A stretch of DNA of 64,000 nt, from positions 10,979,001 through 11,043,000 of the forward strand of contig NC_091972.1 of assembly GCF_036711975.1 (NCBI RefSeq), given 5' to 3'. The position numbers were made by a program, and so were the translations under genes. The notes beneath the pieces are model-generated. The model ran no database searches and was not told where the DNA came from. It saw nothing but the letters and a program-made list of their open reading frames with translations. This document shows, piece by piece, positions 1 to 64,000 of this stretch (position 1 is its first letter; the number at the start of each line of letters is the position of its first letter). The DNA is from Onthophagus taurus. Its lineage: Eukaryota > Arthropoda > Insecta > Coleoptera > Scarabaeidae.

Positions 1-959
1 TTCCATGACGATCATCGGTATTGATTTTTGAATAGCTTGTAATTGTTGGTAAAAACCAAAAACGTGGAAAAACGGAAGAACTCCGAGAACGGTTTTCATA
101 TCGAGAGGTAAAGTTCCCATTGATGGATGTCTATTAGATTAAGATCTATATTAAGAATTCTTTTGTATCAATAATTACTTACTGTATAGCAATTAATGTT
201 GCGTTTATATTGTGATGTGTGGTAACAACAGCTTTGGGCAAACCAGTAGTTCCAGATGAAAACATAATAAAGGCAATGTGCTCTTTAGTGTTAACTTGTT
301 TAATTTTAAAATTTGTATTGGAGCATTCTAAGAACTTTTCTAACATAGTAACATCTTTGTTATCGATTTTGTCTTTTAATTCATCAATAACAACAACCTT
401 TTTAATTGTGTCTGATTTAGATTTTGCTGTCAACAACGTTTCTAAATTTATCTTCGAGCAAAAAACAACTTTTGGTTCTACAATTTTAAAAAGATTTTCA
501 AGTTCATCTAAAATTATCAATAAAATAAACTTTTAGTAGATGTACATAAATTGAAAAATGTTTTACTTACAGGCTGTGTAAGCTGGATTCATCAAAGCTA
601 ACGGAATTCCAGTATATAAAGCTGCTAAAACAATTATGGGATAATTAACATGATTATGAGTGTTTATTGCTATTAAATCATCGCTTGTAAGTCCTGAATC
701 AGTAAGAGCTTGCGCTAATTTTAAAGAATTATTAAAAATTTCTCCAACAGAATTCGATTCATTTGTAAGATAACTTTTCTATAAATAAATGAAAAACGTA
801 ATTATGAAATGTAATTTAACACGAAATAAATCAACTTACAAAAGCAATATCATTACTATTTCTTTTCTTCAATTCGTCATGTAAAAGATGTCCAACGTTA
901 ACCTTGGGAACAGGTAGATGAAGTTTCGTCCCTATTAATATATTTTGGGAATTATTCAT
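1..959 (-). CDS. Luciferase-like / 4-coumarate:CoA ligase-like acyl-CoA synthetase, copy A (5' part only)
   Basis: N-terminal 260 or so residues of an adenylate-forming acyl-CoA synthetase that activates a carboxylic acid with ATP. Model: exons 840-959, 571-778, 183-507 and <1-130, with GT-AG boundaries; the frame stays open across all joins. The start is the ATG at 959-957 (MNNSQNILIG), followed by a 40-codon first exon. Exon 3 carries the nucleotide-binding signature FSSGTTGLPKA; exon 4 continues with the LGVLPFFHVFGF stretch of the A3-A4 region. The second exon is 208 bp, the same length and phase as in the two paralogues downstream on the same strand. The gene leaves the window before the A5, A7, A8 and C-terminal lysine motifs, so activity and the C-terminal targeting signal cannot be judged. 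Substrate unknown; these beetle paralogues are often called luciferin 4-monooxygenase-like without being luciferases. Confidence 0.9.
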
Positions 960-2484
960 ATTACTTAGAACTACGTGTTGTAAGATATAGCTCAATATGT
1001 ATTAATATAATATTATATATAACAAATACAACATGCAAAAATAAATATTACTAAGATATTAACGAATTTTATCGTAGTTTGTTTTTTTTAGTATTATGAT
1101 AAGTTTATCGTTGTGGTTTCAAAAACAAGCTCTTGAGAAGATAATTATGTTTAATAAACAACAGAATATGATGGAATTAAAATCATGATGTTCAATTTTA
1201 AAACGTAGCCATACGTTTAATTATATTTCTGTTTTAATTAATTATGTAGCAGTGAGTTGACTCGTAGACTGTAAACAACAATATTTTTCTGCTTTCACCA
1301 AATATAAAATCATAAAGACCACGTAACCTTCACGGTGTCCAATGAGAATTTAGCCATTTTATTCTGTATCTATTATGGTATCACCAACAAGTTAAATGAT
1401 TTGACTTTTATAACGTTTTCAAATATATCCAGGTCTTCACCTTATCATATCTTTATCCAAAGAGGTACCTAACGTTTTAATTTATACCTTTTTGACTTTT
1501 TACATGACGATTTGTCGTCGGAAAGGTCAAAATCATACTGGTTTCTTCATTATCATTATAGGATTACAACTCAAGTGCTAACTACTTCTTGCTTGTAAGG
1601 AATACTTTACTCTACTATAAATTTGCTATCAGGTTCTGCCTTTCAAGAATAAGAACACGGAAAAAAGAGTCCCCAAGTGGAAGTGTCGTTGTCAAGTCCG
1701 TTAAGATCAGAAGATAAACTTAAAATTTAGAAAATGGATGCATATGATATTGCAGAAGTTTTACAATACGATTAATTTGTAGCTTTCAGTCCACCATCAG
1801 AATAAAATCTCATTAAATGAACTGGCGTTTGGAAAGATTCATTTTTCATGAAAACCTGTTATCCAGCTTAGCAAACTGGCTTCATTAAGCATTAGACATT
1901 AAACGAAAGAGGATCAAATAAATAATTATGTACGTATACATGAAAGTTTGAAACAAATTTTAACTTGAACAAAAAACAAAAACGTGTTATGATACTCCTG
2001 TGCACTCTATATCTTTGATATTCTAGTGGAACCTATTTTTCGTAGACTGATTCTAAATTTTACGTGGAAAAAGTTCACATGTTAGTGAAGGAAATGTGTT
2101 TTCCCACTCATGGAGCAACCCAGCGCTTGAAATGAAAAGATATCCCTTTAACCAACGAATTTTTTTCTTGCAACCTGAACCTCAACAATTCAGCAGCTTT
2201 TTTCGCAAGATCCAGATCTGTCTGGTTGTTCTGGGTCTGAACACCGAAGAGATCGCTGGCAATTTAGTTGCGGGACACAATATTTAGGGTAAATATCGTT
2301 TTTTGTTTACTTTTTAGTTTATAAAAGTTTTTTGAGAATTATTTGAGATCAAACAATTATAAACAAATAACTTATAATTTTAACATTTCCTTGATGAAAA
2401 AGAAATGTTAAAATTATATTTACAATAAAACTGAAATAATAAGACATATTTTATTTCTTTCTTATAAAGGACAATGAGTACCAA
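960..2484. other. Intergenic region between synthetase copies A and B
   Basis: About 1.5 kb with no convincing gene. It should contain the promoter of copy A (near 960-1150, minus strand) and the 3' end of copy B (below 2485). A 63-codon open frame at 2096-2287 has no recognisable family features. The only clear structure is the hairpin at 2374-2417. Confidence 0.5.
2374..2417. repeat. 16-bp-stem hairpin just beyond the copy B stop codon
   Basis: Perfect inverted repeat: arms 2374-2389 and 2402-2417 (ataattttaacatttc and its complement) with a 12-nt loop. It lies about 70-110 nt past the stop codon of the minus-strand gene ending at 2485. A minus-strand AATAAA lies between them at about 2449-2454, so the hairpin is probably just beyond or at the 3' end of the transcript. 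Confidence 0.6.
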
Positions 2485-4311
2485 TTATAGTTTAGATTTA
2501 GGATTGTTTAGTAAAGCTTTCAAATCTTTTCTTTTTAATTTTCCAGAACTCATCCTCGGTAATTCATCCAAAAAAATTACTCCTCCATGTAAATGTTTTT
2601 CACGTTTAACAAATCCTAAAAAATAACTCATTAATTTAAATTTTTTAAACATATCGATTTATTTAGAACCTGCTACATAAAATTTAACTTCATTTTCTGT
2701 TAATTTGGCACCGCTTTTTTTAATTACAAAAGCTGTTGGTAATTCTCCCGCCTTATCGTCGGGTTTACCAACAACCCCCGCGTCTTGAATCTTTGGGTGA
2801 GTTAATAAAATAGCTTCTAGTTCAGCTGGAGCGATCTAAAAATTACTTTTATTATCTTACCTTTTCGTTTTCTTTTTCGTTTACATACTTGAAATCCTTT
2901 ATATTTAATAACTTCTTTTAATCTATCAACAATATATAGATATCCGTCTTCATCAAAATATCCAAGATCACCAGTTTTTAACCATCCATCTTTAGTGAAA
3001 CTATTTTTGGTGGCTTGCGGATTTCCGTAATATCCTTGCATGACACTATCAGCTTTAATGCATATTTCGCCTTGACTATAAGGTGGCAAATTTTTCCCAG
3101 TTCTTAAATCTTTGATAACAGCTGAAATTCCTGGGTATAATTTACCAACCGATCCTGGTCTAGGTGTATTATAAGGCATTGAAGAAACACTTAATCCTGA
3201 TTCAGTAAGACCATAACCAACGCGAAAATATTTTAAGTTAAATTTTTTTATAGCTTCCGTTCGAGATTTCTCTGGAAGCATAGAAGCGCCGCTTCCAATT
3301 TCTTGTAAGCTTGATAAATCATATTTCTCAATTAAAGGATTATTCAATAAGAACTGAACAAGTGGTGGAACTACAGCCAAGCGTGTTATTTTATAATTTT
3401 GAATTGTCTTCAAAAATAACTGCGGTTCAAATTTTTTTAACAACACAACTTTTCTATCTTCTAGTATAGACATGATAACGACGAATAAACCATAAACATG
3501 GTAAATCGGTAGTAAACCCAATGTGATATCGGCTTTTGTTGGTGATTTAATTGTTGGATCTCCAGCCATAACCATCGTGGTGTTAATACTAAAATGACTC
3601 AGCATTACACCTTTTGGTAAACCAGTTGTTCCAGAAGAAAATAAAATGAAAGCGGTTTCTTTTTTAATGTTGACATCTTTAATTGTAAAATTAGAAATTG
3701 TTGTGGAACGTTCGGTAAACGTTCGAAGAGAATCAAATTGTTTTCCATCATCTTTTGAATCGATAACCACTAATTTTCTTATTGATCGATAAGTTACTAA
3801 AACTTTCGTGTATTTTGGGATTTGTTTTAAAGAACAGAAAACTAAGGCTGGTTTAGTGATGCTTAAAATTGTGCGAAGTTCATCTAAAACTAAATGTTTT
3901 AACACAGTTTATGAAGTTTTTACGGTTCTTACAAATTGTGTAATTTGGATCTAATAGGGCAACAGGGACACCACTAAATAAAGCCGCTAATACAACAGTG
4001 AAATAATTCACGTTATTTTCAGAGGCAACCGCAATTATATTTCCTGATTTTCCAATAAAATCAGTTAAGCGTTTTGATAATTGACAGGCATTTTCTATAA
4101 GTTCTCCAACTGTAATAGTTTCACCAGTTTCCACATCTTCCTATAAAATATAATTTGTTATCAATTAAAAATAGAAATAAAATATTATCCATACGAATAT
4201 AATGAAGTTTTTATCTCGTTTCTTTAAAGCTTCAAGCAATTCGACCCCAGTGTTAACTTGTGATGTTGGTAATTGGCGCTTTCCACCGGAAAAAATGTTT
4301 TCTTCTGACAT
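2485..4311 (-). CDS. Luciferase-like acyl-CoA synthetase, copy B (complete, 538 aa, PTS1 SKL)
   Basis: Full-length adenylate-forming enzyme (acyl-AMP then acyl-CoA), predicted peroxisomal. Exons 4195-4311, 3933-4140, 2889-3883, 2670-2835 and 2485-2615 sum to 539 codons with stop. Visible motifs: SGTTGLPKG at residues 191-199, IYHVYGL about 234-240, YGLTES 332-337, KTGD 411-414, hinge DRLKE about 428-432, YKGFQ 436-440, and the C-terminal-domain lysine K521 in SSGKLKRK. The protein ends KSKL, a canonical PTS1, as in beetle luciferases. At the site that is Ser347 in firefly luciferase (aligned by eye) this protein has Leu339, which argues for a fatty or aromatic acyl-CoA synthetase rather than a light-producing enzyme. 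It lacks the intron that copies A and C share after the ATP-binding loop but has one after YKGFQ that C lacks. The exon 4 donor (GTTCTA) is weak. Confidence 0.95.
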
Positions 4312-4840
4312 TTTCTTAAAGAACACTGACACTACACAAGTTTTTGAAAAATGAAAGTAATAGATAATTACGTTTAAGTATATGTAATCGTAAATTATAT
4401 TGTACTCTGATAAGAAATGTTTGCTTGGACATATAAATAAAATTATATACAGGGTTTTTAGATACAAGTCAAAATTAAAGGGGTATTTTAGTGTATCACA
4501 CTTTGGGACTTAATGATGATAAACTGGTGGATATTATTTGGTATTTTGGTTCTAGACAATTAGTGGTAAACTAATTTCACACAAACATCTAACCAGAAAT
4601 AATATAGTCACGTCCTGAGTAAACACTCTGTATAAAAGTTATTTTGAATAACCTTATCTGAACTCCTTAAGTAATAATTTTGAAGGTTAAATTTTTATTT
4701 TTATTATTTATCCAAAAAATATCTTACTCGTTTCAACTCGATTAACGTAAATAGATTGTAAGCTGATATTTCTAATAATTAACTGAATTTATTTATTTAT
4801 TTAATAAACAATTTATTTTCCCAAAAATATAAAAAATAAT
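4312..4840. other. Intergenic region between synthetase copies B and C
   Basis: About 530 bp, very AT-rich, with no open frame of interest. It must hold the copy B promoter (upstream of 4311) and the 3' end of copy C; minus-strand AATAAA-like signals occur around 4790-4815. Confidence 0.5.
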
Positions 4841-7800
4841 TTACAATTTAGACATTTTCTTTTTAATTAATTCCCTGAGTTCCCTTCTTAAAATTTTACC
4901 ACTAGGATTTTTCGGAATATCATCAGTAAAAATAACTCCACCATGCAATTGTTTCCGTTTAGAAACGAAACCTGCAAACAAAAAATATGAATCGCAAAAA
5001 CTTGAATCATAAAGCACGTCGAGAAGTAATAATTAATAATTTACCTGCCACATAATTTATGACCTCATTTTCTGTTAACTCAACATCGTCTTGTTTAACT
5101 ACAAAAGCCAGAGGATGTTCGCCATCTCTTTCGTGTGGTTTACCAATAACAGCCGCATCTTTAATCTTGGGATTCGTCAATAAAATTCCTTCTAATTCTG
5201 AAGGTGCGACTTGGAATCCTTTGTATTTAATTAATTCTTTTAATCGGTCAACAATAAAAAAGAAGCCGTCATTGTCGTAATAACCGATATCGCCGGTTTT
5301 TAACCATCCGTCTTCAGTGAAAATTTCTTTATTTGCTTCGGGGTTGTTGTAATAACCTTTCATGATTACGGGACCTTTGAAACAAAGTTCGCCGGCAGCG
5401 TTAGGTCCTAATAATTTCCCAGTTTCTGGATCTCTAACAATGGCAGATATTCCCGGTAGTAATTTTCCACAAGAGCCCGGTCTGAAGGCTTCCACAGGGG
5501 TGAAAGTAACGCCAAGGGTTGTTTCAGTCATACCAAAACCTTGTCTTATTGAATTTACCTTTAAACGTTTCTTCACAGCATTTTCCACCGATTCTGTTAA
5601 GGCACCAGCCCCGCAAATAATTTCTTTTAGTCCAGATAAATCAAATTCATCAACAATAGGGCTTTTAGCTAAAAAGTGCATTAAAGGTGGTACGGCAAAA
5701 AGTATTTCCATTTTGTAATCTTGAATTAATTTCAAATACGTTAATGGGTCAAAATATTTAACAACGATTATTTTTTTTCCTGGTATGGCGACCCCCATTC
5801 CAATAGACAAACCGTATGCGTGAAAAAATGGTAAGATTCCAAGAACGTTTTTACCTGCGACTTCTCTCATTATTGATTTTTCACTAAAAAGAAACCAAAT
5901 AAAATATAATCACGTAATTATGACACCTTACAATTGTAGATTGGTTCTGGCGTTATAATTCCAATGAGTTATCATAACAGCTTTTGGTAATCCTGTTGTG
6001 CCAGAAGAAAATAAAATAAAAGCTACATCTTCCTTCGCATTTACAGGAACAGCTTTGTAAGTGATCGGATCAATTTGAGGACTATTTGAGTTTATAAACG
6101 CTTCTAAAGACTCAGAACCTTCAAGTTTATCTTCAGTATCGATAACCACTAATTTTTTGATGGCCGGAAAATCTTTTTTTATTCCAAGAAAAGTTTCCAA
6201 AGAATTGCTCGAACAAAAAACGATGTTTGGTTTGATCGTCTTTAATGAATGAAGAAGTTCAACTACAATAAAATCAATTATAATTTATGAAGAATTAAGA
6301 AAAGATTATCTTACATTCAGTGTAGGTGAAATTAGTAGGAACAACAATTGCACCAATATATAAAGCACCGAAAATTGGAACGAAATAATTAACATCGTTT
6401 TCACTGCTTATAGTGACGACATCTCCTTTTTTGATCCCAATGTTTTTCATTGCCTCTGCACAACGGCATATCTTTGTAAAAAATTCTCTATATGTGAGAT
6501 TTTTGTTGTTGTCGACGTCAGTCTAAAAAAATAAATACATTTTATTAATAAAATAATCAGAACATAATTTATTTTGAAATAATTCTGCTCAATTAATTTC
6601 GATTAATATTCGAATATGTAATTAATTTAGTAGGGATTTTTAGTATTTTCGTAAGTTTATTAAAGTTTATTACTGTTTGACTTTTCGGAAGTCATGTTAC
6701 AATCTTTTTCAAAAATTAACAATATATACTGAAGTAACTAATTACTTAATAACTAATTAATGAACTGATTTCAATTTGTTAATTGTGCCCCTCATCTTAG
6801 CAAGTGTTTGGTCATGTCGAAATTTATTTTGCGATAAGGATTGTGCTATATTGCCATATACAAGACAATGTTCTGCAAACGCTGATTACTGAGTTAAGAC
6901 AATAGTAGTATTGGTAAAGAAAACGAGCAACTGCATAAACGTTAACCAAAATTGCAACATCCTGTAGTAAACTAGTAAACCATCCAAAAAATGAACATCG
7001 TATTGTTTTAGAATAAAGCTAAAAATAAACTTTTTTTAGTGTCGTGAAAGAAATTAAATTTACAGTTTCCTGTAAATTATAACTAAAAATTAAAAGATCA
7101 TATTTCTGATATTTGAAACAAATACATTTGTTGAACTATTTAATTTATATTTGTTTTACACAAAAGTTGGAATAGATTGCATTATTTCACATTTTTTATT
7201 AATATTTAATATTATTACTAAATGACTTAATAAATTATTGATAGATGGCGCTCATATATTTTTTATTTATTTCATTTAATTCAAATAAACATAGCAACAT
7301 TTGTTTGTATTCAAACATTTTCTGAAGTGTTAAATTAAAAATCCTGTTTTTTAAGATGGATTACGAAAATTATGAAAAGTTTAACATATTAGAATGTTAA
7401 ATATTAGAAAATAAAGTAAATTTTATATAAATTTTAGTAGAATAATTTTTAGTTATAGTACCGTAATTTACAGAAAACTGTACGACACTAAAAGAAAAGT
7501 TTATTTTTAGCTTTATTCTAAAACAATAAGAAATATACATATCTAACCCCATATTTTTGTAATCAGAAAAAAATAACGAATTTAATAAACCAATAACCAG
7601 TGGTTGTTTCCATTTAAAAAATCGAAAATTGTCATAATATCTCAAAATCTAAAACCGAAACTTTTTCTTTTGACTACGTCATCAAATTCTCTGTAAAAAA
7701 AGTGTCCATATAATGTCTTCGTTATAATACTCCACCTGTAATAAGAACCAAGATAATTGCACTCGCTGGTTTTACGATATTTTCAATTTTAGCCTCTAAG

Positions 7801-9473
7801 GGAAAAACAAAAGACGATAGCGCTTTGAGGATTTTGGCATTAGCAGTTTCTCGAAAAACGAGATCATGACATGTAAGCAACTTTTTTTCTAACTCTTATA
7901 GTTTCCGAGATAGCTTATTCGGACATCGAATTTGAACCACCTTGTACATACTAGTGCTTGTCAGAACACAATCCAGAAGAGTATTAAAATTTGCTTTGCT
8001 ATTTGTAAATGATTTTTATAGCTGGCAGAATCTTCTGCTGCGAGTTCTCGTAGAAGTTTTGCAGAAGCACCCAAAGTAGGTCGACGACTAATCCATGGTT
8101 TAACCCAGACACGACCTTTTCGTCGTTTCTTTTTCTACATTTCTTTTATCTTTTTTGCCAATAAAAGTTTAGCGACTATTTTGCATGCTTCAGAAAGTTC
8201 ACTCGATATATTGCGCACTGTGCAATACACTTTAAAAATGAAACTGGCGTGTCACTTATCTTTATTTTCATTTTCATCATTGATGCCAGCGCGAAGTACA
8301 TCACTTGATGCCATTTTTATTACTGTACCAGTACACAATTATAACATTTATGTGGAAACAACTTCTGGCGCCAGCTAATTGGCGCCACTAAACTAGCTTG
8401 GTACTGGCGCCAGTAATCCGTGCATGTGGAATCTTAGGTTTAATCTTATTCCGGTATGAACGCCTTTTGTCTTCCTTGATTTCTAAACAAACTTATTTGT
8501 GTATTTGCTTATTGAGATGGTTGAATTCTGTCTTCAAATTTGCCCTTCGAAGGGCAAATTTGAAGACGTAACATTCCTTAAGGACCGTGAAGGAATGTTA
8601 CGTAAGGTTAGTTTTGTTTACAAATATTAATTATAGCGTGAAGTTTTCTTTAGTAATTAGTAATGCCAATCATAGCGTGAAGTTTTCTTTTGAACTGTCA
8701 ATTAAACCGTGAAGAAATGTTACCTTAGGTAAGTTCTGTTTACAAACATTAATTAATGTTTGTACATACGTTCACAGGCGGTGCTGAAGATATTCCAGAC
8801 ATGTTTCAGACACATTTGTAGTGAAATGTTTCAAATGAAATGTTTCTGCTACATATTTTAATGATATTTCATAAATATTTCTACTGAAATGTATTTGATA
8901 CATATCTTTAGATACGTTTCGTAAAAATCGTATCTGTCACGTATATGAAACGTAGTTCTAAGATGTTTCATTTAATTCACTGTACGTTAAAATTGAAATG
9001 TTTCACAGAGGTTTCTTGTTTACTGGGTCGTCTTCTGCTATTGTCTGCATGTCGTCCTCTTAGCATGTATTAGATTCAATATATCTTTGAAATGTTTGGT
9101 ATTCTAATTACATTATATTTACATTTAGGAAAAATAGTGCTCAGTTTTGAATAAAAACAGCTATTACAAATTCAAGAACTACACATAAGTGGTTACATGT
9201 CCGTATAATGGTGATTAGCCTCTCCTGAATATGGCAATTCAAATCGAAATCGGTCAAGCAGAATTAATCAACACTTATCGCTAATGGCACATGAGCATAA
9301 TTATATCAGCAAATACCTATTGATACATTATTAAGCTAGTTTATAATAAGAGGACTTACAAATAGATCTCCATTGTCGATATTTTGAACAAAAAATGGGT
9401 GAAGAAAAGACGCAATGGATTCATCGGGTATGGGATTAGTATAATCTGGTCCTTTTAAAACAAACTTTTCCAT
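4841..9473 (-). CDS. Luciferase-like acyl-CoA synthetase, copy C (complete, 540 aa, PTS1 SKL)
   Basis: Complete adenylate-forming acyl-CoA synthetase. Exons 9360-9473, 6315-6522, 5932-6262, 5045-5883 and 4841-4971 total 541 codons with stop, in frame through every GT-AG join. The start is the ATG at 9473 (MEKFVLKGPDYTNP), far upstream of exon 2 because intron 1 is 2.8 kb and filled with transposon debris. Motifs: FSSGTTGLPKA, PFFHAYGL about 236-243, GFGMTETT 333-340, KTGD 413-416, DRLKEL, YKGFQ 438-442, NPSGKI with K523, and C-terminal MSKL (PTS1). Leu341 sits where firefly luciferase has Ser347, so luciferase activity is unlikely. The second exon is 208 bp, as in copies A and B. The first exon is the least secure part because it is remote, but its splice phase and N-terminal sequence fit the family. 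Confidence 0.93.
7001..7944. mobile_element. Left-truncated copy of the fold-back (CAGGGTGG-ended) element
   Basis: Closely similar to most of the intact element at 13218-14613: the same internal stretch around tagaataaa..taaaaataaac, the same inverted half, and the same right terminus (ttgaaccaccttg at 7932-7944, then TA). The outer left arm is missing, so the copy is about 0.94 kb. It lies in intron 1 of synthetase copy C. Non-coding. Confidence 0.8.
7965..8320 (-). pseudogene. PIF/Harbinger-type transposase remnant (N-terminal part)
   Basis: Read on the minus strand, about 8138-7966 encodes a segment including GRVWVKPWISRRPTLGAS followed by LLRELAAEDSASYKNHL, the typical N-terminal region of insect Harbinger (ALP1-like nuclease) transposases. 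In-frame stops occur upstream (about 8140 and 8257) and after the segment, and no downstream DDE part follows. Dead fragment within intron 1 of synthetase copy C. Confidence 0.65.
8530..8601. repeat. 38-bp perfect palindrome plus adjacent 12-bp hairpin
   Basis: 8530-8567 is a 19+19 bp palindrome with no spacer (gtcttcaaatttgcccttc and its complement). Directly next to it, 8568-8579 and 8590-8601 form a second inverted repeat (gtaacattcctt) with a 10-nt loop. Parts of the second hairpin recur at about 8710-8760 together with a shared ttgtttacaa..attaatta tail, so this is repeat-derived DNA. It lies in intron 1 of synthetase copy C. Confidence 0.85.
8584..8765. repeat. Diverged direct repeats
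   Basis: The string accgtgaaggaatgttacgt with its following tgtttacaaatattaatta tail recurs about 125 bp on with a few changes, and tagcgtgaagttttcttt occurs twice between (about 8634 and 8676). Probably a decayed transposable element end. No coding potential. Confidence 0.5.
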
Positions 9474-10212
9474 GGTCACTATCAAACTGCAATTAAAACT
9501 TCTAAATACGAAAGTTTTATGGACTTTGTGAGTGAACGACTAATGTAAGTTAAATATCACAGTTTATATGATGTCGTTATTTAATCACATTTTTAGATAA
9601 CGAAACTTAAAGATAGCATGGTTTATTATCGTTAAAAAACTGTTATAAATATTTCCTCAGTACCATCTTAATAGATCTCAAGGATAGAAGCAAAAAGACG
9701 TATCATCAATTTATTTAACAACGCAAGTCATCGTATTAGATTGCAAAATTCATGCAATAAAACTGATAGTGAAATGATTAGATAATTGGAATTACTTAAA
9801 TTAAGTAAAATTGATACATATTCGAACATTTTCGATTATTTAACAATACAGGACTTCGAACACACACTTCAACTTTATAATACATTTTAAAACATAAAGA
9901 AATGGATCAGGTAAAGTTAAGATTAAAAAAATTTGGTGACATTTCGTTTCTAACCTAGTGACCTATTTAGTAACTTTTACGTCAAATTGACGTTTGGTGT
10001 GTTTACGCATTTTTAAACTTATTTTTTTATTAAATATTTCACATTTAAAATAAATTCCTGATTTATAATCTCACTTAAACAGTTATGTAATAATAACTTT
10101 TCATTATCAAAATCTCATAAATCCTTCGAATCTCCACTTATAGGTTGCGTATCATAACCTCAAAATCAACTTAAAAACGAGTGTTACCTTTTTAATTATT
10201 TTTTAGGACACG
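9474..10212. promoter_or_regulatory. Divergent promoter region between synthetase copy C and BPNT1
   Basis: The two start codons (9473 on minus, 10213 on plus) point away from each other, so both promoters must lie in these roughly 740 bp unless upstream non-coding exons exist. A candidate first BPNT1 exon ends at 9910 (cag followed by gtaaagtt). It would splice to the acceptor tttttag at 10206. No TATA box or initiator can be assigned with confidence. Confidence 0.5.
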
Positions 10213-11292
10213 ATGGCACAAAATTCCGCTTTAGTTATGAGATTGTTGGCTTCTTCTGTTGTGGTCGCTAATCGTGCCGGTAAAATAATTCGAGATGTAA
10301 TGAGTAGAGGGGATTTAGGAATTGTTGAAAAGGTAATTAATTTTTTATTTAATTGCTTAGTTTTTGTTGTATTGATTGTAATTTAGGGTAAAAATGATTT
10401 ACAAACTGAAGCAGATCGTTCAGCCCAACGTTGTATAATAGCATCGTTATCACAACAATTTCCTGATATAGCTATAATAGGAGAAGAAGGTACTCAAAAT
10501 CCGGAAGTACCAAGTGATTGGATTGTTACTGACTCAGATCATTCAATCTTATCAATGCAATGTCCTAATGATTATAAAAAAATTGAAACTAAAGATGTTG
10601 TAGTTTGGGTTGATCCTTTAGATGGAACTTCGGAATATACACAGGTAAAAATGTAGAATATTAATATTTATTATAATCAATAAAATAATTTTTAGGGTTT
10701 TCTAGATCATGTTACTGTACTTATTGGTCTCTCGATAAAGGGTAAAGCTTTAGGAGGCGTTATCCATCAACCGTACTATAATTATAAAGTGGAACCTGAA
10801 TCTACAGGTCGCACAATTTGGGGTTTAGTTGGTTTAGGAGTTGGTGGTTTCCTCCCACAACAACCACCACAAGGAAAAACGATTGTAACAGTTACACGTT
10901 CCCATTCAGACGCGTTAGTTCAAGCAGCTTTAGAAGCTTTGCATCCAGATGAAACTATACGAGTTGGTGGAGCTGGAAATAAAGTAATTTTTTTAAATCA
11001 TAATTTAAAAAATAAATTCATTTCTAAATTTTAGGTTTTGTTGTTAATGGAGGGAAGAGCCCACACATATGTTTTTGCTAGTAAAGGTTGTAAAAAATGG
11101 GATACTTGCGCTCCAGAAGCGGTTTTAACAGCAATGGGGGGAAAATTAACTGATATCCACGGGTCTTCTTATAATTATGAAAAGACTGTTGAGCATCCGA
11201 ATAGTAGGGGTGTTTTGGCAACAGCTAAAGGGGTTGATCACGAAAGTATACTTAAAAAAATACCTGAATCAGTAAAAAATAAATTTCCTTAA
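10213..11292 (+). CDS. BPNT1: 3'(2'),5'-bisphosphate nucleotidase 1 (BPNT1), 307 aa
   Basis: Mg2+-dependent, lithium-sensitive phosphatase of the inositol-monophosphatase superfamily. It removes the 3'-phosphate from PAP, the by-product of sulfotransferases (and PAPS), in the cytosol. Exons 10213-10332, 10387-10644, 10696-10983 and 11035-11292 total 308 codons including stop; all introns are phase 0 and 51-54 bp. Metal-binding motifs are intact: GEE at 72-74, WVDPLDGT at 114-121 (D116, D119), and WDTCAPE at 244-250 (D245). [12 protein letters not shown] and RVGGAGNK are further family hallmarks. The length matches the roughly 308 aa of animal BPNT1, and [14 protein letters not shown] aligns with the usual N-terminus, so ATG 10213 was chosen. 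An upstream ATG at 9902, spliced over intron 9911-10206, is in frame and would add five residues (MDQDT). Confidence 0.97.
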
Positions 11293-11388
11293 ACAAATTT
11301 TAAAATATTTGTGTAGAGAAATAATTAAAAAATACAATCAAATGCAAATTAGAATACAAAACAGTATTCTTTTGATAGTTCTAAGTAA

Positions 11389-11394
11389 AATAAA
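11389..11394 (+). terminator. Probable BPNT1 polyadenylation signal
   Basis: AATAAA about 100 nt after the stop codon at 11292, the likeliest cleavage/polyadenylation signal; other A-rich variants lie nearby. Confidence 0.5.
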
Positions 11395-12479
11395 AATGTT
11401 TATATTTCAATGTATATTTGTGATGTAGAAACTAAGAACAAATATTTTATTGAAACTATTTAATTGACTAAGTTTAATTTTTTTTATAATATTTTATGGT
11501 TATTTCTTATTTTACTATGATTATTAATAAGGAAAAAGATCCAGAGTGTCAAATCAAAAGGAATTTTTTACTTTTCTCAAATACCTATGTACTCTGCAAC
11601 ATTAGTTGTAGAACAGTTTTTGTCTTTCATTTTATTTCTATCTCTTATTTTAAATTTTATTAAAATTTAAGAATCATTTTATGAATGATACTTGGGAGCT
11701 TTTCCTTGTTGAACAAAGAAATTACTAAATGGACATACTTAAATTAAATGCCATGATTAAAATATCTAATTAGTTTGAGTATAAAATATAATTTCAAATA
11801 ATCCATGTTACATTACAAACTCTGAAAAGATTGTACAGGGAATTATTACCTCCTGAAACTATGAAACACGCACAAATTATAAACAGATAATGTTATTATA
11901 GATTATATAAAAGTATCTAATGTTTTATTGTTGTGAATATAGAATGAGCAATAATAACACAATAACTTGTTTTATTTTATATTTTCCATATTTGAATAAT
12001 AATTAGAACGTTTATAAAATGATAGTGTGTTATATTAATTGTTCTTAGAAATATCTTTTATTAGAAATGAATGCATTGTTACCTGAACAAGACCAGACTG
12101 ATTTTTTAAAGCAACTAACAGTATGTTATACTTGCTGACCACAGTCGATTTTGTTTGCAATTCAGCAACAATTGTGTACCTTAATCGATCGTCGACTGTT
12201 TTTAGGAGCCAAGCTTTAGGAGATGAGGGGACAATTGTAAAGCTTGTTTCTTATATAAAAGATGGCGACCAATTTTGGTGTTAATTTATGTTTTTAGAAT
12301 CCACAAACACCTGAAAATAAAACTTAGGAAATAAATTTAGCTCATAATAGAGGGTGTCGCGACTGTTTGTGCTTCCAGGTTACTAAGCGGATATGAATAA
12401 TTTTTGAAAAACGATTATGAAAAAATATTCACCATACCATATCACTTAATCTCAACTTTTTCAGGGTTATTCACCAATG
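11395..12479. other. AT-rich intergenic sequence, nothing recognised
   Basis: No open frame of interest, no inverted-repeat element and no conserved protein-like segment seen on either strand. Confidence 0.5.
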
Positions 12480-13050
12480 CTTATAAAGATTATGATCATT
12501 TTGCAAGAAGCTGGAACTATTGCTGTTAACGAAGAAGTTTTATATTTTATTGCTACATACCCAAAATGTAAATAATTTAAATATTAGTAATAGCATAGTA
12601 TGGAAAATCGCCTTTGCGAATTGGGATTACAATAGATTGAGCGGAAATCGAATATTTTTAAATAATATTTTATTTACGAACGAATCCAATTTCGTGAATT
12701 ACAAAAACGCGGCATCAATATACATTTTTTAAACGTACGGAATGCGGTAATTGATGATTATTTAATTGGACCGTATTTTTTGACCCTTATGAAGCAAACA
12801 GAACCTAAATTGAGCGCAGTCACTTAAACGATAATTTTATTTTAATTCACAGTCCGCAATCACCCTATTGATTTTTCTATTTCAGGATACCTAAAAACAT
12901 AAGTGTATAAAATAATTAACGATGCCGAAAAATTGAGAGCACATTTTAGCATTGTGTGATCCAATTTGCAAAACACCCAGAATTTTAAAAGCAATTCAAA
13001 AATGAGCGTCGACGACTACAAGCACTTATTTAGTACACATTACTAAGTTA
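12480..13050 (+). pseudogene. Degenerate mariner-like transposase fragment
   Basis: Broken plus-strand frames contain FLNNILFTNESNF and, after a frameshift, NAVIDDYLIGPYF. These match the order seen in insect DD-transposases of the Tc1/mariner superfamily (FTDEATF, then GD.LIGPYFF). The first acidic residue of the usual FTDE is Asn here, and several stops interrupt the rest. A better preserved relative is at 24825-25790. Confidence 0.55.
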
Positions 13051-13217
13051 ATAGGAGTGTCCGCTATCGATTTCGCTGTAATTTGGCATAGCGATAAAAT
13101 ATTTAGACTAATTAAAATTGACGTGTTTTGTCTCATGACGATATTAATCAGTTTTGAATATATACTGTGCTATCAGGCTCCTAATTGCTGTGATATGGAT
13201 AATAAGTACACTAAGTA

Positions 13218-14613
13218 CAGGGTGGTTCAAATTCGATGTCCGAATAGGCTAACTCGAAAACTATAAGAGTTAGAAGAAAAGTAGTTTACATGTCATGATC
13301 TCGTTTTTCGAGAAACTGCTAATGCCGAAAACCTCATAGTGCTATCGTCTTTTGTTTTTCCGCTAGAGGCCAAAATTGAAAATATCGTAAAACACGCAAA
13401 TGTAATTATCTTTCTTTATTATTATAGCTGGAGTATTATAACTAAGATATTATATAGACACTTTTTTTACAGAGAATTTGATGACGTAGCCAAAAAAATT
13501 TTGTCGGTTTTAGATTTTAAGATATCACAATTTTCGTTATTTTAAATGGAAACAACCACTGATTATTCGCTTAATAAATTCGTTATTTTTTTCTGATTAC
13601 AAAAATATAGGGTTTGACAGGTCTATTTCTTATTGTTTTAGAATAAAACTAAAAATAAACTTTTCTTTTAGTGTCGTCGAAGAAATTAAATTTACAGTTT
13701 CCTGTAAATTACGGTTCTATAATTAAAAAAATATATTTCTTATATTTGAAACAAATATATTTGTTGAACTGTTTAATTTATATATGTTTTACACAAAAGT
13801 TGGAATAGATTGCATTATTTCAGATTTTTTATTACGATTTAATATTATTTTTAAATGACTTAATAACTTATCGATAGATGGCGATCATGTTTTTTTTTAA
13901 TTCAAATAAACATAGCAACATTTGTTTGTATTCAAAAATTTTCTGAAGTGTCACTTTAAAAATCCTGTTTTTAAGATCAATTAAGAAAATTTTGAAAAGT
14001 TTGACATGTTAGAATGTTACATATTAAAAAATTATTTGTTTTTAAATACCAGAAGTTTTTTTCGTATTTAATTGTTAACTTTTTAGATTTTACCTACCGC
14101 CCCGTAACTTACAGGAAACTGTAACTTTAATTTCCTCGACGACACTAGATGGAAATTTTATAAAAAAAGTTTATTTTTAGCTTTATTCTAATTGTAAAAC
14201 AATAAGAAATAGACCTGTCGAACCCTATATTTTTGTAATCAGAAAAAAATAACTAATTTAATAAGTGAATAATCAGTGGTTGTTTCCATTTAAAAAAACG
14301 AAAATTCTCATATCTCAAAATCTAAAACCGAAAATTTTTTTTTGACTGTTTTGAAATTCTCTGTAAAAAAGTGTCCATATAATGTCGTAGTTATAATACT
14401 CCACCTATAATAATAACCAAGATAATTGCACTTATTGGTTTTACGATATTTTCAATTTTGGCCTCTAGGGGAAAAACAAAAGACGATAGCGCTATGAGGT
14501 TTTCGGCATTAGCAGTTGCTCGAAAAACGAGATCATGACATGTAAACTACTTTTTTTCTAACTCTTATAGTTTCCGAGTTAGCCTATTCGAACATCGAAT
14601 TTGAACCACCCTG
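13218..14613. mobile_element. Fold-back element with about 0.5-kb inverted arms and TA duplication
   Basis: Starts CAGGGTGGTTCAA at 13218 and ends with its complement at 14613, flanked on both sides by TA (13216-13217 and 14614-14615). The two arms, roughly 13218-13718 and 14105-14613, are near-complete reverse complements; the loop between them is about 0.4 kb. Open frames inside are by-products of the repeat. TA duplication plus long inverted repeats fits a non-autonomous Tc1/mariner-mobilised element. Relatives: 7001-7944 and 60082-60215. Confidence 0.9.
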
Positions 14614-15039
14614 TACAGTCAACTAGAGCGTGTATCTGGAGTCTAGCTCCTGCAGGACTAGTAACTTGGCATCCCAAGTTGTTCTGTTTGCTGTTTAGAT
14701 CACCAATTATTATTGTACTACAAGTCATGTCATAAAATAAATGTTGTAAATCATTCTAGATTAGCGGTTTGTTTGGCGATATACTGAGGTGAGGTTAGTT
14801 GTTAAGGTTAATGTCAAGTTTTAGTTTTACAGGAACATGTTATAAGTTTATAAGCGATGATATAAACTATATAATCCTGATGATGGGCTTATAATAGCAC
14901 GAAACATCGATTAAACATATTTGAGTAAACATAATTAATCCATGAGGAGTGTGTTATTTGCGAAATAAAAACAAATCCTCGTAATTAAAATCATACACAG
15001 ATGTTATAAATTATGTTGTCTAAATTCGTTTGTCTGGTT
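14614..15039. other. Non-coding interval, nothing recognised
   Basis: No gene-like or repeat structure seen between the fold-back element and the Jockey fragment. Confidence 0.4.
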
Positions 15040-15620
15040 GCTTTATTTGCGTGGTCAGTTTATATTTCTGGTAGATTTTTTGCAAGTCGGTTTGGTTGAA
15101 TTTGCAGGTATTTGGAACTTCGCTGGGAAATTACTTCTTTTACAGTAAGCATATTGAGGTCTTGATGTAAGATGTAATTAGGTACGAACCACGTGCGTTA
15201 CATATTTGTCGAAAAACTTTATACTGAAATCGCTGCAGCTCTAAAACGTTTGATTCGCTAGCGGTGCCCCATAATTGAATACCGTATTCCCAAACAGGTT
15301 TCAGTATGGCAGTATATGTACATAAGCAACTTATTGTCTAGGCTGAGTTGTGAGCTTTTATTCATAAACCAGTGCATTTTCTTGTATAATAGTCCTAGTC
15401 GAAGCCGTTTGGTTCAAATATGTTTTTTCCAGGTATTTGACTTCATTTTGAACATTTTGAACATACGCTTCTATGAGTCATGATTCCATTAGCAAGCCAA
15501 TTTAGGGTTGTTGTTACGTTTATTGTTTTATTGATTGGGAGAGAGAAGATTTGTTGTAATGAAGTTTTTAATTTGAGGTAGTTAAGAAGTGATGGCTTGT
15601 ATCAGGATGTTTGTAAAGGA
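15040..15620 (-). pseudogene. Jockey-like non-LTR retrotransposon fragment (3' part of reverse transcriptase ORF)
   Basis: On the minus strand about 15330-15170 encodes TAILKPVWEYGIQLWGTASE followed by a stretch resembling LERFQ..LR.I..A..Y, the thumb/C-terminal region of Jockey-clade reverse transcriptases. Upstream sequence (LSLDNKLLMY about 15350) is in another frame, so at least one frameshift is present. Stops follow. 5'-truncated, dead. Confidence 0.75.
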
Positions 15621-16689
15621 GTTTAACAGGGATATTTGTGATGAAAAGCTTTGAGGAGAAGTGTTAACATTGCTATTATTTAGTTACTAACTACCGAAAC
15701 AAATTTACCTGAACATTATACGTTTGTTTTTCCTCAATTTCTGGTTGTTTAGCTTCTGTTGAGATAATTGTGGTGATGTGTGTTGCTTAAAATATAAACG
15801 ATAGTTAAATAATGGTATTTCGACTTTTCTTATAATTTTTCCAAACACTGTATTGAATTTATTCTATAATTCTACTACACATTGTACTACATAACTTTGT
15901 ATTAACAACGTTTTTATCGCATTAATGTGCCGTATTTTTTGATGATCAATTTATGATATCCTGATACTGATTTTCATTATTTGATTTAAATTAAACACTG
16001 TTAGGTAGCCATCTACATTTAAGTTTATACACTACACTATATCACACCAAAGTAAGCTGCAACATATCTGTACCCACATTTCAAAAGAAATCTCTACTTT
16101 AAGGTTTTCTATGTTTCAAAGAAAATGATAGAATTTAATTAAATTACTTTACCAAAAGGTGACATCGTTAGAAAGAATTTTTGAGTGTTTTGAATATAAT
16201 TTCAGGTTGCTGCTTTCACATCAAAATCTTCGTTTAATATTAAAGAAACATCATCACATCCATGTTTATAAAGCTTAACCGATTTAAAGCTCTCTCACTT
16301 TAACAAAATTGGTTAGATTATAAGTTTCCAAATTCAATGTAACAAAACTGTTTCGTTCTAGTATATTTAGAAACTCTGAATATTCTTCAAGAAAACTTTA
16401 TGTACAATGTTATAAACATATTGAAAAACATATGTTAGATCAAATTAATATCCTACGCACATTTTTAGTCATTATTTAGACATTAATGCATTTCTTCAAA
16501 GTTTCAACCTGAAAATCTGAGTATTTTCAGGAAATAAATGGTATCACATATTATTACCCAAACAACGAAAGAATCTTAGATGACAAAAAGATTATAAATT
16601 CTGCCATTAGTTAAATTGTAGTATTTTAATATAATAAGTTGAAACAATGTGACCATGGTCCTCCCATTTTCAGCCTAGGCTAATAAACG
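15621..16689. other. AT-rich interval, nothing recognised
   Basis: About 1.1 kb without gene-like structure; no feature could be supported. Confidence 0.4.
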
Positions 16690-17110
16690 TTTGTAAGTTC
16701 ACATTATTGCTATTCATTGCGTCGTGAAGTGGTGTCGCAACGTTTGATTTGATTTTCTCTCTTCGTCCCCTTGTGCCGTGTCGCCCGCGAATCCTTAGCA
16801 TCAGAACCGATACGAGACGCGCAGGTCGTCCTGCGCCTTGTTCCCTTTAAATGGCACCCTGTTAGTTTGCGACTTCACTGTAACACGGGCCGGAACAAAA
16901 CGAACCGTTCGTGGATATTACTCGCGGTCGATTTCTTCGTGCGAAAATTATCTATCCATCTTCAAACCGTTTTGTAATCTGTTAAGATACATTAGTGGAT
17001 TTCAGTTTAAGTGAAGAGAAAAAGAAGGGAAGCAGAACGCTGAAAACGGTTGATTTCGGCGAGGATCACCGGGAAAAAATTGATTGACAACGCCGTTTGA
17101 GGTTGGTTGA
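16690..17110 (+). promoter_or_regulatory. GC-richer segment; candidate first (untranslated) exon or promoter of neurexin
   Basis: Base composition changes sharply here: many CpGs (gtcgcccgcgaatcc, gacgcgcaggtcgtc) in an otherwise AT-rich area. The coding exon of neurexin at 22911 begins at a splice acceptor, so an untranslated exon must lie upstream, and this is the most exon-like stretch between BPNT1 and 22.9 kb. No donor site can be chosen with confidence. A 68-codon frame at 16771-16977 has no family likeness. Could equally be a conserved enhancer. Confidence 0.25.
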
Positions 17111-20100
17111 TGTAATTAAACTTCGATTAATCCAACGAAAACGGTAGACCGAAATGAAAGAACGAGTTATATTTAGTTCTTGCATGTTTTGTCGCTAGAT
17201 ATTTAATAGTTTTGAGTTGTATGTGGCGTGTCAAAATTCAACGATTTCAATCATGCTTATCGAGTATTTATTATTAACTAATAATACAAAAAGAAAATGG
17301 AGTAAATTAAAATGTAGGAAAATCGTTCGTTTTTGGAAAGGGTGTACTGAAATATTTACGATTACAGAACGTGAAAGGTCGATGGTCCCAACCAAATACG
17401 GAATCTTCTACATTGTTTATGCATGAAACCAATTTTAGGTTCTTTTTGTCCTGATAAGTATCTCGTTGTAATGAACGCGAAATTCTGTGCATTTGTAGGT
17501 CGAGGTTAACAAATTTGCGTTATCAAAATGCCGAAATTTTAAATTCATGTTTCCATGAATACGAAATGTTTACTCGATTTGAATTAACTCGTTTACAAAC
17601 GCCCCATTCATATGCAGATAGATTTTTAGTTCTAAAAGAAATGGTGGTGCCGCCGGTCAATAATGGAATTCTGTCTTTTCCTTACCAATTTTTATTTTAA
17701 ATTTAACTTAAAAATAGAGGAAATAACAATAATTATAGGAATTAGTTTCATATCGCGTTTAAATTATCTTAAGAGGGGGATATCGCCCACACAACCCTTA
17801 CCCCACCATCAATATTATGCTTAAATTAACGTTCGTGTAGGCGAACGCGTGGGAAGTCGCCCAACATGGGCAAATACCTGCATGTTTTGGAAAAAAACGT
17901 ATTGAGTAATTAACTTTTGGCAGATTTATGTCTTTTATCTTAAATCGCGTCGCGTGTTTGTGTCTTAACCATACAAACCAATGCTAATTGATGGTCTTTA
18001 GTTTAACCTTCGTATAAATTTTGCAAATATTTTGGCTACAATTGAAAATATTTTGCTTGAAACAGTAATGAAAAATATTGCTAACGCAGATATGAGGTTG
18101 GAGATGAAATTAAAGTCTGCAAAACATTGATTCCTAAATGTGGCAATTCATTGCAGACGTACGCCCAAACGTTGAACAGGTTTTTCTCTTTCAATGCGAT
18201 TTTAAGTTCTCCATTGGTAGCGAAAATCTTCTTCGTTGTCATCCAAATGCAAGTACACTTTTATTACATTCTGAATCTATGCCATGTTTTTGTCAGGAAG
18301 GGGAAAATTCTTTGGATGTGTCCTAAGTCATTTCTAAAAACACCGACAAGCTTTGAAATGATTCCACTTTTAACTCGATTCTTCTCTAAATCTAGTTTCA
18401 AAATAGTTGCTTCAATTTTATAAAATTTTAGACAAATTTCTTCTGCAATTGTGTTGATTAAAAAAATCTATGATATAAATCTGCAAGAATGTTATCTTCG
18501 TAACATCTGTTGTGTCATCAAGCTGTATAACAAGCCAAGGAGATGGAGGAACTTTTCTATTGATTGCTTTTTAATTTTACCTGCCGTACTTTCAATTCTA
18601 CTTTGTGCTGCGTTATCACATTTTTGACAATACCTGATATTTTTGGTAGTAATTTGGAAACTTGATTCAAACAATTATTACGAACATTGACTAAAACTAC
18701 GAATTGTTCCTTAAACTCCTAGTATTGTGGCCGTTGACCCTTGGGGCCCAGGTACCCCAACTTAGCTCGATTAACTAGTTTAGACCGAGATATCATTAAC
18801 ATTACTGATTAAATTTTGAACACTTCTGACATCTCAAATCTTTATCGTTCGAACCCGAGTTGACACCGGAGGCAGTGTGAAGGGAAGCGATCCTTGCGTA
18901 CGATAACACTTAGTCAAGCTCACCTAGTTTTATTCAGTTTGTTTTAATCACCCAGTACAACTGCAAACGAAGCAGTTGCTTTAAACGCTTTGCTCGTATG
19001 CCTCGGTTAGGCTGAACTCGCCCATTAACAAGTTTTTAATTCAACTTAAATTTTACATAAAAATTCATCCATCGAAAAGTTTGTGGAAAGATAACTAAAT
19101 TTAACAAATTTAGATTAAAACGATTTGATCAACTCACTTAAACTAAGGATATCCAAAAAGGATATAATCTAACATTTGATCGATTTATGCTAATTTGTCA
19201 GCTTAACATTCTACAAATACAATGGACGAAAAATGTTTACAAAACTTTAAAACGCCCAACATAAAGGATTGAAAATCAAGATGTCTGTCAGGTATTTATA
19301 ACTAAATATGACACGCAATTCTTTGTGTATTATTTAATGTAACCGGGGTGGTAAGTTACGAGGTTTAAGACTCATCTCACCACTCTACGTGGAAACATCA
19401 TGTCTTACCAATCGCTCCATAATAATACCAAGTTTTTAACTTGTTTTGGCAAGCACAATGGACTTCTAGCAAGTAATGGCATTTTGTGATTTTTGCAGAT
19501 CTGTAAAAAGAATTAAATATGTCTTTTTGGAGATTATCGACAAACTCTGCCTGTCTCTCAATTTTAAGTGCTACCTGAATTCTATCAAATAACGCCTCAA
19601 ATATATTTATTTCTGACAAGAATACTATCAGCGTATTCATATAAGGCGTATGCTTGAAGCGTTTAATCTAAAAAACTTAAAGTTTACAACTCTTTGGGAG
19701 CATCGTCTGATAGCAACTCTTTTAAACGATTCTTTGTTTTAGAAAAGTAAACCTCACTAATACCCAAGAATTTTGTCTTATCAGCATCTGTAGCTATAAA
19801 ACTTCCAAAGCGGAGTCTTTTTGTCCAATGCCTTCCTAAAAAGACTGGTTATAGAGTGAAGAGTTAGTGTTGAGTTGCGTTTGGTGTACACCTATTACTT
19901 GAAGTCTTATACTCTGCAAAACCCAGACATTCTTGATGTGATGAATACAGAGTCTTTCCAAGGTTTATGAATGAAAGTGAAAAGTTTGTGAAAAAAAAAA
20001 TCCTTTAGTTTGAAACACTTCGGAAGGAAGTGAAGTAATTTAGTTTACCCGGTTCAGGTATCAATGAATTTTGCGTCTAGGTGAGGTATCAAGTCTTAGG

Positions 20101-22910
20101 TTAATGTAGCAGGTTGGGTACGATATTTATCATAAGACCTAAGGGTTTTGTAGAGGGAAAAGTGGTTTCTTTAGCAAGCAGTTAGTTTTCTGCCACCGCT
20201 ATATACTTGGTGTTGCACACTGAAAAATGTTCACTAATTACAAGATATAAGCGTTCTAAAACTTGTCCACAATACTATTGCTGAGATTGCACTTGAGGAT
20301 TTTCCCAATCTTTGGAGTTCTCCTCCAAGAATTAGATTCTACTTTTTTCCTTACTTTTTGTCGCTTTCATAGCCATAAAATTTTCTTCCTCCAAATTTTC
20401 CACATTTTCTCAGGTGTGTGTATCTTAATCCTCGTTTGCTACTTTAAAACGTATGCTAGAAAACTTTATAGTATGATTCTTAACTAAGAAAGAAGGAAAT
20501 TACAATGGCAAAATGTCAGGTTTTGTTGTTAAATATAGCATAATAGCAATGACTAGTGGTACAGAATTATTTCTTGTTCCTAATACATTATAGGACCATG
20601 TATAATGTTTTATTTTTAGTTGCAGTGTATCTCATAGATTACATTGGCCACACTATCAATATTACTTACTTTTAGAATCACCAAAGGAAGAAAGAGATCG
20701 TTGCTTTGGTTACAAACTAATTAGGGTGTATGCAAAATAAGACGAAATTGCATCTAGAAAGCTTTTGGTATCATATTTTTATGTGCCCATTAACATTAAC
20801 TTTAATTCATTTCTTCTGCACCACTTAATAAAGAAGCTCAACAGTCTTTGTAGGTGTTTTGCATCCTCTTGAGCCTTAATTAGACCGCATAATCGTTGAA
20901 ATAATTTACATGTTTACAAGCTGAATACACGTTATTGAGTGACAAAGTTAGCAACAGCTTGTGTATGACCCAGAAAGGACACTATTGGTCTAACACATAT
21001 CTCATATATTATTAAACCAATCCACCCTCAACATCAATAAAGTGCATATGTTGCATACGAGAAAAAGCTATAAAATGGCTCTTATATCATTCGGAAACGA
21101 ACGAACTGAGTGGCATAAAATTGACATACTCGTCATAGAAATTACAGCTTTTATTCTATGTATATAAAAAAATTTACTAATAAATGATTTTTAAACTAAA
21201 ATTCAAAACTATACAATTTACTACGCTATTTCTGGATATATTCGTGAGGCATTGATTAAATGTGGCGAAAATGTGCGTGTGTTCAGTTTATATAGCAAAT
21301 TTAGCATTCTGCCTTTTATTTCTAGGTAAATTTATACACGTGTGGGATTTAAAAATCAATAATTTCTTAGATAACAACGAAATATTCCAAGAAGTAGTTG
21401 GAATTCCGATATAAAATAAACAACATGTAGAAAACGTTTCTGCACGACAATAAATCTCATTCATTTCTCGTCGAAATCCTTTCTATTCTTCTGAAATATT
21501 ATCACACAGGACGTGGACATCTGCACATTCTCGAACAAAACTCTCCAACGTTCAGAAAATGTAAATTATTTGTGTTTGTATTCCTGAAATGTGCCGTAAT
21601 CCTTTGACGATCGCAGAATCGCTACATTCTTTTCTTTCCATTTCTATTGTTATATATGCGCGTTGAGACGCTTTTGTATTCAACTATATTTTATAAATGG
21701 ATTTTTGTTTAAAATGGATTTACTATTTCCATGTGTTACAAAAAAAATAAAGCACTTTGACGTCAAATTACGAGTAATTCGGACATTATAGAACATATCT
21801 TGGGGTTGCAGTTCGGATTACGTTCTCGCTTTGGCCCTTTAAGGAGAAAATCGATTATTATTACCGCTTCAAATCCCAAACGGCCGACGCCATAACTTCG
21901 GTTAATGGAACTCTTGCGCCCTGTTTCCGGTTTGTACCCGCGAGTCCAACTTTCGTTTCGAAATCTTGCGCCAAAAAGCCTTACAGCGCGACCAACTTTC
22001 GTGAGGGTTCCCTTTCGAATCTTAATAATACCCTTTTGCACTTTGCAATATTCATGAGCCAGTCGATGAATATTAAAAAATGCACGTACCAAAAAAGGGA
22101 ATTTAATTAACTAGAACAAAAGCCGTAATTTTCGGTGTTAAACATAGTAGAGTATCGGCTAGTTACATATTGTTTCATTTTTATCCATTATGATTAAATA
22201 CAATAAATAATTAATAATTGTTATTGAAGTTACGTTACTGTTAAATGACACGAATAAATTGGGTGGGGTCATTAAATTATTTAACCACAATAATTTTCAA
22301 TTAATTAGATACATTTGGATGAGAACTCTATTACTTTTTTTTATAAAAAAATTTTCATTTTAACTTTTCTCTATTCGTTTCAAATATTTTACCGATCAAT
22401 TTTTCCAAACTCCACCGATTCAGTTATTTATTATCCTGCTGAGGTGGTTTCCGACCTCCACAGAATGATTGTCGAAAGAATTTATAGTCGAGTTAAACCT
22501 CCCAGGTTTATCAGTGAACTTTGCTAGGAAAGTTATAAAAGGAACATTACTATATCCGGATATTATTACGTTTCCGGTTTGGAACCTAGTGACGCATCGG
22601 TTTTTAATTTAATTCAACTCATCCATTATTTATAACCAATAATATAAATTTCATAACCCAACTGAGTAGACGTTATACGAATCTAACGCTAGCATCGAAC
22701 GCAGTCGAAATATTTTATGTAACGTAATTTAATTTTCGTGTATTGACGACGTGAACAGAGTTGCGTTGTGAGTACCACAGCAGAGTGCATATTTTATTCA
22801 CTTACTGGCTAAATGGTTGAATTGAAGAATTTAGCCATACACACCACTCTAAACTTGCACGTGAAACCTAATTAAACACTCTGAGCTTATTCTTTTTTTT
22901 TGTATTTCAG
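17111..22910. other. Region upstream of neurexin coding exon 1, nothing firm
   Basis: About 5.8 kb, presumably 5' flank and/or a 5'-UTR intron of neurexin. Short frames (for example 18127-18423 plus, 19398-19640 minus, 21763-22092 minus) lack family motifs. GC-richer patches at about 18720-19020 and 21770-22060 may be regulatory. No transposon ends found. Confidence 0.4.
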
Positions 22911-23106
22911 GAAATGATTTTTACCCTAAGATGATCATCACCAATTAAATATTTTCTTTAAAAAAAATATCGTGGGAAGATAAAAGAATCAAAGATGTTG
23001 AAATCGATTATCTTTACGAGAAATCGCAGACAGGAAACGATGGTGTTCACGCCTCGGTAAACTCGGGGGTAAAAGACGAGAAATACACACCCTGCCAGGC
23101 TGCAAA
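22911..23106 (+). promoter_or_regulatory. Neurexin 5' UTR portion with acceptor and upstream ORFs
   Basis: A strong polypyrimidine tract and tgtatttcag end at 22910, making 22911 the start of the exon that carries the start codon. Three short upstream ORFs occur in the 196-nt leader: the ATGs at about 22914 and 22931 end after 6 and 5 codons, and the ATG at about 22994 runs 21 codons to a TAA near 23059. They could damp translation. Confidence 0.6.
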
Positions 23107-23697
23107 ATGCGTCCGTTCCTTTTACTCTATTCCCTTTTGGCTTTAACGAACTCGCGCTGGGCGTTCGTCTTGGACGGTTCCGCGAACTCCTACTCACAAT
23201 TCCGGAAATGGGGTGGCGGAACAAACGGAAGCCTCGAGTTCGAGTTCAAGACTGACCAACCGAATGGTCTCCTTCTATACACCGACGACGGTGGCACGTA
23301 CGATTTCTTTGAGATCAAACTGGTCGAAGGAGCCCTTCGATTACGTTATAATTTGGGTGGAGGGGCTCAGATAATCACCGTTGGTCGTGATTTAAATGAT
23401 GGCCATTGGCATAAAGTTCAAGTGCAACGTCACGATGAAAGAACAATCCTCTCGGTGGATGGAGTATCGCAAATGAGGACAACAAGAGGGAAGGAGTTTA
23501 ATTTTGGAAGATTTTCAACAAATTCCGATGTTTTCATCGGAGGAATGCCCGCTTGGTACAATACGAAATTAACATTGTTGGCCTTACCGAGCGTTATTTT
23601 CGAACCAAGATTTATTGGTTCGATTAGAAACTTGGTTTATCCGGATGCTGAAGGGGGATTACCCAGGAGGCAAGAAACGCGACCAAAAGATCATAGG
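23107..23697 (+). CDS. Nrx-1: Neurexin coding exon 1: signal peptide and LNS1
   Basis: Residues 1-197. [15 protein letters not shown] is a hydrophobic leader, with likely cleavage near SRWA/FVLDG. The rest is the first laminin-neurexin-sex-hormone-globulin domain ([30 protein letters not shown]). Donor is GTAAGT at 23698; phase 0. Confidence 0.97.
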
Positions 23698-26600
23698 GTA
23701 AGTTATTATCTTCTATTAAAACATTTACAAAGAAACACTAAAATCACTTAATCAATAAATTTTCTCATGAATTTAAGACGAATTCTAAAGATTTCTAATT
23801 AAATCGTTAATAGAAAAGCTTTGTTCTTGGGTGTTAAAATACTTGAAAGAAATTAAGGTTGAATTCAAAAGGATTCAATTTATTTCGTTAATTATTCCTT
23901 TCTAGATTTTAATAAATGTAAATGTAAGGATTGAATTTATTTGTGCTAAATAAGAAATAATTTGCATTAACTTTCTAAAGTAAATGATCAACCAAAAAGT
24001 TAAAGTAAATGAATCTTTTAGTCAAAAGAACATTGTACGAAAGTTTCATAAAAACTTTTCGAAGTCTTCAAAAGAAACGGTCGTGTATCGATTCTTTCCG
24101 TTTAAAGTTTTAAATTTGTGACGATCGGGCACACGTTTACTCCACAAACACACACATACTATTTCAGAGTTTATTCCATATGTCACTTTTCTTGGGGTTT
24201 AAAATAAAAATCGTTGGAAATATCTTCCACCTATACGTTTATATCACAAACTATATTCAATTACGTTGTCGATAAAAGCTCCACGCAGAGAGAATTTTTA
24301 ACATCCCGTGCGCAATAACATTGGCAAATAGAAATTACGACCAGTACTAGCCAGAAAATTACGGCCGTGGAGGCCTTTCGGTAACGTAATAGTAAAAAGC
24401 TCCGGCAACACCGGGAGATTTCCGCGTATATACGGTAACGCGGGATCGCACGCGAACTCGGTCGGCGTGGCGGGATTTTTAAAATTCATCACGCGATCCA
24501 CACTATTACGAAGAACACGTTCGCACATCAAGTCCAAGCTGAGCCAGCGACCTCAGACCCGCTACGAATAATTACGTTTCCGTTCTAAGTCCGTAGGTAA
24601 ATACGGTCGCAATCGGCGAATTGTGGTGCATTAAATCAATAGCCGTGTAAACCGGGCTTAACGAACCACCCCCCAAACTCTAAACGAAATGGTCGCCGAA
24701 AATTTATTTTTTGGTAGCACCGATTGAATTGGATCGTAACGGAGGAAGGGAAACGTAATTGGCTCCAATTTTTTTTTTTCGCTCAAAAATAAAAAGAAAT
24801 TTATGGTATCAAGCCGTATATACCAGGTGATTCATTTAAGTGGCTTGCAATTGTACTTAAATTATAGAATAAAAGTTATACAAGGTTCCCGAACAGACGA
24901 TTGCCTAATAGTCACACCTTTAGCAGACTATTTCTGAGATTAAAAGAAACGGGAAGCGTAACCCTTTCCACGGAGAGACATTACATAGGCCAGTTTTGAG
25001 AAGAATTGATGAAAATGCCTCAACCAGCATTAGAAGAATTTCTGCATAAGAAGTCATTAAGAAAACAACCATTGCAGCAGTTGCTTTATCCTTATCATCA
25101 CAACATCCAACACCGTTCAAGCTCTAACAGAAAATGATGGCAAAAAAAAGAGATTTTTTGTAGGTGGGCCATACAGGAAGAGGTAGTAAACGTCGACTTT
25201 CCCATAAACAATGTATTTACGGATGAAGCAACATTTACTCAAACCGGAATTTTTAATATTCATAATGCGCACGTTTGGAGAGATGAAAATCCCCATGCTA
25301 TACTAGAAACTCATCATCAGTTGCGATTCAGTGTTAATGTATGGGCTGGAGTTATAGGTGATCAGTTATTAGGTCCATTTTTTCTTCCAAAGAGATTGAC
25401 AGCCGATGCCTACATACATTTTTTACAAAATGAGCTTACAAATGCATTTTAGAAGATTGCTACTTTATGCACGATGAAGCACCACCACATTATGCACGCA
25501 CTACTCGAGCATACTTAAATAACAGATTTGGCAATAACTGGATTGTCCGAGGAGGTCCTGTCCCGTAGCCACCTCGTTCACCAGACTTAAATTCGTTAGA
25601 TTTTTGGTTTTAGGGACATTTAAAACAAATAGTTTATTCTGAAGACGCTCAAAATGTGCAGAATTTGAAAAATAAAATTAGTAATGCATTTGACGCAGTA
25701 AAACATTTTTTGAACACATTAGAAGTTCATTTAAAAAACCTACCCGTTTGTGTTTAGAAGTAAATGGTGCGCATATTGAACATTTATTATGATATGATTC
25801 TTTTCCAATTTGTTAAATATTCGTTGTTTTTATGCTGGTTGAAAGATTTTCTTCGACAATCTTTGTTACGTGTTTTGTAAAAACATCACCGATGGGTCTA
25901 CAAGACTAAATTGTGGAGACAGAAGTATTTTCCCACAACCTCCAATCTCGATGATTGGGACCCTTGGGGATAAGCAGCACAACCGAGCAGGTGGAATTAG
26001 TCATCATTAAAGTTGACGCAAGTCTGATTATTAAGCCCAATAAGATTTTCACAATTTTCATCGACAGCAAACATTAATTAAAGGAGCTTAGTTTTATAAT
26101 GTTAAAATCCATTTTTTCCATGTGATTGTGTTCATTTGAGTGTAGGTAACTATAAATATTAAATAATAAACACATAACAAATAACATAACGTTTTTGTTG
26201 AGTATGGTATAAAGTGAAACATGGTACAACACATGAACTATGTGTATACTTTGCTGTAATATCTGGTTTCTTTTCTTTTAGTACTTTTATCTCGTTTGTT
26301 ACAACAAACAGCGCATTGCAGTTGTCTTTTTTTCAGTAGCTGGTATGTAGTCAGGGAAATGTCGCTGAATTAGACATGATGGCCCTGACTTTAAATTAGG
26401 TCATTCTACCTTTTTGATTAAATTCTAACATTTTCCTATAACTTGTTCGTCCAAGGTTTTACGAAATTCACGGTGTCTTTTTTGGCCTCAATGTTTGTAG
26501 TATAAAAAAACTATTTCAGATGACCATCTCTAAAAGATGAAATCGTTGTAATTAGTGTTGGAGCGGATATCCGGCAACTATCCGGTATCCGGCCTATCCG

Positions 26601-29600
26601 GCCATTTTTTTAAATACCGGATAGTTACTTAGTACTCCACCCTTCACAGGAATTAGTATCATCAATAGGACTTTTTTCATTGAATACAACTTTATTTATA
26701 TCAGGTTTGTCATTAGCAACCTCATTGTAACAATCCTAATACGATATATAAAATCTCTTGTTGCAGTTTCGTGTAGTTTTCTTCTCTTCGCTTGTAATTC
26801 AGCATCACATTCATTATTAACAGAACTGTCGCTGTTATCACTTTCGATTATTAATTAAAGTATCCTCTTTTTAATGCAACAAGCCGTTTTGAAAAATCAC
26901 TTTCAGTTCTTGAGAAATAAATTTTGGAAATAATCGACAATTTTTTCGAATTTTGCAATTTTCGCCGATTAAGTTTTAAAAATTCGCATAAAATCCATTT
27001 CTTGGAATATGAGTATGAAAATGCCCCAAAGTGTTAATGAAAGTGTCCTCTTTCCAATGAACCAACACGTTTTGAAAAATAACCTTTAGTTTTTGAGAAA
27101 ACAATATTTGAAGTTTTGATAAAATTTTCGATGTTGCAATTTTCATCGATAACTTTAAAAATTCGCTATAAAATTAATTTCTTGAAGAATCCTTGTGGAA
27201 ATGTCACCAATTATTAATTAAAGTATCCTCTTTTTAATGTAACAAGCCGTTTTGAAAAATCACTGTTAGTTTTTGGGAAATAAATTTTTGAAATGATAAG
27301 ACAATTTTTTCGAATTTTGCAACTTTCGCCGATTAAGTTTTAAAAATTCGTATAAAATCCATTTCTTGGAATATGAGTTTGAAAATTTCCCAAAGTATTA
27401 ATAAGATGGTCCTCTTTCCAATGAACCAACATGTTTTGAAAATAACTTTTAGTTTTTGAGAAAACATAATTTGAAGTTTTGATAAAATTTCCGATGTTGC
27501 AATTTTCATCAATAACTTTCAAAATTCGCTTTAGAATTCATTTCTTGAAGGATCCTTGTGGAAATATAGCCAATTATTAATTAAAGTATCCTCTTTTTAG
27601 AGTTACTTCGTTAGTTAAATCAGCATCAGAAAAGTTCATTTTGTATCTTGGATCCAAATAAGTTGACATATCTTATCAGCTTTCTTATTAATTTCATTTT
27701 TATTCAAATATCGCAATAATGTGGCAGTATAGGGTATCACTTCAGAAATGCACCAGAAATTATAACCATAATGGCCGGATATCCGGCTTTTCGCAAAATC
27801 ACTATCCGTTCTATCACTAGTTGTAATCAATTGCAACTTTTGATATTCGAATAATGCTTTGCTCTTTGTCTCTTTCCCTGGCATTTTGCATTTCAGTGTT
27901 ACGGCTAGTTAACAGAAGTCAAACGTCCTTATGTTCGTCCCATATTAGAATTATTGCCATCAAGGCAAACATTAAAGCATTTGTCATGATATTCATCTTA
28001 ATGGCTCAACAAAGAAGACCAGTACCCATGAGACGTTCAAACAGGTTAATTAATGTATCCATGTCAATAGGATGAGAGAACACATTAGCAAAGATCACCT
28101 AAGTAGACAAGCCACATAGTAAAAGACCACCGGAAAGACGCCCCAAACAGTCAGCTTATTAATGGACATTACAAGAACAGAACGAACAGAAATAGGCGGA
28201 TAGAATGAGGAAGGATTTCCCGAGTGAGAGAAAAAAGACGTTATTTTTTGAATGATAAAAACATTTTGGATAAAAACGGAAACAACTCGAATTCCGATCG
28301 ATTTACATAAATTAAACAGGAGTATTTTTTCAGTCCAGATTGTGTTGATTTTATTGACCATAATTCAATAGTGCAACGTGGCTTCACGTTGTTCATTCAT
28401 GTATCATCTAATATTTCATGAAGTATTTTTGTATCACAGAAAATCAATAAAAACGGTGTATTTGATATTTTTCATATCAAACAAGTTGGTTTATTAAAAG
28501 GTAGAGGACAGTTGGTCATACCATAACAACAAATAAATAAAGTTGTATTCAATCGTAATTCTAAATAACTTTCTGCTTTGAAAATGAAACATTTATTTTC
28601 TACATCAAAGAGATAGAGAATATTAATAAACTGGTTAAAAAAACGTTTTGGAACTGTAATCAAAATATGTATCTAGAACGTTAATATCTGGAGCTCTTTT
28701 TGGATGCAAGAGTCTCTCTAAGAACACGAAGGAGTATTCTATGCTTTTACGATATTAAAATCAAAAACATCGTGAGATAACCGACAAATAAGCTGCCATC
28801 CCATTCATAAATTTGCATAAATTAGATTACATGAATGAATCTGAATGGTCAATAAAATCAATACAAGCTGAAATAAAATTTAATTTAACGTAAAAATATT
28901 ATATTGTTGTGTATTTTACATAAATTAGTGTAAATCAATCCTTAATCGACCCTTTTCGAAATTTGCATGATTGTATAAATCCAAAGTAGGATTTGTGTAT
29001 GTAAAAGTACTGAAAACTGGCCTTTTTTTAGATTAATTGTGTTATCCATGTTGCAAGGAATATTAGGAAAAATTCAAAAATCTTCTTATTAAGTGTTGCC
29101 GAAATAAAAGGTTGCAAACTACTTTGAGTAAGACTAGGAGAGACCAAATAAGAAATATAGACAGCAGGAAACTAATGTGATGTGGTAAGATGAGAAAACA
29201 ACCATAAAAACGAAGAGTACGATCATGTGAAGAGTATGAATGTAGGCAGAGTACCACGTATAGTATTAGAGAAAAATCCAACAAGCACTCGTATACCAGA
29301 AAGACCTCCCAAAAGATGGAAGGACATCTGGAAGTCCACATCACAAGACATACTTAGGCTACGAATTCATAATTCAACAGATTTAAAACAAGTGGAAAAA
29401 GAACAAGAAGTACCATCACAGCTCTTCTTCTTCAATTTCTTCTTTATCAGGTTATTTTATCTTGTGTCATATTGTCTTATTCTTTTAATGCCCAATTTTT
29501 GATCCTGGCTAAAAACAAAATGTGTTTTGTATTTTATGGAAAATTTTGCACATCTTTCAATCAAATTAAATATATGTGTTATGTATAATATTTTCACCCT

Positions 29601-32600
29601 CGGCAACTAGCGTGCATACCCATCGGTCTTTTCCTATGCATTCTGACATAGATAGTTCTCTCTGTTCTTTCTTGATAGTTCTCTTTGTCTAGGTGTCTCT
29701 TCTTCCAGCCTACTAACATGTCCTGCCCATTTCCGCCTTTGAAGCCTCATGAACTATACGAGGATACCCTCCAATGAGTTGATATAATTCATTGTTATAT
29801 CTGACTCTCTTACTTTGCTGTTTTGTACTCTTTATCATTGTCCATGCTTCGCATCCTAAGTTTATTGTTAAGTTTGTCATTTTTTGATGTTAGTATGTGG
29901 GATAATGCAACATTAGCTCCGATCTCAAGTATACAAGTTGCTCAACCGGTTTGATGCTAGCGTTCACTACAACACGTTTGGGTTGGCTTCCTTTTGTCTG
30001 TGATAATATCTTTGTTATTTGTATATTGATTTCCAATCCGGCCTTTATCGTATGTGTCTTCATTTCTATGTACGCCTGTTGTGGTCTGCGTAAATAGCGC
30101 TTTGCACAATGCCAAATTGAATGAGATTGGCATCAACCTGTCTACCTATTTCAGTCTTCTGAAATCTTCTTCTTCATTCTTGTTTGATAATGTCTATAAA
30201 CACGTTGTCCACGTATATTTCGTGTTCCTAAGCTTTAGGCAGAATTTATTTGACTGTGAATATCTGATCTATGGTTTGACCTACCATGTTCAAACCCTGT
30301 CTGCTATTCACTAATAATTCCTTCAGCTGTGGAAGATATATTTGAACTTGTTAAAATTCTCTTTGGTTTATACCCATCTTTTCTTATTTGCCTGTTCTTC
30401 TTACTTCATTAAACTCACTCTAACGTTTTCCTTTATCAATACAAAGGAGAACATTCTGTCTTGATTATTTCAGTAATCTTCGTCCAATAATAAATAGCCT
30501 AAAATAAGCTTCTAAAAAAGATGAATCAACATAAAATCTGTACAAGCATTATCACTGTTACATCTGCAACACATATTCAAATGTAGTTTTTACTGGATGT
30601 AAAAACCAGTATGCACTTAGAAAATTAATTTAACATTTCTGGTTAGAAGTAGTAATTATTTATCTTGAAAGGGTTAATTAATCTACGTAATATTTTAGTG
30701 ACGATTTCTTTTTGTTTGATGATCGTTATATTCTTAAATTCATTACAATGCATTTCAACTTTAAATTGATATCCTTTCATTACAGGTATAAGACAATAGA
30801 CTAATAGAGCTTCATTAACCGTGTTGAGATTCATCCCAGTTCTTTTAAATTAGAAATTTCAATATCCGATTACTCAACTTGGTTCTTCCGATATCTACAA
30901 TTTCGATTTCCGAATTAACTTTATCGAATTATTTTTCCAATATTGATTTATTTCCTATCTTATAATTCAAAGGACTATCTCGATTATAACAATGCCTTTG
31001 ATCCAATTTACACTAAAATAGCCATAGCAAAGTACGGACGAGTAAAAACAGATTCCTCTCCGAAATCAGACACATTCCTCGTAAACTATAGCTTTAATAA
31101 ATTGCAGCTTTGAGCTTGAACATTGTAACTACTAAAATGCCAAGGCCCGACAATTAACTAATGTTGGTATTTAGAGATACACAAGCTGTTCTCATGCAAG
31201 GTCCTTATCGTTTGATAAATATTTGATTGTTCCGAAGGGTTTCATTGGGGCGTTATATGGACGTTACGAGGTCCTTAAATGTTCTCCAAGAGAACGTAAT
31301 GAACGCTTCGCTGTGTCATCTAAATTGAGATCTTAAGGGAAGATGAATAATATATTTAGAAGAATTAGCACTCGTAATTTATTAATTGATATAAAGAGAC
31401 ATATACATTTATTAAAAGATTATCAATTTAAAAGTTAAAATTAGAAATCTTATTTGGAAACTAGAATCTGATCATACAATCATGAGGTGGAAATTTGTGC
31501 ATACAACATTCAAAAATTTCCATATAAATACGTATCGTTCCAGAAACTGATATTGGAAAACAGCTAAAGCCTCGTGTACATATTCGTATATGCATGTGAA
31601 ACTTTTGAATACATTCCTACCTGGTTCTGTTTGCAAACGAATACATTATAAATGGAATCATAATAGTTTGGAACACGTCAGTATTAATGTTGAAGCCAAT
31701 TTAAGAGTACAATAGAGAATTTAAAACTAAATCCTTATAGTTTGTTATTGTCCCAAAGTACCGAATAAGCGAGTGTGTATTGTGTACGTTTGAATATATT
31801 TTTCGTGACTCTCGCGGTAAAAATAGGTTCGCCGGTATAAAATTACGATTGATTCGACTCGAGCAAATGTTGGCACAGCGTAACTTCCAAGAAAAAGGCG
31901 ATCGCCGACGTAATGGAAGTGGTGAAGGTGGCCCATTACGCGTCAAAATGAACCCGGCTATTACGTTCTCAATTTGAGGGGGTTAAGTGGTTGTGGTTTT
32001 GATGTAGTAGTAAATTAAGTTATATTTTGTTTCGTTTTTTTGACAAAATAATAATAACAGAAATCAATTTTATGAAATAAATATAAACCAAAAAGGGCTT
32101 TATACGGATTTGTTTGTAGTATTTATAATTTACGGGAAATATTGTTCGTGACCACATCAACTTGAATTATTTTATAAACGAAAATAACAAAAGCACACGT
32201 CCAATATAACAGTCGATTCAATGTCATAAATTTTTTAACAAGTCTGTTCTGGGAAATGTATTTCATTTTCCAGGAAAAGTCCGACAAAATTTAAATAACA
32301 AACAAAGAGAAAATGAATATTTAAATCCTTTTGCATCATCATTATTGAATTGTGTTATTGGCCAATTACAATAATTTACCTTAACACCTTCTCATTCCGA
32401 TAAACACAAAACAACAAGTTAAACATACCTGAACCCGTAGCTCATTATGACCTGTTGTTGCAGTGTGATGGCAAGGTTTTACCCAGCACTCAAGAGCTTT
32501 GTCTGCCCCAAACAAGGGTGAGTCGAAATCTGTAGTCTCTCAATAGGCGTTAGTCTGTTCCATCCCTTTTGTACAACAACCTTTCTATGTCTCTCTTACT

Positions 32601-35600
32601 CTTTATCATTAAAACATGTCCCAACTTCCTTCCCCATCGTCGTCAGTTTGAATTGTGCGCAGTGCGAGGATAAAGCTTGATTAGCTAGAGGCGTTTGTAT
32701 GCGGATTATTACAACCGCATCGTAACAGCTTTCTAGAACAATATTTGCAAAACTTTCAAATGAATTACGTGCCGCTAGCCTAATAAATATTCACTACTTT
32801 TCATATTTTCTATTTCGATTTGAAAAGAAGTAAAATTCGAATTGTAAAACGGCTACATTAAAGAAACCTTTTTAATGTACCACTCGATATGAAACGCTAT
32901 TTTTAAGATGATGAATGGCACCTGGTTCTCACGTCATGCCATGCCGTTATTGATCTAATACATTTATACGAACAGTTATAATAGCGAGATTAATCGAAAA
33001 TTCCGCTATATTATAAAAAATCGCTTCAATTTATTTTGAAATTTAGTATTACATGCTTGCTCAACGGATAAAACAAGGCAAATAAAGGTCTTCGAAATAT
33101 TTTTCTCCAACACTCCAATCTTATTTGCCAAGGACTACCAACCAATTTACGCCTTTATATCCTGACGAAATGAAAGTTCAACAATAAGAAAATACCAAGA
33201 ATTGAACACCGATAACACAATTTCAAATTAAACCCACTTCGTATTCGAGTGTCGCCGATTATATAAATATTTATCATGATAATTATTATTTGCCGAAATA
33301 TTCGTATCAAATATTTCATTCTGTTTGGGGCAAATAGCTTGGTATTGATTTTTCATAGTTGTAACGCGTGATTTCATGCCTATTTGCTTGGGGATGATTT
33401 AGGGTGCACTAATTTTATAAACTGTCCCTCCCTTTTATGAAAAGGTTACATAATATGTTTATAAAAATAAATTAATTTTTTATAGTAAATATCATATTGT
33501 ATATGATTATAATACATAGTTGAATATAGCAGTCATATTTCAAAAGAAAATGGGTTAACATGAATTTTATAGAGACAAAGAAATAATGCATTTGTACTTT
33601 TAAAGAAATTGGAACGTGAATACAAAGAATAAGATGAAGTGTTTAATGTTTCAAAGTAATTCAATTTCAACATCTTATTCTAAATTGTAACCATTAATAA
33701 TTAATAATAATAACATGAACTTAATCTTCTTATCATTAATTTATTTAATTTATACACCAATCAATACTTTTGCGAGCATTACTACATGTAAGTCCTTGTC
33801 AGAGTTATTTATTACCGTATTTAGATCATTTATATGCTATCGGGGTTTTCAATAAAGACATAACTATCGCCATTTTTGTACCACAATGTCGCACCAATTC
33901 GAAATCTAATTCGAAGTCTAAAAAAATCTAACATCGTTAAATTGCTTGAGGAACATCTCCATATTCCTGAACTTCCTCTTCAATAGATGAATTATTTGAT
34001 TGACTCTCTGGCATGAAGTAGCAGCTTGTTAGAACCAAGAAGAAGAATTAGAAGTCTGGCTAAAAATTAGTCTTCCAACATCGCACGAACAAACTCCATT
34101 GACTGTAACATGGCGATAATTTTCATCGATGAAAAAATATGGCCCAATCAACCTCCGGAAATGAAATTCACACCATACGGTGCATTTAGTAGTTGTAATG
34201 GAGTTGCTTGAAACACATGTGGTTTTTTTTCTGTCTTATTTCTCTTCCTCAGCGTGCCCCTATCGTGGGGTATGGCCTCGAATCCATCTTCTGAAGTTGT
34301 CTCTCTCCACAGCAAGACTTTTGAGTTGCTGCATAAAGTTCCCTTGGCTGGCCACAATCTGCGTCCCGTTCGTCTTAATGTGGTCAAACCAGGACAGCTG
34401 TCTATCTTCAATCATCCTCTCGACCAGCTGCACATTGAGCTCTTTTTGAATACGGTTCCGTACTCTGTCCCGTCGTATCTTTCTTGCAACCCTCCAAAGG
34501 CGTGTCATTTGGACTGCATTAATTCTACTGATGTCCCTTCTATTTGCAGTCCAGCTTTCACTGCCATAGGTAAGTATAGACTTAATAACAAGTTTATAAA
34601 CTCTTGTTTTGGTCTTACGCCTTACTTCTTTCCAAACACACACCGATTCAGAGCATAGTAAGCCTTGGTAGCCTTGTCTCCTCTGTTCCTATCCTCTTCA
34701 GTAAGAGACCCCTTTCTTTTATATAGGGATAATTACGTTTCTTTGCCAATCTGCTGGTATCCGCCCTAGTTTCCATGCCATTTAGAAGAGTTCTTTAATT
34801 TCTTCGGCCAATACAATTTCTGGTACTATTATTAAATAGTACCAAACAGTACATGTGAGTTTGTTATGACCAATAACGCATGTTTTGATTATTGACAAAG
34901 TCAAAAATGAGGTTGAGGATCATTTTTCGATAAAATTCAGGATTGTTCTCAAACTTTAGTAGAACCTAATCTGAGAAGATTCGGTGCTTCAAAGGACCAA
35001 GCGCTGTTAGTTGTGAGTTAATTTAATCTTGTAAGGATGTAAGGAAAGATTTTTACGTAAAAATCACCCCAAAATGTTTAGAAAGATTCCCAGTTCCTGC
35101 TAACGATATACTTCAACCGTTGCGTTGTCTCACTAGCACAACATCCAATAGTTAATATTTCGTAATCTTCACTGACGTTTTGACGTTGATAGATCATCAT
35201 AAACATTCAAGCGTGCGTTCATATTAAATAGCAAAATTGTTATGATCTTATTAGAAAACTCGTTATAGTCATGGGCTCAAAATACTTCCTTGCTGAAACT
35301 CAATATCAATTCTCCTGCTTGAAGACACAATATCTCCACAGCTAATTCTCTGGTTAAGTAGCTTTTTATCCATATGCTACAATCATTCTCAAGTACTTTA
35401 AATGCCTCAAATAAACTTTCGTGAACATATTGTGGTGATATATGAGTTGTATGGATTGAGAATTGTTTTGGTTAATTTTTGTTCTTCTGACCAGTTCTTT
35501 TTTATATGTTACCGTTAAAGTGCTGAAATCAGTTATTTCACAGATTGTGCCGAAAACTAATACTAGATTGTGCCTAGAAAATATAATGCAAAGCATCAAA

Positions 35601-38600
35601 AGGTTCATAATATTATCAAATAATCTTTCAGTAGTAGCCTATGTCAAGCGAAACAGTTTTAGTGGCGTCGGTCTCACACACAGGAGTCTGTTGCTTTTCA
35701 TATCATAAAATATCTAAAAGAACGTAGCGTACACTTTTAATTAATGAAATAATTTCTAAATTATCAACAAAAAAAAGTAATTCACAAGAATATTGTTCTT
35801 TTTAGTTCATTTTTATTTACTACACTTTCAAATTTTAGTGACAGGAAAGCCGTAAATGTGCACATTACTCAGTTAAAACCCATAAAACTCTTGATTCCGT
35901 ACGGCAACGGAGCAAATCAGTTAATCTGCTATTAGCTAGTTAATGCTATTAGTAAATGTGCACTTTAACAGCTTTCGAGCTTTAGCGGTAACATATACAC
36001 TTTTGGCCAAATAGATGGCACAAATTTATTGATTAAATATATATTTTGAATTTTTATGATCATTTATATAAATCATGGCTCATGGTACGTACGGTAATTT
36101 TAAAATTAATGACCAAGATAGTATTAGTTGTTGTGTGTGTGGGTAATAGGTAAAGAATTATGGCCGCAAAAACTCGAGCCACAATTACACTGGTGTATGA
36201 TAATGCATTTTCGCATTTCAGAGCTAATTAGCTTATGGCTACAATTGCGTGATTGTATTCTTTTAACACATTGGGAATTATGACAATTGGTCTGTTCAAT
36301 TTTAGCGAATGGAAGAATGTTAGAGAAGAATCAAATCTTAAGATATTTTATTTAAATGGTTTCCTAATCATCGTCCGTGAGCAATCTGCCATCAAATTAA
36401 AACCAGCAGAACTTTGCGAGTACGGGCAGTTTTATTCGTGGCCAGCGTGCATCCGCTTTGTTCTTTGACAACGAACCAGTCTCTTTGGCACTGGTGCAGA
36501 GTACTTCACAAAGGAATTGTTTTGAAATGAAATGCCGGATAATAAAGCAGGGGTAGGTACGGTACTTTTAAAAAAATTCAACACCTGGAGAAAAGCAACC
36601 GTCCGACGGATTGATTTCTTATACTGTTATGTCGTTCGAAGAGAAGTTTCGTTAGATGGTGTTTCAGGCAGTACATCAAGAATCACAAATATGGGATAAA
36701 GCTATATGCTCTGACTACACCAACCAGAATTGTGCAAAAATTTGCAATCTTTTGGCACTTTTTTAAAAGTTGCATTGCTTAATCAGAATGTTCTTAATTC
36801 TAGGTCTAGTGACAATCTAGAAAGAAGTGAGAACTTCTTTCTGAGAAAAGTAAGGCATGGATTCGGAATCCATTTATTATAAAAAATTACATGTGCTTGG
36901 AGTACAAAGAAGATTTTATTGACTTAGAGCTTCAAATCTTTTAATATAAATTGTAATCTTTTGATGTTTATGTTTCCATTTCACAGATTTTTCATTCTTT
37001 CGAATTCATCCCGTTTAATAAAATATCATTTAGAAGAGACGATCATAATATTAGCAACAGATTTGTAGTCGGTGCTAACGATAACAAAAAAATCACCAGT
37101 TTCTAACACAATGTATTGACAGTTAAAGTTCAATTTGAAACTATCTAAACTTGCGCATTCTAACTATATCTAAGTTGTCAAGACCATCTTTGAAATGTTG
37201 CAGTTAGTTACTACCTTCGATAAACATTTACACGTTTGGTATAGACACGACCTCTATCGGAGAAACCGGCCACACGAGTCTAGTAACCTGACAATTTCGA
37301 TGTCCAATAATTTAGTCGATAAATACATTCCCGGAGGCGGCCGCAACCAACACGACCGCCACAGCCGTCCCTCTCGACGTCGTCGCGTAGAGTTAAGCAT
37401 TATTATTTGGGGTGGTTCGCGAAAATCGCGGCGGCCTAGAAAGGGCGAAAGGGACAGACAGACAGATCAATATATACGCCGGCCGAGCACAGAAGCCGCT
37501 CACTCTCCCTCCGACTGGGTGTGTCAAGACGGTCGTGTTGGTGGCTGCCGAAGCCAGCTCTCTTGTTTTATTATTCCCTCGTCGCAATATCCCGTTTTCT
37601 CTTTACTACTATCCCGACCAACCCTCCAAGCACACATGCATACAGGAAATAGAAAGAAGAAGTCGCGCCACCTGACACGGCGCTCCAACCGCCGACGAAT
37701 GCAGAATTAAATGGAAACGTTTCTAGTTTAAATTTTTGGAAATAACGATGCGACAGGGAGACAATGGAAAATTTTATGAGCTCGGATCAACATGTCACCT
37801 CTCGACGGAACCCTCTTAAATTTGGGTCGACCTTTATGCCCTTAATAGGCGGGATAGTATTTTTTGAGTTAAGATTGACGTCCTTATTGAGCCCACTTAC
37901 TTCAGTACTGAAATAATGAAAATAGTTATTAAAAATAAATTATTTAAGGTTTCAAAAATTTGGTGGAGGCGCCGAGCAATAAAGATTTTAACCGTAGTAA
38001 TTTGCAAACGGAAGCCATATTCAACCTGTTTAATGTAATAATCCAATTAAGTTCGAATTTCAAGCATTAGCACCTATAAAAGTACACAAAGTTCTCATTT
38101 TACTTATTGATTTAAGCAAAATACATTTTATATTTTAACTGTATATTTTAACGAAATTATAGGAATATTGACTATGTAAATTCACGGAAATGTTATTCCC
38201 CACATACAAGGTTAACGTAATATTGGCATATACGTATAATATTACTGAGTACGTTCTATAGAATATACAGTTTACGACAGAAGCGCATATGCGAATTGAA
38301 GACCTCATATTACAAATGTAGAGAGGATAACATTACTAACTATATCAATAAAGTATCTCTCAGTGAAACGTAAATACATAATACAATAAAACCTCAATAT
38401 AACGGATTAATACGTGGAAGGGAGTGTCTGATATAGCCAAGAGTCCGTTATATGAATAATTTTAATGCATACAAATTCGGACGGTTATCTCCACCGTTGC
38501 GTTCAGTCTACGTGGCTTTATATTTATGCCAAGGCTGGTAGAATCTAAGAGGATTGCTACATCCCATGAACAAGTGCACAGTTTGAAGGCCCGTTCGTGA

Positions 38601-41600
38601 CGTCAGCGCTGAATAACAAATAAACTTGAATTAACACTATACCTAGAACTAGAAACATTCGGGTTTATCCGTACGTCGCTTAAGACGGAAAAATATACAA
38701 CAATCTAATGCTGAATAACAACTAGAACTAGAAAAATTCGAAACTTTTTAGTTCTAGGTTAATAATGTTAGTTCTAGATTTAGTTCAATGAAAAATATAT
38801 AACATTCTAACGCTGACAACTTAAACTAGAACTAACACTAGAGCTAGAACCTGCCATATGTCTCTTAAGGCGGCTAAACCCGATTATTTTTAGTTCTAGG
38901 ACTAGTGTTAGTTCCAGTTTTAAATACGAAATAATTCTGGATTATGATTTATTGATGCATTAGGAATATTTTTTATCCATAACGTTCTTCTCCATCAGTT
39001 TTAGTACATTCGTTATAGTTGATTTTATTAAGAAAAAGTGTCCAATTTTATGATTTATGCTCTATCACTAGAAATCGGCGATAGATAAATATAAAGTAAA
39101 TGTGGATTATGATTTCTCGATGCATTACGAATATTTTTTATCCATAACGTCTTTCTCCATCAGTTTCAGTACTTACGTTATAGTTGATTTTATTATGAAA
39201 AATCGTCCAATTTTGACATTTAGAGGATTTCTGCTATATCACTAGAAACTGGTGATAGATAAATATGAAATAATTCTGGATTATGATTTATTGATGCATT
39301 AGGAATATTTTTTATCCATAATGTCTCTCTCCATCAGTTGTAGAACTTACGTTATAGTTGATTTTAGTAAGAAAAAACAACCAATTTTGACATTTTATGA
39401 TTTATGCTATATCACTAGAAACTGATGATAGATAACTATGAAATAATGCTGGATTATGATTTATTGATGCATTAGGATTTTTTTTATCCATAACGTTTTT
39501 CTTCATCAGTTTTAGTACATTCGTTATAGTTGATTTTATTAAGAAAAGGTGTCCAATTTTATGATTTATGCTCTATCACTAGAAATCGGCGATAGATAAA
39601 TTTGAAATAAATGTGGATTATGATTTCTCGATGCATTACCAATATTTTTTATCCATAACGTCTTTCTCCATCAGTTTCAGTACTTACGTTATAGTTGATT
39701 TTATTATGAAAAATCGTCCAATTTTGACATTTAGAGGATTTCTGCTATATCACTAGAAACTGGTGATAGATAAATATGAAATAATTCTGGATTATGATTT
39801 ATTGATGCATTAGGAATATTTTTTATCCATAATGTCTCTCTCCATCAGTTGTAGAACTTACGTTATAGTTGATTTTAGTAAGAAAAAACAACCAATTTTG
39901 ACATTTTATGATTTATGCTATATCACTAGAAACTGATGATAGATAACTATGAAATAATGCTGGATTATGATTTATTGATGCATTAGGATTTTTTTTATCC
40001 ATAACGTTTTTCTTCATCAGTTTTAGTACATTCGTTATAGTTGATTTTATTAAGAAAAAGTGTCCAATTTTATGATTTATGCTCTATCACTAGAAATCGG
40101 CGATAGATAAATTTGAAATAAATGTGGATTATGATTTCTCGATGCATTATGAATATTTTTTATCCATAACGTCTTTCTCCATCAGTTTCAGTACTTACGT
40201 TATAGTTGATTTTATTATGAAAAATCGTCCAATTTTGACATTTAGAGGATTTCTGCTATATCACTAGAAACTGGTGATAGATAAATATGAAATAATTCTG
40301 GATTATGATTTATTGATGCATTAGGAATATTTTTTATCCATAATGTCTCTCTCCATCAGTTTTAGAACTTACGTTATAGTTGATTTTAGTAAGAAAAAAC
40401 AACCAATTTTGACATTTTGTGGTTTATGCTATATCACTAGAAACTGGCAATAGATAAATATGAAATAATTATGGATTATGATTTCTTGATACATTAGGAA
40501 TATTTTTTATCCATAACGTTTTCTTCCATTACTTTTAGTACTTACGTGGATTATATTAAGTAAAATCGTCCAATTTTGACATTTCGAGGATTTATGCTAT
40601 ATCATTAGAATCTGTTAATAGATAAATATGAAATAATTCTGCATTATGATTTATTGATGCATTAGGAATATTTCTTATCCATAACGTCTTTCTGCAACAG
40701 TTTCAGTACTTACGTTATAGTTGACTTTATTATGAAAAATCGTCCAATTTTGACATTTAGAGGATTTATGCTATATCACTAGAAACTGATGATAGATAAC
40801 TATGAAATAATGCTGGATTATGATTTATTGATGCATTAGGAATATTATTTACACATAACGTCTGTCTTCATCAGTTTTAGTACTTAGGTTGTAATTGATT
40901 TTGTTAAGAAAGGTCGTCCAATTTTGCCATTTCGTGCTTTATGCTATATCACTATAAACTGGTAATAGATAAATATGACATAATTCTGCATTATGATTTA
41001 TTGATGCATTAGGAATATTTTTTATTCATAACGACTTCTTCCATTACTTTTAGTACTTTCGTTATAGTTGAATTTATTAAGAAAAAACGACCAATTTTGA
41101 CATTTTGTGATATATGCTATATCACTAGAAACTGGTGATAGATACATATGAAATAATTATAGATTGCGATTTCTTGATGCATAGAAATATTTTTTATCCA
41201 TAACGTCTTTCTCCATCAGTTTTAGTACTTACATTATAATTGATTTTATTATGAAAAATCATCCAATTTTGACATTTTGCGATTTATACTATATCATTAA
41301 AAACTGGTAATAGATAAATATGAAATAATTATGTGTTATGATTTCTTGATGCATTAGGAATATTTTTTACTCATAACGTCTGTCTCCATCAGTTTTAGTA
41401 CTTAGGTTATAATTGATTTTGTTAAGAAAAATCATTCTATTTTGACATTTTTGGGATTTATGCTATATCATTAGGAACAGGGAAACAAAGCACAAGAGGA
41501 ACATTTATAACAGATATTTTGTTCTGTTCCCCAAAAATATTAGTTTCTATCATCTCTAGTTCTAACGAGGTCTGTTATATCGAGGTTTTACTGCAATAAT

Positions 41601-44600
41601 TTATTATTGTGATACACTGTTTTATTCTTATGCTTTAATAAACTTTTATTAAAAAACGTTATTGGCATGACACGTTTGGTCCATTAAAACCGATATATGG
41701 AAGTTAAAGTATCGTGTAGCCAAGACAAAAGCACATTAAATCCAAAAATTTAGCTTTATTTGTTGATACGAACGATTGACGTTTACATACAAACGGTTTC
41801 AATTCCTTTTGCAAGTTTTATGAAATTCCATCGAGTTACGCTGAAATCGCAACAAGTGATTGACACGTTTTGGATTAAAAACTTTATACACTAACAATCA
41901 AGTTTTAAATCATTAGTTTCATTTATTTAAATTTGAATATTTAAATTAAAAAAAGATTATTAAATTTAATCAAAATGATTATATTTATAGGTTTTATGGG
42001 AGAAATCACCTAGATACGTTAAAATTAAGCTAGAATATTTTTTAATAACCGTTGGCGTAGTAAGCGCGAAATCTAAAGCTTATTAGTATTCAAGCTGTGC
42101 TCTTATTGTCAGATGGGTGGCACATATTGCTTGCTTATTACTTTAATCAGAAAAGCCTGTTTCATCCTTAACGGTTATTCTCACCACGTACTAATATTAG
42201 CGGATGAATTTTCTGTAATATCGATTCGCTCGACTCCAATGAAATACTTTGTCTTTAATTGCCCTAAATCTATCAACCGTATCGAAGTGTAAGTGATTTG
42301 GGCGCTCAATTATTTAAAATTTCCTCGTCGTGTCGTCATTTCTCTTGTGAATTATTTCAAAATTACGTCTGTCTAACGAGGTTGTCGACCAAAAACGAGG
42401 CCACCCTCGCTTAATTTCGCCCTGGTTTAGTTATGAATTTAATTTTCGGTATCTCGCCCATCCAGGCCGAAACATAATTTTCAGTTCAAGAGTGCATTCC
42501 GAGAGCAACACGCCGAGCGTGCTTTGGGTTAAACTATACCTCACCTGCTCAGTGTATATTTATTGACTTTATCCGAGGAAATAATAGGAGACGATGTAAA
42601 GCACTTACCGTGCCTATTACAGAAGGTCGACGTTACAAGACCAATAAATAACGTTCCCGAATCCTGTAGACGATAATCGAAGTAGCACGTTAGAGTACAT
42701 TAAGACGCTTGAAAGTTATAGAATGCTTCGGATGTAGGGTAACGGTGGCGCCACTCTGCTCGACTTGCATATATATACTCGGTTTTATTAGTCCAAAACT
42801 ACAAGAGGTAATCAATACTATTTTAAAGTTTACAAGACGCATAATAGATATTATTAAAAAGTAAAATTAATTAGGTGAATCGAAAAATTAGAGTTATTTT
42901 AAATTTTATAGATTTTTTCTATTGACATCTTTCTTCTCACGCACTGCGCTCTGATTTTATACTCTACACAAGGACAAATAGTTTTCTTCTCTTCAATCTT
43001 CGGATATGGTGTTTGGTCATCCAGCAATTGAAGAGTCTCTGCGTTGTAACGGAGGTAAAGTTCTTAACAATCTGATTGTAAATCAGTAGTTTGATAGATA
43101 TTGAAAGGTTGGAGATTTATTTGATTTTAGATCTAATTTCGCATGCTCTTTCATGCCCCGATATTTGGCATCCTTCTCATACGGGACAATGATGTCATTT
43201 TTATCCAGAGTGAATATGGATTTCAGCTAGCTTAACTGTATCTGCCATTTTTTTGGTCTAGTCGAGTATTACATTGCTGGTTATAGTTTCTCAGTATACT
43301 GATGTGTGTGAGTTATCTATAGATAACTCCTGATCTTTCTTCATTGCAAGCAGTGCTGCATTATTTGCAAATCTAGCCATCGTAGACCTCCTCTGGTGTA
43401 TCACTAGTATATACTATATAGCAGATACAAGATAGAACTCAGTACACTGCCTTGAGGCAATCCAGCTTTTATCTCATCTCCTTGTTTAACGGAAATAAGA
43501 GGCAACCTCGTATTTTATAATTTTGTTAGCGGCTGCAACTTTAACTACTGACACCAACAATAAACTAAAATTTTATTCACAAGTTAATGAATAATAAATT
43601 GCTTTGTGTCGTGCTTATGTCGTGCTGTTTTTGTATTTATAACGACATCAAAGCAAAGATTTAAGCAGTCCAAATGAATGTTTAAAGCTTATTTTCAGAA
43701 TACGAAGACATGAGAATATCTTTTAAAGTTTAAAATGTGTGGGTTGGTTAAACACGTTCCGTCAGAGAGCACTCTATTCCGCTTGACTCTACCACAAGGT
43801 TCTTACTATCAACTCGGGCGACCGTATTTGATCAATAAAATTCGACGTTTACAACATTAATATTAGACACAAATACACGTTAACAATACCCCAATATCGA
43901 CTTGTCATTTTCGAAGCATCATTTTCTTGCTGTGTGCCTTACCTATTAAATAATCTCACGATATCGATCTTGCTCGAATCTGTTTGGGCGTTTAATATGA
44001 AATTCAAACTAAAATTTATTGACAGAACAAGAAGGGTTTAGTATTTCCTTTGAATTTTTCGTTTTGTGTATAATTAGATTAGCATAGTTATAGTTACTAT
44101 TATTAACTCGCAAAGTGTGAAAGACGATTTACGTGGTTTTTACGCGGTTGGAATAAAATTTCATTTTCTAAACCCACCGCTATCATGCCGTTTTGCAGAT
44201 GTAATTTAGCGGATACGCTGCATCCCTTTCCTGCTTCTGATATCATTTCTTCTGCTGCATTCTGTTTGAAAATTGCAACCTTAATTGCTCCTCTTACTTA
44301 GTAAAAAATTCACTGTTCAGCAAACTCTATATTACTGAGTTTATCCGCTCCAAATGCACATTAACAGTGACAACTAAGTGAAATATTTTTAGAGGGGCCA
44401 AGAAACTCCCATACGTGCTATATGGGGTTAAGGTCGGATGACTGAGGTGGTGAGCGTAACTGTTTAGGGATGTTATACAATATCCATTCCTTCATAATGT
44501 GAGGAGTATGCTTGGGATCATTATCCTACTAAAATATTCATTATGATACCAAGCTTAATTTCGTTTTCAGCACAAGTCGAACGATTGATTTTTCTACTTT

Positions 44601-47600
44601 CTTCTTCATTATAGACTTGCACGTTAATATGTATGTGGATGTAGTCGAATGAATGATTTTAATCAAATCCAAATTCTATTTGGCATATTTCCATTCATTA
44701 TACTCATATGCATTCAATACGTTTCTCATATTAGCATTACTGGTATTAATTTACTAATTAAAACATTCCATTGTATTGATTTTCTTGTTTTTCGTTGTTG
44801 AAAATGTTTATTTAAATTGATATGAGCGTAGTTTTATTAAGGCACCTCTCTAATATGATGTTTTTAGTTTATTATGAAAGTTTATAAGCTGTCATATTTT
44901 AGAAAACTATGAGATAACGTTCCCATGTAACAATTAGCACACACCGCCGACGCAGGCTAATTAATTTCGCGTTAGTTTCCTTTTAAAACGAACACTGGCA
45001 TTGTATCAACTGTATTGTTCAGCGTTCGCCTCATTTTGTTACGACGGAAAATCCTGTAAAAACGTGGTGCAGCTATATACATTCCCTTTAATAACCATTT
45101 AAACCGGATCCTCACGCCGCGTCCGTTTAGATAACAGAATAGTTTCATGTTCCGTTTTTAAAGGTCTTTTCAACTTCCTTGCCATTTTGCCAATGGGAAA
45201 AAATAATATTAGAAGTTTCCTTAAACAGCAACCATAAAAATCTAGTTTAATGAAATAACAGCTTGGATGGTTGGAAAAAAAACGAAATAGAAACAATTCT
45301 TGGAAATGGAAATTTTTCTTTGTCTCATACGAAATTTTTGGTTTGTTTTTAGATCTTGAAGGGTGGCAACAGCAGCGACGCCTGTGAAATTCGAGATCCG
45401 TGTCAACACGGGGGTATTTGTATATCAACCGACAGCGGCCCCATCTGTGAGTGCAGAAATCCCGATTACGAGGGAGAATTTTGCGAGAAAGGTACGAATC
45501 CATCGTTCTTCGAAAAACCTTCGCACTTTAACAACGCGTATTCCGCGAAACTAGGTTAAGATGTATGCTTTCCATGCCGGGTCTACGATCTCGCTTCTAT
45601 TTTCTTTTTGTCCGTCGGGTACTCAACAGGTACTTACGATCAATCGATACCCTAGAACAATCTAGAAGTTTTCAAAGAAAATTTTAAAGTTTTGATTTTT
45701 TGTTTGATGTTTATACATAGTATTTGATACAATTTTACTCTATTTCCTTATCGATATAATCATTATTACTAATGATAAAAGCGATCAAAAACGTAATGAT
45801 TTTGCCATTATATCCTTCCATTAGTCGTCATGAATAAAAGCCGTTTAATATCTGTAGCGATCACATAAACGAAAATGACAACATTCACGACACGAAAAGA
45901 AACTACCTTAATGACAAAATTATAACATAGATAAAAAATAAATTATTTATGTAGATATTTAAAAAAACAACAAGCATAGTATAAGATAAAGTACATTAAG
46001 TTAACTACGTGACATTTTGAAATAATGTTGAACATTGATTTATCATTTTTCTGATTTAAAATCTAGATTTACACGCAAACACCATAAATCTAGTTGAATA
46101 CACAATCGACGTGACATCGATAGAAAACAATCGATTCAGAGATGAAAAAGAATTGAACTCGATAAAAATATCTCCTTGTTTTTTTACCTATACTTTTTTG
46201 TTAAACGTTGTGTTAGTTCTAGTTTTAGTTGTTATTGAATCGTTTATTACAAAAAGGGCCTAAGTCACATTGCTAGAGTTTTGAGAAAACTAACAAAAAC
46301 TATTTAATTTTGAGCAGCAGCAGATTTTTCAAAGTTTTTATATATGAACTGTTTTATTAGATAACAGTTTTATATTATTTAGAATTTAGTAGAAAATGAT
46401 AAGATTGGGGTCACTGTATTCAAGATTAAAGGTTCAGGACTTAGGTCCTTTTAACAATAAATGGCATTTTAGCTATCTTTTTGTAAGTTTATTTAAAGAA
46501 ATTCAAAAAATTACAAGTAATATAAAAGTTTAATGAAAAACTTTGCTTTTCATTTCTGGGACATCTGACGGATTCATTGGATAAGCATGTTTTTTTATAA
46601 TAAGAAGGCCACCAATCTTTCCAGTTTAAAATATCGGCAGTAGAAACTTCTTTGACGACAAATTTGTTATTTTTATTATTGGCAATGCCCTCATGATATA
46701 AATAAAAATATGCTTTCCCAGTATTTAAATTGTGAATACAAAAAACATTCACACTCAATTGCGTCAAATAAAAAAGATCTTGGACTGGAACTTCAGGTAG
46801 ATGCAAATTTTGCATAAAGTCAAAGGCAATTGCTTCTATATCGTTCCGTTCTTTAGTTTCTTCGGTAGTGTTTTGCAAAGAAGTGTAAAACTTTTTCGCC
46901 CTTCGCTTGTGCACTATCATTTCTGCAACTGCAGCCCTCTTTGAATTTTCACATAGCGAAGGACTTTTAATTTTTAAAGATAAATCTTCACACTGGCAAC
47001 ATGTATCGATTTGTGGCCGTCCAAAATGAAAATGAAAATGTTCGTGGAATATTTTTAGGTAGTAGCTATATCTTATTAGCGATTTCGGATGCTTCTCCTT
47101 AAACAGCTCATACATTTTTTTAACATTTAATTTTGCGTTTAGGTAGTGATATGCCTTTCCCGAATAGTGACTTTCCTTTACGGGAAAGGAACCTATATGT
47201 TCTCGAATTAAGATATTATCTATTTCTGGTATGGCATTTGATTTCAATGTTTTTCCTCATATCCTGGGGTATTATATTATTAACCAACAAATTCTTCAAC
47301 CTCTTTAAAAGTTTGTTAGTAATACCATGTAAATTTAAAAAGGCCGTCTGGCATACTTTTACTTTAGTGATTCCTTTCAAAACGTAGTGACAAAATGAAT
47401 TTTGCCGCTCTTTTCCATTTTCGTTGCGTTTTCTGTGCCTTACAACATTGGTTACTTCGATGCATCCTTGTAGATAAATATCCTGCTCGTTTTTAGTACC
47501 AAAACTATAAAATTTGTAGAAAATATTCAGTCTCTCGTCTTCGGTTAGAGTAACAAAGCATTTCAAACGGCACTTAAAGGATAGAAAAGTTGCGTTTAAT

Positions 47601-50600
47601 TTACTAAATTCATAGTATCTGTTTATGATTTACCTGCAGTATTCTCCTACTGTTTTAGCAGGCACTATCTTTCCTACATGATTCTTATGTTCTGTTCCCT
47701 TTACTTTGGCTTTCTTTATAGCGTTTCGGGAATAATTATCATCATTCCTTACTCCTCTACGCCATTTCTTGGAGGTTGCATGTTGTGTTTCTGCACCACT
47801 TTCACTTTCATCTATGCTACTGTCTAACATTTTTATAAGATTCACTAGTCTATAAATCTAGGTTAGGTTTACCACGTGTTGGTTCGTGCACATATAGACA
47901 CTACCTGCCTCTATATGGTAATTTGTAAAAGGAACTAAGTCCATGGACTTAGGCCCTTCTTACACTAAATGCATTTCATGGAGTATTGAAACACAGCATG
48001 CGTTGCTCGGACTTAGTTCTTTTTAACACCAAACGAGTAGGCTTGGTCGATTTAGTTAATAAATATTAAAAGCTCTAAATCACCAAAATGTGACTTAGGC
48101 CCTTTTTGTAATAAACGATTTTTTTGTTATTAAGCGTTAGATTTTTGTATATTTTTCATTGAACTAAAAGTAGAACGAAAAGTAGAACATTCGGGTTTAG
48201 CCGCATGTCTCTTAAGACGGCTAAACCCGAATGTTTCTAGTTCTAATGCTAGTGTTAGTTCTAATGATAGTGTTAGTTCTAGTTTTTGTTGTTTTTCAGT
48301 GCTAGATTATTGTATATTTTTATTGAATTAAAAGTAGAACTAACACTTGACGTAGAACTAGAAACATTCGGGTTTAGCCGCACGTCTCTTAAGACGGCTA
48401 AACCCGAATGTTTCTAGTTCTAATACTAGTGTTAGTTCTAATGATAGTGTTAGTTCTAGTTTTTGTTGTTTTTCAGTGCTAGATTATTGTATATTTTTAT
48501 TTAATTAAAAGTAGAACTAACACTTGACGTAGAACTAGAAACATTCGGGTTTAGCCGCACGTCTCTTAAGACAGCTAAACCCGAATGTTTCTAGTTCTAA
48601 TGCTAGTGTTAGTTCTGATGATAGTGTTAGTTCTAGTTTCTGTTGTTTTTCAGTGCTAGATTATTGCATATTTTTATTAAACTAAAAGTAGAACTAATAC
48701 TTAACCAAGAACTAGAGACATTCGGGTTTAGCCGCACATCTCTCAAGGCGGCTAAATCCGAATGTTTCTAGTTCTAGGTCAAGTGTTATATCTAATGGTA
48801 CTGTTAGTTCTAGTTTTAGTTGCTATTCACTGTTAGATTGTTATGTATTTTTATTGAACTAAAAGTAGAACGACCACTTGACATAAAACTAGAAACATTC
48901 GGGTTTAGCCGCATGTCTCTTAAGACGGCTAAACCCGAATGTTTCTAGTTCTAATACTAGTGTTAGTTCTAATGATAGTGTTAGTTCTAGTTTTTGTTGT
49001 TTTTCAGTGCTAGATTATTGTATATTTTTATTTAATTAAAAGTAGAACTAACACTTGACGTAGAACTAGAAACATTCGGGTTTAGCCGCACGTCTCTTAA
49101 GACAGCTAAACCCGAATGTTTCTAGTTCTAATGCTAGTGTTAGTTCTGATGATAGTGTTAGTTCTAGTTTCTGTTGTTTTTCAGTGCTAGATTATTGCAT
49201 ATTTTTATTAAACTAAAAGTAGAACTAATACTTAACCAAGAACTAGAGACATTCGGGTTTAGCCGCACATCTCTCAAGGCGGCTAAATCCGAATGTTTCT
49301 AGTTCTAGGTCAAGTGTTATATCTAATGGTAGTGTTAGTTCTAGTTTTAGTTGCTATTCACTGTTAGATTGTTATGTATTTTTATTGAACTAAAAGTAGA
49401 ACGACCACTTGACATAAAACTAGAAACATTCGGGTTTAGCCGCATGTCTCTTAAGACGGCTAAACCCGAATGTTTCTAGTTCTAATACTAGTGTTAGTTC
49501 TAATGATAGTGTTAGTTCTAGTTTTTGTTGTTTTTCAGTGCTAGATTATTGTATATTTTTATTTAATTAAAAGTAGAACTAACACTTGACGTAGAACTAG
49601 AAACATTCGGGTTTAGCCGCACGTCTCTTAAGACAGCTAAACCCGAATGTTTCTAGTTCTAATGCTAGTGTTAGTTCTGATGATAGTGTTAGTTCTAGTT
49701 TCTGTTGTTTTTCAGTGCTAGATTATTGCATATTTTTATTAAACTAAAAGTAGAACTAATACTTAACCAAGAACTAGAGACATTCGGGTTTAGCCGCACA
49801 TCTTTCAAGGCGGCTACATCCGAATGTTTCTAGTTCTAGGTCAAGTGTTATATCTAATGGTAGTGTTAGTTCTAGTTTTAGTTGCTATTCACTGTTAGAT
49901 TGTTATGTATTTTTATTGAACTAAAAGTAGAACGACCACTTGACATAAAACTAGAAACATTCGGGTTTAGCCGCATGTCTCTTAAGACGGCTAAACCCGA
50001 ATGTTTCTAGTTCTAATGCTAGTGTTAGTTCTAATGATAGTGTTAGTTCTAGTTTTTGTTGTTTTTCAGTGCTAGATTATTGTATATTTTTATTGAATTA
50101 AAAGTAGAACTAACACTTGACGTAGAACTAGAAACATTCGGGTTTAGCCGCACGTCTCTTAAGACGGCTAAACCCGAATGTTTCTAGTTCTAGGTCAAGT
50201 GTTAGTTCTAGTGCTAGTGTTAGTTCTAGTTTTTATTCAGCGCTAGGTTGTTATATATTTTTATTGAACTAAAAGTAAAACTAACTAATACAGAACGCAA
50301 CTGTGTGGATAGCTGTTCGAATTTATGCAAGAAATAATGAAATTGTTAATAAAAAAGTAAAAATAAATCCATTTACGAGATAGCACCAAAAAAAAAGAGA
50401 GTTTAGAAAGGGCAGAGATAATAGCCGAACATTTACATTCTATCCCAGGCTGAAAAGGGCTTCGTAAAAAAGAAAAAGGTTGACAGCGGTTTTTCCAGAC
50501 CACGAGGTGACATTTTAGTTATTGGATCGAAAGCAATTATTGGTCGAGGTCGATTTAAACGCAATTGATGTGTTATTCGTTAAAATGTATCTAAAAGAAA

Positions 50601-53600
50601 TATTAACCCTGTAATGTGGTTAATATCTTTTTAATACCACCCACAATATCGAATTTCGATTTTTATTACAACTAATTTTTATTCGACTGATAAGTTATAA
50701 TTTTGTAGATAAAGCGCCATCAGAAGCAGTGTTTCGTGGTTCTGAATTTCTTTCTTACGATCAAACCGGAGGTGGGCCTATTGTTAGCGCTCAAGATTCT
50801 GTGACGTTGTACTTTAAAACGAGGCAATCAAACGGTCTCCTATTTTATACAGGTAAATTATAAATAAAGTTTTGTGTTAACAAAAAGTTAAACGTTATTT
50901 GGCATGTTCTTGTTCTAGGGGACGAGATGGACTACTTAAACGTAGCCATCAAGGATGGTTGCTTAAGCTTAACAATGGGCCTTGCAAACGGCAAGCAAGA
51001 AATGCAAATTAAGCCCAACAAAGTCCGCTTCGACGACAACCAGTGGCACAAAGTTAGCGTCCACAGGCGCATACAGGAGGTATGTAAGCGAATTTGCATT
51101 AATTGCGTCCAACATCCGCCCGGAGGAACTTCACATTTCCTCACAGTTAGCTAAATAGTAGCGTCAAGATTCCCTTAGTTAAGAGATGCAAGTTAATGCT
51201 CGCTTGTTCGCGTTTTGAACAAAACGTATACACAATTTATCACTTTCGCAGTTGCGGAAGGCTTTTTTATTTCCCGACCGAATTTGACGGATCGACACCT
51301 TTTTTGTCGATCCATCAATTTTCGACATAAAACGGCAGAGTATCAACTTTTTCAAACATTTTTTTGTTTTAATTTTCAAACACCTTTCAGAAATGACGCC
51401 ATCAAACATTTATATATCTTTCCATTTATTAAACATCTAAATTGAATTAGATTACAAATTCATAGAGCTACGATGTAATGATAACTTGAATTAGTCTGCG
51501 AGACACGCAAAGGGGAAATGAAGATTATTTAACTTCCTACGTAATCCTTATTTCATATACGACTTCATTTTCATATTCGTGCATAGTCGTGCCTGCTTTG
51601 GAAACTTATACTAAAAGCAATTTGTTTCGTTTGAATCCGAATTAATTGCGAACGTGATAAGCATCATTTTGACAAACTACCTTTAATTGCACTCTCATTT
51701 TTCTCTACTCTTACGTTTTAATTAGGCCATTAATAATTTGTTAAACGGAACCGGTGGAAACCGGGTCATAAAGTTACATTAATTTAATAACCGCAAATTG
51801 AGGTAATATGTATTCATTTAATTTTTTTTATTTCCAGATTTCAGCTATTACTAGTTTTTGCAGGGTAAGAACTTTTTTTACTATCCAGCTTTTATACTAG
51901 ATACTATGATGTATAACGTATTTATACGGGGTATTAATGTTTCCAAAATCGGTTTCAAAGTACAGTATTAAATGTATACCCAGAACGTCCACATACGACG
52001 GTAATCCGCGAAGCTTACAGAAGCAAAAACCAATGGTAACGCCGTTACTGATGGCGCTACCAACTGTTTACGCATAATTATTCCAACCGAACTTTCGTCG
52101 TGTCGACTGCACCGCGAACCTCAAATTTGGACATATTACCCGAAATAAGCCGCTTTGTAAACTCCAGACGGCTGCCAGCCTTCGTTTCGACTCTAAGCTG
52201 CTTTCGTCGGGACTATTGCCGAAATCTCTTTGTTAACAAATTCCGGCATTAATTAGCCAAGCTTCAAACATTGTCGCTGAACATTCGCAAACCTGCAGAT
52301 ATCGCTTCCAGCGTTCTCCGCGAACGACTTCAAACAGTGAAACTGGCTCAGACTACTTACTAACTAAAGTAGCATAAAGCAAAACGAAATTCCCCCGGTT
52401 ATTAACTTTATGAAATGCAACCGTTTCAAGTAGAAAACAAATTCCACTTATTGTTAGGTATTATTGTAATCGTCTTACAAAAAAAACAACTTCAATAATA
52501 TCTACACTTGTTTGTTTCGCTAATTTGAAACTAGTCCAATACGAGTTAACTCGAATCTTTAATAAATAATCCTTGCACGTGTACTAGTTTGAAACGAGCA
52601 TCGCAGTTTCGGTTTGTCTTTGGCGTATTTGAGTTTCATATACATCAGACAGTAAGGCTCTAATTAAGCTCCCATGTTTCACGTTTGCAGCTTTCAGCAG
52701 TTGTAGATGGCGTCTACGCCGACCGATCTCACATTGCCGGAAAGTTCACAATGCTCAAGTCCAGCAAAATACACGTGGGTGGAAGTATAAATACAAGAGC
52801 GTTGCCCGGATCACGTGTGCATACTAACTTCATCGGATGTATGAGAAAGGTAAGATAAGTCAATAATAACATCTATTTCATCCATCTAATTTAATTTTAT
52901 ATAAAATATGAGAACTGCCGCCAAGATTGAAAAATTATGAAGACAAATCTTTTTTTACAAGTGTTTTTATGGCTCTTGTCACTAATGTTTATCCAATATC
53001 TTGCAAAAGCAAACTTGTACATAATTTGGTGTATAAAGAACAACAATTATACTTTAGTGACAGTAATTTTATATGACAGTCCTTTTCCAGTATTTCTCCT
53101 CCCAGTTTAATCATTTTATTTTATTACCATTCTCTTTCCAGCCTTGCACTGCTATATTAAATTTCTTTCGTGACTTTACAGTCTCTCTTCCTCTGATTCC
53201 TGAGTATTTTCCACTTTCCTGTCTCTGTTCAGTTTTTTTCTTTCATCAGTAGTCTCTTCTTCTTCTCTGTCAAGTTTCTTTCAAGTTTTTATCTAGTTTT
53301 CCTCGTTACAGTTCAGTTTCTTGCCTTCTTTCCAGTCTCTATCTGTCTCTTTGTTCTATTACCAGACCCTTTACAGCTTTCCTCTTCTATGTTTAGGATC
53401 TTTCTTGCCTATACAGCAACTTTTCAATTTTCTTCCTTTCTGTTCAGTCTTTTTGTCTCATTACAGTCTTTGTGCCATCTATTAACCAGTTTCTGTTTCA
53501 GTCTTTAACTTTGCTGTCCAGTTTTTTTCCAATCCCTTTTCAGTCTCTTTCTTTTGGTACTAAACTGTTTCTTGTCTTTCCAACCTCTGTCAGTTAGTTT

Positions 53601-56600
53601 CTATTATTGGTCCCTTCAGTCCTCCTCTCCTCAGTCCAATCTCTTTCTTGCTATTGCAATCTATTTCCAGTTTACTCCTTCTCAGTTCAGTTGCTTTATC
53701 CTCTTGGCAGTTTCTTTCCCACTTTACACTGCTCTATGAAGACTCTTTTGTTTTTACACTCTCTTTCTAGTATTCACTGTGTCTAAATTTTTTTCCTCTT
53801 TCTAGTTTTTGTTCTCTTTCTTTCATTATCATTACTTCTTGGAGTCTTACTATTATCAATCTCTTCCAAGATTTTATCTTCTCTGTCAAGTCTTTTTCTA
53901 GTTCCTTCTTATTTTTTCAAGTCTCCGTCTGTCTCTTCTATTGTTATTCTCGTTCCTGCATTTCTCTTCTCTGCCTAGGATCTTTCTTCCTTTTACAGTC
54001 TCTTTTCAATCTTCATATTATCACTTTTTCTTTTCTATCCTATTCCTGTTCAGTTTCGTTTTTTTATTGCAAATCTCTTTCCAGTCTTCCTCTTTTCTGT
54101 CTAATTTACATTTCATGCCTCTACAGTATCTTTCCAGTCTTCCTCAATGTATAGGATGAGTTTCGTCCCTCAATATTCATTTATTAATTACACACACTTA
54201 TTTAGACTTCTACAAGTCTCGTTGTTTTTAGGTCTCTTTTAATTATAGATAATAGGTAAATAGGATACATATTTTCATAAAACGTGAAACATGCATCTGC
54301 ATCTTATGTGATGTCTAATAAAAACAAATAACCAATTTCCCTAAAAGACTGCGACGGATACAAATCCCAAAATTAATGATTTTGGGAATAAGGTTGGTTA
54401 TAATGAAACCTGATGAAGGGAACCTATCAATAAGCCTGGATCCATCCCCCTTTATACTGCGTGACCGTCCAATCAGCATTTATAGTCCATTTAATCAATT
54501 TTGATCTTGGAGGTTTCCTAAGTGAATGTCTTCTCCTCTCGTTACTGAGTTCCCACTTAGAGCTTATTACTTTGAGTTCGGTTTTCCGAATAAAGAATTT
54601 CTAAAATAGTTTTACTTAAACATAATGAAATTCATTTTATAAAACATTTATTATTTTTCGTGTATTTTCTTTGTTTTTATTTTTTTTTGAATTGCTACTC
54701 AAACACTTTTAAATAAATGAACTGGTTATTTAATCAGAAAATATATTCCTTTTTCCCGTATAAATTTACCTCGATATAAAATATCATTGGATGGATGGAT
54801 CTAAAAATCGATGAGTTCATAAAATATGGATTGTTTTTTTTCTTTATCCTTCCCTGTTGTATTACAGCAACGGACATAAATTCGAATACCTAGGGAAGTA
54901 ACTTTCTGCGCATAGTAATCAATATTTAACGTATCGCATTATCTTCGAATCTAGAGCACCCATAAATGTTCTTTTTTGCATTTTATTTCAGTTTTTTATA
55001 GACATTAACATATTTCGTTTATTTAGGTGGAATTCGTAGCAGACACATTACGACTGAATTTGTTGGAAATGGGAAAATCGAACAGCGACATCATAACGAT
55101 ATCGGGGCAATTGGAATGGAAGTGTCCGATGGGTGAAACTCACGACCCCATTACGTTTACAACAAGAGAATCCCATTTGGTTCGTATATCCGCTGCTTGG
55201 TGATAATAAGAACGAATCCTACTGCTTACCTGCTCAACGCTCAATAGTATACCTTTGCCTTTGGGTTGGTATTCATTTTCTCTATTTTCTAGGTGCTGCC
55301 AGCATGGAACGCCAAGAAATCGGGCAGCATTTCGTTCAAGTTCCGGACAAACGAGGCGAATGGGCTTATCCTTTTCAACGGAGGAATTCGACCGCCGAGA
55401 GTAAGACCAACTTCCTTTAGTAAAAGTTAATTTCCTTTGGATATTTTTGTTTGCAGACTGACCTATTTGCGATTGAAATTTATAATGGTCACATTTATGT
55501 TCATCTGGATTTGGGGTCAGGACCGACTAAACAACGTGGATCGAAGAGGAGAGTTGATGATGGTCTCTGGCACGAAGCGACATTCAAGAGGAATTCACGA
55601 GAAGCAAGGATAACGGTGGATGGTTACCACACGGATTTCAAGTGTCCTGGTGAGTACTTACAGGAAAACCGGACGGCAATAATTCTTGTTGCACACCACG
55701 AGAAGTGGCGTTTAAATCCTCCCAACCGCGCACTTCAATATTTTTCATCAACTCGAGGCTCATTACTCCTAACGGCATGCTGTCGGAAATAGAATTGGGC
55801 TCGAGTGGCGACAAACAATTAATTACCCCGTTGTTGCTCGCTCTTAATTACGGGAAGTTCCGCTTAATTATAATTTATCGACTGGGGACGTCCGTCAGGG
55901 TGTTTCAAAGATAAATTTCAACGGGAAAAAGTAAAAAGAAAAAAAATAAAATGAAAAGTTATCTCGTCTTAAAAGGGCAGTAAGTTAGTGTCTTAGTTTC
56001 AGAAGGCTCCAACAGCTTGGAGCTGGACGGAAGTATGTACGTTGGCGGTCTCGGACCTCCTTTTTCTGACATTCCCATTCCCCCTGGTTTATGGACGGCA
56101 GTTCTTCAACAAGGATTTGTTGGTTGTCTTATGGATCTCATCATTAATAATGAACCCATCGAGGTAGCTGCTTACGCTCGAGAACAAGATTCAGGTAAGA
56201 ATAAAAAAAATAAATTAATAAATTTTTAAAACTTTAAATTTATCGTTTTACACACACATTCCCCTTATTCTAAAATACAACGCATAAATCATTCTCTACT
56301 ACCGTTTTATTAAAACACGCTCACGCCGTTCGAAACAACTCTGGCATAACCCATTCGAAGTTTGAACTTCATCTCTCGTATATCGCCCGGAAACTATTCA
56401 ACGATTCCGTGTACGTTCGCACAAACGTCTGCACACACATACACATTTCCAAAACGTCAAATTAACCATTCTTGCGGTTTCAGGCGCCATTAAAACGTTA
56501 TGCCACGTGCAGCCTTTGCAGTGCCCTTCGCAACCCTGTTTAAACGGCGGTTCGTGTAGCGAAGGATGGAATCGTTTCGTTTGCGATTGCACGGATACCA

Positions 56601-59600
56601 CATTTGGAGGCCCCACATGTGGTAAAGAAGCCCCAACGCTCAGTTTCAATGGATCCCAGCACATGGCAGTAACAATGGATGCCGATGTTGTTACGCAAAC
56701 CGAGGATATTGTTTTGAGATTTAGAACAAGCAAACCGCTTGGTCTTTTGTTGATTACTAGTACTGTGGAGACTGGAGATAGGATTGAACTTGCCGTTGCT
56801 GCTAATAGGATTAGATTAGCTTTACGATTAGGCGTTAAAGATAAAAAACAAGAGGATCGAGATAAAGATAAGGTAATTATGACTAACATTTTTTTAACCT
56901 GTTAAAATGCTTGATAAATATTTAGTAGGTAACAAAGTTTCCGTGCAAAAGCGTCGTCGCCTGGCTCTGAATCCAATATTTAATTTTCCATAACTTTTTT
57001 AATTAACGCATCTAGCGTTCTTGAACTCAAACTCCGACACGGGCGCATAACTCAAGTCAGAATTTTTAATAACAAACTTAGCTATCTCGCTGCTTCCGTC
57101 GTTGCAAGTCTTTTACGGATATTTTAAAGGTTCCTTTTACGCGCGTCCGATAGCACTTTGTTGGTTGTAACATAAACTTTGAATCCCGATCGGCCTGGTA
57201 ACACTCACCACGTGCATTTGACATTTTAATAAAAGAAAGCATAAAAACAATGCCACTTCATAAGCCGGTAAATTGTTTCGTGTGTCCGATCCACTTGCTG
57301 TATTGGAAAAAGATTTACCGGTTTCACGGGTTAAGCCGGAAAATTGGAGTGCACGTAATGCTACCAAAACTACATTTGATACATACAATTCTCCATATAA
57401 AGTTTTCCACCGTTTTTTATGTTTTTGTTGTTTGAAACCTTATACATAAAATAATTGTTATGTAGCGTTCCTGTTTATAATTCTCTTTGTGCTTGAAATC
57501 TGTATAAAATATAAAATAAAAACGCTGGTAACATAAATAATAAAATAGAGTAAACAGTATCGAATGTAAAAGCAGCGCTTTAATGGAAATTAATATCGTG
57601 AAGTTAATTAAATCATTGATACTTGTGTAAACTTTGTTGGGAAACCACTAATTTCACAGGAAATTTCAACTCTATTGGAAATCGTTTTCAATTAGTAACT
57701 GAAAGTAAAGATTGAATATTAATGTTGATCGCAAATAATAAATACTGAAAATCTACAAATTTGAACGCATTTTAATTTTCGTTTAAATTACGATTGTTTT
57801 TCTAATTTAAAATTTTAATTATTATAAATTTTTCATTCATTTTAAATTTGGGTTTATACAAAAATTGAGTTTTTTAAAAACCGGCATCTTTACAAATGTA
57901 CATCGTCAATTCTGCACTTTTATGTTCTCGTCCCAACACTTCCGTAAGTAAGCAATTCACTACTGTTTGTGGGATGTCAACTAAAACAATGAGTTAAACA
58001 ACAAAGCGATAAAAACAATAATATAGTGGTTAAAAATTTTGGACGAAATCCAATCTGCAAAGGTTACAACACTTTTTTAAACCTAATATAATAAATATAA
58101 AGCAAAAGAATTAATACACTCATCAATACCGAGATAACTAAATGCTTAGTCAGGCTTCAAATGCTTGGGAAATAACGAGTTAGTAAAATACTAGTTACGA
58201 AAATCTTTTTAACGAAGTAAGAGAGTACAGAATGAAAGTTGCTCGAATTTCAAGATGCCTGGGAGAAATTGTTTGGAAGAACAAATACCTAGCTGGGCGA
58301 CTGATCTCAATACGGATTTAATGGCTGTCCTATCAACCCTTCTCATCGCACCTTATCCTCAGCTTCAAACTCAAGAATACAATAATTCTGGAATTCTTCC
58401 CAGTTTACATTTATTGACTGACGCTCTTTCCACAATTCCAGTACTCGTTGCCAATAGGCTCTGCCAAAATCCAAACTATAACCACAAACCCATGACTTTA
58501 ATAGACACATCATAATTTAAAAAAAAAATGTTTGCTCTGGTCTTTTTGATTAATGCTATACATATGTGGTCTATTCTATTGGTTATTGGTATTAAAATAT
58601 CCTTCAGCCGCAAAAGCCCAGTTCTTCGTAGGGCTCGGTAAAAGTGCCTTCGCACTGCCACAGATCTCCTCACAGGACACTGTAAGCTAAATAAGCACCT
58701 TCAAAACATGAAGCTTGCTGACATCCCTCTCTGTCGAGCCTGTGAACAGGATGACGAAACGGTTAAACACACCTTGTGTGATCTGACCGACCTCAGAATG
58801 AGGACCTGCGGGGAGAAATCACCAACCACAGATAACATCAGGAATGCACTTCTAGGAGCTGTCCTAGCCTTTGGCAAATCGTTAGGCTCGTTGATGTGAC
58901 CAGAGTGTGTAATGGGAGAATGCGCAAGGGGCTCAATGGGGCGTAAGTATGGTGTGCGCTTTCGCATGCACTCCCAAATCCATACATACATGTGGTCTAT
59001 TCCTACAACCGCCTTAATCTGAGCTCCATCCTACGTATGAAGAGGCTGGTGGCAACTTGTATCTGAGCAGGATAATTGAAACAAGCGTCTCATCATCTTT
59101 CGAATGCAGCTTCTCATATGGAGATGAAGATGAAATTTGAGACGCGGACAAACTACGTAGCTCAGTAATGTAACTGAAAGTCAACCAGTATCCACAGTTC
59201 GTTTCTAGTGATCACCTTGACCATACAGGGTATAAAGTATTCTACCTACACTTTGGGGTTTTAATGAGGTTAGAAGAACTCTCTTGATCAACTGACAAGT
59301 CTAAATCACACACTTTTGGTGTAGCATAAAATACCTCGTGAAAAAGCAGTATCGGTGTTGATACAAGCCAGAAAGTTCAAACGCCGAGAAGAGCAGAACA
59401 AGCGAGACAACCTTATCTAGGATCCACTGTACAGGGTGTCCAAATTTCGATGAGTTTGCAGGGTATCTCAATTATTATGAAAGATAGAAAGTTGCGGCTT
59501 TCGCGAACCTGAGCTACTTTTTTGTGAAACTTACAATAGCGCAAACCAAATTTTCATAGCCCTCGTCGTTTTTGATATACAGGGAGTGTTTCAAAATTTA

Positions 59601-62600
59601 TGATTTCGAGACACCTCCTGTATCTCGGCTATCCGTAAACGTAAAAACGGGTTCTAATACATTTTTTCACGTAGAATCCAATGGTGCACGTAGAATTTTT
59701 CTAGTCGTCACGGTTTTTGAGTTATAAAGAATTAAGTATTTTAGAAGTTGAGTATTCAGTATTTGAGTTGTGTTTATAACTCAAAAACCGTAGTGACTAG
59801 AAAAATTCTACGTGCACCATTGGATTCCACATGAAAAAATTTATTAGAACCCGTTTTTACTTTTTTACTAAGTTTCCGGATAACCGAGATACAGGAGGTG
59901 TTTGAAAATCATAAATTTCAAACACTCCCTCTATATCAAAAGCAAAGAGGACTATGAATATTTGGTTTGCGCCATTGTAAGTTTCACAAAAAAGTAGCTC
60001 AGGTTCGCGAAAGCCGCAACTTTCTATCTTTCATAATAACTGAGATACCCTGCAAACCCATCAAAATTTGGACACCCTGTACAGGTGTCCCAAATTCGTT
60101 GTCCGTATAGGCTATCTCCGAAACTTAAATAGATGGAAAAAAGTACCTTACATGTCATGATCTCGTTTTTCGAGAAACTGCTAATGCCGAAAACTTCGAA
60201 CAACTATCGAGAAGTTTATGAAAGATGTTTAAACGTCATCCTCGAACCCTGTAAAAGAGCTGAGGATAACAATTCGTGAGGAAATCGTCAGGTTTTCTCT
60301 TAAAATGCTGAGAGATAGAACCTGACTTTATTTCCATAGGCCACGGTGGATCACCTTCAACTTATTTAAGCAAACATTAAATCTAAATTGTGGCGTTTTT
60401 CTATTTTTTATCAAAGTGTATATTCAAAGTGTTTGAATGGAATTCATTATTATTTATGGTCATCTTTGGTTAATATATGATATCATATTATCAATGTCGT
60501 GATAAGCTCTTTCAATTTTTCTGTCTTCAATTTTAGCTATTGTCACTTTTTAAAATTTTTACAAACTTATTTTTTAATCTCATATCTAACAATATTAAAT
60601 TAAATACTTACAGGTACTTTTAGCTGGCCAGAACGTAAACGATAACGAATGGCATACAATTCGTTTTTCGAGAAGAGGAGCAAACCTTAAACTACAATTA
60701 GACAATCAAAGTCCATTACGCGGTAAGATTAACATTGCTTATTCAATAATATTAATCCAAAATATACAGAAAATCTAACTTGCATAGCCGAAACATTCGG
60801 AAAACACAACACGCTTCAATGGAGAACGATTCACTTAGGTGGATTATACCATCAGGAAGAAGAAATCAGTATGAGCACAACTATGCCTAACTTTATAGGG
60901 GAAATTCAACAATTTTACTTTAATAATATCGCTTATATCGAATTGGCGAAATCATCCAGTAGCGAACAACCAATATCCGGGTTTCCAAACATTAAATTAA
61001 CAGCAAAATTCGTTAAAAGAACTAACGACAACCTTCATAAACCGGTCACTTTTAGATCAAAACACACCTTCATGGGTTTACCCATGCTTCGTGCTTATTC
61101 TAGCATACACATAGATTTTATGTTCAGAACTCGCGAATCAAACGGTTTAATTTTATTTAACGGAGGACGTAAAGAAGACTTTATTGCAGTGGAATTGGTC
61201 GAAGGTCATATTCATTATGTCGTAAATGTCGGGGATGGAGCGATTCATTTAAAAGATTCGTCAAAATCACATCTTAACGACAACAGGTGGCATACTGTTG
61301 GAATTCGAAGACCATCCGCTAAACAACATACATTGATGGTTGATGATGATATTTTTGTTACGACAAGTAAAGGTTCCGGTAATTTGGAATTGGATGGCAT
61401 TCTTTATCTTGGGGGTGTGCATAAAGATTTGTATCCTCAATTGCCGCAGGAAGATATTAAAGCTAGACATGGATTTGAAGGTTGTATTGCGGGTTTGGAT
61501 CTTAATGGGGAATCGCCGAATATTATGGAAGATGCTGTTGTGCATAGTTCTTTGGTTACAGCTGGATGTGAAAGTATTAAAAATATAAATTTTTGATGGA
61601 TAATTTTTAATAATGTATTGTTTTTAGGTGCATCTCAAAAATGTAGTCAAAATGTTTGCGCAAACGGTGGTGTTTGCGTTCAGCAATGGAATTCTTATAC
61701 TTGTGATTGCGAAATGACAACATATACAGGTCCAACATGTTCTGATGGTATAAATGATTATATTAAAAGATTTACTTAATTAATTATTATGTTATAGAAT
61801 CAATTGCTTATGAATTTGGCCCAAACAGAGGTATAATCACGTACACTTTTCCTGAAGATAGAAGACCTGAAATGCAAGAAGATACAATTTCATTAGGATT
61901 CGTAACGACAAAATCAGACGCCGTACTTTTAAGAATAATAAGCGGCACATCAAATGATTACGTTGAATTAGAAATCGTTGAGGGCAACGTTTTTATAGTA
62001 TACAATTTAGGTACTAATGACCACCCCCTAGGAGAAATTTCAATAAAAGTTAACGATAACACATATCACGTTGTAAGATTTAAAAGAATTGGATCAAATT
62101 CAACTTTGCAAGTCGACGATTATAACGTCCAATTTAGTTATCCAAGTGGTATTTATTAATGTAATTGTTTTAAATGATAATTAAATTGAAAATTGTAGGT
62201 CATCAATTACAAGTGTTTAACAGCCAATCTCAAATTCAAATTGGTGGTAAATGGAGTAAAGGAAAATCAAGAATTGAACGACCTTTCTCCGGTATAATAG
62301 CTGGAGTTGTAGTTAATGGTATGAGAATACTTGATTTAGCGGCTGAAAAAGATATTCACACCTCCATTAGAGGAGATGTACAATTAATGACTGGAATTGG
62401 TATCATGGAAGTACAAGAACCGTTTCAAAAAATGCAACAGGTTAAAATTAATTCAAAAAATATTTAAGTATTAATTTAAAATTTTAGACTCCTGCTTCTG
62501 GATTTCCTGGTGTCATGGATGACTTAGTATTTAGTGGAGCTGGCTCGGGATGTAACAATGAGGATGATGAAGACGAATGTCCGCCTTTGCCAGAAAACGG

Positions 62601-63478
62601 TTCTGGAGATGACGATTTAATAACTCCAGTTTATGTTCCTTCAACTCGCCCCCCAGCCACAACAAAACCGGCTACAAAAAGTCCAGAATCAAATTGTGAC
62701 GATGAAGATTGCGGATTTGGTGGATCCGGATCAGGTGAACTTACAACCGAAGAAAATAAAGAAACTACTGCTTCTGAAAATTCAACACAACAAGGAAGCA
62801 GCACAAGCTTAGGTAATTAAAACATATAAGAAATTTTTTTTCAAATTGAAAGAAAATTTTCTTGTAGATACATCATCATCACTATCATCTTCATCTTCCT
62901 CTTCATCATCTCAAACCACCGGAAGTGACTCAACTTCAATAAGTACATATCCAACAGATGGACCATCGTCTCCAACGACAAACTTCCAGTCGTCGTCATC
63001 ATTGAATCCATCATCATCCGGGACGAGTTCTTCCTCCTCTTCATCAACCACTTCAACAACAGTAACCGAACCATCTGTAACAACACCGACAACTTACCGA
63101 ATTCCAGAACCTACCATAAGAACCATGCCTGAATACATTCCAAATACAAGACCAACAAAGAAACCCGAAAGAATTCATTCAGAAATGTCCGAAATCGTAG
63201 CTTTAATAATCGGAATAATAGCTGGCGCCCTTATAGCAGTTATCCTAATTATTTTAGTGATATTAAAATTTAAATCGAGGAGCGATAGGTCATATAAAGT
63301 CGACGATGGGAAAGGTTATCAACAAGGACCGAACGCTTCTTTATTAGGAGCCACAAGTAGCACAACTGTACAAACTCAATATCAAGTGAATGGAGCCCTT
63401 AGAAATGGTGCGGAGAAAAATGGTCAAATGCAAAAGAAGAAACGCGAAAGTAAAGATATTAAAGAGTGGTACGTTTAG
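23107..63478 (+). CDS. Nrx-1: Neurexin-1 (alpha-type), 1605 aa, 18 coding exons
   Basis: Presynaptic single-pass adhesion receptor that organises synapses by binding neuroligin-type partners through its LNS domains. Coding join: 23107-23697, 45353-45491, 50709-50852, 50919-51079, 51838-51864, 52691-52849, 55027-55179, 55293-55400, 55457-55649, 56003-56194, 56484-56872, 60614-60722, 60770-61573, 61628-61747, 61798-62148, 62199-62440, 62488-62812, 62868-63478. The frame stays open for 1606 codons including stop. Domains in order: signal peptide about 1-19, LNS1 20-190, EGF1 206-243, LNS2 244-415, LNS3 445-620, EGF2 628-668, LNS4 670-855, LNS5 870-1050, EGF3 1058-1096, LNS6 1097-1275, acidic then Ser/Thr-rich stalk, transmembrane 1512-1537, and a 68-residue tail ending EWYV, a PDZ ligand. 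Each EGF has six cysteines. The order is that of alpha-neurexin; Drosophila Nrx-1 is longer. Weak donors: exons 7, 13 and 16. Further micro-exons in the large introns cannot be excluded. Confidence 0.97.
24825..25790 (+). pseudogene. Mariner-type transposase pseudogene
   Basis: Plus-strand sequence about 25150-25450 reads [16 protein letters not shown].., [12 protein letters not shown] and [18 protein letters not shown], then [17 protein letters not shown] (25469 on) and [13 protein letters not shown], the order of an insect Tc1/mariner-superfamily DDE transposase. The first two catalytic Asp positions are present. Stops after LTNAF (about 25451), in VP*PP and FWF*GH, and frameshifts, make it dead. 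Its likely left end is ccaggtgattcatttaagtg near 24828; no matching right end was found, so it is truncated or decayed. Confidence 0.85.
26553..27819. mobile_element. Non-autonomous hAT element with 8-bp target duplication
   Basis: Bounded by the perfect 8-bp direct repeat gttgtaat at 26545-26552 and 27820-27827, the target length made by hAT transposases. Ends are imperfect inverted repeats: TAGTGTTGGAGCGGATA versus the complement of the right end, TAGTGATAGAACGGATA. Subterminal tatccgg motifs repeat near both ends. Minus-strand scraps with protein-like character ([20 protein letters not shown] at about 26850-26780) may be remains of hAT transposase. No intact gene; 1267 bp. Confidence 0.88.
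26849..27600. repeat. About 0.36-kb tandem repeat, slightly over two copies, inside the hAT element
   Basis: ttattaattaaagtatcctc occurs at about 26849, 27211 and 27571, i.e. with a spacing of 360-362 bp, and the intervening sequences match closely (gttttgaaaaatcac, cgaattttgcaa..ttcgccgatt, ttaaaaattcg). Each unit contains two diverged half-repeats of roughly 180 bp built on gttttgaaaa..aaaattcg. Confidence 0.8.
29230..29420 (+). pseudogene. LINE ORF C-terminal fragment (plus strand)
   Basis: Reads [20 protein letters not shown] followed by [17 protein letters not shown], resembling the extreme C-terminus of insect non-LTR retrotransposon ORF2 proteins (RVP..VL..NP.GRR.RGRPRKRW.D). Nothing of the catalytic domain is present. 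Confidence 0.55.
29590..30480 (-). pseudogene. Non-LTR retrotransposon fragment (reverse-transcriptase tail)
   Basis: On the minus strand, pieces in several frames read [27 protein letters not shown] and [18 protein letters not shown]. These correspond to the order YGAE.WTL, RYN.ELY and RLRWAGHV.RM of insect LINE reverse transcriptases. Frameshifts between segments show it is dead. Confidence 0.6.
34148..34760 (-). pseudogene. Non-LTR retrotransposon fragment (reverse-transcriptase C-terminal region)
   Basis: Minus-strand 34643-34260 is an open 127-codon stretch with [48 protein letters not shown] and WFDHIKT, clearly the post-catalytic part of a LINE reverse transcriptase. Upstream (about 34740-34640) [20 protein letters not shown] continues it in another frame, so there is a frameshift near 34640. 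It is the best preserved LINE relic in the window. Confidence 0.85.
37190..37710. promoter_or_regulatory. CpG-rich island inside neurexin intron 1; candidate regulatory region or alternative first exon
   Basis: A sharp GC/CpG-rich segment (cggaggcggccgcaacc, cgacgtcgtcgcg, cgcggcggcctag) in strongly AT-rich DNA, with frames open for 171 codons (plus, 37195-37710), 87 codons (plus) and 64 codons (minus). The predicted peptides are low-complexity and Arg-rich, without family features, so coding is doubtful. The contrast with the surroundings suggests a promoter, enhancer or non-coding exon. Confidence 0.35.
38625..38935. repeat. Diverged copies of the palindromic TAGTTCTAG family
   Basis: Contains cctagaactagaaacattcg, acattcgggtttatccgtac, ttaaggcggctaaacccga and several gttagttctag-type motifs, matching the monomer of the array at 48120-50285 but more diverged. 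It borders the other satellite directly. Confidence 0.8.
38930..41470. repeat. About 170-bp satellite array with trimeric higher-order repeat
   Basis: Roughly 15 monomers of about 170 bp built on ggattatgatttattgatgc, atttttta-tccataacgt, catcagttttagtac and tatcactagaaac. In the first two thirds three monomer types alternate (A-B-C): the B-type string gatttctcgatgcatta recurs at about 39111, 39622 and 40133, a constant 511-bp spacing. Beyond about 40.48 kb the monomers diverge and the order is lost. Confidence 0.92.
42940..43520 (-). pseudogene. Jockey-like reverse transcriptase fragment (catalytic palm region)
   Basis: Minus-strand 43500-43400 reads [20 protein letters not shown], the strongly conserved motif of non-LTR reverse transcriptases. 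It is followed by [13 protein letters not shown] and a stop where the FADD box should begin. Further minus-strand scraps to 42940 fit the same clade weakly. Dead. Confidence 0.65.
44340..44640 (-). pseudogene. Tc1-type transposase fragment with stop at the third catalytic position
   Basis: Minus-strand 44527-44390 reads [35 protein letters not shown], stop, HVWEFLG, the second and third catalytic blocks of Tc1 transposases. The second Asp is kept. The codon expected to be Glu in LNPIEH is TAG. No N-terminal DNA-binding region is seen. Confidence 0.8.
45353..45491 (+). CDS. Nrx-1: Neurexin coding exon 2: EGF1
   Basis: Residues 198-243. Six cysteines in EGF spacing (DAC, DPC, GIC, PIC, EC, FC). 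Acceptor gtttttag at 45352; donor GTACGA at 45492; phase 1. The following intron sits where vertebrate neurexins have splice site 1. Confidence 0.95.
46200..46237. repeat. Left-hand stub of the palindromic satellite
   Basis: gtgttagttctagttttagt followed by tgttatt matches the satellite monomer resumed at 48121. It shows that the transposon at 46238-48120 inserted into a satellite unit. Confidence 0.7.
46238..48120. mobile_element. DNA transposon with perfect 34-bp inverted repeats and a minus-strand gene
   Basis: 46238-46271 and 48087-48120 are perfect reverse complements (aatcgtttattacaaaaagg and on). The 8-mer ttgttatt lies just outside the repeat on both sides (one base away on the left, three Ts on the right), suggesting an 8-bp target duplication. 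Internal copies of a ggacttagg-ccctttt-type motif lie near 46437, 47950 and 48007. The element carries the broken gene at 46489-47845. Superfamily uncertain. Confidence 0.75.
46489..47845 (-). pseudogene. Broken transposon gene of a multicopy insect family ([13 protein letters not shown] protein)
   Basis: Order on minus strand: 47845-47632 ([17 protein letters not shown].., ending VGEYCR); then a possible intron of about 60 bp (donor gtaaatc, acceptor cctttaag near 47579); then [20 protein letters not shown].. to about 47240; a frameshift there; and 47247-46489 with [40 protein letters not shown] and [20 protein letters not shown]. Paired cysteines suggest a zinc site, and FDFMQN may hold a catalytic Asp of an RNase-H-like nuclease, but that is inference. 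I recall this protein type as abundant and repetitive in arthropod genomes, without an established function. The C-terminus is truncated compared with that impression. Confidence 0.7.
48121..50285. repeat. About 177-bp palindrome-centred satellite, trimeric higher-order repeat
   Basis: About 12 monomers, each with an inverted-repeat core: acattcgggtttagccg, a short centre (cacgtctcttaaga) and its complement, followed by TAGTTCTAG/TAGTGTTAG-rich sequence and tattgtatatttttatt. Cores start near 48190, 48366, 48541, 48718, 48896, 49073, 49251, 49427, 49604, 49781, 49960 and 50137. Three monomer variants (centre catgtctc, cacgtctc with gacagc, and cacatctctcaagg) repeat in order with a spacing near 531 bp. 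It lies in neurexin intron 2. Confidence 0.95.
50709..50852 (+). CDS. Nrx-1: Neurexin coding exon 3: LNS2 start
   Basis: Residues about 244-291, including [10 protein letters not shown] and [11 protein letters not shown]. Acceptor ttttgtag; donor GTAAAT at 50853. Confidence 0.95.
50919..51079 (+). CDS. Nrx-1: Neurexin coding exon 4: LNS2
   Basis: Residues about 292-345 ([40 protein letters not shown]). Donor GTATGT at 51080; phase 0, leading to the splice-site-2 micro-exon. Confidence 0.95.
51838..51864 (+). CDS. Nrx-1: Neurexin coding exon 5: 27-nt micro-exon at splice site 2
   Basis: Encodes ISAITSFCR between RRIQE and LSAVVDG. It has a strong acceptor (tttatttccag) and donor GTAAGA, is phase 0 on both sides, and lies alone in a 1.6-kb intron. 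Its length and position fit the alternatively used splice-site-2 insert in LNS2 of neurexins; both inclusion and skipping keep the frame. Confidence 0.85.
52691..52849 (+). CDS. Nrx-1: Neurexin coding exon 6: LNS2 end
   Basis: Residues 355-407 ([36 protein letters not shown]). Donor GTAAGA at 52850. Confidence 0.95.
53070..54170 (+). repeat. Pyrimidine-rich tract with many acceptor-like motifs in neurexin intron 6
   Basis: About 1.1 kb composed mainly of C and T on the coding strand, with dozens of loosely repeated units of the type cagtctctttc / tctttccagtttt. A degenerate simple repeat. Each unit looks like a polypyrimidine tract plus AG. Open frames here (53554-53739, 53941-54159) are Phe/Ser-rich artefacts of composition. 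Confidence 0.85.
55027..55179 (+). CDS. Nrx-1: Neurexin coding exon 7: LNS2-LNS3 junction
   Basis: Residues 408-458 ([32 protein letters not shown]). The donor is weak (GTTCGT at 55180); reading on gives VRISAAW and a stop, so the splice is needed to continue. Confidence 0.9.
55293..55400 (+). CDS. Nrx-1: Neurexin coding exon 8: LNS3 start
   Basis: Residues 459-494 ([19 protein letters not shown].. GLILFNGG). In frame only when joined to 55179. Donor GTAAGA at 55401. Confidence 0.93.
55457..55649 (+). CDS. Nrx-1: Neurexin coding exon 9: LNS3
   Basis: Residues about 495-558 ([44 protein letters not shown]). Donor GTGAGT at 55650; phase 1. Confidence 0.95.
56003..56194 (+). CDS. Nrx-1: Neurexin coding exon 10: LNS3 end
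   Basis: Residues about 559-622 ([27 protein letters not shown]). Donor GTAAGA at 56195; phase 1. Confidence 0.95.
56484..56872 (+). CDS. Nrx-1: Neurexin coding exon 11: EGF2 and LNS4 start
   Basis: Residues about 623-752. EGF2 has six cysteines (QC, QPC, GSC, FVC, DC, PTC). LNS4 follows ([27 protein letters not shown]). It ends in the charged stretch [14 protein letters not shown] at the splice-site-3 region, before a 3.7-kb intron. Donor GTAATT at 56873. Confidence 0.95.
58600..58910 (+). pseudogene. Non-LTR retrotransposon 3' ORF fragment (RNase H / zinc-knuckle-like tail)
   Basis: Plus-strand sequence reads [40 protein letters not shown] and [15 protein letters not shown] then stop. It matches the region after the RNase H domain in insect R1/I-type elements (LTGH..L..H......CR.C...DET..H.LC.C). 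5' truncated. Confidence 0.7.
59432..60079. mobile_element. 648-bp fold-back element with TA duplication
   Basis: Begins CAGGGTGTCCAAATTTCGAT at 59432 and ends with its complement at 60079; TA flanks both sides (59430-59431, 60080-60081). Arms of about 0.29 kb are near-perfect inverted repeats around a loop of about 60 bp (59.72-59.78 kb). Same terminal style as the 13218-14613 element but a different interior. Non-coding. Confidence 0.9.
60082..60215. mobile_element. Terminal fragment of the CAGGGTGG fold-back family
   Basis: caggtgtcccaaattcgttg.. to aacttcgaacaactatcg matches the outer left arm of the element at 13218, including catgtcatgatctcgttttt and gagaaactgctaatgccgaa. It abuts the right TA of the preceding element; the rest of the copy is missing. 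Confidence 0.8.
60614..60722 (+). CDS. Nrx-1: Neurexin coding exon 12: LNS4
   Basis: Residues about 753-788 ([32 protein letters not shown]). Donor GTAAGA; 47-bp intron follows. Confidence 0.93.
60770..61573 (+). CDS. Nrx-1: Neurexin coding exon 13: LNS4 end and LNS5
   Basis: Residues about 789-1056, the largest exon. It closes LNS4 ([26 protein letters not shown]) and encodes all of LNS5 ([51 protein letters not shown]). Donor (A|GTATTA at 61574) is weak; splicing here gives CESASQKCSQ, which fits EGF3 entry. Confidence 0.93.
61628..61747 (+). CDS. Nrx-1: Neurexin coding exon 14: EGF3
   Basis: Residues about 1057-1096, six cysteines (KC, VC, VC, TC, DC, TC) with [18 protein letters not shown]. 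Donor GTATAA at 61748; phase 1. Confidence 0.93.
61798..62148 (+). CDS. Nrx-1: Neurexin coding exon 15: LNS6, first part
   Basis: Residues about 1097-1213 ([55 protein letters not shown]). It ends exactly at the splice-site-4 position. The donor opens a 50-bp intron; read-through gives GIY and a stop. Confidence 0.94.
62199..62440 (+). CDS. Nrx-1: Neurexin coding exon 16: LNS6, second part
   Basis: Residues about 1214-1294 ([37 protein letters not shown]). Donor GTTAAA at 62441 is non-consensus at position +3; phase 0. Confidence 0.93.
62488..62812 (+). CDS. Nrx-1: Neurexin coding exon 17: acidic stalk with Ser-Gly sites
   Basis: Residues 1295-1402. Contains [27 protein letters not shown] and [15 protein letters not shown]: Ser-Gly dipeptides next to acidic clusters, the usual context for glycosaminoglycan attachment. 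Vertebrate neurexins carry heparan sulfate in this region. Four cysteines may form two disulfides. Donor GTAATT at 62813. Confidence 0.92.
62868..63478 (+). CDS. Nrx-1: Neurexin coding exon 18: Ser/Thr stalk, transmembrane helix, cytoplasmic tail
   Basis: Residues 1403-1605. Begins with long serine runs (probable O-glycosylated mucin-like stalk, also a TCA/TCT-type microsatellite), then threonine/proline-rich sequence. The transmembrane helix is [16 protein letters not shown].. (about 1512-1537), followed by stop-transfer KFKSRSDR and a tail ending KEWYV, a class II PDZ ligand for CASK/Mint-type partners. Stop TAG at 63476-63478. Confidence 0.97.
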
Positions 63479-64000
63479 AATTTGAATCGAACGGTTCGGT
63501 TTCTAATTTATTGTTATTGGATGACTGTGACTCCGAGCCATTAAAAAAAAAGTTCTTATTTTCGGGTTTAATTGTCCCGGTATTTAAACTAAAAAAGTGA
63601 TAAAAATACGTTTCGTGTTAATCTTCAGACTATTTCTCGAGGACGATTGATTCTCGACGTGAAAATATCCCCTTATTAATAGTATGCGTTTGAATGTACG
63701 ATTTAATTATTCCCTTTTATTGATTAGATTGCTCACAACAAGTTATATATTATAACACGTGTGTACAGAAGAATCTTCCGTACTCTTGTACTATTTACAA
63801 TAAAAAATTTATTATTAGTTGTGTAGGTTCGTATGGCTGGAATCTTTCGATGAGAAATTGATGTATATCGATAACTTGTAATATGCGTCACCTTTCCGCA
63901 ATCAAACATGCACTTAACGTTTGATATCATCTTCTAACACGGCGATGTGATGGAGATAAAATAACATGATTTAACAAAGTTAACAGCAAAACAAACGGAT
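63479..64000 (+). terminator. Neurexin 3' UTR with polyadenylation signal
   Basis: 522 bp after the stop codon up to the window edge. AATAAA at 63799-63804 is the first good polyadenylation signal; whether it is used cannot be seen. No other gene begins before 64000. Confidence 0.5.

Follow-up and report, generated by a model that had tools for sequence, protein, structure and literature searches.

In this study, we examined a 64,000-nucleotide stretch of the Onthophagus taurus genome (the window), in which perfect 34-bp inverted repeats (46238-46271 and 48087-48120) surround a minus-strand gene, as had been seen in the first-pass annotation. A 29-bp part of the repeat has no other occurrence in the window at up to 3 mismatches and was found 0 times in 100 shuffles. 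The minus strand between the repeats encodes pieces of one protein (MLDSSIDES...GEYC, CRLKCF to DMRKN, and a 252-codon ORF), and the two motifs by which the coding sequence had been recognized, HFGRPQ..DTC..C and FDFMQN, both lie within the 252-codon ORF. The element derives from a transposon of approximately 2.5 kb by internal deletion. Its features are listed below, with residues numbered as in P0001, the top database match of the protein.

46233..46236, plus strand: putative target-site duplication, left copy, TATT (17 of 26 other loci have a 4-bp duplication)
46237..48120, minus strand: transposon copy, 97.8-98.4% identical to four other (sister) copies over the aligned bases
46237: left end of the element, G, with the right terminal C missing (ends set by the four sister copies)
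46237..46271, plus strand: left terminal inverted repeat, gene 3' side, GAATCGTTTATTACAAAAAGGGCCTAAGTCACATT; 34 bases pair perfectly with the right repeat
46253..46266, plus strand: terminal core AAAGGGCCTAAGTC, proposed binding site
46438..46451, minus strand: subterminal core copy, opposite orientation
46489..47573, minus strand: exon 2, disrupted by two internal deletions and by a frameshift near 47256 (tblastn of P0001; alignment)
46520..46549, minus strand: junction of a 305-bp deletion in the C-terminal coding part (sister alignment)
46661..46690, minus strand: junction of a 303-bp deletion that took D327 and D369 (sister alignment; comparison with P0001)
46807..46824, minus strand: FDFMQN, containing D250, the first of the proposed catalytic aspartates (invariant in A1 and A2)
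47574..47633, minus strand: putative 60-bp intron with a GT donor (five-copy alignment)
47634..47830, minus strand: exon 1 of the proposed transposase gene (MLDSSIDES...GEYC); family B has a matching exon break
47928..47941, plus strand: subterminal core copy
47946..47959, minus strand: subterminal core copy
48010..48023, minus strand: subterminal core copy
48087..48120, minus strand: right terminal inverted repeat, gene 5' side; the sisters end one base further, at ...CGATTC
48092..48105, minus strand: terminal core in the right inverted repeat
48121..48127, plus strand: TTTTTGT replacing the terminal C, altered right end (in the four complete copies, CGATTC is followed directly by the duplication)
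48128..48131, plus strand: putative target-site duplication, right copy, TATT (basis as for the left copy)
48186..50285, plus strand: 177-bp satellite array (11.9 copies), host DNA outside the element

Damage and target site of the window copy

The gene appears to consist of two exons separated by a short GT-AG intron, as judged from the alignment of the five copies of this family (family A); the putative acceptor is AA in the window copy only and AG in the other four. The coding part is broken in all five family A copies, including that of the window. Because two of the three conserved aspartates are lost, the window copy would be unable to make a working transposase. It is a dead copy that has kept most of its ends, and it would need transposase from another copy in order to move.

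The left side of the element reads TATT|GAATCG. On the right side, TTTTTGT stands where the terminal C is expected before TATT, indicating that this end is altered, possibly through repair or conversion by the neighboring satellite. When the two flanks were joined with a single TATT, they aligned without a gap at the junction to several satellite monomers (up to 88-89%). Therefore, the target was probably TATT within a satellite monomer, and the right end lost its terminal C afterwards. The insertion into a satellite monomer proposed at first is in agreement with these matches and with the 177-bp array in the right flank, but the proposed 8-bp duplication TTGTTATT has to be revised. Its letters are present on both sides, yet they are not adjacent to the right inverted repeat, and at the 17 of 26 other loci that carry a duplication it is exactly 4 bp long; the apparent 8 bp would arise because the satellite letters preceding TATT agree by chance. 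Each 177-bp monomer contains an inverted repeat of approximately 46 bp around AAACATTCGGGTTTAGCCG, which is up to 91% complementary.

Termini, target-site duplications and empty sites in the genome

The assembly (291 Mb, 33 contigs) contains at least 87 stretches that match P0001, several of them from single loci; this number is a lower bound, with 79 scored among 1483 first-look candidates. A conserved single-copy host gene, a contrary outcome considered at the outset, was not seen and is rejected on this number and on the 17 of 26 loci that have both termini and a duplication. The end of the window element occurs at both ends of five elements (the window included) and once alone. The four complete sister copies are 1702-2500 bp long and 97.7-98.2% identical among themselves. 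In all four, the repeats reach GAATCG...CGATTC, with AATT on each side. Alignment of the copies, which had been suggested as a check, confirmed the shared termini but gave a duplication of 4 bp, not 8 bp.

We fetched 26 other loci, comprising the 20 top-listed and six long-frame loci lower down, to 32% protein identity. A terminal inverted repeat GA...TC with an exact 4-bp duplication was present at 17 of them (AATT at ten, AAAT and ATTT at two each, and TATT, AGTT, and ACGT at one each). The duplication fits AWWT in 14 of these 17 loci against a background of 6.2% (1242 among 20,094 four-letter words taken from the flanks), and is preceded by C in 11. Direct repeats of 5-12 bp were absent at the 17 loci, and no duplication exceeded 4 bp. 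The terminal repeats are approximately 20-39 bp long as aligned, some of them counting duplicated bases. The 17 elements measure 2.1-2.8 kb, except for a deleted copy of 1.7 kb (L014). Their termini are of four kinds (GAATCG/GAACCG, GAGGACC, GAAGGGT, and GAAGGGG), all of which accompany a DUF7869 protein. Eleven of the 17 duplications are palindromic and could in principle belong to the inverted repeat, whereas the six non-palindromic ones are direct repeats beyond doubt. As a control, random four-letter words from the same flanks matched in 0.62% of 34,000 draws. When flanks were exchanged between elements, 94 of 272 pairs matched owing to the high frequency of AATT; among the six non-palindromic cases, 4 of 30 pairs matched, as two words occur twice.

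The remaining nine loci (L016, L018, L019, L021, L022, L023, L053, L054, and L056) lack a GA...TC repeat with an exact duplication. The first-pass annotation had regarded copies without these termini as contrary evidence; such copies do exist in this number, beside the 17 of 26 that have them. Long open frames are kept in L053, L054, and L056, whose inverted repeats span 28-39 bp (87-96% identity) but lack an exact duplication next to a GA end. L019, and perhaps also L054, resembles a decayed element with AATT. In L016, L018, L021, L022, and L023, we did not find a convincing inverted repeat. L021 and L022 are neighbors approximately 8 kb apart with equal match rows against P0001, and are probably a local duplication of one copy.

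We fused the two flanks of every one of the 17 insertions around a single copy of the 4 bp and looked for the resulting sequence in the genome. Empty sites of equal span were found for seven of them (L009, L010, L014, L020, L024, L025, and L028), with matches of 119-124 bp that have the same length in query and genome and a best identity of 98-100% in each case; L014 has four empty sites at 100%. An eighth case, L017, gave matches of 90-94%, in which query and genome differed in length by up to 7 bp. The empty sites look like uninterrupted versions of the repeats into which the elements inserted. As they carry one copy of the 4 bp, they fix both the element ends and the 4-bp duplication, including five of the palindromic cases.

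Three copies of family B (L011 2382-4810, L012 2645-5073, and L013 2315-4743) are identical over 2429 bp, have three different flanks, and keep both exons open. Barring an assembly fault, identical copies at different sites indicate very recent transposition. Apart from the gene, the intact 2429-bp element has no stop-free stretch longer than 83 codons on either strand; counted from the first ATG, no further frame exceeds 53 codons, and that one is exon 1. The family A copy on contig C6 was found within a 3572-bp segment (L009 1464-5035) that has 50-bp inverted repeats of its own (TATACAGGGTGAGTCAGAAAG...) at its ends and is apparently another element.

Core motif repeats and the DUF7869 protein

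Repeated GGACTTAGG..CCCTTTT motifs had been noticed near both ends of the window element. We found six copies of the core at up to 5 mismatches, including the two terminal ones, compared to a mean of 0.17 and a maximum of 2 in 60 simulated sequences. In copy A_C6, the distances from the end to the core are 16, 98, 162, and 180 bases on the gene 5' side and 16 and 201 bases on the other side. The core of family B, AAAGGGCACATGTC, lies at 16, 98, 164, and 181 bases and at 16 and 200 bases, respectively, with the same orientations as in family A. The inner copies of family A have 1-3 mismatches to their own core and 4-6 to the family B core, and those of family B have 0-2 to their own and 3-4 to the family A core. 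This layout, common to both families while the letters change, is as transposase-binding sites would leave it, and the recurring cores are probably such sites, judging from their sequence and spacing. In the other families, where the sites were only counted, 2-8 core sites per element were present (terminal ones included); the count of 3 in L026, L027, and L052 is not above the largest random count, and that of 2 in L024 equals it. Copy A_C10 has a 34-bp deletion near the sites and has lost some of them.

The protein pieces of the window were searched against 5.8 billion proteins; of 1421 candidates, 138 were relatives at E ≤ 0.001. P0001 (547 residues) is the top match, with 93% identity across 73% of the query. 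Among the matches listed (the best 120 of 138), the named relatives are insects, namely beetles, stick insects, cockroaches, hoppers, and moths. A wider search gave 602 database proteins at E ≤ 0.01, and the named relatives among the matches listed in all searches are arthropods; since only the best 120 of 138 and 120 of 602 are listed, the absence of other taxa says little. A search for longer relatives gave no named dictyostelid among the matches listed, and no relatives were confirmed in viral and prokaryotic contigs. In Pfam scans of five relatives with E values up to 1, all five matched DUF7869 (PF25273; P0001, 52 bits; cut-off, 26). Apart from it, three weak matches appeared (RPAP3_C, TTC3, and Tho1_MOS11_C), none of them a transposase family. 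The profile search envisaged earlier named the family but connected it with no known transposase family. No mention of DUF7869 was found in the literature searched.

An RNase H fold is confidently predicted for the protein, like that of integrases and the mariner transposase Mos1, and three aspartates are invariant (D250, D327, and D369 in P0001), forming a proposed DDD triad; both the fold and a triad had been anticipated. The acidic residues appear to occupy the same fold positions as in Mos1 and the retroviral integrase core, according to the predicted secondary structure. Sequence identity to these proteins is approximately 10%, and we claim no common membership. The Pfam description of DUF7869 gives no function, whereas the present results assign the family to mobile elements, as the transposase. 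The first-pass annotation had suggested this role for a common arthropod protein, and the shared termini and duplication, the empty sites, and the predicted fold all support it. We consider it very likely that the DUF7869 protein is a transposase and that the window holds a copy of its transposon.

We propose a cut-and-paste pathway for this two-exon DNA transposon, whose only sizeable gene would be that of the DUF7869 protein (approximately 550-620 residues). The element anatomy is that of a cut-and-paste transposon, and catalysis by the protein is inferred. Recognition of the core at and just inside both ends would fall to the N-terminal part, which may form a DNA-binding winged helix. The RNase H-fold domain with D250, D327, and D369 would cut the element ends and join them to a target cut with a 4-bp stagger, usually AWWT and frequently preceded by C. 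Repair of the staggered target would leave the 4-bp duplication.

Relationship to known transposon superfamilies

Superfamilies of cut-and-paste transposons differ in their target sites. hAT, P, and Mutator-like elements have duplications of 8-11 bp, piggyBac and Kolobok target TTAA, and Tc1/mariner elements duplicate the 2-bp TA. None of the 17 duplications is TTAA, which does not fit piggyBac or Kolobok, and their length of 4 bp is not that of the 2-bp TA of Tc1/mariner. Ginger, Transib, MULE, Harbinger, hAT, and others have Pfam models, and domains of these families were not matched in the five relatives at E up to 1.

The elements probably belong to Sola2 or its close kin, as judged by comparison with published descriptions. 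Sola elements are described as having a DDD transposase, a 4-bp duplication, and a length of 2-9 kb (PMC10741241), with an AWWT target duplication in Sola2 (PMC3627910) and terminal inverted repeats of 11-1124 bp (PMC3627910 / PMC10741241). The present elements resemble these descriptions in their 4-bp AT-rich duplication (exact at 17 of 26 loci and AWWT in 14 of 17), in the three invariant aspartates of the predicted RNase H fold, and in having terminal inverted repeats, a size of 2-3 kb, and a single transposase gene. They differ in protein length, as the Sola2 transposase reported for Dictyostelium fasciculatum, at 888 residues, is longer than the approximately 550-620 residues found here (PMC3627910 / PMC10741241).

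It is rather unlikely that the DUF7869 transposons form a superfamily apart from Sola1, Sola2, and Sola3 that converged on the 4-bp AT-rich duplication and the DDD triad. Such a separation would suit the Pfam result (DUF7869 only), the silence of the literature searched, and the arthropod names among the matches listed, but these names are uninformative, as noted above, and the duplication length, AWWT, triad, size, and terminal repeats all agree with Sola2 as described in PMC3627910 and PMC10741241. PMC7913693 lists 17 superfamilies of cut-and-paste transposases. That DUF7869 would stand beside them as one of its own is doubtful; it would then be characterized by an integrase-like RNase H core, a DDD triad, a 4-bp AWWT duplication, recent movement in O. 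taurus, and core repeats arranged differently at one end than at the other, in a layout common to two families. It is very improbable that the protein is a host gene or a passenger in a transposon moved by another transposase: the nine of 26 loci without clean termini and duplication would fit this, but all four kinds of terminus carry the DUF7869 protein, the intact 2429-bp element offers no other long frame, and the predicted fold and triad are those of a transposase. Membership in a superfamily with 8-bp duplications (hAT, P, or Mutator-like) would account for TTGTTATT on both sides in the window, but it can practically be dismissed given the exact 4 bp without a direct repeat of 5-12 bp at 17 other loci, the single copy of 4 bp in the empty sites, and the lack of any hAT, P, or MULE domain in the five relatives scanned (E up to 1).

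Should the family prove to be Sola2, as we favor, the Pfam family DUF7869 would be linked to that superfamily; if not, a new superfamily would be at hand. Many insect gene models belong to the DUF7869 family, and the named ones among the matches listed are mostly labeled uncharacterized, hypothetical, or unnamed. Recognition of the family as the transposase of a defined element would allow annotators to remove such models from gene sets, and the element provides catalytic residues and binding sites that can be tested. Family B, recently mobile and with open exons, is a candidate insect transposition system. Among the gene models, the DUF7869 protein P0024 of Holotrichia oblita carries the name RNA polymerase subunit RPABC2, apparently a misannotation. 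Three models of the beetle Callosobruchus (P0193, P0198, and P0199) have DUF7869-like sequence beside other Pfam domains (HECT, and many including PF00400 and PF03568), and are either fusion genes or annotation errors.
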